Part shown: in pieces, positions 1-64,000 of the stretch
Layout: each line of letters begins with the position of its first letter
Numbering within the stretch: position 1 is the first letter of the stretch
Assembly (NCBI GenBank): GCA_947489705.1
Contig: CANLEQ010000002.1
Span: 186,001-250,000, forward strand
Length of the DNA: 64,000 bases
DNA from: an uncultured Paracoccaceae bacterium
GTDB lineage: Bacteria > Pseudomonadota > Alphaproteobacteria > Rhodobacterales > Rhodobacteraceae
Reading direction: 5' to 3'
The notes under the pieces: model-generated
The model's input: only the letters and a program-made list of their open reading frames with translations
Database searches by the model: none
What the model was told of the DNA's origin: nothing
Translations under genes and position numbers: made by a program

Positions 1-355
1 CTACGAGGTGCGGCCGTCTTCGGAGGTGTTCGAGGATCTGCCGGAGATGAAGATCGATGGAGAGATGCTCGATCTTGCCAAACACATCATCGAGACGAAA
101 TCGGGAAAGTTCGATCCGCGGGATTTCGACGACCGCTACGACAACGCGGTGGCCGAACTGGTTCAGGCCAAGATCGAGGGGCGCGAGATCGAGGCGCCGA
201 AGCCGCCCGAGGAAACCAAGGTCACGAGCCTCATGGACGCGCTGCGCGAAAGCGCCAAGGCGACCGGCAAGAAGAAATCGGCATCCGCGTCCCGCAAGAA
301 ATCCTCACGCTCCGGCAAGAGCTCGTCCGCTCGGAACCGGAAGAAGGCCGGTTAG
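1..355 (+). CDS. ku: Ku end-binding protein, C-terminal part (partial)
   Basis: This is the 3' end of a bacterial Ku gene whose start lies left of the window; the frame is open from base 2. Bacterial Ku binds double-strand ends and recruits LigD in non-homologous end joining. The visible 117 residues hold the helical end of the Ku core (DLAKHIIETKSGKFDPRDF), then a linker, a short SLMDALRES motif and a Lys/Ser-rich basic tail. Such tails are known in bacterial Ku to promote DNA binding and bridging. The SLMDALRES motif recurs as DIMDALRKS in the second Ku gene at 2834-3643, which supports the assignment. The stop codon abuts the ligD ATG, so the two genes form one operon. Confidence 0.9.
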   Translation, partial: YEVRPSSEVFEDLPEMKIDGEMLDLAKHIIETKSGKFDPRDFDDRYDNAVAELVQAKIEGREIEAPKPPEETKVTSLMDALRESAKATGKKKSASASRKKSSRSGKSSSARNRKKAG

Positions 356-2833
356 ATGCGCCTCGACACCTACAACAAGAAGCGCGACTTCGACGCCACG
401 CCCGAGCCGCGGGGCACCGAGGAAGGCTCGGCCGGCGGCGACGGCTATTTCATCCAGATGCACGCGGCGCGTCGGTTGCATTACGATTTGCGGCTCGAAC
501 TCGGGGGTGTCCTGCTGAGTTGGGCTGTCACGAAGGGCCCGAGCCTGGTGCCCGGCGACAAGCGCCTCGCGGTGCAGACTGAAGATCACCCGCTCGATTA
601 CGGGGATTTCGAAGGGACGATCCCGAAGGGGCAATATGGCGGAGGGACCGTCATCCTGTGGGACCGGGGCCGCTGGGAACCGCTCGGAGATCCTCGCAAG
701 GCCCTGGAAAAGGGACATCTCGAATTCGAGATCCACGGCGAGAGGCTGAAAGGGCGCTGGCATCTTACGAGGATGGCGAAAAAGCCGCGCGACAAGAGGG
801 ACAACTGGCTGCTCATCAAGGGCAAGGACACCTTCGCACGCGACGAAGGCAACGCGGCCGTCACGGACGAACACGCCACGTCCGTGAAGACCGGGCGCAG
901 CGTCGACGAGGTCGCGCGAGGCGACGAGCCTTCGCCGGAGGGCGGGGAAACCGCCACGGACAGGCAGGAGCGACCGCCGATGCCCTCGAAGGCGCGCGCG
1001 GGGGAATATCCCGGCTTCGTTCCGCCCGCGCTCGCGACGTTGAAGCCCTCGCCGCCGGAGGGTCGGAAATGGCTGCACGAGATCAAGTTCGACGGCTACC
1101 GCCTGCAGGCGCATCTGCGCGAGGGACGCGTGACGCTCTTCACGCGCAGCGGTCACGACTGGACCGCGCGGTTCGGCCCGGCGATCCCGGCGGCGCTTGG
1201 CGCAATCGACGCACGGGAGGTCGTACTCGACGGCGAAGTCGTCGTATCCGGGCCGAGCGGTGCCTCGGACTTTTCGCTCCTGCAGGCCGACCTCTCCGAA
1301 GAGCGGACCGACCGCATGGTGTTCTATGCCTTCGACATCCTCCATCTCGACGGAACGGACCTGCGCCCTGCCCCCCTGATGGACCGCAAGGACACGCTCG
1401 AAGCGTTGCTGGGGCAGCCGTCGGACGTCCTGAAATACAGCGAACACTTCGAAGAGAACGGCGATCTGGTTCTGCGTCACGCCTGCCGCCTGAGCCTCGA
1501 GGGCGTAATCTCGAAGGATCGCAACGCCCCCTACAGATCGGGCCGGAGCAAGACCTGGATCAAGTCCAAATGCTCGGAGCGACAGGAATTCGTCGTCGGC
1601 GGCTACACCCCCTCCTCCGCCTCCAGGGGCGCAATCGGCTCGCTCCTGCTCGGCTATTTCGAGGACGGGAAACTGGTCCATGCCGGCCGCGTCGGAACCG
1701 GGTTCACCCGCAAGACTGCAGCAGAGCTTTTCGAGCGACTCGAGGGCTCGACGCGTAAGACCAGCCCCTTCGCCCGGAAACTCTCGGCCGAGGATGCGCG
1801 AGATGCGGTGTTCGTCCGGCCCGCCCTGGTGGCCGAGGTGGAGTTCAGCGCCTGGACCGCCAAAGGATCGGTCAGGCATGCCATCTTCCGGGGACTTCGC
1901 GAGGATCGCAACCCCAAGGAGGTCGCAAGGGAATCCGCGGATGCCGTGGCGGCAAAACCGGCGCCCGCCGTTCGCCTCACCCATCCCGACCGGATCTACT
2001 GGACGGATGCGGGCGTCACCAAGCAGGGGCTGGCCGATTATTATGCGGATATCTGGCGGTGGATGGGCCCGTTCGTCGTGAACCGGCCGCTTGCCCTGCT
2101 GCGCTGCCCCGAGGGCGTGGGCGGGCAGTGCTTCTTCCAGAAACACGCGTGGCGCGGGCAGTCATCCGAGATACTCGAAGCGCAGGATCCGACGGACGCG
2201 TCCGACGCACCGCTCGTCGCCGTCGACGGTCTTCCGGGTCTTCTGGGAATGGTTCAGGGGGGCGCGCTGGAGATCCATCCCTGGGGGTCCCAACTCGACG
2301 ATCTGGAACGGCCGGACTTCATTACCATGGATCTCGATCCCGGCCCTGGGGTCGCATGGACCGCCGTGATCGATGCCGCACGAGAAGTGCGCGAGCGCCT
2401 GCGCGAGGCGGGCTTCATAAGCTTCGTCAAAACCTCCGGCGGCAAGGGGCTGCATGTGGTGGCACCGCTCAAGCCAAAGGCGGAATGGCGGGAGGTGAAG
2501 GCTTTCACGAAGGGGATCGCCGAGGCGATGGCGGCGGACGATCCGGAGCGATACGTCGCCACGGTCACGAAGTCCAAACGCAAGGGCAAGATACTGGTCG
2601 ACTACCTCCGGAACGGCCGGGGCGCCACCGCGGTCGCGCCCTATTCCAGCCGCGCGCGATCCGGCGCGCCGGTTTCCATGCCGCTCGACTGGACCGAACT
2701 CGACCAAGCCATCGGGCCCGACCACTTCACCGTCGGCAACGCGCTGGCCAGAAGTGGCAGCATCGCGGATCCCTGGGCCGATTTCTGGCGCGCTGCACAA
2801 CCGCTCGAATCCGGGCGCCGCAAGAGCCGCTGA
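356..2833 (+). CDS. ligD: Multifunctional ATP-dependent DNA ligase LigD (PE-LIG-POL)
   Basis: 825-residue end-joining ligase. An N-terminal 3'-phosphoesterase domain (about 1-180) carries the expected H36, H42, D44, R46 and H78 (RRLHYDLRLE, TEDHPLDY). A Ser/Pro/Glu-rich linker leads to the ATP-dependent ligase domain, with the nucleotidyl-lysine motif KFDGYR (K244). The C-terminal archaeo-eukaryotic primase-type polymerase domain (about 540-825) carries MDLDPG (D659, D661) and SGGKGLHVV. This PE-LIG-POL order is the Pseudomonas type, not the mycobacterial POL-PE-LIG. The ATG follows the ku stop directly. The stop codon abuts the stop of the convergent second ku with no spacer. The protein trims, fills in and seals broken ends held by Ku. 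Confidence 0.96.
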   Translation: MRLDTYNKKRDFDATPEPRGTEEGSAGGDGYFIQMHAARRLHYDLRLELGGVLLSWAVTKGPSLVPGDKRLAVQTEDHPLDYGDFEGTIPKGQYGGGTVILWDRGRWEPLGDPRKALEKGHLEFEIHGERLKGRWHLTRMAKKPRDKRDNWLLIKGKDTFARDEGNAAVTDEHATSVKTGRSVDEVARGDEPSPEGGETATDRQERPPMPSKARAGEYPGFVPPALATLKPSPPEGRKWLHEIKFDGYRLQAHLREGRVTLFTRSGHDWTARFGPAIPAALGAIDAREVVLDGEVVVSGPSGASDFSLLQADLSEERTDRMVFYAFDILHLDGTDLRPAPLMDRKDTLEALLGQPSDVLKYSEHFEENGDLVLRHACRLSLEGVISKDRNAPYRSGRSKTWIKSKCSERQEFVVGGYTPSSASRGAIGSLLLGYFEDGKLVHAGRVGTGFTRKTAAELFERLEGSTRKTSPFARKLSAEDARDAVFVRPALVAEVEFSAWTAKGSVRHAIFRGLREDRNPKEVARESADAVAAKPAPAVRLTHPDRIYWTDAGVTKQGLADYYADIWRWMGPFVVNRPLALLRCPEGVGGQCFFQKHAWRGQSSEILEAQDPTDASDAPLVAVDGLPGLLGMVQGGALEIHPWGSQLDDLERPDFITMDLDPGPGVAWTAVIDAAREVRERLREAGFISFVKTSGGKGLHVVAPLKPKAEWREVKAFTKGIAEAMAADDPERYVATVTKSKRKGKILVDYLRNGRGATAVAPYSSRARSGAPVSMPLDWTELDQAIGPDHFTVGNALARSGSIADPWADFWRAAQPLESGRRKSR

Positions 2834-3643
2834 TCAGCTCTTCTTCTTGTCCTTCGAGATCGACTTGCGCAGCGCATCCATGATGTCGACCACGTTGTCG
2901 GCAGGCTCGGGTGCCTCGGCCGGCTTCGACGTTCCGGCCGCAGGACGTTTCTTCTTCTTTTTCTTGCTCGCGATCAGCTTCTTGAGATTCTCCTGGACGG
3001 GATCGCGCACCATCTTCTCGTCCCAGGGCTCGGATCTTTCGTCTATGACCTGCTGCACCAGCTTGACCAGTTTCGAATCGGCCTTGCGATCGGCGATGTC
3101 TCCGAAGATCTCCTTCGGCTGGCGTACCTCGTCGCCGTACCGCAAGGTCCAGAGCACGATGCCCTTGCCCTGGGGGACGAGCATGACCGCCCGCTCCCGT
3201 CGTGCAAGAACCAGACGCGATATGCCGCGCATACCCGACGCGTCCATGGCCTCGCGGATGACGGCGAACGCCTCCTGAGAAACCTCGTCCTCCGGCATCA
3301 GATAGTAGGGGGTATCGTACCAGATCCATTCGATGCTGTCTGAAGGTACGAAGGCTTCGATGTCGATCGTCCTGGTGCTTTCGAGACCCACCGCCTCAAG
3401 GTCATCGTCCTCGATGACGATATGGCGCCCGTCCTCGACCTCGTATCCCCGCACCTCTTCCTCGTCATCGACGGGATCCCCGGTTTCGGCATCCACGTAG
3501 CGGCTGCGCACGCGATTGCCGGTTTCGGAATTGAGGGTGTGAAACCGGACCTTGTCGCGATCGCTCGTCGCCGGCGTCAGGGAAACATGGCACGTGACGA
3601 GGGAAAGCTTCAGGTAGCCTTTCCAGTATGGACGCGGTGCCAT
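2834..3643 (-). CDS. ku: Ku end-binding protein (second copy)
   Basis: 269-residue bacterial Ku. The start chosen is the ATG at 3643 (MAPRPYWKGYLKLSLV), preceded by GGGAGA; the open frame runs further upstream but the extra residues are not Ku-like. The family core is complete: YWKGYLKLSLV at the N terminus, central strands including SIEWIWYDTPYYL, and the LVQQVIDERSEPWDE helix. A hexa-lysine tract and a DIMDALRKS motif follow. It is convergent with ligD and divergent from imuB across 164 bp. Together with the ku at the left edge it gives two paralogues flanking one ligD. Alphaproteobacteria with several Ku proteins are known (Sinorhizobium), where copies can form hetero- or homodimers. Which partner this one uses cannot be seen here. 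Confidence 0.94.
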   Translation of the reverse strand: MAPRPYWKGYLKLSLVTCHVSLTPATSDRDKVRFHTLNSETGNRVRSRYVDAETGDPVDDEEEVRGYEVEDGRHIVIEDDDLEAVGLESTRTIDIEAFVPSDSIEWIWYDTPYYLMPEDEVSQEAFAVIREAMDASGMRGISRLVLARRERAVMLVPQGKGIVLWTLRYGDEVRQPKEIFGDIADRKADSKLVKLVQQVIDERSEPWDEKMVRDPVQENLKKLIASKKKKKKRPAAGTSKPAEAPEPADNVVDIMDALRKSISKDKKKS

Positions 3644-3772
3644 GAAATTTCTCCCGGACTGCCAGTCGCAACGCGGCGAAAGTGGATTCGGTTCGCCCGT
3701 TTGGCCCGCGATCGAGGCAGGCACCCCGACAGAAGGTCGTTTCCAAGGCTCGACTCCGAAGCAGCGGGAAAT

Positions 3773-3793
3773 TAGTAAGAACAAATGAAGAAC
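3773..3793 (+). promoter_or_regulatory. LexA (SOS) box overlapping probable imuB promoter
   Basis: GAAC at 3779-3782 and GAAC at 3790-3793 are separated by exactly 7 bases (AAATGAA). Read on the other strand this is GTTC-N7-GTTC, the direct-repeat LexA operator established for alphaproteobacteria such as Rhodobacter and Rhizobium. It ends 14 bases before the imuB ATG and follows TAGTAA (3773-3778), a possible -10 element. A repressor here would block imuB-dnaE2 and could also affect the divergent ku. Confidence 0.75.
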
Positions 3794-3807
3794 ATTGGGT
3801 ACCGATA

Positions 3808-5289
3808 ATGTTCGATGGGAGTCGCAAACGCGTTGTCTGCATGTGGTTTCCCCGGCTGGCTTGCGAGCGGATTCTCCGATCGCGGCCGATCGAGGCGCCC
3901 TTTGCCCTGACGTTGAACCACAAGAATGCGGACAGGATCTATTGCCTGACCCCCGCGGCCGAGGCGCTTAGACTGCATCGCGGCATGAGCCTTGCGGATG
4001 CCCGTGCATTCTGCCCCTCGCTTGTCAGTCACCCGGCAGAGCCCGATCTGGATGACCGGTTCCTGTCCTGCCTGCGCCGCTGGGCCACACGCTATTGCCC
4101 CTGGGTCGGACGCGATGGACTCGACGGTCTGGTGCTGGATGTGAGCGGCTCGACCCATCTCTTCGGTGGCGAGGAGGCGATGCTGGCGGACATGCGCGGC
4201 CGGTTCGAACGGGCGGGGCTCACGTTGCGGCTGGGTCTGGCCGATACCCGCGGGGCGGCCTGGGCGCTGGCGCATTTTCGCGAAGGCCGGATCGCGCCCC
4301 GCGAGACACGCGAGAGACTTGCGGATTTGCCAGTCGAGGCGCTGAGGCTCGACGCGGAGGTGGTCGTCCGGCTGCAGCGACTGGGGCTGCGCCGCATCGG
4401 CGATCTGCTGGCGACCGCGCGCGCGCCGTTGTCGCGCCGCTTCGGGCCGGAACTGATACTGCGCCTCGACCAGTTGCTGGGCGAGTGCCCCGAAGCGATC
4501 AGTCCGGAGGCCGATCCCCCGCATTTCGCCGTCCGCCTGAGCTTTCCCGAACCGATCGGCCTTTTCGAGGATGTCATGGCCTCGACCGAGCGGCTGCTCG
4601 CGCCGCTCTGCGACAAGCTCACCCTGCACGAGAAGGGCGCACGTCGGCTGAGGCTGACGCTGCGCCGCGTCGATCAGCGCGGCCAGCAGGTGGAGCTGCC
4701 GCTCGCGGCGGCGATGCGGGATCCGGCGCGTATCCTGCCGCTCTTCTCGCGTGGCGTCAGCGAGACGGAGGCCGGGTTCGGGATCGACCAGATCCGGCTG
4801 GAGGCCACATTGGTCGAGCCGCTGCCGGTGCAGCAGGCCGGCACCATGGCGTCGCAGGCGAGCCCCGATCGGCTCGATGATCTGATCACCCGTATAGGGA
4901 CACGGATCGGGCTCGAGAATGTGCAGCGGTTCCTGCCCGCCGACAGCCACATTCCCGAGCGCGGCTTCATCATCGCCTCTGCAGCCTACAGCGATCCCGA
5001 AAGTGGATGGAGCTGTCTGCGTCCGCGACCCTTGCGCCTTTTCCGCCCCGAACCCATCGCCGCCCGGGGGATGCATCCGCCGGCCCGGTTCAAGTGGCGG
5101 CGCATGCCCATGACCACCGTGAACGCCTCGGGGCCGGAGCGGATCGCGCCGGAATGGTGGCTGGACGATGACAGCTGGCGCTCCGGTCTGCGCGATTACT
5201 GGAAGGTGGAGACACGCGAAGGCCGCCGCCTGTGGCTGTTCAATACGCCGCAGGATCCGGGCTGGTTCGTGCAGGGAGAATTCGCATGA
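3808..5289 (+). CDS. imuB: ImuB, catalytically degenerate Y-family polymerase homologue
   Basis: 493-residue ImuB, the mutasome adaptor that works with DnaE2 in SOS mutagenesis. The start chosen (MFDGSRKRVV) matches usual ImuB N termini; a longer frame from 3682 has no family-like sequence and would run through the LexA box. The Y-family fold is visible (RGMSLADARAFCP, LDVSGSTHLFGGEE, helix-hairpin region RLQRLGLRRIGDLL). The acidic catalytic residues of true Y-family polymerases are absent: the first motif reads CMWFPRLACERI. QQVELPL in the middle and the C-terminal RPLRLFRPEP are candidate clamp or partner contacts; that is inference. It overlaps dnaE2 by ATGA. No imuA lies upstream, where only 164 bp separate it from ku. 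Confidence 0.93.
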   Translation: MFDGSRKRVVCMWFPRLACERILRSRPIEAPFALTLNHKNADRIYCLTPAAEALRLHRGMSLADARAFCPSLVSHPAEPDLDDRFLSCLRRWATRYCPWVGRDGLDGLVLDVSGSTHLFGGEEAMLADMRGRFERAGLTLRLGLADTRGAAWALAHFREGRIAPRETRERLADLPVEALRLDAEVVVRLQRLGLRRIGDLLATARAPLSRRFGPELILRLDQLLGECPEAISPEADPPHFAVRLSFPEPIGLFEDVMASTERLLAPLCDKLTLHEKGARRLRLTLRRVDQRGQQVELPLAAAMRDPARILPLFSRGVSETEAGFGIDQIRLEATLVEPLPVQQAGTMASQASPDRLDDLITRIGTRIGLENVQRFLPADSHIPERGFIIASAAYSDPESGWSCLRPRPLRLFRPEPIAARGMHPPARFKWRRMPMTTVNASGPERIAPEWWLDDDSWRSGLRDYWKVETREGRRLWLFNTPQDPGWFVQGEFA

Positions 5290-8200
5290 CCTATGCCGAA
5301 CTCTGCGTCACCTCGAACTTCACCTTCCTCACCGGGGCCTCGCATCCCGAGGAATTGATGCTGCGCGCCGCCGAACTGGGGCTGGAAGCGATCGCCATCA
5401 CCGACCGCAACAGCCTGGCGGGTGTGGTGCGGGCCTATTCGGCGCTCAAGACCTTGCGCAAGGAGGCTGAAGCCCTGCGCGTCAGGTCCAGCCATCAGGT
5501 CGATGCCTGCTCTCGCCAGGAGGTCGGATCGCCGCTGGACCTGCCCGTGCCCGGCAAGCTCAAGCTGCCGCGGCTCATCGTGGGCGCACGTCTGGTGCTG
5601 CGCGACTGCCCGGTGGAGTGGATCGCCCTGCCCGCCGACCGCGCCGGCTACGAGCGGCTCTCGCAGCTTCTGACGCTGGGCAAGCGGCGCGCCTCGAAGG
5701 GAGAATGCCATCTCGATCTGGCGGATCTCGTGAAGGGATGCCGGGGCATGATCCTGATCGCTCTGCCACCGCCCGATCCTGCCCGGGCACGCAGACCCGT
5801 CCAGACGCTCGCCCGCCGCTTTCCGGGTCATGTCTTCCTCGGGGCGGCGCCCCGCTATGACGGGTCCGATCAGGAATGGTTCGATGCCTGCGCGGACCTG
5901 GCGCGGCGCAGCGCGGCGCCGATGGTCGCGTTGGGCGACGTCCTGATGCATCACGCGGCGCGGCGGCAATTGGCGGATGTCCTGACCTGCCTGCGCGAGG
6001 GGATGACCATCGACCGGATCGGCACGAAGGCGCTGCCCAATGCCGAACGTCGCCTCAAGGGCGCCAGAGACATGGCACGGCTCTATCGCCATCACCCCGC
6101 GGCCCTGCGCCGGACCCTGGAGATTGCCGGGCGCTGCTGTTTCGATCTCTCGGAGCTCAGCTACGAATATCCCGACGAGATCTCGGCGGACGAATCGCCG
6201 CAGCAGCGTCTCGAGAGACTGGCGCGCGAAGGCATGGTCCGTCGCTATCCGCATGGCGCGACCGAGCGGGCGCAGCGGCTGATGGACAAGGAGCTGAGCC
6301 TGGTGGGCGAGCTCGGCTATGCCGCCTATTTCCTGACCGTCCACGACATCGTGCGGGAAGCGCGATCGCGCGGCATCCTGTGCCAGGGGCGCGGCTCGGC
6401 GGCCAACTCGATCCTGTGCTACCTGCTGGGGATCACCGACGTCTCGCCGGACATGATCGGCATGGTCTTCGAGCGGTTCATCTCGCGCCATCGCGACGAG
6501 CCCCCCGATATCGACGTGGATTTCGAGCATGAGCGCCGCGAAGAGGTGATCCAGTGGATCTACGACCGCTATGGCCGCGATCGCGCGGGGCTCTGCGCGA
6601 CGGTGATCCATTTCCGCACGCGCGCCGCGATCCGCGAGGTGGGCAAGGTGATGGGGCTGAGCCTCGACGTGACCTCCAGCCTCTCGAGCCAGATCTGGGG
6701 CATGTCCGACGGCGGCGCGGACCCGTCGCGCATCCGCGAACTGGGCCTCGACCCGTCCGATCGCCGCCTGGCCCAGACCATCCGCCTCATCGGCGAGATC
6801 ATCGGCTTTCCCCGCCACCTGAGCCAGCATGTCGGCGGCTTCGTCGTCACCCGCGGACGGCTCGACGCGCTCTGCCCGATCGAGAACGCCGCCATGGAAG
6901 GCCGCACGGTGATCGAATGGGACAAGGACGACATCGACGCGCTCGGCATCCTCAAGATCGACATCCTGTCGCTGGGCATGCTGACCTGCCTGCGCAAGGG
7001 CTTCGACCTGCTGGAGCGTCACGAGAACACGGCGCTGTCCCTCGACACCGTCCCGCAGGAGGACCCCGCGACCTACGAGATGCTGCAACGCGCCGACGCC
7101 GTGGGGGTGTTCCAGGTCGAAAGCCGGGCGCAGATGAACTTCCTGCCGCGGATGAAGCCCGCGACCTTCTACGATCTCGCCATCGAGGTGGCCATCGTCC
7201 GGCCCGGCCCGATCCAGGGCGGGATGGTCAAGCCCTATATCCGGCGCCGCCAGGGCCTCGAATCCCCCGAACCCTTCGGCCCCGCGCTGGCCGAGGTCAC
7301 CCGCAGGACGCTGGGCGTGCCCCTGTTCCAGGAGCAGGCGATGCAGATCGCCATCGTCGGCGCGGGATACACCCCCGAAGAGGCCGACCAGCTTCGCCGT
7401 TCGCTCGCCTCCTTCCGCCGTATGGGCACCATCGGCGCGCAGCGCGAGCGCTTCGTCGCCGGCATGACGGCCAACGGCTATTCCGTCGATGTCGCCAACC
7501 AGTGCTTCACCCAGATCGAGGGCTTCGCCGATTACGGCTTTCCCGAAAGCCACGCGGCGGCCTTCGCCATGCTGACCTACGTGTCATCGTGGATGAAATG
7601 CCACCATCCCGCGATCTTCGCCTGCGCCCTGCTCAATTCCCAGCCGATGGGCTTCTATGCGCCCGCACAGATCGTGCGGGATGCGCGCGAACACGGTATC
7701 GAACTGCGCCCGATCTGCGTCAACCGGAGCGCCTGGGACAACGCGCTGGAGCGGCGCACGGACGGGGCGCTGGCGCTCAGGCTCGGGTTTCGCCAGATCA
7801 AGGGCCTAAGGGAGGAGGACGCGAAATGGATCGTCGCCGCGCGTGGCAACGGCTATCCGGACCCCGAGAGCCTCTGGCTGCGCGCGGGCCTCGCGCCCGC
7901 TGTGCTCGAACGCCTGGCCGAGGCCGATGCCTTCGTCGGCATGGGGCTGAACCGGCGCGACGCGCTCTGGGCCGTACGCGCGATCCGCGCGCCGAAACCG
8001 CTGCCGCTTTTTTCCGATCCGATGGACGGCGAAGGCGTGCGGGAGCCGGAGGTGAGCCTGCCGTCCATGCATCTGGGCGAGGAAGTGGTCGAGGATTACG
8101 TCTCCATGCGGCTCACCCTGCGTGCCCATCCGATGGAATTGCTGCGCCCCTCAATCGCAAGTCTCGTTCCTCATGACCAACTCGTCACGACACCGCTCAG

Positions 8201-8591
8201 GCGCATTTCGGTCTGCGGTCTCGTCATCACGCGCCAGCGTCCGGGCACCGCCTCCGGCGTGATCTTCCTGACGCTCGAGGACGAGACGGGTGTCTCCAAC
8301 ATCGTGGTCTGGCCCAAGGTCTATGCCATGTTCCGCCGGATCGTCATGGGCGGACGCCTGCTGCGCGTGACGGGGCGGATGGAGCGCGAGGGGATCGTCG
8401 TCCACCTGATCGCCGAGCGCATCGAGGATCTGTCGCACCGGCTCGGCGATCTCGGCCATCCGATGGACGAGAGCGTCGGCGTCACACGACCCGAGGCCGA
8501 CGATGCCCCCCGACCGCCGCGCTATCCTCCGCGCGCCCTTCACCCGCGCGATCAGTCGAAACGCCTTTTCCCGAGCCGCGACTTCCACTGA
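5286..8591 (+). CDS. dnaE2: Error-prone DNA polymerase DnaE2 (ImuC)
   Basis: 1101-residue C-family polymerase of the DnaE2/ImuC type, the translesion polymerase of the SOS mutasome. The ATG at 5286 overlaps the imuB stop, so translation is probably coupled. Features in order: N-terminal PHP domain (SNFTFLTGASHPEE, AITDRNSLAGVV), palm with the catalytic PDIDVDF (D410 and D412 align with the DVD pair of PolIII alpha), fingers (GRGSAANSILCYLLGIT, FVVTRGRLDALCPIENAAM), helix-hairpin-helix (FPESHAAAFAMLTY) and a C-terminal OB fold (SGVIFLTLEDETGVSNIVVW). Length and the absence of a typical C-terminal tau-binding region fit DnaE2, not DnaE1. Expression should follow imuB from the LexA-controlled promoter. 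Confidence 0.96.
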   Translation: MTYAELCVTSNFTFLTGASHPEELMLRAAELGLEAIAITDRNSLAGVVRAYSALKTLRKEAEALRVRSSHQVDACSRQEVGSPLDLPVPGKLKLPRLIVGARLVLRDCPVEWIALPADRAGYERLSQLLTLGKRRASKGECHLDLADLVKGCRGMILIALPPPDPARARRPVQTLARRFPGHVFLGAAPRYDGSDQEWFDACADLARRSAAPMVALGDVLMHHAARRQLADVLTCLREGMTIDRIGTKALPNAERRLKGARDMARLYRHHPAALRRTLEIAGRCCFDLSELSYEYPDEISADESPQQRLERLAREGMVRRYPHGATERAQRLMDKELSLVGELGYAAYFLTVHDIVREARSRGILCQGRGSAANSILCYLLGITDVSPDMIGMVFERFISRHRDEPPDIDVDFEHERREEVIQWIYDRYGRDRAGLCATVIHFRTRAAIREVGKVMGLSLDVTSSLSSQIWGMSDGGADPSRIRELGLDPSDRRLAQTIRLIGEIIGFPRHLSQHVGGFVVTRGRLDALCPIENAAMEGRTVIEWDKDDIDALGILKIDILSLGMLTCLRKGFDLLERHENTALSLDTVPQEDPATYEMLQRADAVGVFQVESRAQMNFLPRMKPATFYDLAIEVAIVRPGPIQGGMVKPYIRRRQGLESPEPFGPALAEVTRRTLGVPLFQEQAMQIAIVGAGYTPEEADQLRRSLASFRRMGTIGAQRERFVAGMTANGYSVDVANQCFTQIEGFADYGFPESHAAAFAMLTYVSSWMKCHHPAIFACALLNSQPMGFYAPAQIVRDAREHGIELRPICVNRSAWDNALERRTDGALALRLGFRQIKGLREEDAKWIVAARGNGYPDPESLWLRAGLAPAVLERLAEADAFVGMGLNRRDALWAVRAIRAPKPLPLFSDPMDGEGVREPEVSLPSMHLGEEVVEDYVSMRLTLRAHPMELLRPSIASLVPHDQLVTTPLRRISVCGLVITRQRPGTASGVIFLTLEDETGVSNIVVWPKVYAMFRRIVMGGRLLRVTGRMEREGIVVHLIAERIEDLSHRLGDLGHPMDESVGVTRPEADDAPRPPRYPPRALHPRDQSKRLFPSRDFH

Positions 8592-8648
8592 GGCGCGCAT
8601 ATTGCGCTTCACCTTGCCGCGCCCGGGAGCGACCACGCCTGCGGCAGG

Positions 8649-9440
8649 TCAGGCCAGCGCGGCTTGCGTCGTCGCGTGAACGTCGTACCAGCCGAGCTTT
8701 CGCCGCTCGCGTTCGGCCTGGATCTTGGCGGGGTCGCCGCCCGCCTCGCGACCGATCTGCTCCATCAGTTTCTGGAACGCCCGGCGATCCGCGGATATCT
8801 CGTCATAGGTCCACCACGGCGCGGCGACTTCGCGGCCGAAGGGTCCCGAGGCCCCCATCGGAAAGGAATGGTCCACCGCCCTGCCCTCGCGCGGAGGATC
8901 GGCAGGACGCGTCTCGGAAACCAATGCCTGGTTGACCAGGGCGAACCGGTCGTAGCCCATCGCCGCGAACATGTTGAGATACTTCATCCATCCGCCCTCG
9001 ACGGAGACGAAGGCCGGCTTGACCGTCATCCCGGCGAGCTGCTCCAACGCGGTCCCGTCTGCGCCTTCGATATCGATCTTCATGTAATATGGCACGCCGT
9101 GTTCGGCCATGACATCCTGAAGCCGGATCCCCTTCACCGCGACCTTGTCGAATCCCTTGCGCCCGCGGTTCCCCCATTCCTCGTGGATCGAGCTCCACTT
9201 GCTGTTGGACAGGTTGACGTAGAACTCGAGCTCCGCGTCGGTCGAGGCGACGGCCCGATCGACGATCGTCAGCCGACCGTCCGAGATCGCATGGGCGAAA
9301 CGCTGGCGCGCCTCGGCCACCAATGCGGGGTTGGCCTCGATCGCGACGACGCGAAAGCCCTTCTTGAGGTAGAAATCCGTGTCCTGCCCGTCATGCATGC
9401 CCAGGTCGTAGACGAGCTCGCGGTCCGCTCCGGTGATCAT
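8649..9440 (-). CDS. FkbM-family SAM-dependent methyltransferase
   Basis: 263-residue Rossmann-fold methyltransferase of the FkbM type. The SAM site motif is VYDLGMHDGQDTDFYL, followed by VAIEANP (acidic residue for the ribose) and the family's YMKIDIEGADG and FVSVEGG. FkbM enzymes O-methylate sugars or polyketides; the substrate here is unknown. GGAGTAGCAG precedes the ATG. It is convergent with dnaE2 and lies downstream of, and in the same direction as, the BrkB gene (93 bp gap). The last 80 residues are charged and outside the core. No glycan cluster is visible nearby, so a role in envelope polysaccharide is only a guess. Confidence 0.85.
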   Translation of the reverse strand: MITGADRELVYDLGMHDGQDTDFYLKKGFRVVAIEANPALVAEARQRFAHAISDGRLTIVDRAVASTDAELEFYVNLSNSKWSSIHEEWGNRGRKGFDKVAVKGIRLQDVMAEHGVPYYMKIDIEGADGTALEQLAGMTVKPAFVSVEGGWMKYLNMFAAMGYDRFALVNQALVSETRPADPPREGRAVDHSFPMGASGPFGREVAAPWWTYDEISADRRAFQKLMEQIGREAGGDPAKIQAERERRKLGWYDVHATTQAALA

Positions 9441-9533
9441 CTGCTACTCCGCCTGTTGTTCCCGTATCGCCCTACCTCGCGCGGTATGGGTTGGAAAGGC
9501 GCTGGCGCCCGCTCGTGCGCCATGCAGCGGCGG

Positions 9534-10562
9534 TCAGGGTTTTTTTCCCAGCGTGTCGGCCATTTCCGCATCCCGCTGTCCCATCGGCCTGACGCGGCCG
9601 CGGGTGGTGTCGCGGCGCGACTGATGCTCGATCTCGGCGTTCAGCAGCGCCCCCAGAAGCACCACGAACGCCGTCATCCATATGTAGAGCAGCAATATGA
9701 CCACCCCGGCTATGGCACCGTAGGTCGGTTGATAGCTGCCGAAGTTCCGCACGAAGAGCGAGAAGAGAACCGACCCGCCCAGCCACAGTGCCGTCGCCAC
9801 GATCGCGCCCGGTGTCACCCAGCTCCACCGCGGTGGCCTGCGCGCCGCCGCGTGCCGGTAGAGCAGCCCGAGTGCCGCAAGCGACATCAATGCCAGCAAT
9901 GGCCAACGGCCGATGGTGACGATCGTGTCGACCGAGCCCGAAACACCCAATGCCTGGGCAGCCGGTGGAACCGCCCCGGCAAGCGCCAGCGACGCAAGCG
10001 CGATCGCGGTGAGCACCACGGTCAGCGACAGCGACACCGCATTGCGCAGTAGAAGGTTGCGCGTTTCGACCTCGGCATGGGCCATGTTGATCCCGCTCAC
10101 GAGGTTGTCGATGCCGCGCGACGCCCAGAACAGCGACAGCGCCATGCTGACGAGTGCCGTCGTCGTGGCACCACCCGGTGCCTGACCCGCGAGCGCGATC
10201 GTCTGATCCCGCACCACGGCAAGGGGCTGCGCCGGTGCCAATCCTTCGAGCGCATCGATCTGCCGGATGACGATGTCGGCGTCGAAAAGCAGGCTCGCAA
10301 GCGAGGCCAACGTCGCGATTGCCGGAAAGAGCGCGAGCATTCCGAAGAACGCGACCCCGGCGGCCACCAGCGGGACGAGTTCGGGCCCGATCCGCCCCCC
10401 GACGCGCAGGCAGACATCGCGCCAGCCCGACAGCGGAATGTCATAGGGCCGCCAGGCCTCGCGCCCCCGCCCGGTCTCCGACGCCGGCGTGGCATGCGCA
10501 TCGTCGGATTGTGGCCGAGCTTTCCCGCGCGTTGCCTGCGCCTTGCCCTGAACGTCATTCAT
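9534..10562 (-). CDS. YihY/BrkB-family inner membrane protein
   Basis: 342-residue polytopic membrane protein of the YihY/BrkB family. The start at 10562 is preceded by GGAGGGCGAT and is preferred over an upstream in-frame ATG at 10598. A polar N-terminal tail of about 45 residues leads to the family signature region (GVAFFGMLALFPAIATLASL) and five to six hydrophobic segments, ending with YGAIAGVVILLLYIWMTAFVVLLGALLNAEIE, where the closing LNAEIE is typical of the family. Members were once called ribonuclease BN or serum-resistance proteins; the real function is unsettled. The C-terminal tail is charged. It is divergent from the PLD gene across 280 bp. Confidence 0.9.
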   Translation of the reverse strand: MNDVQGKAQATRGKARPQSDDAHATPASETGRGREAWRPYDIPLSGWRDVCLRVGGRIGPELVPLVAAGVAFFGMLALFPAIATLASLASLLFDADIVIRQIDALEGLAPAQPLAVVRDQTIALAGQAPGGATTTALVSMALSLFWASRGIDNLVSGINMAHAEVETRNLLLRNAVSLSLTVVLTAIALASLALAGAVPPAAQALGVSGSVDTIVTIGRWPLLALMSLAALGLLYRHAAARRPPRWSWVTPGAIVATALWLGGSVLFSLFVRNFGSYQPTYGAIAGVVILLLYIWMTAFVVLLGALLNAEIEHQSRRDTTRGRVRPMGQRDAEMADTLGKKP

Positions 10563-10842
10563 ATCGCCCTCCGCCCCCGGCTTGCCCGACGATATCACCC
10601 ATCCGGTGACGGGTGGAATGATCGATATTCCGGGTCTGGCCGTAACCCGCGCAGGACCGGTTCGTTCGGCCAGGCGCGACGAGGCCGTCTTTCCTTCCCC
10701 CGGCGGGCGCCTGCATCACACGTCTCGCCGCGTATAGATTGACGCTCAGACGCATTCGAGATTATCGAGCGAAGCGGCTGCGATCGCTTCAGCCGATGGG
10801 AAAGGCGAAACCTAAATCTTCTGGATTGGCGTCCATTTCAGC

Positions 10843-12159
10843 GTGATGGCCCTGACGGTCATCGCCGCCATTGCGGTCCTGCGGCTCTTTCAGCAACGCC
10901 GCACGCCGCAATCCGTGCTCGCGTGGCTGATTTTCTTCGCCACCTGGCCGTGGGTCGCATTGCCTTTGTTCCTCCTGCTGGGCGTTCGCAAGGAACGCAT
11001 CCCCGTGCAGCTCGTGATCCGCCCGGGCGAAGAGCGCCTGGCGCATCCGCCCCCGCTCGCGCAGAATCTCTGCGCGCTGGGCGCGCCACCTGCCATGTCC
11101 GGAAACAAGGTGCATGTGATCGCCGATTCCGACGAGGCGGCCGCGGCGATCGACCGACTGATCGACGGTGCGCGGGAAACGCTGGACGTGGCGACCTATC
11201 TGATCCAGCCCGACGATATCGGAGCGGCCTTCGTCGAGAGGCTCGCCGCCAGAGCGCGCGACGGCCTGCGCGTCCGCCTGCTCATCGACCGGCTCGGCGG
11301 GGGGCGCCGAAGGCCGAAGGCCGCATTGCGCGAATTCGCCGCGGCCGGTGGCGAACTGCAATTCTTCCCGCGGCTGTTTCAGGGTCCGCCAATAAGCCAG
11401 ATGAACCTGCGCAATCATCGAAAAATGATGATCGCGGACGGCAGCCGCGTCCTGACGGGCGGTCGGAATATCGGTCGCGATTACCTCGGCGCATCAGGCG
11501 ACCCCGAGGTATGGCGCGACCTGACACTCGAACTTGAAGGACCCGTCGCGCATCTCCACCCGCAGGTCTTCGCCTCGAACTGGGAGGGCGAGGTGCGCCA
11601 GGGGGAGCGTCCGTTTACCGACGGCGCCGGGATCAGCCAGCTCGTCGTGGCGGGTCCCGACACCGGAACAGACATCCTCCACGATGGCCTCGTCCACGCG
11701 ATCCATGCGGCACGCGAGCGAATCTGGATCGTCACGCCCTATTTCGTTCCGACGGAGGCGCTTGCCGGCGCGCTCAGCATCGCCGCCCGACGGGGTCTCG
11801 ACGTGCGGATCATCCTGCCGCAGCGCTCGAACCACATGGTGGCGGATATCGCCCGCGGCTCGTTTCTGCGGAACCTCAGCGAGGACGGATGCCGGGTGAT
11901 CTGCCTGCCCGAGACGATGATCCACGCCAAAGCCGGTCTCATCGATGATGCGGCCTGGGTGGGGTCGGCGAATTTCGACGCGCGCAGCATGTTGTTGAAC
12001 TTCGAGACCGTTGTGTTTCTCTATGATCGCGCGTCCGTCGCCCGTGTTTCGGACTGGGCGGCCGACTTGGCGGCCGAGGGCCGGTCAGGGATGCAGGAGG
12101 GCGGACGGGTCAGAAAAGCCGCCGAGAAGGTCCTGTCGCTGTGGGCACCGATATTATGA
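10843..12159 (+). CDS. Cardiolipin synthase-like phospholipase D family protein
   Basis: About 438 residues with two PLD (HKD) motifs: NHRKMMIADGS (H191, K193, D198 counted from the ATG at 10846) and IHAKAGLIDD (H360, K362, D367). One or two N-terminal membrane segments precede a short PLD-nuclease N-type region. The layout matches bacterial cardiolipin synthases, which join two phosphatidylglycerols at the inner membrane. The start is uncertain: GTG at 10843 and ATG at 10846 both lack a clear ribosome site, and the frame is open back to 10816 with hydrophobic codons. The 3' end overlaps the next gene by ATGA, so the two are co-translated. Another phosphatidyltransferase activity is possible. 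Confidence 0.85.
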   Translation: MMALTVIAAIAVLRLFQQRRTPQSVLAWLIFFATWPWVALPLFLLLGVRKERIPVQLVIRPGEERLAHPPPLAQNLCALGAPPAMSGNKVHVIADSDEAAAAIDRLIDGARETLDVATYLIQPDDIGAAFVERLAARARDGLRVRLLIDRLGGGRRRPKAALREFAAAGGELQFFPRLFQGPPISQMNLRNHRKMMIADGSRVLTGGRNIGRDYLGASGDPEVWRDLTLELEGPVAHLHPQVFASNWEGEVRQGERPFTDGAGISQLVVAGPDTGTDILHDGLVHAIHAARERIWIVTPYFVPTEALAGALSIAARRGLDVRIILPQRSNHMVADIARGSFLRNLSEDGCRVICLPETMIHAKAGLIDDAAWVGSANFDARSMLLNFETVVFLYDRASVARVSDWAADLAAEGRSGMQEGGRVRKAAEKVLSLWAPIL

Positions 12160-12893
12160 CAGATCCCGAGCCGAAGCCGAACCTGAAGCTGCTCAGCTGG
12201 AATATCCGAAAGGCGGTCGGAACGGATTGGCGTCGGCGGCCGGACCGCATCATCGCAGCGCTCGCCGACCTGCGTCCGGCGATATGCGTGTTGCAGGAGG
12301 CCGACAGACGCCTGTCACCGCGCCGGGCCGCGCTCCCCCCCGCGGAGATACGGCCCGCGACCGGCCTGCGAAGCGTGGGGGCCGCCTCGAACGGCGTGAG
12401 TCTGGGCCATCACGGCATCGCGATACTGGTTTGCGATGCCGTCGAGGTTCGATCGGTCGCGCCCGTCGATCTTCCGGGAACCGAGCCGCGCGGAGCCCTC
12501 TTTGCCGATCTCGGCACGACGATCGGGCCGTTGCGGGTCGTCGGGGTCCATCTCGGATTGCGGCGACGCGATCGCCGGGCGCAACTGCTCGCAATCCGCC
12601 ACCAGATGGCGGCTCTCTCCCCCATGCCGACGATCATCGCGGGCGATTTCAACGAATGGTCGCGCCGCGTGGGTCTTGGTCGGCTCGCATCTTCATTCAC
12701 AATTCACGCGCCCGGGCCGACATTCCATTCGAGCCGTCCGATCGGGTTCCTGGACCGGATCGCGACCAGTCCGGATCTGACCGTCGCCGCTCAGGGTGTC
12801 GTGCGGCATCCGCTCGTCGACAGGGCCTCCGATCATCTGCCGATCTGGGCCGAAATCCGGAAGGACGCCCCCGCTTCCGACGGATTGCCATGA
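12156..12893 (+). CDS. Endonuclease/exonuclease/phosphatase (EEP) family protein
   Basis: 245-residue member of the EEP superfamily of metal-dependent phosphodiesterases. Expected active-site motifs are all visible: SWNIRK, LQEAD (metal-binding Glu), GVHLG, AGDFNEW (Asp/Asn) and SDHLPI (catalytic Asp-His). The ATG overlaps the stop of the PLD-family gene, and such EEP-cardiolipin-synthase pairs are common in proteobacteria, so a role in phospholipid or glycerophosphodiester turnover is likely by context. No signal peptide is seen. A DNA nuclease role cannot be excluded from sequence alone. An upstream in-frame GTG at 12141 would lengthen it by 5 residues. Confidence 0.85.
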   Translation: MTDPEPKPNLKLLSWNIRKAVGTDWRRRPDRIIAALADLRPAICVLQEADRRLSPRRAALPPAEIRPATGLRSVGAASNGVSLGHHGIAILVCDAVEVRSVAPVDLPGTEPRGALFADLGTTIGPLRVVGVHLGLRRRDRRAQLLAIRHQMAALSPMPTIIAGDFNEWSRRVGLGRLASSFTIHAPGPTFHSSRPIGFLDRIATSPDLTVAAQGVVRHPLVDRASDHLPIWAEIRKDAPASDGLP

Positions 12894-13126
12894 CGGCATC
12901 GACACCCGCCCGCGATCCTGCACCTTCGCTAGCCGAAAGGGAGAGAGGCGTTCGGGACACTGGGTAAGCCGCCAAAGAGTAAAGGTCGGGGGAAATCTCC
13001 CGATTCCCCACCGCGGGCGACGCGGCAGTCCGATGCAAAACCGTAGCGCGCTCGCCGCATATCTGCTATGCAAAGGGACGGCCGCGTTCATGTGGCGCGG
13101 CTACTCTTTTGAGGGAGGATCCGTGC

Positions 13127-13987
13127 ATGGCCAAGACAATAGGCAATCCAGGCAGTTTCGCAATCAGGGCGATCGGCGACATCTTCGGGGTCGTGCCGCG
13201 GGTGTTGCGACGGATCGGTGGCCATTCCGAAGCGGTGCCGGAGTTGCGACCGATCACGTTGGCCGACATTCGCTTTGCCCTGAGGGCCGGCATCGACGAC
13301 TTTCTCGCATTCCGGTCCGACGTGCTTTTCGCGTGTCTGCTCTATCCGCTGATCGGATTGATCCTGGCGCGGTTCGCATTTCAGGCGGATCTCATTCCAC
13401 TGATCTTCCCGTTGCTCGCGGGCTTCGCCCTCGTCGGCCCGGTCGTGGCGATCGGCCTCTACGAGATGTCCCGCCGTCGCGCGCGTGGCGACGAGGCGCG
13501 ATGGTCGGACGGGTTCGCGGTGCTGCAATCCCCCTCGCTCGGCCCCATCGTGGCACTCGGCGCGATCCTCTTCGCGATCTTCGTGGCATGGATGAGCAGT
13601 GCGGCATTGATCTATCTCGCGACGCTCGGCCCGGAGCCGCCGGCCGGTCTCGTCGATCTGGTCACCCGCGCGGTGAGCACACCCGCGGGCTGGACCATGA
13701 CGATCGCCGGCATGCTGGTGGGTTTCCTTTTCGCCTGCCTCGTTCTGTCGATCAGCATCCTGTCGTTTCCCCTGCTCGTCGATCGCGATGTGGGGCTGAT
13801 CAACGCGATCGTCACGTCGATCCGGCTTGCCGCGGCCAATCCCGGCCCGGTCGCAATCTGGGGCCTGATCGTGGCGGTATCACTGGCGGTGGCGTCCATT
13901 CCGGCGCTTCTGGGACTCGTCGCGGCGATCCCCATCCTCGGGCACGCGACATGGCATCTCTACCGCCGGGCGGTGCCGCGCGCCTGA
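13127..13987 (+). CDS. DUF2189 integral membrane protein
   Basis: 286-residue membrane protein of the DUF2189 family, function unknown. The start is ATG at 13127 behind GAGGGAGGAT. A soluble N-terminal stretch (about 60 residues, including LRPITLADIRFALRAGIDDF) is followed by about six hydrophobic segments, with the family-typical VGPVVAIGLYEMSRR near residues 110-125 and PLLVDRDVGLINAIVTSI near 220. The C terminus is short and basic. It stands alone: 233 bp separate it from the EEP gene and a 9-bp hairpin follows its stop. Confidence 0.85.
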   Translation: MAKTIGNPGSFAIRAIGDIFGVVPRVLRRIGGHSEAVPELRPITLADIRFALRAGIDDFLAFRSDVLFACLLYPLIGLILARFAFQADLIPLIFPLLAGFALVGPVVAIGLYEMSRRRARGDEARWSDGFAVLQSPSLGPIVALGAILFAIFVAWMSSAALIYLATLGPEPPAGLVDLVTRAVSTPAGWTMTIAGMLVGFLFACLVLSISILSFPLLVDRDVGLINAIVTSIRLAAANPGPVAIWGLIVAVSLAVASIPALLGLVAAIPILGHATWHLYRRAVPRA

Positions 13988-13994
13988 ATGCTGC

Positions 13995-14016
13995 GCACCG
14001 TCCACTGGGACGGTGC
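13995..14016 (+). terminator. Hairpin after DUF2189 gene
   Basis: Perfect 9-bp stem (GCACCGTCC / GGACGGTGC) with a 4-base loop, starting 8 bases after the stop codon. No T-run follows, so it may be a weak terminator or an RNA 3'-end stabiliser. Confidence 0.45.
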
Positions 14017-14220
14017 CACTCCGCCGGCATAACCGCGTTTGCCGAGATCCGGGAACCGGGCAGCAGGATCGAAAGCTGGTCGGCAGCGCGTTCGATGGCC
14101 AGAATGAAGCGGCAAAAAGCGCGCCGCACGAACGCGCGTGTCGGGTGGCGCCCTACTTACATGGCCGGGAACTGTCGCCATGACACTCGGGAGCTCATCC
14201 TCCTATCGCAATTTGCCGGA

Positions 14221-14256
14221 AACAAAAAAACGCTCCCGAAGGGAGCGCTTTTCGGT
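14221..14256 (-). terminator. Terminator of the ribosomal protein supercluster
   Basis: On the minus strand GCGCTCCC-TTC-GGGAGCG is followed by a run of seven T. It lies about 25 bases past the rpmD stop and is a textbook intrinsic terminator. It closes the long minus-strand ribosomal cluster, so no rplO or secY is co-transcribed here. Confidence 0.85.
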
Positions 14257-14275
14257 CTTCTAGGGGAAGAGGGGC

Positions 14276-14464
14276 TTAGCCCTTCTCTTCCACGATCTGC
14301 ACCATGTGCGAAACCCGGTTCACCATACCGCGGATGGCCGGCGTGTCTTCCAGCTCACGGGTACGGTGCATCTTGTTCAGGCCCAGCCCCTTGAGGGTCG
14401 CGCGCTGGATCTTGGGACGGCGAATCGGGCTGCCGATCTGCTTGACGACGATTGTCTTTGCCAT
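14276..14464 (-). CDS. rpmD: 50S ribosomal protein L30
   Basis: 62 residues, full length for L30 ([20 protein letters not shown], then [17 protein letters not shown] and IRGMVNRV). It binds 23S rRNA domain II. It starts 2 bases after rpsE ends and is the last gene of the cluster. In most bacteria rplO (L15) and secY follow directly; here a strong terminator comes instead. Confidence 0.97.
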
Positions 14465-14466
14465 GC

Positions 14467-15045
14467 TCAGGCCTCCTCAGCCACTTGGACGGATGCCTCG
14501 GGGGCTTCATCGCGCCGCGGCAGGATATCGGCGACCTTCTTGCCCCGACGCTGCGCCACGGACCGCGGAGAGGTCTCGTTCGTCAGACCGTCAAGCGTCG
14601 CGCGGATCATGTTGTAGGGGTTCTGCGAGCCCAGGGATTTCGCAACCACGTCCTGGACGCCCAGCATCTCGAACACAGCGCGCATCGGACCACCTGCGAT
14701 GATGCCCGTACCCTGAGGGGCCGTCCGCATCAGGACCTTGCCGGCGCCGTGACGGCCGTAGACGTCATGATGCAGCGTCCGCCCGTCGCGCAGGGGCACG
14801 CGGATCATGTTGCGCTTGGCGCTCTCGGTGGCCTTGCGGATGGCCTCGGGAACTTCCTTGGCCTTGCCCTTGCCGAAACCGACGCGGCCCCGCTGATCGC
14901 CCACGATCACGAGTGCGGCGAAACCGAAGCGTTTGCCGCCCTTCACCGTCTTCGAAACACGGTTGATCGCAACAAGGCGATCCGCGAATTCCGGGGTTTC
15001 GTCGCGCTGATTACGGCGACCGCCCCTGTTGTCGTCTCTTGCCAT
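14467..15045 (-). CDS. rpsE: 30S ribosomal protein S5
   Basis: 192 residues. The start at 15045 ([13 protein letters not shown]) is chosen because AAGGAGC precedes it and the longer frame upstream is not S5-like. The double-stranded-RNA-binding S5 domain is clear ([22 protein letters not shown]), as is the [16 protein letters not shown] region. The C-terminal tail ([16 protein letters not shown]) is longer and more acidic than in E. coli S5 (167 residues). S5 shapes the mRNA entry site and decoding accuracy. It is separated from rplR by 132 bp that hold a 9-bp stem-loop. Confidence 0.97.
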
Positions 15046-15142
15046 ATTCGGCTCCTTCATGGCCCCGTCGGGGCGTTTGTCCCAATCACGGTGGACCGCG
15101 CCGGCCCCCTGATCATCGAGGCGACCGAAGTCACCTGCAAAT

Positions 15143-15171
15143 AGGTGGCGCACCGGCACGGCGCGCCACCT
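15143..15171 (-). repeat. Stem-loop between rplR and rpsE
   Basis: AGGTGGCGC at 15143-15151 pairs with GCGCCACCT at 15163-15171, giving a 9-bp stem with an 11-base loop. It has no T-run, so it is more likely an RNA processing or stability element than a terminator. Similar hairpins occupy most of the longer gaps of this cluster. Confidence 0.5.
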
Positions 15172-15177
15172 GTCGTT

Positions 15178-15537
15178 CTAGAGCTTCAGTCCGTTCTCGC
15201 GGGCGGCTTCGGCCAGCGCGCGAACCTTGCCGTGGAACAGGAAACCGCCACGGTCGAAATAAGCCTGCTCGATGCCGGCTTTCTTTGCCCGCTCCGCAAT
15301 GGCCTGTCCGACCTTGGCTGCCGCGTCGACATTGTTCTTGCCGACGACACCGAGCTCCTTTTCCAGCGACGATGCAGAGGCGAGCGTGATGCCCTGTACA
15401 TCGTCGATCAGCTGGGCACTGATGTTCTTGTTGCTGCGGTGAACGCTCAACCGGAGACGTCCCGAATTCACGCTGCGCAGCTTGTTCCGAACGCGCAGGC
15501 GGCGTTTCAGAAACAGATCTCTTTTACTGTTTGCCAT
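15178..15537 (-). CDS. rplR: 50S ribosomal protein L18
   Basis: 119 residues with the usual basic N terminus ([17 protein letters not shown]), the [18 protein letters not shown] strand and the C-terminal [27 protein letters not shown]. It binds 5S rRNA with L5 and L25 in the central protuberance. It follows rplF by 12 bases. Confidence 0.98.
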
Positions 15538-15549
15538 CTCTCGCGTTCC

Positions 15550-16083
15550 TTACTTCTTCTTGCCTTCCTTGCGGAAGATAAACTCGCCCTTGTAGCGGAT
15601 GCCCTTGCCCTTGTAGGGCTCCGGGCGCCGCCAGTTGCGAATGTTCGCGGCCACCTGACCCACACGCTGCTCGTCAATGCCCTCGACCGAGATCTCGGTC
15701 TGTCTGGGAGCCGTGATCGTGACCCCCTCGGGCACCGCGAAGTCCACGTCGTGGCTCAGGCCCAGGTTGAGCTTCAGAATGTCGCCCTGCATCTGCGCGC
15801 GGTAACCCACGCCCTGAATCTCGAGCTCTTTCTTGAAGCCCGTGCTGACGCCCGTCACGAGGTTCTGAACCATGGTCCGGCTCATCCCCCATTGCTGGCG
15901 GGCACGCTTGGACTTGCCGCGCGGCATGACCGTGACCTTGCTGTCCTCGACAGCAAGCGTCACGTCATCCGTGGCGGTGAAGCTCCGGGTCCCCTTGGGG
16001 CCCTTCACTTCGATCTTCTGGCCGTTCAACGTGGCCTCCACTCCGGAGGGCAGCTCAACGGGTCGTTTTCCGATACGAGACAT
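15550..16083 (-). CDS. rplF: 50S ribosomal protein L6
   Basis: 177 residues, normal length, with the two-fold repeated alpha/beta domains. Characteristic parts are [15 protein letters not shown], the [17 protein letters not shown] strand and the C-terminal [21 protein letters not shown]6 sits near the factor-binding site and the sarcin-ricin loop. It is 12 bases downstream of rpsH. Confidence 0.98.
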
Positions 16084-16095
16084 ACCAATCCCTCC

Positions 16096-16488
16096 TTAGA
16101 AGACCGTGCAAAGAACTTCGCCGCCCACATTCGCGGACCGCGCGGCTGCGTCGGACATCACGCCCTTGGACGTCGAGACGATGGAAACCCCGAGGCCCTG
16201 ACGGACCGACGGAATCTCGCTCACGCCCGTATAGACCCTGCGGCCCGGCGTCGAGACGCGGCGCAGTTCCTTGATGACGGGCGTACCCTCGTAGTATTTC
16301 AGGCTGATCTCGATGGCCGGATGGCCATCGGGACCGGTCGTGGCTTCGTGTCCACGGATGAAACCTTCGTCCGCCAGCACATCCAGCACCCAGGCCCGAA
16401 GCTTCGACGCCGGCGTGATCACCGTGGACTTGCCGCGCATCTGCGCGTTGCGGATCCGGGTCAGCATATCACCGATAGGATCGTTCAT
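16096..16488 (-). CDS. rpsH: 30S ribosomal protein S8
   Basis: 130 residues, full length ([41 protein letters not shown]). S8 binds the 16S central domain early in assembly, and in E. coli represses the spc operon through a site at rplE; no such site was modelled here. It follows rpsN by 12 bases. Confidence 0.98.
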
Positions 16489-16500
16489 ATCTAACCCTCC

Positions 16501-16806
16501 TTACCAGCTCGACTTGACCATGCCAGGGATCTGGCCGTCGGAACCAAGGTCCCGAAGCGCGATCCGCGACATTTTCAGCTTGCGATAATAGGCGTGCGGA
16601 CGCCCCGTCAGCTGACAGCGGTTGTGAAGGCGGGTCGCCGAGGAGTTGCGCGGAAGCTTCGCGAGCTTCAGCTGCGCCTTGAAGCGCTCTTCCATCGGAC
16701 GGCTTTCGTCACGCGCGACATCCTTGAGCTCGGCACGTTTGGCGGCATATCTGTCCACCAGCGCCTGACGCTTCTTCTCGCGCTCGATCATTGCTTTCTT
16801 CGCCAT
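16501..16806 (-). CDS. rpsN: 30S ribosomal protein S14 (zinc-free type)
   Basis: 101 residues, the long zinc-independent S14 form. It lacks the CxxC pairs of the short form and ends [20 protein letters not shown]...KSSW, as in other alphaproteobacteria. It is located in the 30S head, between rplE and rpsH. Confidence 0.97.
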
Positions 16807-16820
16807 GAGTTCCGTTCCTC

Positions 16821-17384
16821 TCAGCTGTTGAAGGGCATGTTGAAATGCTTCAACAGCGCTTTGGCTTTGGCGTCGTCGGACGCGGTGGTGCAGATCACGA
16901 CATCAAGGCCCCAGACCTCATCAACCTTGTCGAAGTTGATCTCGGGGAACACGATGTGCTCCTTGATGCCCATGGCATAGTTGCCGCGGCCGTCGAACGA
17001 CTTGCCGCTGACGCCGCGGAAGTCGCGGACGCGCGGCAGCGCGACGGTTATCAGACGATCGAGGAATTCGTACATCCGATCGCCCCGCAGCGTCACCTTG
17101 GCACCAAGCGGCATATCCTCACGCACGCGGAAGCCCGCGATGGATTTCTTCGCCTTGGTGATGACTGCCTTCTGCCCCGCGATCGCGGTCAGATCGTCGG
17201 CGGCCGACTTGGCCTTCTTGCTGTCACGGACGGCTTCGGCGCCGGCGCCGATGTTCAGCACGATCTTGTCCAGACGCGGGATCTGCATCGGGTTCTTCAG
17301 GTCGAACTCTTCCTGCATCTTCGCGCGGATGTCGTCCTGGTAGAGGCCGCGCAGACGCGGGGTGTATGTTGCGGTATCGAGCAT
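16821..17384 (-). CDS. rplE: 50S ribosomal protein L5
   Basis: 187 residues, full length ([63 protein letters not shown]). L5 binds 5S rRNA and contacts P-site tRNA. Its start codon shares a base with the rplX stop, so translation is coupled. Confidence 0.98.
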
Positions 17385-17689
17385 CAGATCACGTCTCCCG
17401 TAGTCTTGGCGAAGCGGACCTTCTTGCCGTCTTCGAACTTGAAACCGACTCGGGTCGCCTTGCCGTTGCCGTCCAGCAGCGCGAGGTTGCTGAGATCGAT
17501 GGGCATGGCCTGCGGGACACGCCCGCCCTGCGAGGTCTGGCTCTGCTTGGTGTGGCGGATCGCGACATTGATGCCGTCGACGACGGCCTTGCCGGCGGAC
17601 GGGTTGACGGACGTGATCTCGCCCTCCTTGCCCTTGTCCTTGCCCGCGAGGACGACGACCTTGTCACCCTTTTTCAGTTTGGCAGCCAT
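17384..17689 (-). CDS. rplX: 50S ribosomal protein L24
   Basis: 101 residues. The KOW motif region is clear ([20 protein letters not shown]), followed by [19 protein letters not shown] and [16 protein letters not shown]24 is an assembly initiator on 23S domain I. It overlaps both neighbours (rplN and rplE) by one base. Confidence 0.98.
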
Positions 17690-18057
17690 TACAGCACCTC
17701 CGGAGCGAGCGAGATGATCTTCATGAAGTTCTTCGCGCGCAGCTCACGCACCACCGGCCCGAAGATACGGGTCCCGATCGGCTCGTTGTTGTTGTTGAGG
17801 ATGACGGCGGCGTTCCGGTCGAAGCGGATTGCCGTCCCGTCCTCGCGGCGGACTTCCTTGGCGGTGCGCACGACGACGGCCTTGCGGACATCGCCCTTCT
17901 TCACGCGTCCGCGCGGAATGGCTTCCTTGACGGAGACGACGATGACGTCGCCCACCGATGCGTATTTACGCTTGGAGCCGCCGAGGACCTTGATGCACTG
18001 AACCCGGCGAGCACCGGAATTGTCAGCGACATCCAGATTGGTCTGCATCTGGATCAT
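17689..18057 (-). CDS. rplN: 50S ribosomal protein L14
   Basis: 122 residues, full length ([55 protein letters not shown]). It forms intersubunit bridges and is the docking site for the silencing factor RsfS in other bacteria. It lies 95 bp after rpsQ. Confidence 0.98.
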
Positions 18058-18152
18058 GGTTTGTCTCCCGACCTTTGGGGCGAGCCTGGCTCGTCTGTCC
18101 CCAGGGTTTCGATTAAGTCACGGGACGGCTGGTCCGCCCCGCCATATGCCGC

Positions 18153-18482
18153 CTAATGGTGGGCGGCCTCGTTCGCATCGTGACGCGCAGCGTCTTCTTT
18201 CTGCTGCACTTTCGCGTGTTCCTCGCGGGCGCGACGCTCTTCCTCGATCATCTCGGGCGTCATGACCTCCCACCGCTTGGATTTCGACTTGGGAGCGCAT
18301 TCCTGAATACGCACCAGATCGCCCACGTTGAACTGGTTGTTCTCGTCGTGGGCGCGATATTTCTTCGACTTCCGGATCGTCTTCTTCAGAACGGGGTGCG
18401 TGAAGCGCCGTTCGACCGACACGGTGACCGTCTGCGTGTTCTGGTTGGAGGTCACGGTGCCTTGCAAAATACGTTTGGGCAT
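18153..18482 (-). CDS. rpsQ: 30S ribosomal protein S17 with C-terminal extension
   Basis: 109 residues, about 25-30 longer than usual S17. The OB-fold core is normal ([61 protein letters not shown]). From about residue 78 it continues as a charged, probably helical tail ending [12 protein letters not shown]17 binds the 5' domain of 16S rRNA. The tail would extend from the body of the 30S subunit; its role is unknown. It follows rpmC by 3 bases. Confidence 0.95.
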
Positions 18483-18485
18483 CTC

Positions 18486-18695
18486 TTACGCCTCCGACTG
18501 GGCCGCTTGCGCGGCCTTTTCGTTCAGGATCGTCTTGACCCGCGCCACGTCCCGGCGGACGATCCGCATGCGGGCCGTGTTCTCGAGCTGGTTGGTCGCC
18601 GCCTGGAAGCGCAGGTTGAACGCCTCTTTCTTCAGGGCGCCGAGCTGGTCCCGAAGCTCATCGGGCGTCTTGTCGCGCAGTTCGCTGGCTTGCAT
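18486..18695 (-). CDS. rpmC: 50S ribosomal protein L29
   Basis: 69 residues. The start at 18695 ([14 protein letters not shown]) is favoured over an ATG two codons upstream because AAAGGA lies 6-8 bases before it. Core motifs: [21 protein letters not shown] and [15 protein letters not shown]29 lies at the peptide exit and helps bind trigger factor and SRP. Normally it follows rplP directly; here two unrelated genes (18907-20329) intervene, so rpmC needs its own promoter or read-through. Confidence 0.96.
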
Positions 18696-18860
18696 CGCCA
18701 TTCCTTTCGTCAACATCACCGGAGGGCCGTGCGAACACGTCACCCTGATTCCCGGTGGAGATGGATGAACGCGCCGTATAGACAGCGGAACCGTCATTGG
18801 CAAGGGCCTCGTTGGACCGCCTTAGTCATCCAAAAATCGTTTCATCGGGCCCAAACGCAC

Positions 18861-18882
18861 GCGGCCGCCCGAAGGCGGCCGC
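18861..18882 (-). terminator. Strong GC hairpin after the CTERM gene
   Basis: Perfect 9-bp stem GCGGCCGCC / GGCGGCCGC with a CGAA loop (UUCG on the minus strand, an extra-stable tetraloop), 25 bases past the stop of the VPLPA-CTERM gene. No immediate T-run follows, so termination is likely but not certain. It separates that gene from rpmC. Confidence 0.6.
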
Positions 18883-18906
18883 ACGACTTGAGACTAAGGT
18901 TAGCGA

Positions 18907-19458
18907 TCAGGCTTTGGAAGCCTTGCGCTTGCGGCGAAGAGCCACGACGCCTCCGACGCCGGCAAGGTAGAGCAAGCCTGCCGCCGGAAGCGGCACCGCC
19001 GCCGTGTTGGTGGCGAACGTCACCTGGTTGCCGCTCGCGCCGGCCGAACCGTTGATGAAGAACGACAAGGTATCGCCCTGATTGAGCATCATCTCGAGAA
19101 AGCTCGAGCCCGTCGCGGACGCATTCGGCGAGTTGAAGGGCGAGGGCGTCGGAATGATGTCGAGCGCCGTCGTTTCACCGCCGTTCACGGCATAGCTCAG
19201 CGAGATGGAATTCGCGGGGAACCCGCCGGTCGCGTTGAACGGATTGATCGTGATGCTGGTGAACGAATTCAGCCAGTCAGCCGCCGTGAACGACAATTCG
19301 GTCCCGCCGAAGGATTCACCGGCAGTCGCGATCGCATTGGCAAGCGACGAATCTCCGCCCGACAACGGCGATTGGTAGGGTGTGGTTGTGAGCGCGTTCG
19401 CGGAAGAAACGGCAATGATCGACAAGGCTGCAGCAGCAGCAATTTTTCTCATAAACAT
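18907..19458 (-). CDS. VPLPA-CTERM sorting-domain surface protein
   Basis: 183 residues from ATG 19458 (or MRKIAAA two codons later); AGAGGTAAAG precedes it. A signal peptide (MRKIAAAAALSIIAVSSANA) is followed by a Ser/Thr/Asn/Gly-rich beta-type region. The C terminus is tripartite: VPLPAAG, a hydrophobic helix and the basic end RRKRKASKA. This is the VPLPA variant of PEP-CTERM sorting signals, processed by an exosortase in gram-negative bacteria, so the product is probably exported and surface- or biofilm-associated. No exosortase gene is in the window. Only one copy of the signal is seen here. Its position inside the S10-spc ribosomal cluster and its AT-rich upstream region suggest insertion by transfer or rearrangement. 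Confidence 0.88.
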   Translation of the reverse strand: MFMRKIAAAAALSIIAVSSANALTTTPYQSPLSGGDSSLANAIATAGESFGGTELSFTAADWLNSFTSITINPFNATGGFPANSISLSYAVNGGETTALDIIPTPSPFNSPNASATGSSFLEMMLNQGDTLSFFINGSAGASGNQVTFATNTAAVPLPAAGLLYLAGVGGVVALRRKRKASKA

Positions 19459-19708
19459 GATATTCTTTACCTCTGTTGTCGGGAGCGCCGGTCGCGGCAC
19501 TCCTTACGCAAACAGAGCTATAGCATTTTAAGTTCGGTGCTGTTTAGACAAATTTAAGAAAAGATAGGTGAAAAACTATCGTTAATTTGATCATGTGAAA
19601 AGACATCGGGATCATGGTTAATCGGTCTTACCCGAGGCCACGGGAATTGCGATCCTCATTCCAACTACGCAACATCTGCTAAAGCGCGCAAATCTTCGGT
19701 CCCTCGCC
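19459..19708 (-). promoter_or_regulatory. AT-rich upstream region of the CTERM gene
   Basis: This 250-bp gap is visibly richer in A+T than the surroundings, especially 19510-19640. On the minus strand TTGTCT (19546-19551 area) is followed by TAAAAT near 19527-19532, a possible promoter with a short 15-base spacer. The composition suggests either a silencer-bound regulatory region or recent acquisition. Confidence 0.35.
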
Positions 19709-20329
19709 TCATTCCCACCGATAGTTGAAACTGACACTCACACGCTCCTCCTCGCTCATGTTCATGGGCACCTCGTGCCGGAGCCATCCTTCCCACAAAA
19801 GAACGTCGCCCACCTCAGGAGTGACGTAGACGAACTGCTTCAGTTCACGTGCCACATCCTTGCGCCGGGGGGGCGCCGCCATCATCATCGGCAGACGCGG
19901 ATCCTCGAACTTGATCGCCGACGTTCCCTCTGGCATCGCGACATATGTGGTTCCCGAAATCACGGAATGCGGATGCAGATGCCCGGAATGGACACCGCCT
20001 TCCGGGAGTATGTTGATCCAGAGATCATCGAGGACCAGTTTCCGTGTTCCCAGGTCAAAACCAAGCGCCTCGGCAAAGCGCGCGACATGCCCATCGAGCA
20101 ACTTCGCGACCTCGGCAAAAATCGTGAAGCGCCATGTCAGATCGGTCAGCGACGCATAGCTGGTATATCCGGGAAAATCGTTTTCTTCACACCAGAGCTG
20201 TCCGGCTTCATCGTCTTCGGCAATCGAGATGCATGACGCCGCAAGTTCCGCCGGGTCGATGGAGCCCCCCCCTTCCACCAGGGCCGCCCGGTAGAGAGGG
20301 GTCACGAATAACGACGATATTTGCGGCAT
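19709..20329 (-). CDS. TIGR02466-like putative 2OG-Fe(II) oxygenase
   Basis: 206 residues resembling the TIGR02466 family of putative 2-oxoglutarate/Fe(II) oxygenases. Seen: LDDLWINILPEGGVHSGHLHPHSVISGTTYV (quoted in part: HSGHLHPHS at 114-122), IKFEDPR (140-145), GDVLLWEGWLRHEVPMN with the probable distal ligand H185, and EEERVSVSFNYRW with R196 as candidate 2-oxoglutarate contact. The exact metal triad is inferred. AAAGGAAGG precedes the ATG. It lies directly downstream of rplP (L16), separated by a terminator, and upstream of the CTERM gene. E. coli YcfD/RoxA is a 2OG oxygenase (of another subfamily) that hydroxylates L16 at Arg81, so a ribosomal substrate is an attractive inference, not shown. 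Confidence 0.78.
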   Translation of the reverse strand: MPQISSLFVTPLYRAALVEGGGSIDPAELAASCISIAEDDEAGQLWCEENDFPGYTSYASLTDLTWRFTIFAEVAKLLDGHVARFAEALGFDLGTRKLVLDDLWINILPEGGVHSGHLHPHSVISGTTYVAMPEGTSAIKFEDPRLPMMMAAPPRRKDVARELKQFVYVTPEVGDVLLWEGWLRHEVPMNMSEEERVSVSFNYRWE

Positions 20330-20397
20330 GGACCTTCCTTTAATCTAAGACGGCAGCGATTGCGGGGGGCTCATATAGGGCTAGGCTCCCCGAACGG

Positions 20398-20426
20398 GAA
20401 AAGCCCCCACGAATCGCAGGGGCTTT
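20398..20426 (-). terminator. Terminator after rplP
   Basis: On the minus strand AAAGCCCC and GGGGCTTT form an 8-bp stem around an 11-base loop, followed by TTTT. It lies 30 bases past the rplP stop and splits the S10-type operon before the oxygenase gene. Confidence 0.7.
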
Positions 20427-20455
20427 CAGAGGTCGTCGGGAATTCCGGTTGCGTA

Positions 20456-20869
20456 TTACCAGTCTTCGCGAACCACGGTACGGGTCTTGATCGGCAGCTT
20501 CATCGCTGCGAGGCGAAGCGCCTCGCGAGCGACCGTTTCGCCGACACCATCGATCTCGAACATGACCCGGCCTGGCTTGACCTTCGCGGCCCAGAAGTCG
20601 ACCGAGCCCTTGCCCTTACCCATGCGAACTTCGACGGGCTTCGAGGTGACGGGCACGTCGGGGAAGATACGAATCCATACCCTGCCCTGACGTTTCATGT
20701 GACGCGTCATGGCACGGCGCGCGGCTTCGATCTGACGGGCGGTGACGCGCTCGGGCTCGACCGCCTTGAGGCCGAAGGTGCCGAAGTTCAGATCCGATCC
20801 CCCCTTCGCCTCGCCGCGAATGCGGCCCTTGTGCATCTTGCGAAACTTGGTGCGCTTCGGTTGTAGCAT
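20456..20869 (-). CDS. rplP: 50S ribosomal protein L16
   Basis: 137 residues, full length ([20 protein letters not shown]-like [42 protein letters not shown]). L16 organises the A-site tRNA region of 23S rRNA. R82 in VRMGKGKG is equivalent to E. coli Arg81, the residue hydroxylated by YcfD/RoxA. It follows rpsC by 12 bases and is followed by a terminator, not by rpmC as usual. Confidence 0.98.
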
Positions 20870-20881
20870 TTCACGCCCTCC

Positions 20882-21586
20882 TTAGCGACGACCGGCGCCG
20901 CGAGGCGTCGGACCGTCTTGAAGTTCTTGTGCACGGCGATCGCGGGCGCCGGGATCATGCTCCAGGATCTCGCCCTTGAAGATCCAGACCTGGATACCGA
21001 TGATGCCGTAGGCGGTCTGGGCCTCCACACGCGCGAAATCGATATCCGCGCGCAGAGTATGAAGCGGCACACGACCCTCGCGATACCATTCGGTCCGCGC
21101 GATCTCGGCACCGCCAAGGCGGCCGGCGAGGTTCACGCGGATCCCGAGGGCACCCATGCGCATCGCATTCTGGACCGAGCGCTTCATGGCGCGACGGAAC
21201 GAGACGCGGCGCTCGAGCTGCTGGGCGATGCTCTCACCCACCAGCGCGGCGTCGAGCTCGGGCTTGCGGACCTCGACCACGTTCAGGTGCAGTTCGGACG
21301 CGGTCATCGACGCGAGCTTGCGGCGCAACGTCTCGATATCGGCGCCCTTCTTGCCGATGATGACCCCGGGCCGCGCGGTGTGGATAGTGACACGGCACTT
21401 CCGGTGCGGGCGCTCGATGATCACGCGGCTGATACCGGCGGCCTTGCATTCGCTCTTGATGAATTCGCGGATCTTGATGTCTTCGAGAAGAAGATCACCG
21501 TAATCCTTCGTGTCGGCGTACCAGCGGCTGTCCCAGGTCCGGTTGACCTGGAGGCGCATTCCGACGGGATTGACTTTGTTACCCAT
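20882..21586 (-). CDS. rpsC: 30S ribosomal protein S3
   Basis: 234 residues ([22 protein letters not shown]-type motif [41 protein letters not shown] quoted in part as [13 protein letters not shown]). S3 forms the mRNA entry tunnel with S4 and S5. The start overlaps the rplV stop by one base. Confidence 0.98.
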
Positions 21587-21966
21587 TAGGCTTGCTCCTC
21601 GACCTGGCGGACCTTGATGGTGAGTTCCGAGAACGGCTTGATGATCCGACCGAAACGGCCACGCGCCCGGGGACGCCCGCGCTTCATCGTCAGGTTCTTG
21701 CCGACATAGGCCTCGGCGACGATCAGCTCGTCGACATCCAGGTTATGGTTGTTCTCGGCGTTGGCGATCGCCGACTGAAGGCACTTGCGAACGTCGTCCG
21801 AGATCCGCTTGTGCGAGAAGGTCAGATCGGTCAGCGCCTTCTCGACCTTCTTGCCACGGATCAGGGCCGCGAGCAGGTTGAGCTTCTGCGGGCTGGTGCG
21901 CAGCATGCGGACCTTGGCCATGGCCTCGTTATCGGCCACGCGACGGGAATTCTTTTCCTTGCTCAT
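21586..21966 (-). CDS. rplV: 50S ribosomal protein L22
   Basis: 126 residues ([53 protein letters not shown]). Its beta hairpin lines the peptide exit tunnel, where changes give macrolide resistance; no such change is obvious. ATGA overlap with rpsS upstream and one-base overlap with rpsC downstream show tight coupling. Confidence 0.98.
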
Positions 21967-22241
21967 TTGCGCTTCGCCTTTCTGTCGGCGGCGTGACCGT
22001 AATAGGTCCGCGTCGGGCTGTATTCACCGAACTTCTGGCCGATCATCTCCTCGGAGACGTTCACCGGCACATGCTTCTTGCCGTTATACACGCCGAAGGT
22101 GAGGCCCACGAACTGGGGCAGGATGGTGGAGCGACGCGACCAGATCTTGATGACCTCGTTGCGACCGCTCTCGCGGGTTTTTTCGGCCTTCTTGAGGACG
22201 TAAGCGTCGACGAAGGGGCCTTTCCAGACGGAACGCGACAT
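21963..22241 (-). CDS. rpsS: 30S ribosomal protein S19
   Basis: 92 residues ([58 protein letters not shown]). It binds the 16S head near the A site. It lies 3 bases after rplB and overlaps rplV by 4 bases. Confidence 0.98.
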
Positions 22242-22244
22242 GGA

Positions 22245-23087
22245 TCAGCGTCCTTTCTTCTTGGCGTGACGCGAGCGCACGATGAGGCTCTGCGACGCCT
22301 TGTTCTTGTTACGGGTCCGCGCACCCTTGGTGGGCTTGCCCCACGGGGTGACGGGATGACGTCCGCCGGAGGTCCGGCCTTCGCCGCCACCATGCGGGTG
22401 GTCGACCGGGTTCATCACGACACCACGGACGCTCGGTCGAATGCCCATGTGGCGCGAGCGCCCTGCCTTGCCGAAATTCTGGTTCGAGTTGTCCGGGTTC
22501 GACACCGCGCCGATCGTCGCCATGCATTCCTGCCGCACGAGACGAAGCTCGCCGGAACTGAGCCGGATCTGGGCATAGCCACCGTCGCGGCCGACGAACT
22601 GCGCATAGGTGCCAGCGGCGCGAGCGATCTGGCCGCCCTTGCCGGGCTTGAGCTCGATGTTGTGGATGATCGTCCCGATGGGCATGCCCGAGAAGGGCAT
22701 CGCGTTTCCGGGCTTCACGTCCACACGATCGCCCGAGACGATCTTGTCGCCCACGGAAATCCGTTGCGGCGCGAGGATGTACCGTTGCTCACCGTCTTCG
22801 TACTGGATCAGCGCGATGAAGGCGGTCCGGTTGGGATCGTATTCGATCCGAACCACCACGGCTTCGACTTCGTGCTTGGTCCGCTTGAAATCCACGATAC
22901 GATAGAGACGCTTCGCGCCACCGCCCTTGCGGCGCATCGTGATACGTCCGGTGTTGTTTCGGCCACCGTTCTTGGTCAACCCTTCGGTGAGGGACTTGAC
23001 CGGACGGCCTTTCCACAGCTCCGAACGGTCGATCAGCACCAGCCCGCGCTGGCCCGGCGTCGTCGGCTTGTACGACTTGAGTGCCAT
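22245..23087 (-). CDS. rplB: 50S ribosomal protein L2
   Basis: 280 residues ([61 protein letters not shown] in part). The [14 protein letters not shown] loop holds the His implicated near the peptidyl transferase centre. L2 joins the subunits. A 211-bp gap with hairpins separates it from rplW. Confidence 0.98.
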
Positions 23088-23266
23088 GCTTCCTGTCTTC
23101 CGTTGTGTGGCGGGCCTCGCTGCGAGGTCCGCGGTTGAAGGGCCCCGAAGGTCCCCGTGAGGCGCAGACGCGAGGTCTGCGAAAGTCTAGATTGCAGCGC
23201 CACGGCGCGAACCGGGGCGGTGCAGCGTCTCCGACATCTCGGAAGACGCGCTTCTCGCACCTGGAA

Positions 23267-23289
23267 GGGCCCGGGTCAAGCCCGGGCCC
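23267..23289 (-). repeat. GC palindrome in rplW-rplB gap
   Basis: GGGCCCGGG (23267-23275) and CCCGGGCCC (23281-23289) form a perfect 9-bp stem around TCAAG. The core CCCGGGTCAAGCCCGGG looks like an intergenic repeat type met in related genomes (recollection, not searched). It lies 10 bases past the rplW stop and could attenuate or process the message. Confidence 0.55.
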
Positions 23290-23298
23290 GGTCGATCT

Positions 23299-23595
23299 TC
23301 AGAGACCGGTGGTCACGTCGATCGTGTTGCCCTCTTCCAGGGTGACATAGGCCTTCTTGACGTCGTTCCGGCGGCCGGGACGACCACGGAACCGCTTCGA
23401 TTTGCCCTTCGTGATGGACGTGTTCACGGCCTTGACCTTCACGTTGAAGAGCGTCTCGACCGCTTCCCTGATTGCGGGCTTCGCAGCGCTCATCGCGACC
23501 TCGAAGACGACGGCCCCGTGTTCGGACGCCATCGTCGCCTTCTCGGTGATGATGGGCTTGCGGATCACGTCGTAATGCTCTGGCTTCGTGCTCAT
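23299..23595 (-). CDS. rplW: 50S ribosomal protein L23
   Basis: 98 residues ([60 protein letters not shown]). L23 is the main exit-site dock for trigger factor and SRP. It overlaps rplD by 4 bases (ATGA). Confidence 0.98.
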
Positions 23596-24212
23596 TTCAG
23601 TCGAGCCTCCAGTGCTTCGATACCGGCCTTGGTGATGACCAAAGTATCGCGCTTCAGGATGTCGTAGACGTTGGCCCCCATCGAGGGCAGCACGTCCAGA
23701 CCTTCGATATTAGCCGCGGCGCGCGCGAAATTCGCGTTCACCTCGGCGCCGTCGATGACGAGGGCGCGTTTCCAGCCGAGGTTCTTGACCTGCTTGGCCA
23801 GCGCGGAGGTCTTCGCTTCCGTCAGATCCAGCGCGTCAAGCACGACGAGATTGCCCTCAGCCTGCTTCGCGCTCAGCGCATGGCAGAGCCCGAGCTTGCG
23901 GAACTTCTTCGTCAGGTCGTGACCGTGGCTCCGCGGAACGGGACCCTTGTAGATCCCGCCCTTGCGGAAGATCGGCGCGTTGCGGTCACCGTGGCGTGCG
24001 CCGCCGGTGCCCTTCTGGCGGTAGATCTTCTTGGTCGAATAGCTTGTTTCCGACCGGGTCTTGACCTTGTGCGTGCCTTGTTGCGCATTGTTGCGCTGCC
24101 AGCGCACGACGCGGTGCAGGATGTCCGCGCGGGGCTCCAGCCCGAAGAGGGCCTCGTCGAGTTCGACGGATCCGGCGGCGCTGCCGTCCAGTTTGATGGC
24201 ATCAGTTTTCAT
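23592..24212 (-). CDS. rplD: 50S ribosomal protein L4
   Basis: 206 residues from ATG 24212, which follows GGAGGGCGACG; the longer frame is Arg-rich noise opposite the L3 tail. Motifs: [25 protein letters not shown] (in part [16 protein letters not shown]), [14 protein letters not shown] and [15 protein letters not shown]4 reaches into the exit tunnel; in E. coli it represses the S10 operon. It overlaps rplC by 11 bases. Confidence 0.97.
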
Positions 24213-25083
24213 CGTCGCCCTCCTTCTTCTCGGTGGCGTCGCTGTTATCGGCGTTCGCGCTCTCGGAGTTGATCTGCGCTTCGGCCTCGGCAAGCGCCGC
24301 AGCTTCCTGCTCGGCCTGCTCCTTCGCCAGACGCTCGGCTTCCGCAGCCTCGGCCGCAGCAGCTTCCTCGGCGGCCGCTTGCGCGGCATGTTCGGCTTCG
24401 TCGGCGGCAGATCTGAGCGCAGCCGGGTAGATCACGTTCTCGGGCGTGGCTTTTTTGACCGCGTCCTTGATCGTCACCCATCCGCCTTTCGATCCCGGCA
24501 CCGCACCCTTGACCATGATCAGGCCACGGCTGGTGTCGGTGCGGATGACCTGAAGATTCTGGGTCGTGACGCGCGCGGCGCCCATGTGACCTGCCATCTT
24601 CTTGCCCTTGAACACCTTGCCCGGGTCCTGACACTGGCCAGTGGAGCCGTGCGAACGGTGGCTGATCGACACGCCGTGCGTGGCTTCTAGGCCGCGGAAA
24701 TTGTGCCGCTTCATCGCACCGGCAAAACCCTTGCCGATCGACGTGCCGCAGACGTCAACGAACTGTCCCTCGAAGTAATGCGACGCGATGATCTCTTCGC
24801 CCACATCGATGAGGTTTTCCGGGGCGACCCGGAATTCGGCGATCTTGCGCTTCGGTTCCACCTTGGCCACCGCGAAGTGACCGCGCATGGCCTTGGTCGT
24901 GTTCTTGGCCTTGGCCGTCCCGGCACCGAGCTGCACGGCAGCATAGCCGTGAAGGTCAGGCGTACGCTGGGCGACGACCTGAAGTTTGTCGAGTTGCAGG
25001 ACGGTGACGGGCACCTGCCGGCCATCCTCCTGGAAGATGCGCGTCATGCCCACCTTCTTTGCGATAACGCCTGAGCGTAGCAT
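24202..25083 (-). CDS. rplC: 50S ribosomal protein L3 with long acidic tail
   Basis: 293 residues, against about 210 in E. coli. The core is normal ([75 protein letters not shown]). From about residue 225 an Ala/Glu-rich helical or coiled-coil tail follows ([20 protein letters not shown]) and ends [10 protein letters not shown]3 initiates 50S assembly and shapes the peptidyl transferase centre; the tail is probably exposed. The 3' end overlaps rplD by 11 bases. Confidence 0.96.
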
Positions 25084-25085
25084 GA

Positions 25086-25406
25086 TCAGGCCCCCATTAC
25101 TTTGATGTCGACGGCCACGCCGGCCGCCAGGTCGAGCTTCATCAGCGCGTCCACGGTCTGCGGCGTCGGATCGACGATATCCAGCATCCGCTTGTGCGTG
25201 CGGATCTCGAACTGGTCCCGGGATTTCTTGTCCACGTGCGGCCCCCGCAGGACGGTGAATTTCTCGATCTTGTTGGGCATCGGGATCGGACCCCGGACCG
25301 AAGCGCCGGTGCGCTTGGCGGTCGAAACGATCTCCTGGGTCGACGAATCGAGCACCCGGTAATCGAACGCCTTGAGGCGAATGCGAATGTTCTGGCTGGC
25401 GGCCAT
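25086..25406 (-). CDS. rpsJ: 30S ribosomal protein S10 (NusE)
   Basis: 106 residues ([60 protein letters not shown]). It acts in the 30S head and, as NusE, in antitermination with NusB and NusG. It is 2 bases before rplC and about 150 bp after tuf. Confidence 0.98.
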
Positions 25407-25520
25407 ATCTGTCTCTTTCCCTTGCGGGTTTCAGTCGAGAGGTGGGGCGGAGGTCATTCCCCGCACCACATCGGACCGGTATTCGAAGTGCCTCAGAGAA
25501 ATGCCTCCGAGGCTCGGCGG

Positions 25521-25542
25521 GCCCCGGAAAGCATCCAGGGCC
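25521..25542 (-). repeat. Imperfect palindrome, copy A
   Basis: CCCCGGA and ATCCAGGGC flank four variable bases at 25522-25541. The same outer bases recur at 29561-29580, so it is a dispersed intergenic element. It lies just after tuf on the minus strand. Confidence 0.45.
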
Positions 25543-25556
25543 ACGTGGCTCGCGCG

Positions 25557-26732
<1,176 letters not shown>

Positions 26733-26806
26733 GGGATGGCCTCCTGATCTTTTGTCTTATGAGATGCGCTCCGGAATTGTGGATCCCGGTTGCATCGAAT
26801 TTCGGG

Positions 26807-26832
26807 GCCCCCGGGCGTCGCACCCCGGGGGC
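26807..26832 (-). repeat. Stem-loop between fusA and tuf
   Basis: GCCCCCGGG (26807-26815) pairs with CCCGGGGGC (26824-26832), a 9-bp perfect stem 9 bases past the fusA stop. There is no T-run. A role in attenuation or mRNA processing, allowing tuf to be expressed differently from fusA, is a guess. Confidence 0.5.
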
Positions 26833-26840
26833 ATCTGGTT

Positions 26841-28982
<2,142 letters not shown>

Positions 28983-29021
28983 GATGCGTCCTCGGGTTTG
29001 TACGGGGAACCGGTGGTCGGA

Positions 29022-29492
29022 TTACCAGCGGTAGTGGCTGAAGGCCTTGTTGGCGTCGGCCATCTTGTGGGTGTCTTCGCGCTTCTTCACGGCGGAACCG
29101 CGGCCCTGAACGGCATCGACAAGCTCGCCTGCGAGGCGCTCTTCCATCGTGTTCTCGTTCCGCGCGCGGCAGGCGTTGATCAGCCAGCGCAGGGCGAGGG
29201 CCTCGCGGCGCTCGGGGCGCACCTCGACGGGAACCTGGTAGGTCGCACCACCGACGCGGCGCGAGCGGACCTCGACCGACGGCTTGATGTTGTCGAGGCT
29301 CTCGTGGAACACCTCGACGGGCGACTTCTTGAGCTTGCCCTCGACCCGATCGAACGCGTTGTAGACGATGCGCTCGGCGACGGCTTTCTTGCCGTCGACC
29401 ATCAGGTTGTTCATGAACTTGGTGATAACCTTGTCGCCAAATTTGGCGTCGGGCAGGATTTCGCGCTTTTCGGCGGCATGACGACGGGACAT
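29022..29492 (-). CDS. rpsG: 30S ribosomal protein S7
   Basis: 156 residues ([70 protein letters not shown]). It nucleates the 16S 3' major domain and in E. coli represses the str operon from the rpsL-rpsG gap. Here that gap is 98 bp and holds a hairpin element. Confidence 0.98.
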
Positions 29493-29559
29493 TACGTTTT
29501 CCTCAGTCTCTGATCTCAGGTGCCCCGACCATGTTGCGGGGACTCGTTGTTGCGGCGAG

Positions 29560-29580
29560 ACCCCGGAGCAAATCCAGGGC
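29560..29580 (-). repeat. Imperfect palindrome, copy B
   Basis: CCCCGGA at 29561-29567 and ATCCAGGGC at 29572-29580, matching copy A at 25522-25541 except for four inner bases. It lies 10 bases past the rpsL stop on the minus strand. Confidence 0.45.
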
Positions 29581-29590
29581 AGCCCAAGGC

Positions 29591-29962
29591 TTATTTGGGC
29601 CGCTTGGCACCATATTTCGAACGACGCTGCTTGCGGTCCTTGACGCCTTGCGTGTCGAGGACACCGCGAAGGATGTGGTACCGCACGCCGGGAAGGTCCT
29701 TCACGCGGCCCCCGCGGATCAGCACGACGGAGTGCTCCTGCAGGTTGTGCGATTCACCGGGAATGTAGCTGATCACCTCGTACCCGTTGGTCAGGCGCAC
29801 CTTGGCAACCTTCCGCATGGCCGAGTTCGGCTTTTTCGGGGTGGTGGTGTAGACGCGCGTGCACACGCCTCGCTTCTGCGGGCAGCTTTCCAGGTGCAGT
29901 GACTTGGAGCGTTTGACTTTCGGCTGGCGCGGTTTGCGGATCAGCTGTTGGATCGTTGGCAT
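29591..29962 (-). CDS. rpsL: 30S ribosomal protein S12
   Basis: 123 residues ([74 protein letters not shown]). The decoding-loop lysines (PKKPNS and RVKDLPG) are the streptomycin-sensitive wild type. It begins the str group and has its own promoter about 230 bp upstream. Confidence 0.98.
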
Positions 29963-30192
29963 GCCGGTTACATTCCTCGGTGTTGCAACATCGTCTCAAT
30001 TCAAAGGATGCGCGCGCATCCCGGTTCATCTTCGTCGCGTGTCTTGCGCGTCCGCAAAACGCAAACGCCGCAGCGGACGAGCAGTCCTTGCGGTTGGTCT
30101 CCAGAGGATCGGGGCGTCATCGGCCCGGATCGTGACCACTTCCATCGATTTAAGCACTGGCCCGGGACGGATCCCGGTCGCGCAGTTGGGGC
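29963..30192 (-). other. Long rpsL leader
   Basis: No gene is seen between rpsL and rpoC apart from regulatory sites. If the promoter at 30193-30221 is right, the rpsL message has a leader of about 220 bases. It holds a perfect 16-base palindrome (GGATGCGCGCGCATCC, 30006-30021) and a GTCCGC/GCGGAC pair near 30050-30080, so structured control is possible. Confidence 0.4.
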
Positions 30193-30221
30193 CGTATAAG
30201 GCCCGAGTCGCGCGGTGTCAA
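30193..30221 (-). promoter_or_regulatory. Promoter of the rpsL-rpsG-fusA-tuf group
   Basis: On the minus strand TTGACA (30221-30216) and TATACG (30198-30193) are separated by exactly 17 bases. It sits just downstream of the rpoC terminator and points at rpsL. This is the best sigma-70 type promoter in the window. Confidence 0.75.
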
Positions 30222-30261
30222 CACCACCCGGCTGGAGCCTGCTTCTCCCGCACCAGGGCAT

Positions 30262-30295
30262 GAAAAAGAGAAAGGCGCCCCACTGGAGCGCCTTT
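30262..30295 (-). terminator. rpoC terminator
   Basis: AAAGGCGC and GCGCCTTT form an 8-bp stem with a 9-base loop; on the minus strand CTCTTTTTC follows. It lies 22 bases past the rpoC stop and ends the rplJ-rplL-rpoB-rpoC unit. Confidence 0.75.
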
Positions 30296-30316
30296 CCGAA
30301 GATCTGTCGACCGGGG

Positions 30317-34561
<4,245 letters not shown>

Positions 34562-34640
34562 ATCGTGTCCTTAATCATAAGGGTGCGTAAGGGGAGCCGC
34601 GCGACCTCTTCGGGCCGCACGCACGGAGTGGCGATTGGCC

Positions 34641-38789
<4,149 letters not shown>

Positions 38790-38964
38790 AGGGGTATCAC
38801 CTTTGCTTTTCGCGGGTCGCGCGGCCTTGGGGAGAGGGCGCGCGCCCTGACGAAACGGGGGCTTGCGGATCAATACCTGGCTGCCCTCCCACAGGCAGCC
38901 TCCCGATCCTCAAAGCCGCACCTGAAGGAAGGTCGTGCCGGACGGCCCTCTTTGAGACGCGGAA

Positions 38965-38990
38965 GGCTGGCCCCGCGAACGGGACCAGCC
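38965..38990 (-). terminator. rplL-rpoB attenuator-like hairpin
   Basis: GGCTGG-C-CCC and GGG-A-CCAGCC form a 10-position stem with one mismatch, in the 234-bp gap between rplL and rpoB. A partial terminator at this place tunes RNA polymerase against L7/L12 in E. coli; an equal role here is inference. No strong T-run follows. Confidence 0.45.
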
Positions 38991-39023
38991 GGGATTCTCA
39001 TGCCGCCCCTGCGGGGCCGGCGA

Positions 39024-39404
39024 TCACTTCAGCTCGACTTCGGCGCCAGCCGCTTCGAGCTTGGCCTTGATGTCGTCGGCCTCGGATTTGTCGACGCCTT
39101 CCTTGACGGCTTTGCCGCCGGCTTCGACCAGTTCCTTGGCTTCTTTCAGGCCAAGGCCGGTGATGGCGCGGACTTCCTTGATCACGTTGATCTTCTGAGC
39201 GCCGGCGCTCTTCAGGATCACGTCGAATTCAGTCTGTTCCTCGGCGGCTTCACCGGCGCCACCATCGGCGGGACCCGCCATCATGACGGCACCGCCCGCG
39301 GCGGGCTCGATGCCGTATTCGTCTTTCAGGATCGTTTTCAGTTCCTGGGCCTCGAGCAGGGTCAGACCCACGATCTCTTCGGCAAGTTTCTTCAGATCAG
39401 CCAT
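39024..39404 (-). CDS. rplL: 50S ribosomal protein L7/L12
   Basis: 126 residues: N-terminal dimerisation helix ([20 protein letters not shown]), Ala/Gly-rich hinge ([16 protein letters not shown]) and C-terminal factor-binding domain ([41 protein letters not shown] in part). It forms the stalk that recruits GTPase factors. It follows rplJ by 61 bp. Confidence 0.99.
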
Positions 39405-39465
39405 TTTTCAGTTCCGTTCGGTTAGATGTGTTCCAGCGACCCGAGGTGCAACCCCGGACGGACAT

Positions 39466-39984
39466 TCAGGCGGCTTCCGCCCTTTCCTCGATGGTCGACA
39501 GAATGCTTGCGATGTTCGAAGCAGGCGCGCCAACGGCCCCCGCGATGTTCGAAGCGGGTGCGCCAAGCGTGGCCGCGATCGAAGCGATGAGCTCCTCGCG
39601 ACTGGGCAGCTTGGCGACCGCGGAAACACCGGCACGGTCCAGTATCGTCTCGCCCATGGCACCGCCGAGGATCTCGAACTTCGAGTTATCCTTGGCGTAA
39701 TCCTCGGCAACCTTGGCCGCAGCCACGGGATCCTCGGAATAGGACAAGACGGTCATGCCCGCGAGAAGGTCCGAAAGCTGTTCGTTCGGCTTCCCCTCGA
39801 GGGCAATCTTGGCGAGCTTGTTCTTGGCAACGCGTACGGACCCGCCCGCTTCGCGCATACGCGCGCGCAGGTCCTGCATCTCGGCGACCGTGAGGCCCGC
39901 GTAGTGGGAAACCACCACGACACCAGAGCTTTCGAAGATCTGGCCGAGTTCCTCGACCACTTTCTCTTTCTGGGCTCTATCCAC
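39466..39984 (-). CDS. rplJ: 50S ribosomal protein L10
   Basis: 172 residues ([60 protein letters not shown]). L10 anchors the L7/L12 stalk; its C-terminal helix carries a repeated GAPASNIA motif. Its 292-base upstream leader is the usual site of L10 feedback control. Confidence 0.98.
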
Positions 39985-40276
39985 AGTTTTACTCCAAGTT
40001 TGGAGGGTCCCCCCTCCGGCTCGTTCAACCGGGCCAAAAGCCCGATCATGCGGTCCGAACGGGTCGTCACATCCCCAGAGCGTGCCCCGAAAGGCCGATC
40101 GATCAATGTCTCTTCCCGCCTCGGGCAGGAATTACGAGGCGAACCTCACCCACCGTCTCGGACGAAGTGAACTCCCCGCGCGAATCGCACGGGGTGTCCA
40201 AGTGGTCCGTCTAAGCCTTTCGCGCAAAGGGAGCAAGGGGCGCCGGGCGAGAAGATCCGTGTTCAGCCGTGCACCT
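39985..40276 (-). promoter_or_regulatory. rplJ leader with hairpins and possible promoter
   Basis: The gap before rplJ holds no gene. On the minus strand TTGCTC and TAGACG lie 17 bases apart near 40208-40236, a possible promoter. Two stems follow: 40174-40182 with 40186-40194 (9 bp including one G-U in RNA) and 40030-40034 with 40040-40044. A long structured leader here fits L10-(L7/L12) autogenous control known from E. coli; the binding site itself was not identified. Confidence 0.45.
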
Positions 40277-41839
40277 TCACTCAGGGCCGTAGGCAGGCGC
40301 CTCGCTCTCGGGCACCGGCCCCAGCCCCGCCATCTTGCGCTCGACGAGCGTCACGCGGTCGTCGAAGCCGAGCGCCAGAACCGCGGGCACCCGCCCGTCA
40401 CGCAGGAAAGACAGCGCGAACTTGCCGCCCTCCGGCGTGCCCCCGATGTCGTCCCATTCGGAGGCATGCCCGGTATAGGTGTAGGAGCCCTTGGCCTGCT
40501 GCATCGTCCAGAAGAAGGGCGTCCCCTCATAGACCTTTCCCTGGCCCAGCATGTTCCGCGCGGCAAGCTCGCCCAGCTCCTGCGCGAATCGCCAATGCTC
40601 GATCCGCAGCTTGCCCCAGTTCGTCGGCACCTGCGCGATATCCCCGGCGAGATAGATGTCGGGATACCCGGGAACGGCCAGCGTCTCTTCCACCGCGATA
40701 CCTCCGTCACTCTCGGCCGGGAACGGCAGCCAGTCGGTCCTCGGCTGCGCACCGACCGCGACCAGCACGAGGTCGCATGCGACAGGATCGCCACCGTCGA
40801 TATCCACCTGCCGCACATCGCCATCGCCGGTGAAACCCGCGACATCCACCCCGGTGACCATGCGCACACCCGCCTCGCGCTGCTCGCCTAGGATCCGGGT
40901 CCCGAACGCGGCCCCGAATTTCTTGGCCAGCGGGACATGCTCGCGCAGGATCATCGTCACCTCGACATCGTCGCGCCGGCCGAGGAACGTCGCCGCCTCG
41001 AGCCCGATGAAGCCTCCGCCGACGATCGCCACGCGGCATGTCCCGTCGCGCGTATGCGCCGCGATATCGCTGCGCAATGCGTCGGCATCCGCCTTGGTGC
41101 GGATCTTGTGAATGCCCGCGAGATCCGCACCGGGCAATCCGAGGTCCCGCGCGTCGCAACCCGTGGCGATCAGAAGCTTGTCGTAACCGATAGGCTCGCT
41201 TTCGCCTTCGAGACGGAGCGTCCGCGCCCCGGGATCGATCCCTGCCGCACGGCCGTGGTGGATCTCGATATCGAATTCGCCGATATCCTCGGCGGCGCGC
41301 ACGGCAGGCGTCTCCGGCGCGTCCGCGCCCTTGAGGTATGCCTTGGAGAACGCCGTCCGATCGAAGGGCACGCCGCCTTCGTTGGTGACCACCGTGACCG
41401 CCCCCTCGAATCCTTCACGGCGAAGGGTTTCGGCCGCACGCCACCCTGCCGCGCCGCTTCCGACGATCACGAACCTGCGTGCGTCGTTGCCGCGCCGCGC
41501 GATTTTTGGAAGCGGATGAGGCACCCTGTCGGCAGGGATCGTGACGTGGACATCGCCGTCCTCGATGCGCACGGGATAGGTCGCCAGCGCCTCGCAGGCC
41601 GGAGGCGCGATCAGATCGCCGGTCTCGAGGTCGAAGGATGCGCGATGCGCCGCGCAGACGATCCGACCGCCGTCGACCGCGCCGTTCTTAAGCGGCACGC
41701 CCTTGTGCGGACACGTCGCCGCGACCGCGTGAACCTTGTCCGCCTGACGAACCAGAAGCACCTTGGTATCGCCGATCTCGACCTCGGTCGGGGTGTTCTC
41801 CTCCAGATCGCTCAATGCGAGGGCGTGATGTTCGGTCAT
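40277..41839 (-). CDS. Rieske-type ferredoxin/FAD-NAD reductase fusion (AIFM3-like)
   Basis: 520 residues. An N-terminal Rieske [2Fe-2S] domain has C43-P-H45 and C62-A-A-H65 (TCPHKGVPL, CAAHRASFD). A class-I pyridine-nucleotide-disulphide-type FAD reductase follows, with two dinucleotide folds (VIVGSGAAGWRAAETLR and VAIVGGGFIGLEAATFL), LLIATG, and DIYLAGDIAQVP for flavin. A C-terminal reductase domain ends the protein. Domain order matches AIFM3-like and ferredoxin reductases that pass electrons from NAD(P)H. The partner and substrate are unknown. It sits between rplA and rplJ with a terminator on its 5' side, so it is a separate transcription unit wedged in the ribosomal cluster. Confidence 0.9.
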   Translation of the reverse strand: MTEHHALALSDLEENTPTEVEIGDTKVLLVRQADKVHAVAATCPHKGVPLKNGAVDGGRIVCAAHRASFDLETGDLIAPPACEALATYPVRIEDGDVHVTIPADRVPHPLPKIARRGNDARRFVIVGSGAAGWRAAETLRREGFEGAVTVVTNEGGVPFDRTAFSKAYLKGADAPETPAVRAAEDIGEFDIEIHHGRAAGIDPGARTLRLEGESEPIGYDKLLIATGCDARDLGLPGADLAGIHKIRTKADADALRSDIAAHTRDGTCRVAIVGGGFIGLEAATFLGRRDDVEVTMILREHVPLAKKFGAAFGTRILGEQREAGVRMVTGVDVAGFTGDGDVRQVDIDGGDPVACDLVLVAVGAQPRTDWLPFPAESDGGIAVEETLAVPGYPDIYLAGDIAQVPTNWGKLRIEHWRFAQELGELAARNMLGQGKVYEGTPFFWTMQQAKGSYTYTGHASEWDDIGGTPEGGKFALSFLRDGRVPAVLALGFDDRVTLVERKMAGLGPVPESEAPAYGPE

Positions 41840-41953
41840 GGGCGGTATCCTCGTTCAGGGGGCCGGTGACGCGCCGGCTTTCAGCCTTTCCAACCCGCCG
41901 ACCGGCGGTTGGGTCCGGGATGCGCGGGGCCCGAAACCCGACATGCCAACGAA

Positions 41954-41983
41954 AAGGGCGCGCCGGTTGCCCGGCGCGCCCTT
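41954..41983 (-). terminator. rplK-rplA terminator
   Basis: A perfect 13-bp stem (AAGGGCGCGCCGG / CCGGCGCGCCCTT) with a 4-base loop; on the minus strand it ends CCCTTTTCG. It lies 26 bases past the rplA stop and is one of the strongest hairpins in the window. Confidence 0.8.
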
Positions 41984-42009
41984 AGAGCGCACGGCGTCTG
42001 GCCGATTGC

Positions 42010-42711
42010 CTATTCGTTGCCCGTCGCGGAGGCCACGTCCACGGTCACGCCCGGACCCATGGTGGAGCTGATGGCGACCTGCTTCATGTAGGTGCCCTTG
42101 GCCCCTGCAGGCTTGGCCTTGCCGACCGCATCGACGAAGGCGCGCAGGTTCTGGGCCAGCTTCTCGGCGTCGAACGACGCCTTGCCGATGCCGGCATGGA
42201 TCACGCCGGCCTTCTCGGCCTTGAACTGGACCTGACCGCCCTTGGCGGCTTCGACCGCCTCGCGAACGTCCATCGTCACCGTGCCGACACGCGGGTTCGG
42301 CATCAGGTTGCGCGGGCCGAGGATCTTGCCCAGACGTCCCACGATCGGCATCATGTCGGGCGTGGCGATGCACCGGTCGAAGTTGATCTGACCGTCCTGG
42401 ATCTGCTGCATCAGGTCCTCGGCGCCGACGATGTCCGCACCGGCGGCCTGCGCCTCTTCGGCTTTCGGGCCACGGGCGAAGACGGCCACGCGCACGGTCT
42501 TGCCGGTGCCGTTCGGCAACGTCACCGTGCCGCGCACCATCTGGTCGGCATGCCGCGGATCGACGCCAAGATTCATCGCGACTTCGATCGTCTCGTCGAA
42601 TTTCGAGGTCGCGTTGCTCTTGATCAGGGCAACGGCCGCATCGACGGAGAGGTTCTCCTGACCGGCGACGGCCTCGCGCTGCGCCTTCTGCTTCTTGCTC
42701 GGCTTTGCCAT
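42010..42711 (-). CDS. rplA: 50S ribosomal protein L1
   Basis: 233 residues ([66 protein letters not shown]). It forms the L1 stalk at the E site and in many bacteria represses its own operon. Its start overlaps the rplK stop by one base, so it is translationally coupled. Confidence 0.98.
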
Positions 42712-43136
42712 TACTTCACCTCGATGCCCATGGAGGACGCCGAACCGAGGATGATCTTCATCGCCTGGTCGACATCGGTGGCGTTCAGGTCGCGCATCTT
42801 GGCTTCCGCGATCTCGCGAACCTGCTTGACGGTCACGGTTCCCACGGTTTCACGCGACGGCGTCTTGGCGCCGGATTTCACGTTCGCGGCCTTCTTGAGA
42901 TAGTAAGACGCGGGCGGCGTCTTGATTTCCATCGTGAAGGACTTGTCCTGGTAATAGGTGATCACGGTGGGGCACGGCGCACCCTGCTCCATCTCCTGCG
43001 TCTTGGCGTTGAACGCCTTGCAGAATTCCATGATGTTGATGCCGCGCTGACCCAGCGCGGGGCCCACGGGGGGCGACGGGTTCGCTTGCCCCGCGGGCAC
43101 CTGCAGCTTCATGCTGCCGATCTTCTTCTTGGCCAT
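42711..43136 (-). CDS. rplK: 50S ribosomal protein L11
   Basis: 141 residues ([57 protein letters not shown]). It binds the GTPase-associated centre with L10 and is needed for RelA activation. GGAGG precedes the ATG. A 7-bp stem lies just before that site. Confidence 0.98.
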
Positions 43137-43156
43137 GACGGCCTCCTTTCATTCGC

Positions 43157-43174
43157 GACGGGATCGTTCCCGTC
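43157..43174 (-). promoter_or_regulatory. Stem-loop before rplK
   Basis: GACGGGA (43157-43163) pairs with TCCCGTC (43168-43174), a 7-bp perfect stem ending about 8 bases from the rplK ribosome site. In E. coli L1 binds a leader hairpin at this place; whether this one mimics the 23S L1 site is not decided. Confidence 0.35.
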
Positions 43175-43246
43175 CTACAGATGGCCCCTTGCAGGGACCG
43201 CTTGCCGTGGTTCGGTACGGGGATCCGCACCTCCCACGTCGAACGC

Positions 43247-43780
43247 TCAGATCTCCTTGGAGACCTGAGTGTATTCCAGTTCGACCGGCGTGGCCCGGCC
43301 GAAGATCGAAACCGACACCTTCAGGCGCTGGTTGTCGTCGTCGACATCCTCGACCATGCCGTCGAAGCCCTCGAACGGGCCGTCGGTGACCTTGACCCGC
43401 TCGCCCGTCTCGAAGCTGATCTCGATGCGCGGGGCGTCCTCGCCCTCCTGGACGCGGCCGAGGATCGCCTCGACCTCGGCGTCGCGCATGGGCATCGGCC
43501 GGCCCTGGGGCCCGAGGAACCCGGTGACGCGGTTGATCTGGCTGATCAGGTGATAGCCGTGATCGCTCATCTCCATATGCACCAGCACGTAGCCGGGCAT
43601 GAAGCGCCGCTCGGTCGGAACCTTCTTGCCGCGGCGAATCTCGATCACCTCTTCGGTGGGAACCAGAACCTCGTCGATCTCGTCACCGAGGTTCTTCTCC
43701 GCGACCTCGGTCCGGATCTGCTCGGCGATCTTCTTCTCGAAATTCGACAGAACGCTTACCGAATACCATCGTTTTGCCAT
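43247..43780 (-). CDS. nusG: Transcription antitermination factor NusG
   Basis: 177 residues: NGN domain (KRWYSVSVLSNFEKKIAEQI, RRFMPGYVLVHMEM, GFLGPQGRPMPM) and C-terminal KOW (FETGERVKVTDGPFEGFDGM). It links RNA polymerase to Rho or S10. It is separated from secE by 133 bp containing a terminator-like hairpin, and from rplK by 110 bp. Confidence 0.98.
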   Translation of the reverse strand: MAKRWYSVSVLSNFEKKIAEQIRTEVAEKNLGDEIDEVLVPTEEVIEIRRGKKVPTERRFMPGYVLVHMEMSDHGYHLISQINRVTGFLGPQGRPMPMRDAEVEAILGRVQEGEDAPRIEISFETGERVKVTDGPFEGFDGMVEDVDDDNQRLKVSVSIFGRATPVELEYTQVSKEI

Positions 43781-43821
43781 CAGAATGCTCGCCTTGCCTG
43801 TCCGTTACATCCGGGCCCCGG

Positions 43822-43859
43822 ATAAAAAATCGGCGTGCCACTCGCATCGCGTGCACGCC
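43822..43859 (-). terminator. Terminator-like hairpin between secE and nusG
   Basis: On the minus strand GGCGTGC (43859-43853) and GCACGCC (43838-43832) enclose a 14-base loop and are followed by GATTTTTTAT. This has all parts of an intrinsic terminator, yet only about 40 bases separate it from the nusG start, too little for an obvious new promoter. It may act as an attenuator. Confidence 0.65.
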
Positions 43860-43913
43860 AATTGTCAGGGGAATCGAGCGACCGTCTAAACGGCAAGCGC
43901 CCGAGATGCAAGC

Positions 43914-44114
43914 CTAGCCGACCGCGCCCAGAAGCGCCTGCAGACCCTGCCGGATCGCGAAATCCACGAAGAAGAAGAACACCGCCGTCAGCGACGCCAT
44001 GATGAAGACCATGACGGTCGTCAAAAGGACCTCACGGCGCGTCGGCCAGACGACCTTGGCAATCTCCGCGCGGGTCTGCTGGATGAACTGGAGCGGGTTC
44101 GTGCGGCTGGCCAT
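43914..44114 (-). CDS. secE: Preprotein translocase subunit SecE
   Basis: 66 residues, the short one-helix SecE. The conserved amphipathic stretch FIQQTRAEIAKVVWPTRREV precedes a membrane helix (VFIMASLTAVFFFFVDFAI). It clamps SecY in the SecYEG channel. A probable promoter lies 30 bases upstream; no tRNA-Trp gene precedes it. Confidence 0.97.
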   Translation of the reverse strand: MASRTNPLQFIQQTRAEIAKVVWPTRREVLLTTVMVFIMASLTAVFFFFVDFAIRQGLQALLGAVG

Positions 44115-44144
44115 GAACGGATCCTCGGGAATGTGTCACCGGGG

Positions 44145-44173
44145 CAGATACGGGCTTCGTCCCGTCAAATCAA
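44145..44173 (-). promoter_or_regulatory. Probable secE-nusG promoter
   Basis: On the minus strand TTGATT (44173-44168) and TATCTG (44150-44145) are exactly 17 bases apart, 30 bases upstream of the secE ATG and downstream of accA. Confidence 0.5.
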
Positions 44174-44201
44174 GCACCCCTTCGCGGGCGGCCTGGGGCC
44201 C

Positions 44202-45164
44202 CTAGGCGGCCAGGCCCTTGCTGCCCATCTCGATGAACTTGGCACGCCGGTCCCGGCGCAGACCCTCGCGGTCAAGGCCGGAGAGCTCGTCGATCATCCG
44301 GCCGATCTCGGTCCCGACCGATTCCATCGCCTGCCGCGGATCGCGCTGCGCGCCGCCCCGCGGCTCGGGGATGATGCGGTCGATGATGCCGAGCCGCTTG
44401 AGGTCCTGCGCGGTCAGGCGCAGCGCCTCTGCGGCCTCGCGCATCTTGTCGGAATCCTTCCACAGGATCGAGGCGCAGCCCTCGGGCGAGATGACGGAAT
44501 AGACCGAATGCTCCAGCATCGCGACGCGGTTCGCGGTCGCGAAGGCGACGGCCCCGCCCGAGCCGCCCTCGCCGATCACCGCGCTGACGAGCGGCACGCC
44601 GAGCTCTAGGCATTTCTGCGTGGAGCGCGCGATGGCCTCGGACTGGCCGCGCTCCTCGGCGCCCTTGCCCGGGAACGCGCCCGGCGTGTCGATCAGCGTG
44701 ACGACCGGCAACCCGAAGCGGTCGGCCATATCCATGAGACGGATCGCCTTGCGATACCCCTCCGGCCGCGCCATGCCGAAATTCCGCTCCAGCCGCGACT
44801 TCGTGTCGTTGCCCTTCTCGTGGCCGATCACCATGACCGGCCGACCGTCGAGCCGCGCGAGCCCGCCCATGACGGCGTGGTCGTCGGCGAAGTTCCGGTC
44901 GCCGGCCAGCGGCGTGTATTCGGTGAAGAGCGTCCTGACGTAATCCACGCAATGCGGACGATCGGGATGCCGGGCGACCTGGCATTTCCGCCAGGGCGTG
45001 AGGTTCTTGTAGAGATCGTCGAGCAGGGCCGCGGCCTTCTGGTCGAGCGCGCGGGCCTGATCCTCCATGTCCGCGCCATCCTCGCGGCGGGACATGGTGC
45101 GCAGTTCTTCCGCCTTGCCTTCGATCTCGGCCAGCGATTTCTCGAAATCCAGATAATGTGTCAT
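44202..45164 (-). CDS. accA: Acetyl-CoA carboxylase carboxyltransferase subunit alpha
   Basis: 320 residues from ATG 45164 ([20 protein letters not shown]) with GGAGCG upstream; the frame runs on but the extra N terminus would overlap the divergent gene's control region. Motifs: [39 protein letters not shown] (in part), [20 protein letters not shown] and [11 protein letters not shown]. With AccD it transfers CO2 from biotin to acetyl-CoA, the first step of fatty-acid synthesis. Confidence 0.97.
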
Positions 45165-45190
45165 CCAGGGCGCTCCGTCGTTGTGACGTT

Positions 45191-45219
45191 TGTATGAAGC
45201 TCCCACGGATCGGATGCAA
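45191..45219 (-). promoter_or_regulatory. Probable accA promoter
   Basis: TTGCAT (45219-45214) and CATACA (45196-45191) on the minus strand with a 17-base spacer, 27 bases before the accA start. Confidence 0.45.
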
Positions 45220-45230
45220 CTCGTCGCGGC

Positions 45231-45259
45231 TTGACAGGCGCCCGCCCCTGTCGGATCTG
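45231..45259 (+). promoter_or_regulatory. Probable promoter of the aminotransferase gene
   Basis: TTGACA (45231-45236) and GATCTG (45254-45259) with a 17-base spacer, 27 bases before the ATG at 45286. The -35 is perfect, the -10 weak. Confidence 0.45.
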
Positions 45260-45285
45260 CAAGCTCAGCAGAAGGAGCCTCGCCC

Positions 45286-46143
45286 ATGTCCCGCACCGTC
45301 TATGTCAACGGAGACTTCGTGCCCGAAGAGGAGGCGCGGATCTCGGTGTTCGACCGCGGGTTTCTCTTCGCCGACGGCGTCTATGAGGTGACGAGCGTGC
45401 TCGGCGGCCGGATCCTCGACTTCGACGGCCACGCCGCCCGGCTCGAACGGTCGCTGGCCGAGCTCGGGATGGGAATGCCCGTCACGCGCGACGCCCTGCT
45501 CGAAATCCACCGCCGCCTGATCGCCGAGAACGGCATCGATGACGGGCTGGTCTATCTTCAGGTGACCCGCGGCGCCGCCGATCGCGATTTTGCCTATCCG
45601 TCGCAGGATACGCCGCAGACTGTCGTGCTCTTCACGCAGTCGAAGCCGGGGCTCGCCGACAACCCGCTGGCGCGCGAGGGGCTGAAGATCATTTCCATCC
45701 CCGACGAACGCTGGGGTCGGCGCGACATCAAGACGGTGCAGCTTCTCTATCCGTCGATGGGCAAGATGATGGCCAAGGCCGCCGGTGCCCATGACGCATG
45801 GATGACCGAGGACGGCCACGTCACCGAGGGCACGTCGAACAACGCCTACATCGTCAAGGACGGCGTGATCGTGACCCGCGATCTGGGACCCGAGATCCTG
45901 CACGGCATCACCCGCAAAGCCGTCCTGCGCTTCGCGCGAGAGGCGCAGATGAAGGTCGAAGAACGCGCCTTCACCCTCGAGGAAGCCGCAGCGGCGCAGG
46001 AGGCTTTCGTCACCTCCGCATCGACATTCGTGATGCCCGTGGTCGAGATCGACGGGCACCCTGTCGGCGACGGACGCCCCGGCCCGATCGCGATCCGCCT
46101 GCGCGAGATCTATCTCGACGAAAGCCGCAAGGCCTCCCTTTGA
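45286..46143 (+). CDS. dat: D-amino-acid aminotransferase (class IV PLP fold)
   Basis: 285 residues of the class IV aminotransferase fold. The PLP lysine is K149 in [12 protein letters not shown]. Other family parts are [15 protein letters not shown], the VYLQVTRG strand and [11 protein letters not shown]. The pattern RGxADR and DIK fits D-alanine transaminase better than branched-chain IlvE or aminodeoxychorismate lyase. It would make D-Glu or other D-amino acids from keto acids, for peptidoglycan or D-amino-acid use. GAAGGAG precedes the ATG. It is divergent from accA. Confidence 0.88.
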
Positions 46144-46147
46144 CGGC

Positions 46148-46417
46148 TCAGTCGCGGAAATCGGGGTCGTTCAGGATCGTCTGCGCGTAGAGCCGCGTGT
46201 TGAGATAGCCGCGATGGGTCGCCATGTAGCCGTGCAGCGCCGCGGCCTGCTGGAGCGTCAGATCCTCGGCGCGAACATCGATCCCGTACCGCTGAAGGCG
46301 AAGTGCGACGGATCGTTCCAGCTGCGATGCCCCCGTATCGGCCGGTGGCGACCCCGCACGCGGGGCGCAGGCACCCGTCGCGAGAAGGATGGCAAGGAGG
46401 GGCAGGAAGGGTTTCAT
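46148..46417 (-). CDS. Small putative lipoprotein
   Basis: 89 residues from ATG 46417, with GGAGAT upstream. The signal peptide MKPFLPLLAILLATGAC ends in a cysteine with a weak lipobox (TGAC), suggesting lipidation. The mature part is short and soluble (VALRLQRYGIDVRAEDLTLQ, HRGYLNTRLYAQTIL). No family recognised. Its ATG overlaps the stop of the membrane gene upstream, so it is the last gene of a three-gene operon. Convergent with the aminotransferase gene, with 4 bases between. Confidence 0.75.
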   Translation of the reverse strand: MKPFLPLLAILLATGACAPRAGSPPADTGASQLERSVALRLQRYGIDVRAEDLTLQQAAALHGYMATHRGYLNTRLYAQTILNDPDFRD

Positions 46418-47025
46418 GTCGATCTCCGTTTGCCGGAGCCTGCATCGGCCCGCAGATCCGGTTGATAATAGAGCATGACGACCCCCGCGATCAGCCCCAC
46501 GACGGCCGATTTCAGCGCAACTTCCGAGCCGAGCCCGCCGCCGAGCGCCAGAGCGATCGCCGCGACCAGGTCGCCCAGAAGCACGAGCGATGCTATGAAG
46601 AGCGCCGCGTAGGCGAAGATCTTGCGCATCGGCGTCTCCCGGTCGTCGCCGCGCACGCGCCGGTCGAGCAGCGCGAAGACCGGCACGAAGACGACCAGCG
46701 CCGCGATGTTCCAGCTCAGGCTCAGCCGCGCAACGGGCCGCAGCCACCATTCGATCAGCTCGAACGCGCCGGAGACCACGTTGACGACCGCAACGAGCAG
46801 GGCCACGAATGTCAGCCCGTAGAGAAACGCGTCGCGGGCGGAAACGAAGGTCTGCGGTCGGGGAACGGGCGGGGTGAACTCCGCCTCCGCATAGAGGGCG
46901 AGCGCGCGGTCCACGTCACGCGGCCGCCACCCGGCCTCGATCAGCGCCCGCGAGATCTCGCCACGCGACCGGCCCGCGACGAGCGCGTCGCGCACGAAGG
47001 TATCGAGGGCCGGCGGCCGGGCCAT
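46414..47025 (-). CDS. DUF5671-like membrane protein
   Basis: 203 residues from ATG 47025. A soluble N-terminal part (LDTFVRDALVAGRSRGEIS, AGWRPRDVDRALALYAE) resembles a small helical recognition domain. Four hydrophobic segments follow (LYGLTFVALLVAVVNVVSGA, NIAALVVFVPVFALL, AALFIASLVLLGDLVAAIAL, SAVVGLIAGVVMLYY), like the DUF5671 arrangement. Function unknown. The start overlaps the DUF1244 stop (TGATG) and the end overlaps the lipoprotein start (ATGA), so the three are co-translated. Confidence 0.75.
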   Translation of the reverse strand: MARPPALDTFVRDALVAGRSRGEISRALIEAGWRPRDVDRALALYAEAEFTPPVPRPQTFVSARDAFLYGLTFVALLVAVVNVVSGAFELIEWWLRPVARLSLSWNIAALVVFVPVFALLDRRVRGDDRETPMRKIFAYAALFIASLVLLGDLVAAIALALGGGLGSEVALKSAVVGLIAGVVMLYYQPDLRADAGSGKRRST

Positions 47026-47321
47026 CAATGCGCGGGGTCGGCCTTCGCCAGATCCGCCTTCTGGGTGTCGGCGGCGTCGGTCTGGTACATGCTGCGCCAC
47101 ACGTCGTAGGGCATGCCGTAGAAGGCCTCGCGGGCCTCGGCTTCGGACATCGCGACATCACGCTTTTGTGCCTCTTCCTGGTACCAGCGGCTGAGACAGT
47201 TGCGGCAGAAGCCCGCGACGTTCATCAGATCGACATTCTGGACGTCGGTACGCTCGCTCAGATGCTGGCGGAGGCGACGGAAAGCGGCGGCTTCGAGTTC
47301 GATACGGGTCTGTTGGTCCAT
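47025..47321 (-). CDS. DUF1244 protein
   Basis: 98 residues, matching the DUF1244 family at normal length (FRRLRQHLSERTDVQNVDLM, AGFCRNCLSRWYQEEA, REAFYGMPYDVWRSMYQ). CRNC could bind metal, but the role is unknown. AAAAGGAGAAG precedes the ATG. It heads the overlapping three-gene operon; a weak promoter (TTGAAG-N17-CAGCTA, 47377 to 47349 on the minus strand) lies upstream. Confidence 0.9.
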   Translation of the reverse strand: MDQQTRIELEAAAFRRLRQHLSERTDVQNVDLMNVAGFCRNCLSRWYQEEAQKRDVAMSEAEAREAFYGMPYDVWRSMYQTDAADTQKADLAKADPAH

Positions 47322-47390
47322 GATCTTCTCCTTTTAATGGTCCTGACCTAGCTGGGGGATCGGAGGCCGGGCTTCAACCCCAGCCCGCTG

Positions 47391-47419
47391 TTGCGGCACC
47401 CGGTCAAAGAGGTCATAAC
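47391..47419 (+). promoter_or_regulatory. Probable pyk promoter
   Basis: TTGCGG (47391-47396) and CATAAC (47414-47419) with a 17-base spacer, 41 bases before the pyk ATG. Confidence 0.4.
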
Positions 47420-47460
47420 CCGGCGAGATACTGTCCGACGCTAACGGAGAATTTCCGCAC

Positions 47461-48906
47461 ATGAGACGCTTGCGCAAGATCAAGATCGTCGCGACCCTTG
47501 GCCCCGCCTCCAACGATTACGAGACGATCCGCGCTCTCTTCGAGGCCGGCGCGGACGTGTTTCGGCTCAACATGAGTCACGGCGAACATTCCGACATCGC
47601 CGAACGCCACCGCATCATCCGCAAGATCGAAGAGGATACCGGGCGGCCGATCGCCATCCTCGCGGATCTTCAGGGCCCGAAACTGCGCGTGGGCACCTTT
47701 GCCAACGGCGAGGAGGACCTTGCCGAGGGACAGGATTTCCGGCTCGACCTCGACGAGACGCCGGGTGACGCCAGCCGCGTGCAACTGCCCCACAAGGAAA
47801 TCTTCGCGGCGCTCGAGCCTGGCGCGTCCCTGCTCGTCAACGACGGCAAGATCCGTCTGAAGGTCCGCGCGTGCGGCGCGGACCATGCGGATTGCACCGT
47901 GACGGTCGGCGGGACGATCTCGAACCGCAAGGGCGTCAACGTGCCCGACGTGGAACTGCCCGTCGCCGCCCTGAGCGAGAAGGACCGCAAGGATCTCGAC
48001 TTCGTCTGCGGGCTGGGGGTCGACTGGCTCGCCCTGTCGTTCGTCCAGCGTCCCCGCGACGTGGAAGAGGCGCGCGAACTGGCCCGCGGCCGCGCCGCGG
48101 TGCTGTCGAAGATCGAAAAGCCCGGCGCGGTCAAGAATTTCGACGCGATCCTGGCCGCATCGGACGGTATCATGGTGGCGCGCGGCGATCTCGGGGTCGA
48201 GCTTCCCGTCCAGAACGTGCCGCCGATCCAGAAGCGGCTGGTCCGCAAGTGCCGTGCCGCGGCCAAGCCGGTGATCGTGGCGACCCAGATGCTCGAATCG
48301 ATGATCGAATCGCCCATGCCCACCCGCGCCGAGGTCAGCGACGTGGCGGCCGCGATCTACGAAGGGGCGGATGCCGTGATGCTGAGCGCCGAATCGGCGG
48401 CGGGCTCCTATCCGGTCGAGGCGGTCGAGACGATGAACAATGTCGCCATCGAGGTCGAGAGCGACCCGACCTATCGCGACGTGATCAACGCAAGCCGCGG
48501 CGGCGACAAGCAGACCGTGGCCGACGCCATCGTTTCGGCGGCGCGCGAGATCGCCGAGACCACGGACATCTCGGCCATCTGCTGCTTCTCGCAATCGGGC
48601 ACCACCGCGACGCTCGTGGCCCGCGAACGGCCGCACGTGCCCATCATCGCCCTCACGTCGATGGTCAACACCGCGCGCAGGCTCTGTCTCAGCTGGGGGA
48701 TGCACTGCGTCCATACCGGCGAGGTCAGCCGCTTCAAGGAAGCGGTGATCAATGCCGCCCGCGCCGCGCGGAGCGAGGGCTTCGCGGATGCCACCGATCA
48801 GATCGTCGTGACGGCGGGCGTGCCCTTCGGGCAGTCCGGCACGACAAACATCCTGCGCGTGGCCCCCTGCGAGGAGCGCCTGATCTACGCGACCGATCCC
48901 GGCTGA
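47461..48906 (+). CDS. pyk: Pyruvate kinase
   Basis: 481 residues. Motifs: [13 protein letters not shown]-like [41 protein letters not shown], signature [20 protein letters not shown] with the catalytic lysine, [12 protein letters not shown] and [20 protein letters not shown]. The C-terminal domain is complete ([20 protein letters not shown]). It makes pyruvate and ATP from phosphoenolpyruvate. Confidence 0.97.
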
Positions 48907-48930
48907 GCCACTTCCGGCGGGGACATCCCC

Positions 48931-48959
48931 TTGCCAAAAGCGACGCGGCCCAATATAGG
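48931..48959 (+). promoter_or_regulatory. Probable rpmI-rplT promoter
   Basis: TTGCCA (48931-48936) and TATAGG (48954-48959) with a 17-base spacer, 79 bases before rpmI. The infC gene that often precedes rpmI is absent, so an own promoter is expected. Confidence 0.6.
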
Positions 48960-49037
48960 GCGCGTTCCTGCGGGGCGACCGGCCCAACGGCATGCCGAGC
49001 CGTCCCGTCTCAAACCTCTCGAAGACAGGAGATGGAA

Positions 49038-49238
49038 ATGCCCAAGATGAAGACGAAATCGAGCGCCAAGAAGCGCTTCAAGGTGACCGCCACCGGCAAG
49101 GTGGTGGGCGGCCACGCCGGCAAGCGGCACGGCATGATCAAGCGCAGCACGAAGTTCATTCGCGATGCGCGTGGAACCCGCGTTCTGAGCGAGCCCGACC
49201 AGAAGCTCGCCAAGTCATTCATGCCCTACGGCCGCTAA
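49038..49238 (+). CDS. rpmI: 50S ribosomal protein L35
   Basis: 66 residues ([40 protein letters not shown]). An ATG two codons upstream is possible, but AGGAG lies 7 bases before 49038. It precedes rplT by 15 bases. Confidence 0.97.
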
Positions 49239-49253
49239 GAGGAGTCCGATCCA

Positions 49254-49619
49254 ATGGCACGCGTCAAAGGTGGGACTGTTACCCACGCCCGTCACAAGAA
49301 GATCACCAAGGCCGCCAAAGGCTATTACGGCCGCCGCAACAACACCTTCAAGACCGCCACGCAGGCCGTCGACAAGGCGAACCAGTACGCGACTCGCGAC
49401 CGCAAGAACCGCAAGCGCAATTTCCGCGCCCTGTGGATCCAGCGGATCAACGCCGCGGTGCGCCTGAACGACGATACCATGACCTATTCGCGGTTCATCA
49501 ACGGTCTGTCGCTCGCCGGCGTCGAGGTCGACCGCAAGGTCCTCGCCGATCTCGCCGTGCACGAGCCCGAGGCATTCTCGGCCATCGTCGACCAGGCCAA
49601 GGGCGCCCTCGCCGCCTGA
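49254..49619 (+). CDS. rplT: 50S ribosomal protein L20
   Basis: 121 residues ([60 protein letters not shown]). Essential early 50S assembly protein and a translational repressor of its operon in E. coli. A strong terminator follows. Confidence 0.98.
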
Positions 49620-49641
49620 TCGCGATCCGCATGGTCGTGAA

Positions 49642-49675
49642 GGGCCGGATGCGTCACCCGCATCCGGCCCTTTTT
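49642..49675 (+). terminator. rplT terminator, possibly bidirectional
   Basis: GGGCCGGATGCG and CGCATCCGGCCC form a perfect 12-bp stem with a 5-base loop and are followed by TTTTT. It lies 22 bases past the rplT stop, between convergent genes, and may serve both. Confidence 0.9.
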
Positions 49676-49694
49676 CATGCGCGAGGCATGGCGA

Positions 49695-50432
49695 TCAACC
49701 GCCCAGACGCTCTTCGAGAAAATCGTTGAACGCCTCCCAGCTCTCCTCGGCCGCACGCTCCTGATAGCTTTCGCCGGGCTCCGTGAAACCGTGAGGCGCG
49801 CCCGCATAGATCTCGACGGTATAAGTCGCCCCCGCCCGCTCCAGTTCGACCGTCAGCCTGTGCAGGTTATCGAGGGTCTGAGAGGTATCCCCGCCGCCAT
49901 GCATGATCAGGATCGGTGCGGCCTCGCCGGTATAGCCCTGTCCTTCGGGCGTCCCGAGCGATCCGTGGAACGTCGCGAAGCCCGTCGCGCGGTCCGCGAA
50001 GTCCGACCGGGCCATCTCGAGCGCCACCCCGCCGCCAAAGCAATAGCCGGCGACGACCATCCCCTCGGCGCCCGACTGCGCCTCCGCCTGGTCGAGCCCG
50101 GCCTGCAACAGCATGCGCATCTTCTCGCGATCCTCGCCGAGTTCCGAGGACGCGGCGCGGTTCTCTTCCATCGTCCCGGTGGGCGTGTCGGCGCCGAACA
50201 TGTCGACGACGAACACATCGTAGCCTTCTTCGGCCATCCGGTCGGCCTGGTCCCGCTCGAACTGGTCGATGCCGTTCCAGTCGTGGACGAGAACCACGAG
50301 ACCGTCCGCATCGTTGTCCGCGGCGGCATAATATCCGGTATGCGCGACGCCATCGACATCGTAGGCGACGTCGTCGGCAAAGGCCGGGCCGACCGCCGTC
50401 AGGGCGATCATGGAGGTAAGCAGGGTCTTCAT
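49695..50432 (-). CDS. Secreted dienelactone hydrolase-like protein
   Basis: 245 residues from ATG 50432 with GAGGAG upstream. The signal peptide is MKTLLTSMIALTAVGPAFA. The alpha/beta hydrolase of the dienelactone-hydrolase type has the cysteine nucleophile in GYCFGGG, with DWNGID, LIMHGGGD (Asp) and APHGFTEPG (His). The family hydrolyses enol lactones or other small esters; export to the periplasm argues against the classical catechol pathway. Substrate unknown. Convergent with rplT and divergent from pheS. Confidence 0.88.
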   Translation of the reverse strand: MKTLLTSMIALTAVGPAFADDVAYDVDGVAHTGYYAAADNDADGLVVLVHDWNGIDQFERDQADRMAEEGYDVFVVDMFGADTPTGTMEENRAASSELGEDREKMRMLLQAGLDQAEAQSGAEGMVVAGYCFGGGVALEMARSDFADRATGFATFHGSLGTPEGQGYTGEAAPILIMHGGGDTSQTLDNLHRLTVELERAGATYTVEIYAGAPHGFTEPGESYQERAAEESWEAFNDFLEERLGG

Positions 50433-50577
50433 CGAAAGGCTCCTCTTCAAGCGATATGGAGATCTACATGGAACATCGGGGCGCCGGGTCGAGCGAGTCT
50501 TGTCCGACGATATCACCCTTCGCCGGCGCGGCGATCCCCCGATATGCCGCAGCCGTCGTGCCGCCGGCCGGCCGCGC

Positions 50578-50606
50578 TTGCCACAGCGGCCCGCCCGCGA
50601 TAGCAA
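50578..50606 (+). promoter_or_regulatory. Probable pheS promoter
   Basis: TTGCCA (50578-50583) and TAGCAA (50601-50606) with a 17-base spacer. The RNA start would be about 15 bases before the ATG, leaving almost no leader and no clear ribosome site. Confidence 0.55.
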
Positions 50607-50627
50607 CCGCGCCAAACGCCGGATTGG

Positions 50628-51713
50628 ATGACGATGATGGATGACCTTCGCACGAAATACCTCTCGCAGATCGACACGGCGTCGACCGAAGCCGCGCTGG
50701 AGGATCTGCGCCTCGCCGCCATCGGCAAGAAGGGCGAGGTGAGCCTCGCCATGCGCTCTCTGGGCAAGATGACCCCCGAGGAACGCCAGATCGAGGGCCC
50801 GCGTCTCAATGCCCTGAAGGACGAGATCACCTCGGCCATCGCCGCCAAGAAGGCCGCCCTCGAGGATGCGGCGCTCGAGGAGCGGCTGCGCCACGAATGG
50901 CTCGACGTGACGCTTCCCGGACGCGGCGGCGCGCGCGGTGTGGCCGAGGGTTCGGTCCATCCCGTCAGCCAGGTCTGGGAGGAATGCACCGCGATCTTTG
51001 CCGATATGGGGTTCCGCGTCGCCGAAGGCCCGCAGGTCGAGAGCGACTGGTACAATTTCGACGCGCTCAACATCCCCGACCACCACCCCGCCCGCGGCGA
51101 GATGGACACGTTCTACATGCACCGTGCGGCGGGCGACGACCGGCCGCCGCATGTCCTGCGCACCCACACCTCGCCGGTCCAGATCCGCTCCATGCAGGAG
51201 CACGGCGCGCCGCTCAGGATCATCTGTCCCGGCCGCGTCTACCGCGCCGATTTCGACCAGACCCATACGCCGATGTTCCACCAGGTCGAGGGCCTCGCCA
51301 TCGGCCGCGACATTTCGATGGCGAACCTCAAATGGGTGCTCGAGGAGTTCTTCACCGCCTTCTTCGGCACCAAGGTCAGAACGCGGTTCCGCGCCTCGCA
51401 TTTCCCCTTCACCGAACCCTCGGCCGAGGTCGACATCCAGTGCAGTTTCGAAGGCGGCACCGTGAAGGTCGGCGAGGGCGATGGCTGGCTCGAGGTGCTG
51501 GGCTCGGGCATGGTGCACCCGCACGTCCTGCGCGCGGGCGGCATCGATCCGGACGAATGGCAGGGCTTCGCCTTCGGCATGGGCATCGACCGGATCGCGA
51601 TGCTGAAATACGGCATCCCCGACCTGCGCGCCTTTTTCGATTCGGACCTGCGCTGGCTCCGGCATTACGGCTTCAGCGCGCTGCAGGTGCCGACGCTCCG
51701 GGCGGGCGTCTGA
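50628..51713 (+). CDS. pheS: Phenylalanine-tRNA ligase alpha subunit
   Basis: 361 residues from the first ATG (ATG at 50634 or 50637 also possible; no Shine-Dalgarno decides). The N-terminal coiled coil ([20 protein letters not shown]) is followed by the class II core: [32 protein letters not shown] (motif 2), [20 protein letters not shown] and [18 protein letters not shown] (motif 3). It charges tRNA-Phe with PheT. pheT follows after a small inserted gene. Confidence 0.96.
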
Positions 51714-51752
51714 CCGTTAGACGCCCCCCTTCCTTTGGATACGGAGTGCAGC

Positions 51753-52028
51753 ATGAAGCTTTTCCGGCACGAGAACCGCCAGAAATCAAAACGCTCGCGT
51801 CGCTTCTACGCCATGACCGAGATCGTCTATACGGCCGTGGACTTTACCGCGGCCCTGGGCTTCCTCGTAGGCTCCGTCCTCTTCTTCTGGAAGAGCCTCG
51901 AGACGATGGCGATCTGGTTCTTCGTCGTGGGCTCGGCGTGCTTCGCGCTCAAGCCCACCATACGTTTCGCGCGCGAAATTCGGCTGGCCGCGATGGGCGA
52001 CGAGGAGGACCTCGCGGAACGCGAGTGA
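51753..52028 (+). CDS. YrhK-like membrane protein
   Basis: 91 residues from ATG 51753 behind ACGGAG. A basic N terminus and two hydrophobic helices (AVDFTAALGFLVGSVLFFW and LETMAIWFFVVGSACFALK) resemble the YrhK domain. Function unknown. It lies between pheS and pheT, 39 and 82 bp away, so it may be co-transcribed with them. Confidence 0.75.
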   Translation: MKLFRHENRQKSKRSRRFYAMTEIVYTAVDFTAALGFLVGSVLFFWKSLETMAIWFFVVGSACFALKPTIRFAREIRLAAMGDEEDLAERE

Positions 52029-52110
52029 CGACCGCTCTGAGCCGCATGCCTTCCAATCGGACCCGTGCCGGGATACGCACGCACCCAATAGTCAAAATCG
52101 GACCCGCGAC

Positions 52111-54507
52111 ATGAAATTCACCCTCTCCTGGCTGCGCGACCATCTCGAGACCGAGGCGGGCGTCGACGAGATCGCCGAGACGCTGACCGATCTGGGCCTC
52201 GAGGTCGAGGAGGTCACCGACCCCGCCGCGCGGCTGCACGATTTCACGCTGGGCTTCGTCGAAAGCGCCGAGAAGCATCCCGATGCCGACCGCCTGAAAG
52301 TCTGTCAGGTCGCGACCGACGCGGGCGTGAAGCAGATCATCTGCGGCGCCCCCAATGCCCGCGCGGGCATCACCGTCGTCGTCGCCAGGCCCGGTACATA
52401 TGTCCCCGGCATCGACACCACGATCCAGGTCGGCAAGATCCGCGGGGTCGAGAGCCACGGCATGATGGCCTCCGAACGCGAGATGGAGCTCAGCGACGAA
52501 CATTCCGGCATCATCGAGTTGCCCTCGGGCGAGGTCGGTCAGCGGTTCAGCGATTGGCTGGCCACGAACGACCCGACCCGGATCGACCCGGTGATCGAGA
52601 TCGCGATCACGCCGAACCGGCAGGATGCGCTCGGGGTTCGCGGCATCGCGCGCGATCTCGCGGCGCGCGGCCTCGGCACGCTGAAACCGGCACCCGAAGC
52701 GCGGATCGAAGGCAGCTTTCCCTGCCCCATCGGCGTCACCATCGACGACGACGCCCTTTCCCATGCGCCGCATTTCGCCGGGCGCCTGATCCGCGGCGTA
52801 ACGAACGGACCCTCGCCCGCCTGGCTTCAGGCGCGGCTCAAGGCGATCGGGCTGCGTCCGATCTCGGCGCTGGTCGACATCACCAACTTCTTCACCTTCG
52901 ATCGCAACCGTCCGCTGCATGTCTTCGATGCCGTCAAGGTCACGGGCGACCTGCGGGTGCATCTGGCGCGCGGCGGCGAGACGCTGGAGGCGCTGGACGA
53001 GCGCAGCTACACCTTCCCCGAAGGCGCGCTCGCCATCTCGGACGATCGCGGCGTGGAATCCATCGCCGGCATCATGGGGGGCGCGCCCTCGGGTGTGAGC
53101 GACGAGACCACGGACGTGTTCGTCGAATCCGCGTGGTGGGACCTCGTCACCATCGCCCGGACGGGACGCGCGATGAAGATCCACTCGGATGCCCGCTACC
53201 GGTTCGAGCGGGGCGTGGACCCGGCCTTCACGCGGCCCGGCCTCGACCTCGCGACGCAGATGATCCTCGATCTCTGCGGCGGCGAGGCGTCGGAGGCGGT
53301 CGAGGCCGGGGCGCCCGCGATCGAAGAGCGATCCTACCGGCTCGACACGACACGCGTGCAGAGCCTCGTCGGCATGGAGATCGCGCCCGACGCGCAGCGC
53401 AAGACGCTGGAATCGCTGGGCTTCAAGCTCGACGGAGACATGGCGCACGTCCCCACCTGGCGGCGCGACGTTCAGGGCGAGGCCGACCTCGTGGAAGAGG
53501 TCGCGCGCATGGCATCGCTCACCCACCTCGCGCCGCAGCCTATGCCGCGGGAGCGGCCCGGCGTGCCCGCGCCGATCCTGACCACGGGCCAGAAGGCCGA
53601 ACAGACCGCCCGCCGCACCTGTGCCGCGCTGGGATACAACGAGGTCGTCAGCTATTCCTTCATCGACAAGGCCGCCGCGGCACTCTTTGCCGGCGGCAAC
53701 GATGCATCGATGCTCGAAAACCCGATCTCGTCGGAGATGAGCCATCTGCGCCCCTCGCTCCTGCCGGGCCTTCTTCAGGCCGCGACGCGCAACATGAAGC
53801 GCGGACAGCCGGATCTGGCGCTCTTCGAGGTCGGGACGGTGTTCTCGGGTGGCGAACCCGGCGAACAGGCCGTCCAGATGGCCGGGATCCTGACGGGGCG
53901 CACCGGCCCCAAGGACGTTCATGGCAGCGCCCGGGCCGTCGACCTGTTCGACGCCAAGGCGGATCTGCTCGCCATTCTCGGCGGCCTGAACGCGCCCGCC
54001 AAGACGCAGATCCTGCGCGGCGGCGAGGGCTGGTGGCATCCGGGCCGGCACGGGCGCGTCTGTCTCGGGCCGAAAAAGACCCTGGCCGTGTTCGGCGAAC
54101 TGCATCCCCGTATCCTGCGCGCGATGGGGATTCGGACCGGCGCGGTGGCCTTCACGATCTGGCCGGACGAAATTCCCGTCCCCCGCAACCAGGGGCATGC
54201 CCGCGCGCCGCTCGAGCTTGCCGATCTGCAGGCGGTGGAACGCGACTTCGCCTTCGTCGTCGATGCGGATGTCGAGGCCGCGACCATCGTGAATGCGGCG
54301 CAGGGCGCGGACAAGGCGCTGATCGACGATGTCCGGGTCTTCGACCAGTTCGTCGGCGGCGCGCTCGGCGAGGACAAGAAATCCCTTGCCATCACCGTGC
54401 GGCTGCAACCGCGCGGCGAAACACTCACCGATGCGCAGATCGAGGCCGTCGCCAAGGCCGTCGTCGCCAAGGTCGAAAAGGCCAGCGGCGGAACGCTGCG
54501 CGGCTGA
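52111..54507 (+). CDS. pheT: Phenylalanine-tRNA ligase beta subunit
   Basis: 798 residues, full length. N-terminal MKFTLSWLRDHLETEAGVDE, the EMAP-type tRNA-binding domain (CQVATDAGVKQIICGAPNAR), the B3/B4 editing region (LVDITNFFTFDRNRPLHVFD), B5, and the C-terminal anticodon-binding domain (ELADLQAVERDFAFVVDADV). It completes the (alpha-beta)2 synthetase. Its stop overlaps the next ATG (TGATG). Confidence 0.97.
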   Translation: MKFTLSWLRDHLETEAGVDEIAETLTDLGLEVEEVTDPAARLHDFTLGFVESAEKHPDADRLKVCQVATDAGVKQIICGAPNARAGITVVVARPGTYVPGIDTTIQVGKIRGVESHGMMASEREMELSDEHSGIIELPSGEVGQRFSDWLATNDPTRIDPVIEIAITPNRQDALGVRGIARDLAARGLGTLKPAPEARIEGSFPCPIGVTIDDDALSHAPHFAGRLIRGVTNGPSPAWLQARLKAIGLRPISALVDITNFFTFDRNRPLHVFDAVKVTGDLRVHLARGGETLEALDERSYTFPEGALAISDDRGVESIAGIMGGAPSGVSDETTDVFVESAWWDLVTIARTGRAMKIHSDARYRFERGVDPAFTRPGLDLATQMILDLCGGEASEAVEAGAPAIEERSYRLDTTRVQSLVGMEIAPDAQRKTLESLGFKLDGDMAHVPTWRRDVQGEADLVEEVARMASLTHLAPQPMPRERPGVPAPILTTGQKAEQTARRTCAALGYNEVVSYSFIDKAAAALFAGGNDASMLENPISSEMSHLRPSLLPGLLQAATRNMKRGQPDLALFEVGTVFSGGEPGEQAVQMAGILTGRTGPKDVHGSARAVDLFDAKADLLAILGGLNAPAKTQILRGGEGWWHPGRHGRVCLGPKKTLAVFGELHPRILRAMGIRTGAVAFTIWPDEIPVPRNQGHARAPLELADLQAVERDFAFVVDADVEAATIVNAAQGADKALIDDVRVFDQFVGGALGEDKKSLAITVRLQPRGETLTDAQIEAVAKAVVAKVEKASGGTLRG

Positions 54508-55370
54508 TGCGGGCGGCCGCGGTCGCCGCCATCGTCGTGGCGGCGATGCTCTGGGGCACGACCGGCACGATCCAGGCGGTTCTGCCCGAGGGGCGCGAGC
54601 CGCTCGCGGTTGGTGCCCTGCGCCTGATGATCGGAGCGGTCTCGCTGATCGTGCTGGCCGCATTCCAGCGCGCGCGAGTGCCGCGCGGGATGCCCTGGCC
54701 GGGCGTGGTGTTCGCCGCGGCCGCCATCGCGGGCTACAACCTGCTGTTCTTTCATGCGGTGACGCTTGCCGGGGTGGGGATCGGCACGGCCGTCACGATC
54801 GGCAGCGCACCGATCTGGGCCAGCCTCTTCGAACTTGTCGTCCTGCGCCGGGGGCCGGGCCTGCTGCGCGGCGCGGGACAGGCCGTGTCGATCTGCGGCG
54901 TGGCGTTGCTGGGGCTTGCCGGCGGCGCGGTCGCGTCGGCCCCGGGGGTGGCGCTCTCGCTTGGCGCGGGCGCTTGCTACGCCGCCTATTCGCTGGCGAC
55001 CAGCCGCGTGTCGGGCCGCGCGCCACCGGCAATCATCGCCGCGGCGACGTTCACCCTGGCCGCCCTTCTCGCGGCGCCGATCCTGGTCATCCTGCCGCCC
55101 GTCTGGATCGCGGGGCCCTCCTCCTGGGCGGCGTTGGTCTTTCTGGGGGCGGGCGCCACGGGACTTTCCTACGCGCTCTATACCTGGGGGCTCGGGCGGG
55201 TGGCCGCATCCACCGCGGTGACGCTGGCACTGGCCGAACCCGTCACGGCATGGCTGCTCGCCACCCTCTTCGTGGGCGAAGAGGTGACGGTGCGTTCGCT
55301 GACCGGCGTGTCGCTGATCCTCGTCGGGCTTGCCATCGTCGCCGGCCTTCCGCGGAACCGCGGTCGATGA
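54507..55370 (+). CDS. EamA/DMT-family transporter
   Basis: 287 residues with about ten membrane helices in two EamA repeats (MLWGTTGTIQAVLPEG, IAGYNLLFFHAVTLAGVGIG, then CYAAYSLATSRVSG and GLSYALYTWGLGRVAASTAV). Such proteins export amino acids or other metabolites. It is read from an ATG inside the pheT stop, so it depends on pheT translation. Substrate not predictable. Confidence 0.88.
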   Translation: MRAAAVAAIVVAAMLWGTTGTIQAVLPEGREPLAVGALRLMIGAVSLIVLAAFQRARVPRGMPWPGVVFAAAAIAGYNLLFFHAVTLAGVGIGTAVTIGSAPIWASLFELVVLRRGPGLLRGAGQAVSICGVALLGLAGGAVASAPGVALSLGAGACYAAYSLATSRVSGRAPPAIIAAATFTLAALLAAPILVILPPVWIAGPSSWAALVFLGAGATGLSYALYTWGLGRVAASTAVTLALAEPVTAWLLATLFVGEEVTVRSLTGVSLILVGLAIVAGLPRNRGR

Positions 55371-55379
55371 GATCCGCGC

Positions 55380-56120
55380 CTATCCCCGCCCGACGAACGG
55401 CATGGCGCTCGCCATCACGGTCATGAACTGGACATTCGCGTCGAGCGGCAGGGACGCCATGTGCAGGACCGAACTCGCGACGTGGCTGGCATCCATGACC
55501 GGCTCGACCTTGCGGCTGCCATCGGCCTGCGGCACGCCCCTGGTCATCTTCTCGGCCATGTCGGTCAGCGCGTTGCCGATGTCGATCTGGCCGCAGGCGA
55601 TCCCGAAGGGCCGCCCGTCGAGGCTCACCGTGCGGGTCAGCCCCGTGACCGCGTGTTTCGACATCGTGTAGGCCGCCGATCCCGGGCGCGGCACATGCGC
55701 CGAGATCGAGCCGTTGTTGATGATGCGCCCGCCCTGGGGATCCTGCCGACGCATCAGACCGAAGGCCGCGCGCGCGCACAGGAACATGCCGGTCACGTTG
55801 GTGTCGATCAGCCTGCGGAAATCCTCCACTGCGATCTCGTCGAGGGTGCCGTCGCCGATATTCATGCCGGCATTGTTGAAGAGCGCGTCGAGCCGGCCCC
55901 ATTCCTGCGCGACCTTGACGAAGGTTTCGGTGACCGCACCCTCGTCGGTCACGTCGGTCGGCAGGATCAGCGTATCTGCGTCGTGACCTTCGGCCGTTTC
56001 GCGCAAGGCGTCCTCGCGACGGCCCACCAGCGCCACGCGCCAGCCCGCATCGAGGAACGCGCGGGCGGTGGTGCGGCCGATGCCGCTGCTCGCGCCGGTG
56101 ATCAGGATGGTCTGCGTCAT
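55380..56120 (-). CDS. Short-chain dehydrogenase/reductase
   Basis: 246 residues from ATG 56120 (MTQTILITGASSGIG). The NAD(P) motif TGASSGIG, NNAG at 82-85 and the catalytic S138 (or S140), Y151, K155 (YTMSK) are present, so it is a classical SDR. It lies 10 bases downstream of the IlvD/Edd gene and is probably its operon partner, acting as a sugar or sugar-acid dehydrogenase; that role is inferred from place. It is convergent with the DMT gene. Confidence 0.9.
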   Translation of the reverse strand: MTQTILITGASSGIGRTTARAFLDAGWRVALVGRREDALRETAEGHDADTLILPTDVTDEGAVTETFVKVAQEWGRLDALFNNAGMNIGDGTLDEIAVEDFRRLIDTNVTGMFLCARAAFGLMRRQDPQGGRIINNGSISAHVPRPGSAAYTMSKHAVTGLTRTVSLDGRPFGIACGQIDIGNALTDMAEKMTRGVPQADGSRKVEPVMDASHVASSVLHMASLPLDANVQFMTVMASAMPFVGRG

Positions 56121-56130
56121 GGAAATATCC

Positions 56131-57912
56131 TCAATGGTTGTCGCGCGGCAGGGATTGGCGGATGCGTTGATAGGCGGTCGCGAGTTCGAGGCAGCCGCCC
56201 TGCGCGAGCTGGCCGACATTGGTGCGGTAGATCTCTTCCCAGGGCGTCTGGTGGACGAGCTCGGGCGCTTCCCATGCGGCCTTGCGCTCCTCCCATTCCT
56301 CGTCCGGAACGAGCGCGTCCAGCGTGCCCGCATTGAGGTCGAGCTTCACCCGGTCCCCCGTCCTGAGATAGGCGAGGCCGCCCCCGACCACCGATTCGGG
56401 CGAGGCGTTGAGGATCGACGGGCTTTCCGACGTTCCCGATTGCCGCCCGTCGCCGACCGTGGGCAGGTGCGTGACGCCCCCGCGCAGCACGGAGGCCGGC
56501 GGCATCATGTTGACCACCTCGGCCGAGCCGGGATAGCCCACGCAGCCCACGCCGCGGATGAAGAGGATCGTGGAATCGTCGATCTCCAGCGACACGTCGT
56601 TGATCCGGTCGTGGTAATCCTCAGGCCCCTCGAAGACGACGGCCCGCGCCTCGTAGGTGCCCTCGCTGCCCGGCGTGTCGATGTAGCGGCGGCGGAAATC
56701 CTCGGAGATCACGCTGGTCTTCATCAGCGCGGAGTCGAAGAGGTTCCCCGAAAGGACGACGAATCCGGCATTGCTCCTGAGCGGTGCGTCGTAGGGGGCG
56801 ATGACCTCGTGGTCGACGCTGTCGCGCCCGGCGATGTTCTCGCCCATCGTCTTGCCGGTGGCGGTCATGCAGGTCTCGTGGATCCGCCCCGCCTTGGCGA
56901 GTTCGGCCATGATCGCCGGCACGCCGCCCGCGCGATGGAACGATTCGCCGAGATAGGCGCCGGCCGGCTGCATGTTGAGCAGGAGCGGCACATCGTAGCC
57001 CACCTTCTGCCAGTCCGTCACGTCGAGCTCGACGCCCGCATGGCGCGCGACGGCCTGCAGATGCGGCGGCGCGTTGGTCGAGCCGCCGATGGCCGAATTC
57101 ACCACGATCGCGTTCTCGAACGCTTCGCGGGTCAGGATGTCCGACGGCTTGAGATCCTCGTAGGCCATCTCGACGATGCGCCGGCCGGTGAGGTATGCCA
57201 TCTCCATCCGCTCGCGGAACGGCGCGGGGATGGCCGAACATCCCGTCAGGCACATGCCCAGCGCCTCGGCCATCGCGTTCATCGTGCTGGCCGTGCCCAT
57301 TGTGTTGCAATGGCCGAGCGACGGCGCGGAGGCGCAGGCACGGTCCATGAACTCGTCGTAGTCGATCTTGCCCTCGGCCAGCAGGCGGCGCGCTTCCCAG
57401 ATCACGCCCCCCGAGCCCACGCGCTTGCCCTTGAACCAACCATCGAGCATCGGTCCGCCGTTGAGCGTGATGGCCGGGATGTCCATCGTCGCCGCCCCCA
57501 TCAGCATGGCGGGGGTGGTCTTGTCGCAGCCGGTCGTCAGCACCACCGCGTCGATCGGATAGCCGTGCAGCACCTCGACCAGCCCCAGATAGGTGAGGTT
57601 CCGGTCGAGCGCCGCCGTCGGCCGCTTGCCGGTCTCCTGGATCGGGTGGACGGGAAACTCCATCGGGATGCCGCCCGCGTCGCGGATGCCGCTCTTGATC
57701 CGGTCCATGAGAAAGACGTGGATCTTGTTGCAGGGCGCGATGTCGCTGCCGGTCTGGGCGATGCCGATGATCGGCTTGCCGCCCTGCAGCTCCGCCCGGC
57801 TGTATTCCTGATTCTGGTAACGCTCGATATAAAGGGCGGTCATGCCCGGGTTGTTGGGATTGTCGAACCATTCCTGGGAACGGAACCGCTTGTTCGCTCG
57901 GGTGTCGGCCAT
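56131..57912 (-). CDS. IlvD/Edd-family sugar-acid dehydratase
   Basis: 593 residues. Iron-sulphur cysteines C61 (IAPCNKIH), C129 (TTGCDKTTP) and C202 (GHCNTMGTAST) match the pattern of [2Fe-2S] L-arabinonate and D-xylonate dehydratases. It is therefore a sugar-acid dehydratase, not the isoleucine-pathway IlvD, making a 2-keto-3-deoxy acid. Context (a KDG-type kinase, SDR, UxaA and operators) supports sugar-acid use. The exact acid is unknown. GAGGAGG lies before the ATG. A GntR-like palindrome lies 55 bases upstream. Confidence 0.92.
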   Translation of the reverse strand: MADTRANKRFRSQEWFDNPNNPGMTALYIERYQNQEYSRAELQGGKPIIGIAQTGSDIAPCNKIHVFLMDRIKSGIRDAGGIPMEFPVHPIQETGKRPTAALDRNLTYLGLVEVLHGYPIDAVVLTTGCDKTTPAMLMGAATMDIPAITLNGGPMLDGWFKGKRVGSGGVIWEARRLLAEGKIDYDEFMDRACASAPSLGHCNTMGTASTMNAMAEALGMCLTGCSAIPAPFRERMEMAYLTGRRIVEMAYEDLKPSDILTREAFENAIVVNSAIGGSTNAPPHLQAVARHAGVELDVTDWQKVGYDVPLLLNMQPAGAYLGESFHRAGGVPAIMAELAKAGRIHETCMTATGKTMGENIAGRDSVDHEVIAPYDAPLRSNAGFVVLSGNLFDSALMKTSVISEDFRRRYIDTPGSEGTYEARAVVFEGPEDYHDRINDVSLEIDDSTILFIRGVGCVGYPGSAEVVNMMPPASVLRGGVTHLPTVGDGRQSGTSESPSILNASPESVVGGGLAYLRTGDRVKLDLNAGTLDALVPDEEWEERKAAWEAPELVHQTPWEEIYRTNVGQLAQGGCLELATAYQRIRQSLPRDNH

Positions 57913-57963
57913 GTCGTCTTTTCCTCCTCGGGCGGCCTTTAGCCGCCGATCGGGGGAGAGTGT

Positions 57964-58917
57964 CTAATCTGGTATACCAAATTGCAAGAGGAATGATCTT
58001 GCCTCTTCGAGACGCGCGCCGTCTCCCCCGGAGAACGCCTGTTCGGGCTCGTCGGGACGCTGCGTCCCGAAGGGCGCGCCGGCGTCGGATGCCGCCGGCA
58101 ACGGCATCGTGACGGGCACCTTCTCCATCCGCGGGTCGAAGCAGGGTTCGCCCGTGACCATCCGATCCCGCACCGCGTCCCGGCAAAAGCCTGGGTATCG
58201 GGCGTCGGTATAAGGATTGCCGCCGTTAAGCGGCCAGGCATCGGCCGCCGAACATGTGAAGGACAGGGTCACACGGGCCCGGTCCGACATGTTCGCGCCC
58301 ACGCCGTGAAGAAGACGCGCGTGGTGGACGGTCATGCAGCCCGCCCGCCCTGTCAGCGGCACCGCCCGGCCCGCCTCGAAGAGCGGGTCGTCGGGATCGA
58401 TGGCGCCCCGGACGATGCCGTTGGCGTGGTGCTCGAGGACCGGCCCGCGATGGCTGCCGGGAATGACCATCAAGGGGCCATTCTCGGAATCCACGTCCTC
58501 GAGCATCAGGCCGACCGTCAGAAGGTCGTCGTTCGTATGCGGATGGAAGGCCCAGTCCTGACGCCATTCGATCGCCGGGCCGCCCTTCGGGGCCTTGATC
58601 TCGAGGTTGGACGCCACCAGCGCCACGTCGGGCCCCAGAAGGTCGCGGAGCACCTCCGTGATACCGGACATGCGCAGCGCCTCGTCGAAACAGACATGGA
58701 TCTTCTCGGGAACCGCGATACGCGTGAGCCGCGGCTCACGCGGCGAATGGCCGCGATCGAGTCCATAGACCACGTCGCTCCGTGTCACTTCCCGCGAGGC
58801 GTCGATCAGGACGCGGGCCACGCCTTGCATGTACGACAGATGATCCTTGCATACGACATCGTTGACCAGCAGATATCCATCGAGCGCGTAGGTCCGTTTC
58901 TGTGCGTCGCTCAGCAT
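57964..58917 (-). CDS. Phytanoyl-CoA dioxygenase (PhyH)-family protein
   Basis: 317 residues from ATG 58917 behind GGAGGAGAAGG. The PhyH fold is clear: EWRQDWAFHPHTNDD at 117-131, ENGPLMVIPGSHRG and ARLLHGVGANMSDRARVTLS. Distal H204 and the 2OG-binding R213 or R215 are present. At the first metal-ligand position relatives are expected to have His-x-Asp (WHQDW); here it reads W-R119-Q-D121-W, with an extra His at 125. The protein may use a shifted ligand or be catalytically altered. It heads the minus-strand unit leading to the dehydratase, so its substrate may be a sugar acid or a related ether or osmolyte; unproven. Confidence 0.85.
   Translation of the reverse strand: MLSDAQKRTYALDGYLLVNDVVCKDHLSYMQGVARVLIDASREVTRSDVVYGLDRGHSPREPRLTRIAVPEKIHVCFDEALRMSGITEVLRDLLGPDVALVASNLEIKAPKGGPAIEWRQDWAFHPHTNDDLLTVGLMLEDVDSENGPLMVIPGSHRGPVLEHHANGIVRGAIDPDDPLFEAGRAVPLTGRAGCMTVHHARLLHGVGANMSDRARVTLSFTCSAADAWPLNGGNPYTDARYPGFCRDAVRDRMVTGEPCFDPRMEKVPVTMPLPAASDAGAPFGTQRPDEPEQAFSGGDGARLEEARSFLLQFGIPD
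57967..57982 (-). promoter_or_regulatory. GntR/UxuR-like operator before the dehydratase gene
   Basis: ATCTGGTATACCAAAT, a 16-base palindrome with one mismatch and core TGGTATACCA. It overlaps the last codons of the PhyH gene and lies 55 bases before the IlvD/Edd start. The core equals that at 60627-60640 and resembles E. coli UxuR/ExuR sites (ATTGGTATACCAAT). Confidence 0.75.
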
Positions 58918-59049
58918 ATCCTTCTCCTCCGTTTTCCGGCCATCTCTCTGTGTTTGGGCATGGTGGCGATTCAGTGGACGATAGTTTATCAGACTGCAAC
59001 TACCGCGAGAACGGAGGCCTTCGGTCTTGAGAAGCGACATTCTGTCCCA

Positions 59050-59649
59050 ATGCTGACCTTTGCGGCCGCCGTGTTCTTCCTGATCGTGACGCCCGGCCCC
59101 GGCGTCCTTTCGGCGGCGGGTGTGGGGTCGGGCTACGGGTTTCGCTCCGGATTCCGCTATCTCGCGGGGCTCTTCGTCGGCACGAACCTGGTCGCCGTCG
59201 CGGTGATCACGGGGCTTGGCGCGATCGTGCTGTCGGTGCCCGCGATCCGCTGGATCCTGATGGCCGCGTCGATCGCCTATCTTCTCTATCTGGCCCTCAG
59301 GATCGCCACGGCGGGCAGCAGGATCGCCTTCATCGAAAGCGCCAGCGCCCCCGGCATCGGCGCGGGCCTGCTGTTGCAGGCGATCAACCCCAAAGCCTAT
59401 GCGGTCAACACCACGCTCTTCGCGGGCTTTCCCTACGCCCCCGAAAGCTATCCCTTCGAAGTGATCACCAAGCTGCTGATCGTCAACGCGATCTGGATCC
59501 CGATCCATCTGGCCTGGCTCTGGGCGGGGGCGTCGTTGCATCGCCTCGCGCTCGGCGAGAAGGCGCAGCGGCGCATCAACTACGCGATGGCGGCCTCCAT
59601 GCTGGCGGTGGTCGCTCTGGCCCTGATTTCCGGAATGAGACAGACATGA
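59050..59649 (+). CDS. LysE/RhtB-family exporter
   Basis: 199 residues from ATG 59050, six hydrophobic segments, family signature FLIVTPGPGVLSAAGVGSG and NPKAYAVN. Such proteins export amino acids or related small metabolites. The ribosome site is weak. It is divergent from the PhyH gene and overlaps the kinase gene by ATGA, so it is likely a vent for an intermediate of the same pathway; substrate unknown. Confidence 0.87.
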   Translation: MLTFAAAVFFLIVTPGPGVLSAAGVGSGYGFRSGFRYLAGLFVGTNLVAVAVITGLGAIVLSVPAIRWILMAASIAYLLYLALRIATAGSRIAFIESASAPGIGAGLLLQAINPKAYAVNTTLFAGFPYAPESYPFEVITKLLIVNAIWIPIHLAWLWAGASLHRLALGEKAQRRINYAMAASMLAVVALALISGMRQT

Positions 59650-60560
59650 CAACGGACCGCAGCTTTCTTTCGATCGGCGAATGCATGGTGGAGCTGGCCC
59701 AGACGGGGCCCGACACCTACCGGCGGGGATTTGCCGGCGATACGTTCAACACGGCCTGGTACGCGCGCCGCCTGCTGCCCCCCGAATGGCGCGTGGCCTA
59801 CGGAAGCTGCATCGGCACCGATACCGTCTCGGACGAGATGGCGGCCTTCATCGACGCCGAGGGAATTGACACGAGCACCCTGCGCCGCGTGCCCGAACGC
59901 AGCGTCGGCCTCTACATGATCTCGACCGAGAAGGGCGAGCGCAGCTTCTCCTACTGGCGCAGCCAATCGGCCGCGCGCCTGCTGGCCGACGACACGGACT
60001 GGCTCGACGGTTTGCTCAAGGATCGCGACGTCATCCACCTCTCGGGCATCACCCTCGCCATCCTGCCGCAGGCGCATCGCAGCACCCTTTGCGCCGCGCT
60101 GCGCCGCGCCCGCGAGGAGGGCGCCTTCGTCTCCTTCGACACCAACCTGCGCCCGCGCCTCTGGGAGAGCGAGGAGGCCATGCGCGACGGGCTCACGATG
60201 GGGGCCGGCTCCGCGGATCTGGTCCTGCCGAGCTTCGACGAGGAAACGGATCTCTTCGGCGATCCGACCCCCGCCGATACCGTCGCGCGCTATCGCGACG
60301 GCGGCGCGCGCATGGTCGTGGTCAAGAACGGCGGGGACGACGTCACGCTCTGGTCCGAGGGCGGCGTCGACACCACGCTCACCCCCGTCAGGGTGGAGGA
60401 TCCGGTCGACACCACCGCCGCCGGCGACAGTTTCGCCGCCGCCACTCTGGCGGGTCTCGGGCGCGGCGCCGCCCTCGACGCTGCGGTTCGCGACGCGATG
60501 GAGCTCTCGGCCAAGGTCATCCGGACGCCCGGCGCGCTGGCCCCGTCGATCTTCGAATAG
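59646..60560 (+). CDS. kdgK: PfkB-family sugar kinase, probably 2-keto-3-deoxygluconate kinase
   Basis: 304 residues, ribokinase/PfkB fold. N-terminal IGECMVELAQTGPDTYRRGF and FAGDTFNTAWY give the sugar site; VDTTAAGDSFAAATLAG carries the anion hole and catalytic Asp. The GECMVEL and AGDTFNTA patterns fit 2-dehydro-3-deoxygluconate kinases. It would phosphorylate the 2-keto-3-deoxy acid made by the dehydratases. No KDPG aldolase is in the window. ATGA overlap with the LysE gene. Confidence 0.85.
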   Translation: MTTDRSFLSIGECMVELAQTGPDTYRRGFAGDTFNTAWYARRLLPPEWRVAYGSCIGTDTVSDEMAAFIDAEGIDTSTLRRVPERSVGLYMISTEKGERSFSYWRSQSAARLLADDTDWLDGLLKDRDVIHLSGITLAILPQAHRSTLCAALRRAREEGAFVSFDTNLRPRLWESEEAMRDGLTMGAGSADLVLPSFDEETDLFGDPTPADTVARYRDGGARMVVVKNGGDDVTLWSEGGVDTTLTPVRVEDPVDTTAAGDSFAAATLAGLGRGAALDAAVRDAMELSAKVIRTPGALAPSIFE

Positions 60561-60626
60561 CCGGACATGCCCGTCCGCGGCCCCGATCGCCCGGCGATCC
60601 CCCTTGAAAGTTCCCGCGCGGCGGGG

Positions 60627-60640
60627 TTTGGTATACCAAA
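60627..60640 (+). promoter_or_regulatory. GntR/UxuR-like operator before the dehydrogenase gene
   Basis: Perfect 14-base palindrome TTTGGTATACCAAA, ending 15 bases before the ATG at 60656. The core is shared with the site at 57967-57982. The position, between any promoter and the start codon, fits repression by a GntR/FadR-type protein; the regulator gene is not in the window. Confidence 0.8.
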
Positions 60641-60655
60641 TCGGGAGGAACATTC

Positions 60656-61555
60656 ATGACCACACAAACTGCCGCCGTGATCGGGCTGGGATCGATGGGC
60701 TACGGCGTGGCCTCGTCGCTGCTTCGGGCCGGCCACACGGTGCATGGCTTCGACATCAACGAGGCGAGCGTCGCGCGCTTTCAGGGCGATGGCGGTGCGC
60801 AAGGCATCATGGCCGACATCGCGGCGGGTCTCGACGTGGTCGCCACCGTGGTCATCAACGCAGCCCAGACCGAAGAGGTGCTCTTCGGCGAGGCGGGCAT
60901 CGTGCCGCATCTTTCGCCCGGAACGGTCGTCGTCTCCTGCGCTACCGTCGCGCCCGATTTCGCCCGCGACATGGAAGCGCGCTGCCGCGAGGCGGGCCTC
61001 CTCTATCTCGATGCGCCGATTTCCGGCGGCCCGGAGCGCAGCGCGCGGGGCGAGCTTTCGGTGCTGGCCTCGGGCCATCCCGACGCCTTTTCCAAGGCGC
61101 GCCCGTGCCTCGACGCGATGGCCTCGCAGGTCTACGAGCTCGGCGACGAAGCCGGACCCGGCTCGGCGATGAAGGCGATCAACCAGCTTCTGGTCGGCGT
61201 GAACCTCGCCGCGATGGCCGAGGCGATGACCTTCGGCATGACGCAAGGCGTCGACCCGGCCAAGTTCGCCGAGATCATTCCGCAATGCGCCGGCACGAGC
61301 TGGGTCCTCGAGAACCGCGTGCCGCACGTGGTCGATGGCGATTACAGCCCGAAATCGGCCGTCGACATCTGGCCCAAGGATCTGGGCATCGTGCTCGACG
61401 TGGCGCATGGCGCGAAGTTCAGCGCGCCGCTCACGGCGGCCGCGCTCCAGCAATGGGTGGCGGCGCAGGGCCAGGGCCTCGGGCGCGAGGACGACGCCGC
61501 GCTGATCAAGGTCTATGCCCGCAATGCCGGCCTGAGCCTGCCCGGCCAGGATTAG
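60656..61555 (+). CDS. ltnD: L-threonate dehydrogenase-like beta-hydroxyacid dehydrogenase
   Basis: 299 residues of the 3-hydroxyisobutyrate dehydrogenase superfamily. NAD motif GLGSMGYGVA (11-20), substrate motif DAPISGG (119-125) and catalytic K173 in AMKAINQLLVG. The KAINQLLVGVNLAAMAEAM stretch is typical of LtnD, which oxidises L-threonate to 2-oxo-tetronate; tartronate semialdehyde reductase is a second option. GGGAGG precedes the ATG. With the Hyi-like enzyme it recalls the tetronate pathway, but OtnK and OtnC are missing here. Confidence 0.85.
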   Translation: MTTQTAAVIGLGSMGYGVASSLLRAGHTVHGFDINEASVARFQGDGGAQGIMADIAAGLDVVATVVINAAQTEEVLFGEAGIVPHLSPGTVVVSCATVAPDFARDMEARCREAGLLYLDAPISGGPERSARGELSVLASGHPDAFSKARPCLDAMASQVYELGDEAGPGSAMKAINQLLVGVNLAAMAEAMTFGMTQGVDPAKFAEIIPQCAGTSWVLENRVPHVVDGDYSPKSAVDIWPKDLGIVLDVAHGAKFSAPLTAAALQQWVAAQGQGLGREDDAALIKVYARNAGLSLPGQD

Positions 61556-61612
61556 AGACGCGCAGCCACCGGGCCCGCGCGAAGCCATCCCAATGGAGGG
61601 GAGAGCACCATC

Positions 61613-63103
61613 ATGCAAACCGTGAGATTGTCGCCCGAAGACAATGTCGTCACCGCCATCGTCCCGCTCGAAGTGGGACAGGAGGGTGCCACGACCCTCG
61701 TCCCGCGCGGTCACAAGATGGCGACGGAAGACATCGCGCGCGGCGCGCCCGTGCGCAAATACGCCCAGATCATCGGCTATGCCCACGAGGACATCCCCAA
61801 GGGCGCGCATGTCCACGAGCACAACCTCGACTTTCGCGCCGTCGATCAGGAGTACGAGTTCTCGACCAACCTGCGCCCCGTGGCCCCCGCCGAAAAGCAG
61901 GACACGTTCATGGGCTACCGTAGGCCGACGGGCAAGGTCGGCACGCGCAACCACATCGCGATCATCACCTCGGTCAATTGCTCGGCCACCGCCGCGCACA
62001 AGATCGCCGAGCATTTCACCGAAGAGAAGCTCGCCCAGTATCCCAATGTCGACGGCGTGACCGCCTTCGTGCACGGCACCGGCTGCGGGATGGGCGGCGA
62101 CGGCACCGGCTTCGAGGCACTGCAGCGCGTGATGTGGGGCTTTGCCCGCAATCCCAATGTCGGCGGCGTGCTGATGGCGGGGCTCGGCTGCGAGATCATG
62201 CAGATCGACTGGCTGATCGAATCCTACGGCCTGACGCCGGGGCCGCTCTTTCAGGCGATGAACATCCAAGATGTCGGCGGCCTCGCCAAATGCGTGGAAC
62301 TCGGCATCAAGAAGGTCGAGGCGATGCTGCCCCTCGTCAACGCGACCGAGCGCGAGGAATGCCCGGCCTCCGAGCTGATGGTGGCGCTGCAATGCGGTGG
62401 ATCGGACGCCTGGTCCGGGGTCACCGCGAACCCCGCCGTGGGCCATGCCTGCGACCTGCTGGTCGCGCAGGGCGGCACCGGCGTGCTGGCCGAAACGCCC
62501 GAGATCTACGGCGCCGAGCACCTTCTGACCGCGCGGGCCGTCAACCGGGAGGTGGGCGACAAGCTCGTCGGGCTGATCCATTGGTGGGAGGATTACACCG
62601 CCCGCGCCAAGGGCTCGATGGACAACAACCCCTCGCCGGGCAACAAGAGGGGCGGCCTCACCACCATCCTCGAGAAATCACTGGGCGCCGCCGCCAAGGG
62701 CGGGACGACGCCGCTGACCGGTGTCTTCAAATATGCCGAGCCAGTGACGACGAAGGGCTTCGTCTTCATGGACAGCCCCGGCTACGATCCGGCCAGCGTC
62801 ACGGGACAGATCGCGTCGGGCTGCAACCTCGTCTGCTTCACCACCGGTCGCGGGTCCGCCGCGGGCTACAAGCCGTCGCCGTCGATGAAGGTCGCGACCA
62901 ACACCGAGATGTTCAACCGCATGGTCGACGACATGGACGTGAACGCGGGCACCATCCTCACCGGGGGCAAATCGGTCGAGGAAGTCGGGCGCGAGATCTA
63001 CGAGATGTGGCTGCGCATGGCCTCGGGCGAGAAGAGCAAGTCCGAGTTGCAGGGCCTCGGCGATTACGAGTTCGTGCCCTGGCAGATCGGCTGCACCATG
63101 TAA
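61613..63103 (+). CDS. UxaA/GarD-family altronate-type dehydratase
   Basis: 496 residues. An N-terminal SAF-like domain (about 1-80, VRLSPEDNVVTAIVPLEVGQ) is followed by the UxaA/GarD core (GYRRPTGKVGTRNHIAIITS, HGTGCGMGGDG, LGCEIMQIDWL, LQCGGSDAWSGVTANPA, ETPEIYGAEHLL). Known members dehydrate D-altronate or galactarate with an iron cofactor. Here the substrate is unknown. GGAGGGGAGAG precedes the ATG. It follows the dehydrogenase by 57 bases, so both lie under the operator at 60627. Confidence 0.92.
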   Translation: MQTVRLSPEDNVVTAIVPLEVGQEGATTLVPRGHKMATEDIARGAPVRKYAQIIGYAHEDIPKGAHVHEHNLDFRAVDQEYEFSTNLRPVAPAEKQDTFMGYRRPTGKVGTRNHIAIITSVNCSATAAHKIAEHFTEEKLAQYPNVDGVTAFVHGTGCGMGGDGTGFEALQRVMWGFARNPNVGGVLMAGLGCEIMQIDWLIESYGLTPGPLFQAMNIQDVGGLAKCVELGIKKVEAMLPLVNATEREECPASELMVALQCGGSDAWSGVTANPAVGHACDLLVAQGGTGVLAETPEIYGAEHLLTARAVNREVGDKLVGLIHWWEDYTARAKGSMDNNPSPGNKRGGLTTILEKSLGAAAKGGTTPLTGVFKYAEPVTTKGFVFMDSPGYDPASVTGQIASGCNLVCFTTGRGSAAGYKPSPSMKVATNTEMFNRMVDDMDVNAGTILTGGKSVEEVGREIYEMWLRMASGEKSKSELQGLGDYEFVPWQIGCTM

Positions 63104-63137
63104 GCGCCGCGCCGGCGACGTAGCAAAGGAGGCGACG

Positions 63138-63896
63138 ATGAGATTTTCGGCCAATCTGGGGTTCCTGTGGGCCGATCGCCCCCTCCCCGACGCCATACAC
63201 GCGGCGAAGGCCGCCGGGTTCGACGCGGTGGAGCTGCACTGGCCCTACGATCACGACGCGGGCGCGGTGAAGGCCGCGCTCGACGAGACGGGCCTGCCCT
63301 GCCTCGGACTCAATACCGTGCGCGGGGATGTGTCGGCGGGCGAGAACGGCCTGTCGGCGCTGCCCGGCCGCGAAGGCGACGCACGCGCGGCGATCGAGCA
63401 GGCGCTCGATTACGCGGTCGCGATCGACGCGGCGAACGTCCACGTCATGGCGGGCAAGGCCGAGGGCCCCGAGGCCGAGACGGCGTTCATCGCCAACCTG
63501 CAATTCGCCTGCGCGCGCGCGGGCCAGCGCGGCATCCTGATCGAGCCGCTCAACCATTACGACGCGCCGGGCTATTTCCTGAACACCGCCACGCAGGCGG
63601 CCGAGATCGTCGAGAAGGTCGGCGCTCCGGATCTTAAGATCATGTTCGACTGCTATCACATCCAGCTGATGCAGGGCGACCTCAGCCACCGGCTGCGCAC
63701 GCTTCTGCCGGTGATCGGCCATATCCAGATCGCCTCCGTGCCGGATCGTGGCACGCCCGATCACGGCGAACTGAACTATCCCTACATCTACGACCTGCTG
63801 GAGGAGCTCGGCTGGCAGACGCCGCTCGGCGCCGAGTACAAGGTCGCGACGCCGACCGACGACACGCTCGACTGGCTGCGCGCCGCGCGCGGCTGA
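63138..63896 (+). CDS. Hydroxypyruvate isomerase / 2-oxo-tetronate isomerase-like
   Basis: 252-residue TIM-barrel of the xylose-isomerase-like superfamily. N-terminal MRFSANLGFLWADRPLPDAI, GFDAVELHWPY, the catalytic Glu in ILIEPLNHYDAPGYFLNT, MFDCYHIQLMQGDL and the second Glu near GAEYKVATPTDDTLDWL. The family holds hydroxypyruvate isomerase (Hyi) and OtnI. Neighbouring LtnD-like enzyme favours OtnI, which isomerises 2-oxo-tetronate. AAAGGAGG precedes the ATG; it is the last gene before a terminator. Confidence 0.88.
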   Translation: MRFSANLGFLWADRPLPDAIHAAKAAGFDAVELHWPYDHDAGAVKAALDETGLPCLGLNTVRGDVSAGENGLSALPGREGDARAAIEQALDYAVAIDAANVHVMAGKAEGPEAETAFIANLQFACARAGQRGILIEPLNHYDAPGYFLNTATQAAEIVEKVGAPDLKIMFDCYHIQLMQGDLSHRLRTLLPVIGHIQIASVPDRGTPDHGELNYPYIYDLLEELGWQTPLGAEYKVATPTDDTLDWLRAARG

Positions 63897-63920
63897 ACGT
63901 TTCGCGCGCGAAACATTTGA

Positions 63921-63947
63921 AAGGCCCCGGAGCGTCTCCGGGGCCTT
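63921..63947 (+). terminator. Terminator after the sugar-acid operon
   Basis: AAGGCCCCGGA and TCCGGGGCCTT form a perfect 11-bp stem with a 5-base loop, 24 bases past the isomerase stop. It lies between convergent genes and can work in both directions. Confidence 0.8.
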
Positions 63948-63954
63948 CCGTCGT

Positions 63955-64000
63955 TCACTCGGCGGCGGCCACGTCCTGGCGCTGGTCGCCGAGACCTTCC
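63955..64000 (-). CDS. C-terminal end of an unidentified gene (partial)
   Basis: The last 46 bases read on the minus strand as EGLGDQRQDVAAAE then TGA, just beyond the terminator. The fragment is too short to identify. Codon use and the terminator suggest a real gene, whose body lies right of the window. Its product might belong to the sugar-acid cluster. Confidence 0.4.
   Translation of the reverse strand, partial: EGLGDQRQDVAAAE

Follow-up and report, generated by a model that had tools for sequence, protein, structure and literature searches.

A TIGR02466 oxygenase as tenant of the rplP-rpmC seam in the S10-spc ribosomal gene cluster of Rhodobacteraceae

In most of the Rhodobacteraceae genomes surveyed, the oxygenase gene behind rplP occupies an operon seam. 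Our best explanation, to which we give an even chance, is that it is a separately transcribed gene in this seam, that a component of translation is the likeliest class of substrate, and that its location is owed in part to trapping. The S10-spc cluster of the family is cut between rplP and rpmC; its first half would end at a terminator behind rplP, and its second half begins with its own structured leader RNA ahead of rpmC. The TIGR02466 oxygenase would form its own transcription unit in the seam, where it may face either way and the rest of the cargo turns over. It would oxidise a protein or other large molecule, with a translation component as the likeliest single substrate class, and as the halves of the cluster rarely separate, the gene would be trapped between them, which may explain its location at least partly. 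Two of the new points are firm, namely the HxH motif of the TIGR02466 family and the structured element ahead of rpmC.

Results

Layout of the seam in the window

The window, by which we mean the whole stretch of 64,000 nucleotides that was analysed, carries an S10-spc cluster on its minus strand (Table 1). This cluster is broken between rplP and rpmC, with the oxygenase and a VPLPA-CTERM protein inside the break. Profile matches confirm both genes that the earlier note had named, rplP and a TIGR02466 oxygenase, on the minus strand. Its description of the oxygenase as lying directly behind rplP is right as to gene order and strand, but 126 nt separate the two genes and hold a 13-bp hairpin; similarly, the gene does sit inside the S10-spc cluster, between rplP and rpmC, but the cluster is itself interrupted there. 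The hairpin has a z-score of -2.35, with 3 of 200 shuffles folding equally well, and two simple terminator scans do not flag it. A strict sigma-70 scan of the window likewise reports no promoter at the promoter-like elements seen by eye ahead of the leader. By tblastn, the VPLPA-CTERM protein matched two loci in all, the window's own included, and the window's own gap contains no inverted repeats of at least 11 bases able to drive flips. Further upstream in the same cluster are frames that we take to encode EF-Tu and uS12. Elsewhere in the window, the protein encoded at 40277-41839 on the minus strand resembles Rieske-type and FAD-reductase-type families, although no match exceeds its NCBIfam cut-off; the frames on its two sides are presumably rpoBC and rplA-rplK-nusG.

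Table 1. Features of the rplP-rpmC seam and its surroundings in the window
Feature	Position	Strand	Basis
L2-Alphaproteobacteria leader RF03142, ahead of rplB	23090-23156	-	Rfam 15, 54.6 bits
rplP (ribosomal protein L16/uL16), VRMGKGKG with R82	20456-20869	-	TIGR01164, 199.3 bits
terminator-like hairpin of 13 bp with a terminal U run, in the rplP/oxygenase interval	20399-20427	-	folding
oxygenase-like gene, 206 aa	19709-20329	-	TIGR02466 and PF13759 matches
VPLPA-CTERM protein, local cargo of the gap	18907-19500	-	TIGR03370, 26.2 bits (cut-off 25.35)
promoter-like TTGCCA / CTATAC ahead of the rpmC leader	18776-18803	-	seen by eye
structured leader RNA, 12 base pairs (10 covarying), ending at the rpmC start	18696-18773	-	covariance model
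rpmC (L29), first gene of the cluster's second half	18486-18695	-	ORF and L29 match

The oxygenase and its candidate metal site

The oxygenase matches TIGR02466 over its full length (residues 6-205) at 270.6 bits, against a cut-off of 62.5, and PF13759 (2OG-FeII_Oxy_5) at 119.4 bits, against a cut-off of 27; a protein search of its own genome at E 0.001 returned it as the single match. The close solved relatives 2rg4 and 3bvc are both labelled uncharacterised, and we found no paper describing a function of the TIGR02466/PF13759 family in the open-access literature searched, in agreement with the earlier note's remark that no such system had been described. The AF2 model (pLDDT 94.3) has N-terminal helices followed by a beta-helix core through to the C-terminus, in one domain. 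Foldseek places 3bvc and 2rg4 at the top (TM 0.96-0.98, 71% identity; from Roseovarius nubinhibens and Oceanicola granulosus), next the chains of the P. putida P4H, among them those of its complex with EF-Tu (4iw3; E 1e-7, TM 0.57-0.59), and further down an uncharacterised Burkholderia protein, PHYHD1 and PHD2. The model and the matches to P4H, PHYHD1 and PHD2 together give a predicted double-stranded beta-helix of the 2OG-Fe(II) oxygenase superfamily, of prolyl-4-hydroxylase/PHD-like type and with a 2OG-type RxS anchor.

The candidate metal residues are H117, H119 and H185, and the candidate 2OG anchor is R196-x-S198; the invariant columns of a 48-sequence alignment include H114, H117, H119, H185, R196 and N202. 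We counted these residues in 181 proteins of at least 190 aa (81 from the 101 genomes surveyed below, 80 from named loci and 20 from the outgroup; the genome and named sets overlap, and two cut proteins of the genome set were left out). H119 is a histidine in 181/181 and H117 in 180/181, the exception being an aspartate in G063 (L212), while R196 is present in 181/181 and S198 in 179/181, supplying in sequence the basic residue plus Ser/Thr that anchors 2OG in the superfamily. In one ortholog, that of G046 (L193), the C-terminus is divergent and looks frameshifted, and H185 there is uncertain. Of 80 viral homologs fetched, 79 were counted, L298 being set aside as a 62%-identical near relative; all 79 keep H117, H119 and H185, and R196 and S198 are each kept in 75. 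Among the positions checked near the candidate metal histidines in these homologs, no acidic residue is conserved family-wide.

The family thus reads HxH...H and not the HxD/E...H iron triad of the 2OG-Fe(II) superfamily. The paralog L393 has GGYNAPHTHP where the PF13640 protein L391 has GGHFAPHRDN, a pattern that reads by eye as GGxxAPHxH versus GGxxAPHxD. An hhalign profile comparison with PF13640 proteins, which might have placed H119 relative to the aspartate of HxD, gave a probability below 1%. Because of the L391/L393 pattern, the invariance of HxH and the lack of a family-wide conserved acidic residue, we place a histidine at the position where the iron-binding aspartate of this class is expected, as judged from sequence. 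We infer that the three-histidine site would bind a metal and use 2OG. An HxH site supporting such chemistry would break a rule of the superfamily: one study reports that the engineered HxH of human P4H (D414H) abolished activity (PMC2767507), which counts against our explanation, and another notes an HxH variant of untested activity in one JmjC subgroup (PMC2453528).

Linkage to the rplP-rpmC gap

We surveyed 101 genomes of the order, all of one family in the taxonomic scheme used. L16 and L29 were found in 101/101, and the oxygenase matched at E 0.001 in 84, of which 83 are strong (at least 250 bits) and one, G057, is weak only (44 bits). Strong orthologs sit at the rplP-rpmC gap in 81/83 genomes: 75 lie between the two genes on one contig, four adjoin rpmC and two adjoin rplP; the remaining two, in G018 and G073, lie elsewhere. 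The conserved linkage to rplP that the earlier note had predicted is therefore borne out more strongly than its author could know. The six one-sided cases comprise three at contig ends and three true cluster splits by position, in which the oxygenase stays by rpmC twice (G096 and G030, with rplP 521 kb off or on another contig) and by rplP once (G059). Where the oxygenase is absent, the gap was measurable in 16 of 18 genomes, and is 113-503 nt in 12 of them and 902, 929, 1186 and 2745 nt in the others; the 75 gaps with the oxygenase range from 915 to 101,644 nt. A second set of 80 named loci, selected for holding the oxygenase and overlapping with the 101 genomes (L101, L109, L130), gives the same arrangement: the oxygenase lies between rplP and rpmC in 68/68 loci that hold both (42 in the same orientation, 26 opposite), with eight further loci holding one of the two genes and four neither. 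Ruegeria, Sulfitobacter and Thalassovita are among the genera represented.

The gap (loci L141-L257) is an insertion site with changing cargo, and with the oxygenase inside its length runs from 0.9 to 101 kb. Among fully captured gaps, 67/85 hold the oxygenase and the next family, of 244 aa, is found in 10/85, in a count that omits three clusters of frames overlapping the oxygenase by eye.

Orientation within the gap is mixed. With rpmC as the reference, or rplP if rpmC is on a different contig, the orientation is the same for 36 of the 81 genes and opposite for 45. Mapped on a FastTree phylogeny built from 14 ribosomal proteins, orientation needs 11 changes, presence eight and place two. Some forks of this tree are weak; the starred branches alone force nine changes for the label "opposite" and eight for "same", each label being scored against all other rows, absence included. 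The two flanking genes are themselves within 10 kb of each other in 86/101 genomes. As a contrast, accA and pyk, a single pair chosen after the data were seen, are within 10 kb in 33/101 and within 30 kb in 56/101; of the 48 genomes with the two within 20 kb, 45 have them in opposite and three in the same orientation. The pair accA-nusG was rejected as a baseline, as it is not an ancestral pair and is within 10 kb in 1/101.

Outside the family the linkage is absent. A class survey of 289 genomes, which includes our own and three other matching genomes of the family, gave orthologs of at least 159 bits (42-67% identical) in 20 genomes of other alphaproteobacterial families, with weaker matches only in 55 further genomes. 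The ortholog and rplP share a contig in 4/20 (the nearest 68 kb apart) and lie on different contigs in 16/20; in 20/20, the distance from rplP to rpmC, measured between aligned ends, is 17-92 nt, with no oxygenase between. Around the 20 outside orthologs and the two moved ones (123 frames), no neighbouring family occurs in more than two loci. Cyanophages encode remote homologs; the phage family that matches is classed as moron, auxiliary metabolic gene and host takeover.

These observations bear directly on the closest rival of our explanation, in which the location is purely historical: the gene became trapped as the cluster divided, and its substrate is a small molecule or something else unrelated to translation. 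Since rplP and rpmC themselves stay close, any gene that lies between the two would have to move by itself in order to leave, and their proximity in most of the genomes means that trapping alone may explain the linkage, with no translation link needed. The unrelated, non-recurring neighbours of the orthologs elsewhere, none of which lies in the gap among the 20 outside genomes, count against our best explanation and favour this rival; the free orientation and the cyanophage homologs with their classification also favour it. Against it, the gene is kept in 83/101 genomes while the other genes of the seam turn over, and it has relocated only twice against the 11 changes of orientation. We regard this reading as somewhat short of an even chance.

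A probable transcription unit of its own

Terminator-like hairpins were flagged behind rplP, at a distance of up to 200 nt, in 67/85 intervals: in 55/69 genomes with the oxygenase (two of which are genomes with a moved gene) and 12/16 without; shuffles give expectations of 1.3 and 0.2, which are rough, the shuffles being mononucleotide. Of the genomes with the opposite orientation, 13/43 have the oxygenase back to back with rpmC and starting no more than 260 nt from it; of those with the same orientation, 4/36 have its end within that distance of rpmC. The gene is co-directional with rplP in the window, but across the genomes it is not a member of an rplP operon in the sense of a co-directional gene with no terminator between. 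Because of the hairpin after rplP and the mixed orientation, with its many changes against two relocations, the oxygenase appears not to belong to an rplP operon. The gap and, in most intervals, the hairpins are present with and without the oxygenase, and the two halves of the cluster would probably be transcribed as separate units.

A structured leader ahead of rpmC

The second half of the cluster begins with a conserved RNA element directly ahead of rpmC. The alignment comprised 78 nt from each of 92 genomes; the other nine of the 101 were held out by choice (five with long loops, four close to others). The structure, drawn from the same alignment on which it was scored, has 12 pairs in three nested helices; 97.6% of cells are paired, compared with 86.7 in shuffles, and 10/12 pairs show two-sided changes. 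The covariation score is 0.383 against 0.161 in shuffles, with 0/500 shuffles as high, and sliding the pair partners destroys the signal. RNAalifold, unaided, recovers nearly the same structure. In the window alone there is no folding-energy signal (z 0.15), so the case for the leader is made by covariation and not by folding energy.

A covariance model finds the window's element at 63.5 bits, the only other match there being at 12 bits, and recovers 91/92 training loci (all but G014) and 9/9 held-out ones, hence 100/101 genomes. It also finds the element in 73/80 named loci, exactly the 73 that hold rpmC, ending within 3 nt of the rpmC start. The leader is present in 17/18 genomes without the oxygenase and is therefore independent of it. 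In 20 outgroup clusters nothing scores above 12.6 bits. Rfam 15 has no match at the element in 11 sequences (the window and four loci by E-value, six at gathering thresholds), and the same scans detect the L2-Alphaproteobacteria leader in nine of the 11. A word search of the main text of a 2020 survey of ribosomal leaders found neither L29 nor rpmC there (PMC7247131), and further searches of the open-access literature found nothing on an rpmC leader. We consider the element a strong candidate for a hitherto undescribed cis-regulatory RNA.

Candidate substrates in translation

If the oxygenase acts on the translation machinery, its substrate might be a component other than L16, such as EF-Tu, uS12 or a protein of the L29/S17 side, a reading that we consider rather unlikely when taken by itself. 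The window offers some encouragement, the frames that we presume to be EF-Tu and uS12 lying upstream in the same cluster, and in two of the three split clusters (G096 and G030) the oxygenase stayed by rpmC, although in the third (G059) it lies by rplP. Precedents exist: one study describes a Pseudomonas enzyme of the P4H kind that hydroxylates EF-Tu (PMC4682802), and another reports OGFOD1 acting on uS12 (PMC4396695). The first characterised enzyme in the Foldseek ranking is likewise the P. putida P4H, whose structure 4iw3 contains EF-Tu; such fold similarity is, however, generic for the superfamily, and neighbours at about 12% identity carry no information on substrate. The HxH motif also differs from the HxD of the EF-Tu and uS12 enzymes, and residue-level support for any of these substrates is nil.

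The substrate proposed in the earlier note was L16 itself, hydroxylated at a conserved arginine by an enzyme that replaces YcfD. That arginine is indeed kept: the window's L16 has R82 within VRMGKGKG, which we take to correspond to E. coli Arg81. Residues 82-89 (RMGKGKGS) are nevertheless invariant regardless of the oxygenase, in 83/83 genomes with it and 18/18 without. We compared 2942 columns of 19 ribosomal proteins of the cluster with the presence of the oxygenase. The best-associated column is L16 position 54 (Fisher p 3.7e-10; M in 76/83 genomes with the oxygenase and 3/18 without), and position 79, three residues ahead of the arginine, is T in 18/18 genomes without it and V in 36, I in 25 and T in 22 of the 83 with it, so that V or I stands there in 61/83. 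S17 72, L5 158, L2 122 and other columns follow at 1e-9 to 1e-8; with many proteins associating nearly as well, the signal is spread and not specific to L16. Most of these differences are accounted for by the clade from which the gene is missing. When six L16 columns were examined in independent pairs (at most seven, on starred branches), none was significant, positions 54 and 79 agreeing in only 2-3 of 7 pairs and never going the other way. With at most 7-8 independent pairs, correction for 2942 tests would leave no individual column significant, and no substrate residue was drawn from coevolution.

The suggestion that YcfD would be absent holds to the extent that the JmjC_2 domain of YcfD was not found in the oxygenase's own genome and that none is above the cut-off in 91/101 genomes, but the pattern is not complementary. 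JmjC_2 hits occur in 11/101 genomes (10 above the cut-off, nine strong), all of which also carry the oxygenase, with none in the 18 genomes that lack it, so replacement of YcfD was rejected as a pattern. A search of the oxygenase against Pfam down to E 10 gave PF13759 and two weak non-JmjC matches, without JmjC_2, and the 206-aa protein has neither the dimerisation nor the winged-helix domain of YcfD. As a separate observation, the JmjC_2 protein at L378:1177-2352 (minus strand), the sole one compared with the PDB, is NO66/MINA-like, with NO66 as its nearest match (E 2.5e-31) and YcfD as a distant one (6.5e-8); eight genomes besides that of L378 carry strong JmjC_2 proteins.

Despite the conserved place behind rplP, the arginine, the lack of JmjC_2 in the own genome, the L16 columns and the G059 split in which the oxygenase stayed with rplP, L16 as substrate is not supported and is very improbable, given the invariance of its motif, the terminator-like hairpins and changing orientation, the HxH in place of HxD/E, fold neighbours that are P4H-like rather than JmjC-like, and the G096 and G030 genomes, in which the oxygenase lies beside rpmC and away from rplP.

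Discussion

Our analysis describes the oxygenase as an occupant of the seam that is probably transcribed separately, and a role in translation of any kind, L16 included, is a tentative proposal that we place a little below an even chance. A fuller and bolder version appears unlikely to hold in all its parts: TIGR02466 proteins would be 2OG oxygenases with an all-histidine iron site, the Rhodobacteraceae member would hydroxylate a translation component, and it would do so from a flip-tolerant seam beside a family-specific leader. If the oxygenase does act on the translation machinery, the status of oxygen, iron and 2OG would be tied to translation in a large bacterial family, through an enzyme that lacks JmjC_2, the domain found in the ribosomal oxygenase known from bacteria. 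Independently of the enzyme, the terminator, the gap and the leader may show how the S10-spc super-operon was divided across a whole family.

Comparison with known systems places these elements among their relatives. Set beside TIGR02466/PF13759 and its solved members 2rg4 and 3bvc, the window's oxygenase is a full-length member and shows no difference. The first characterised fold neighbour, the P. putida P4H (4iw3, 4j25; E 1e-7, TM 0.50-0.67), is 11-14% identical to it, and HxH replaces the HxD of the P4H class. YcfD/RoxA, MINA53 and NO66 (JmjC_2, PF08007) share the same broad fold, and YcfD is reported to act on L16 Arg81 (PMC4295552); the oxygenase, in contrast, is a single domain of 206 aa without JmjC_2, has HxH and not HxD/E, and is P4H-like by fold search. 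The rpmC element, a candidate ribosomal-protein leader of Rhodobacteraceae, does not match the L2-Alphaproteobacteria leader RF03142, which precedes rplB and is likewise a leader RNA within the same ribosomal cluster.
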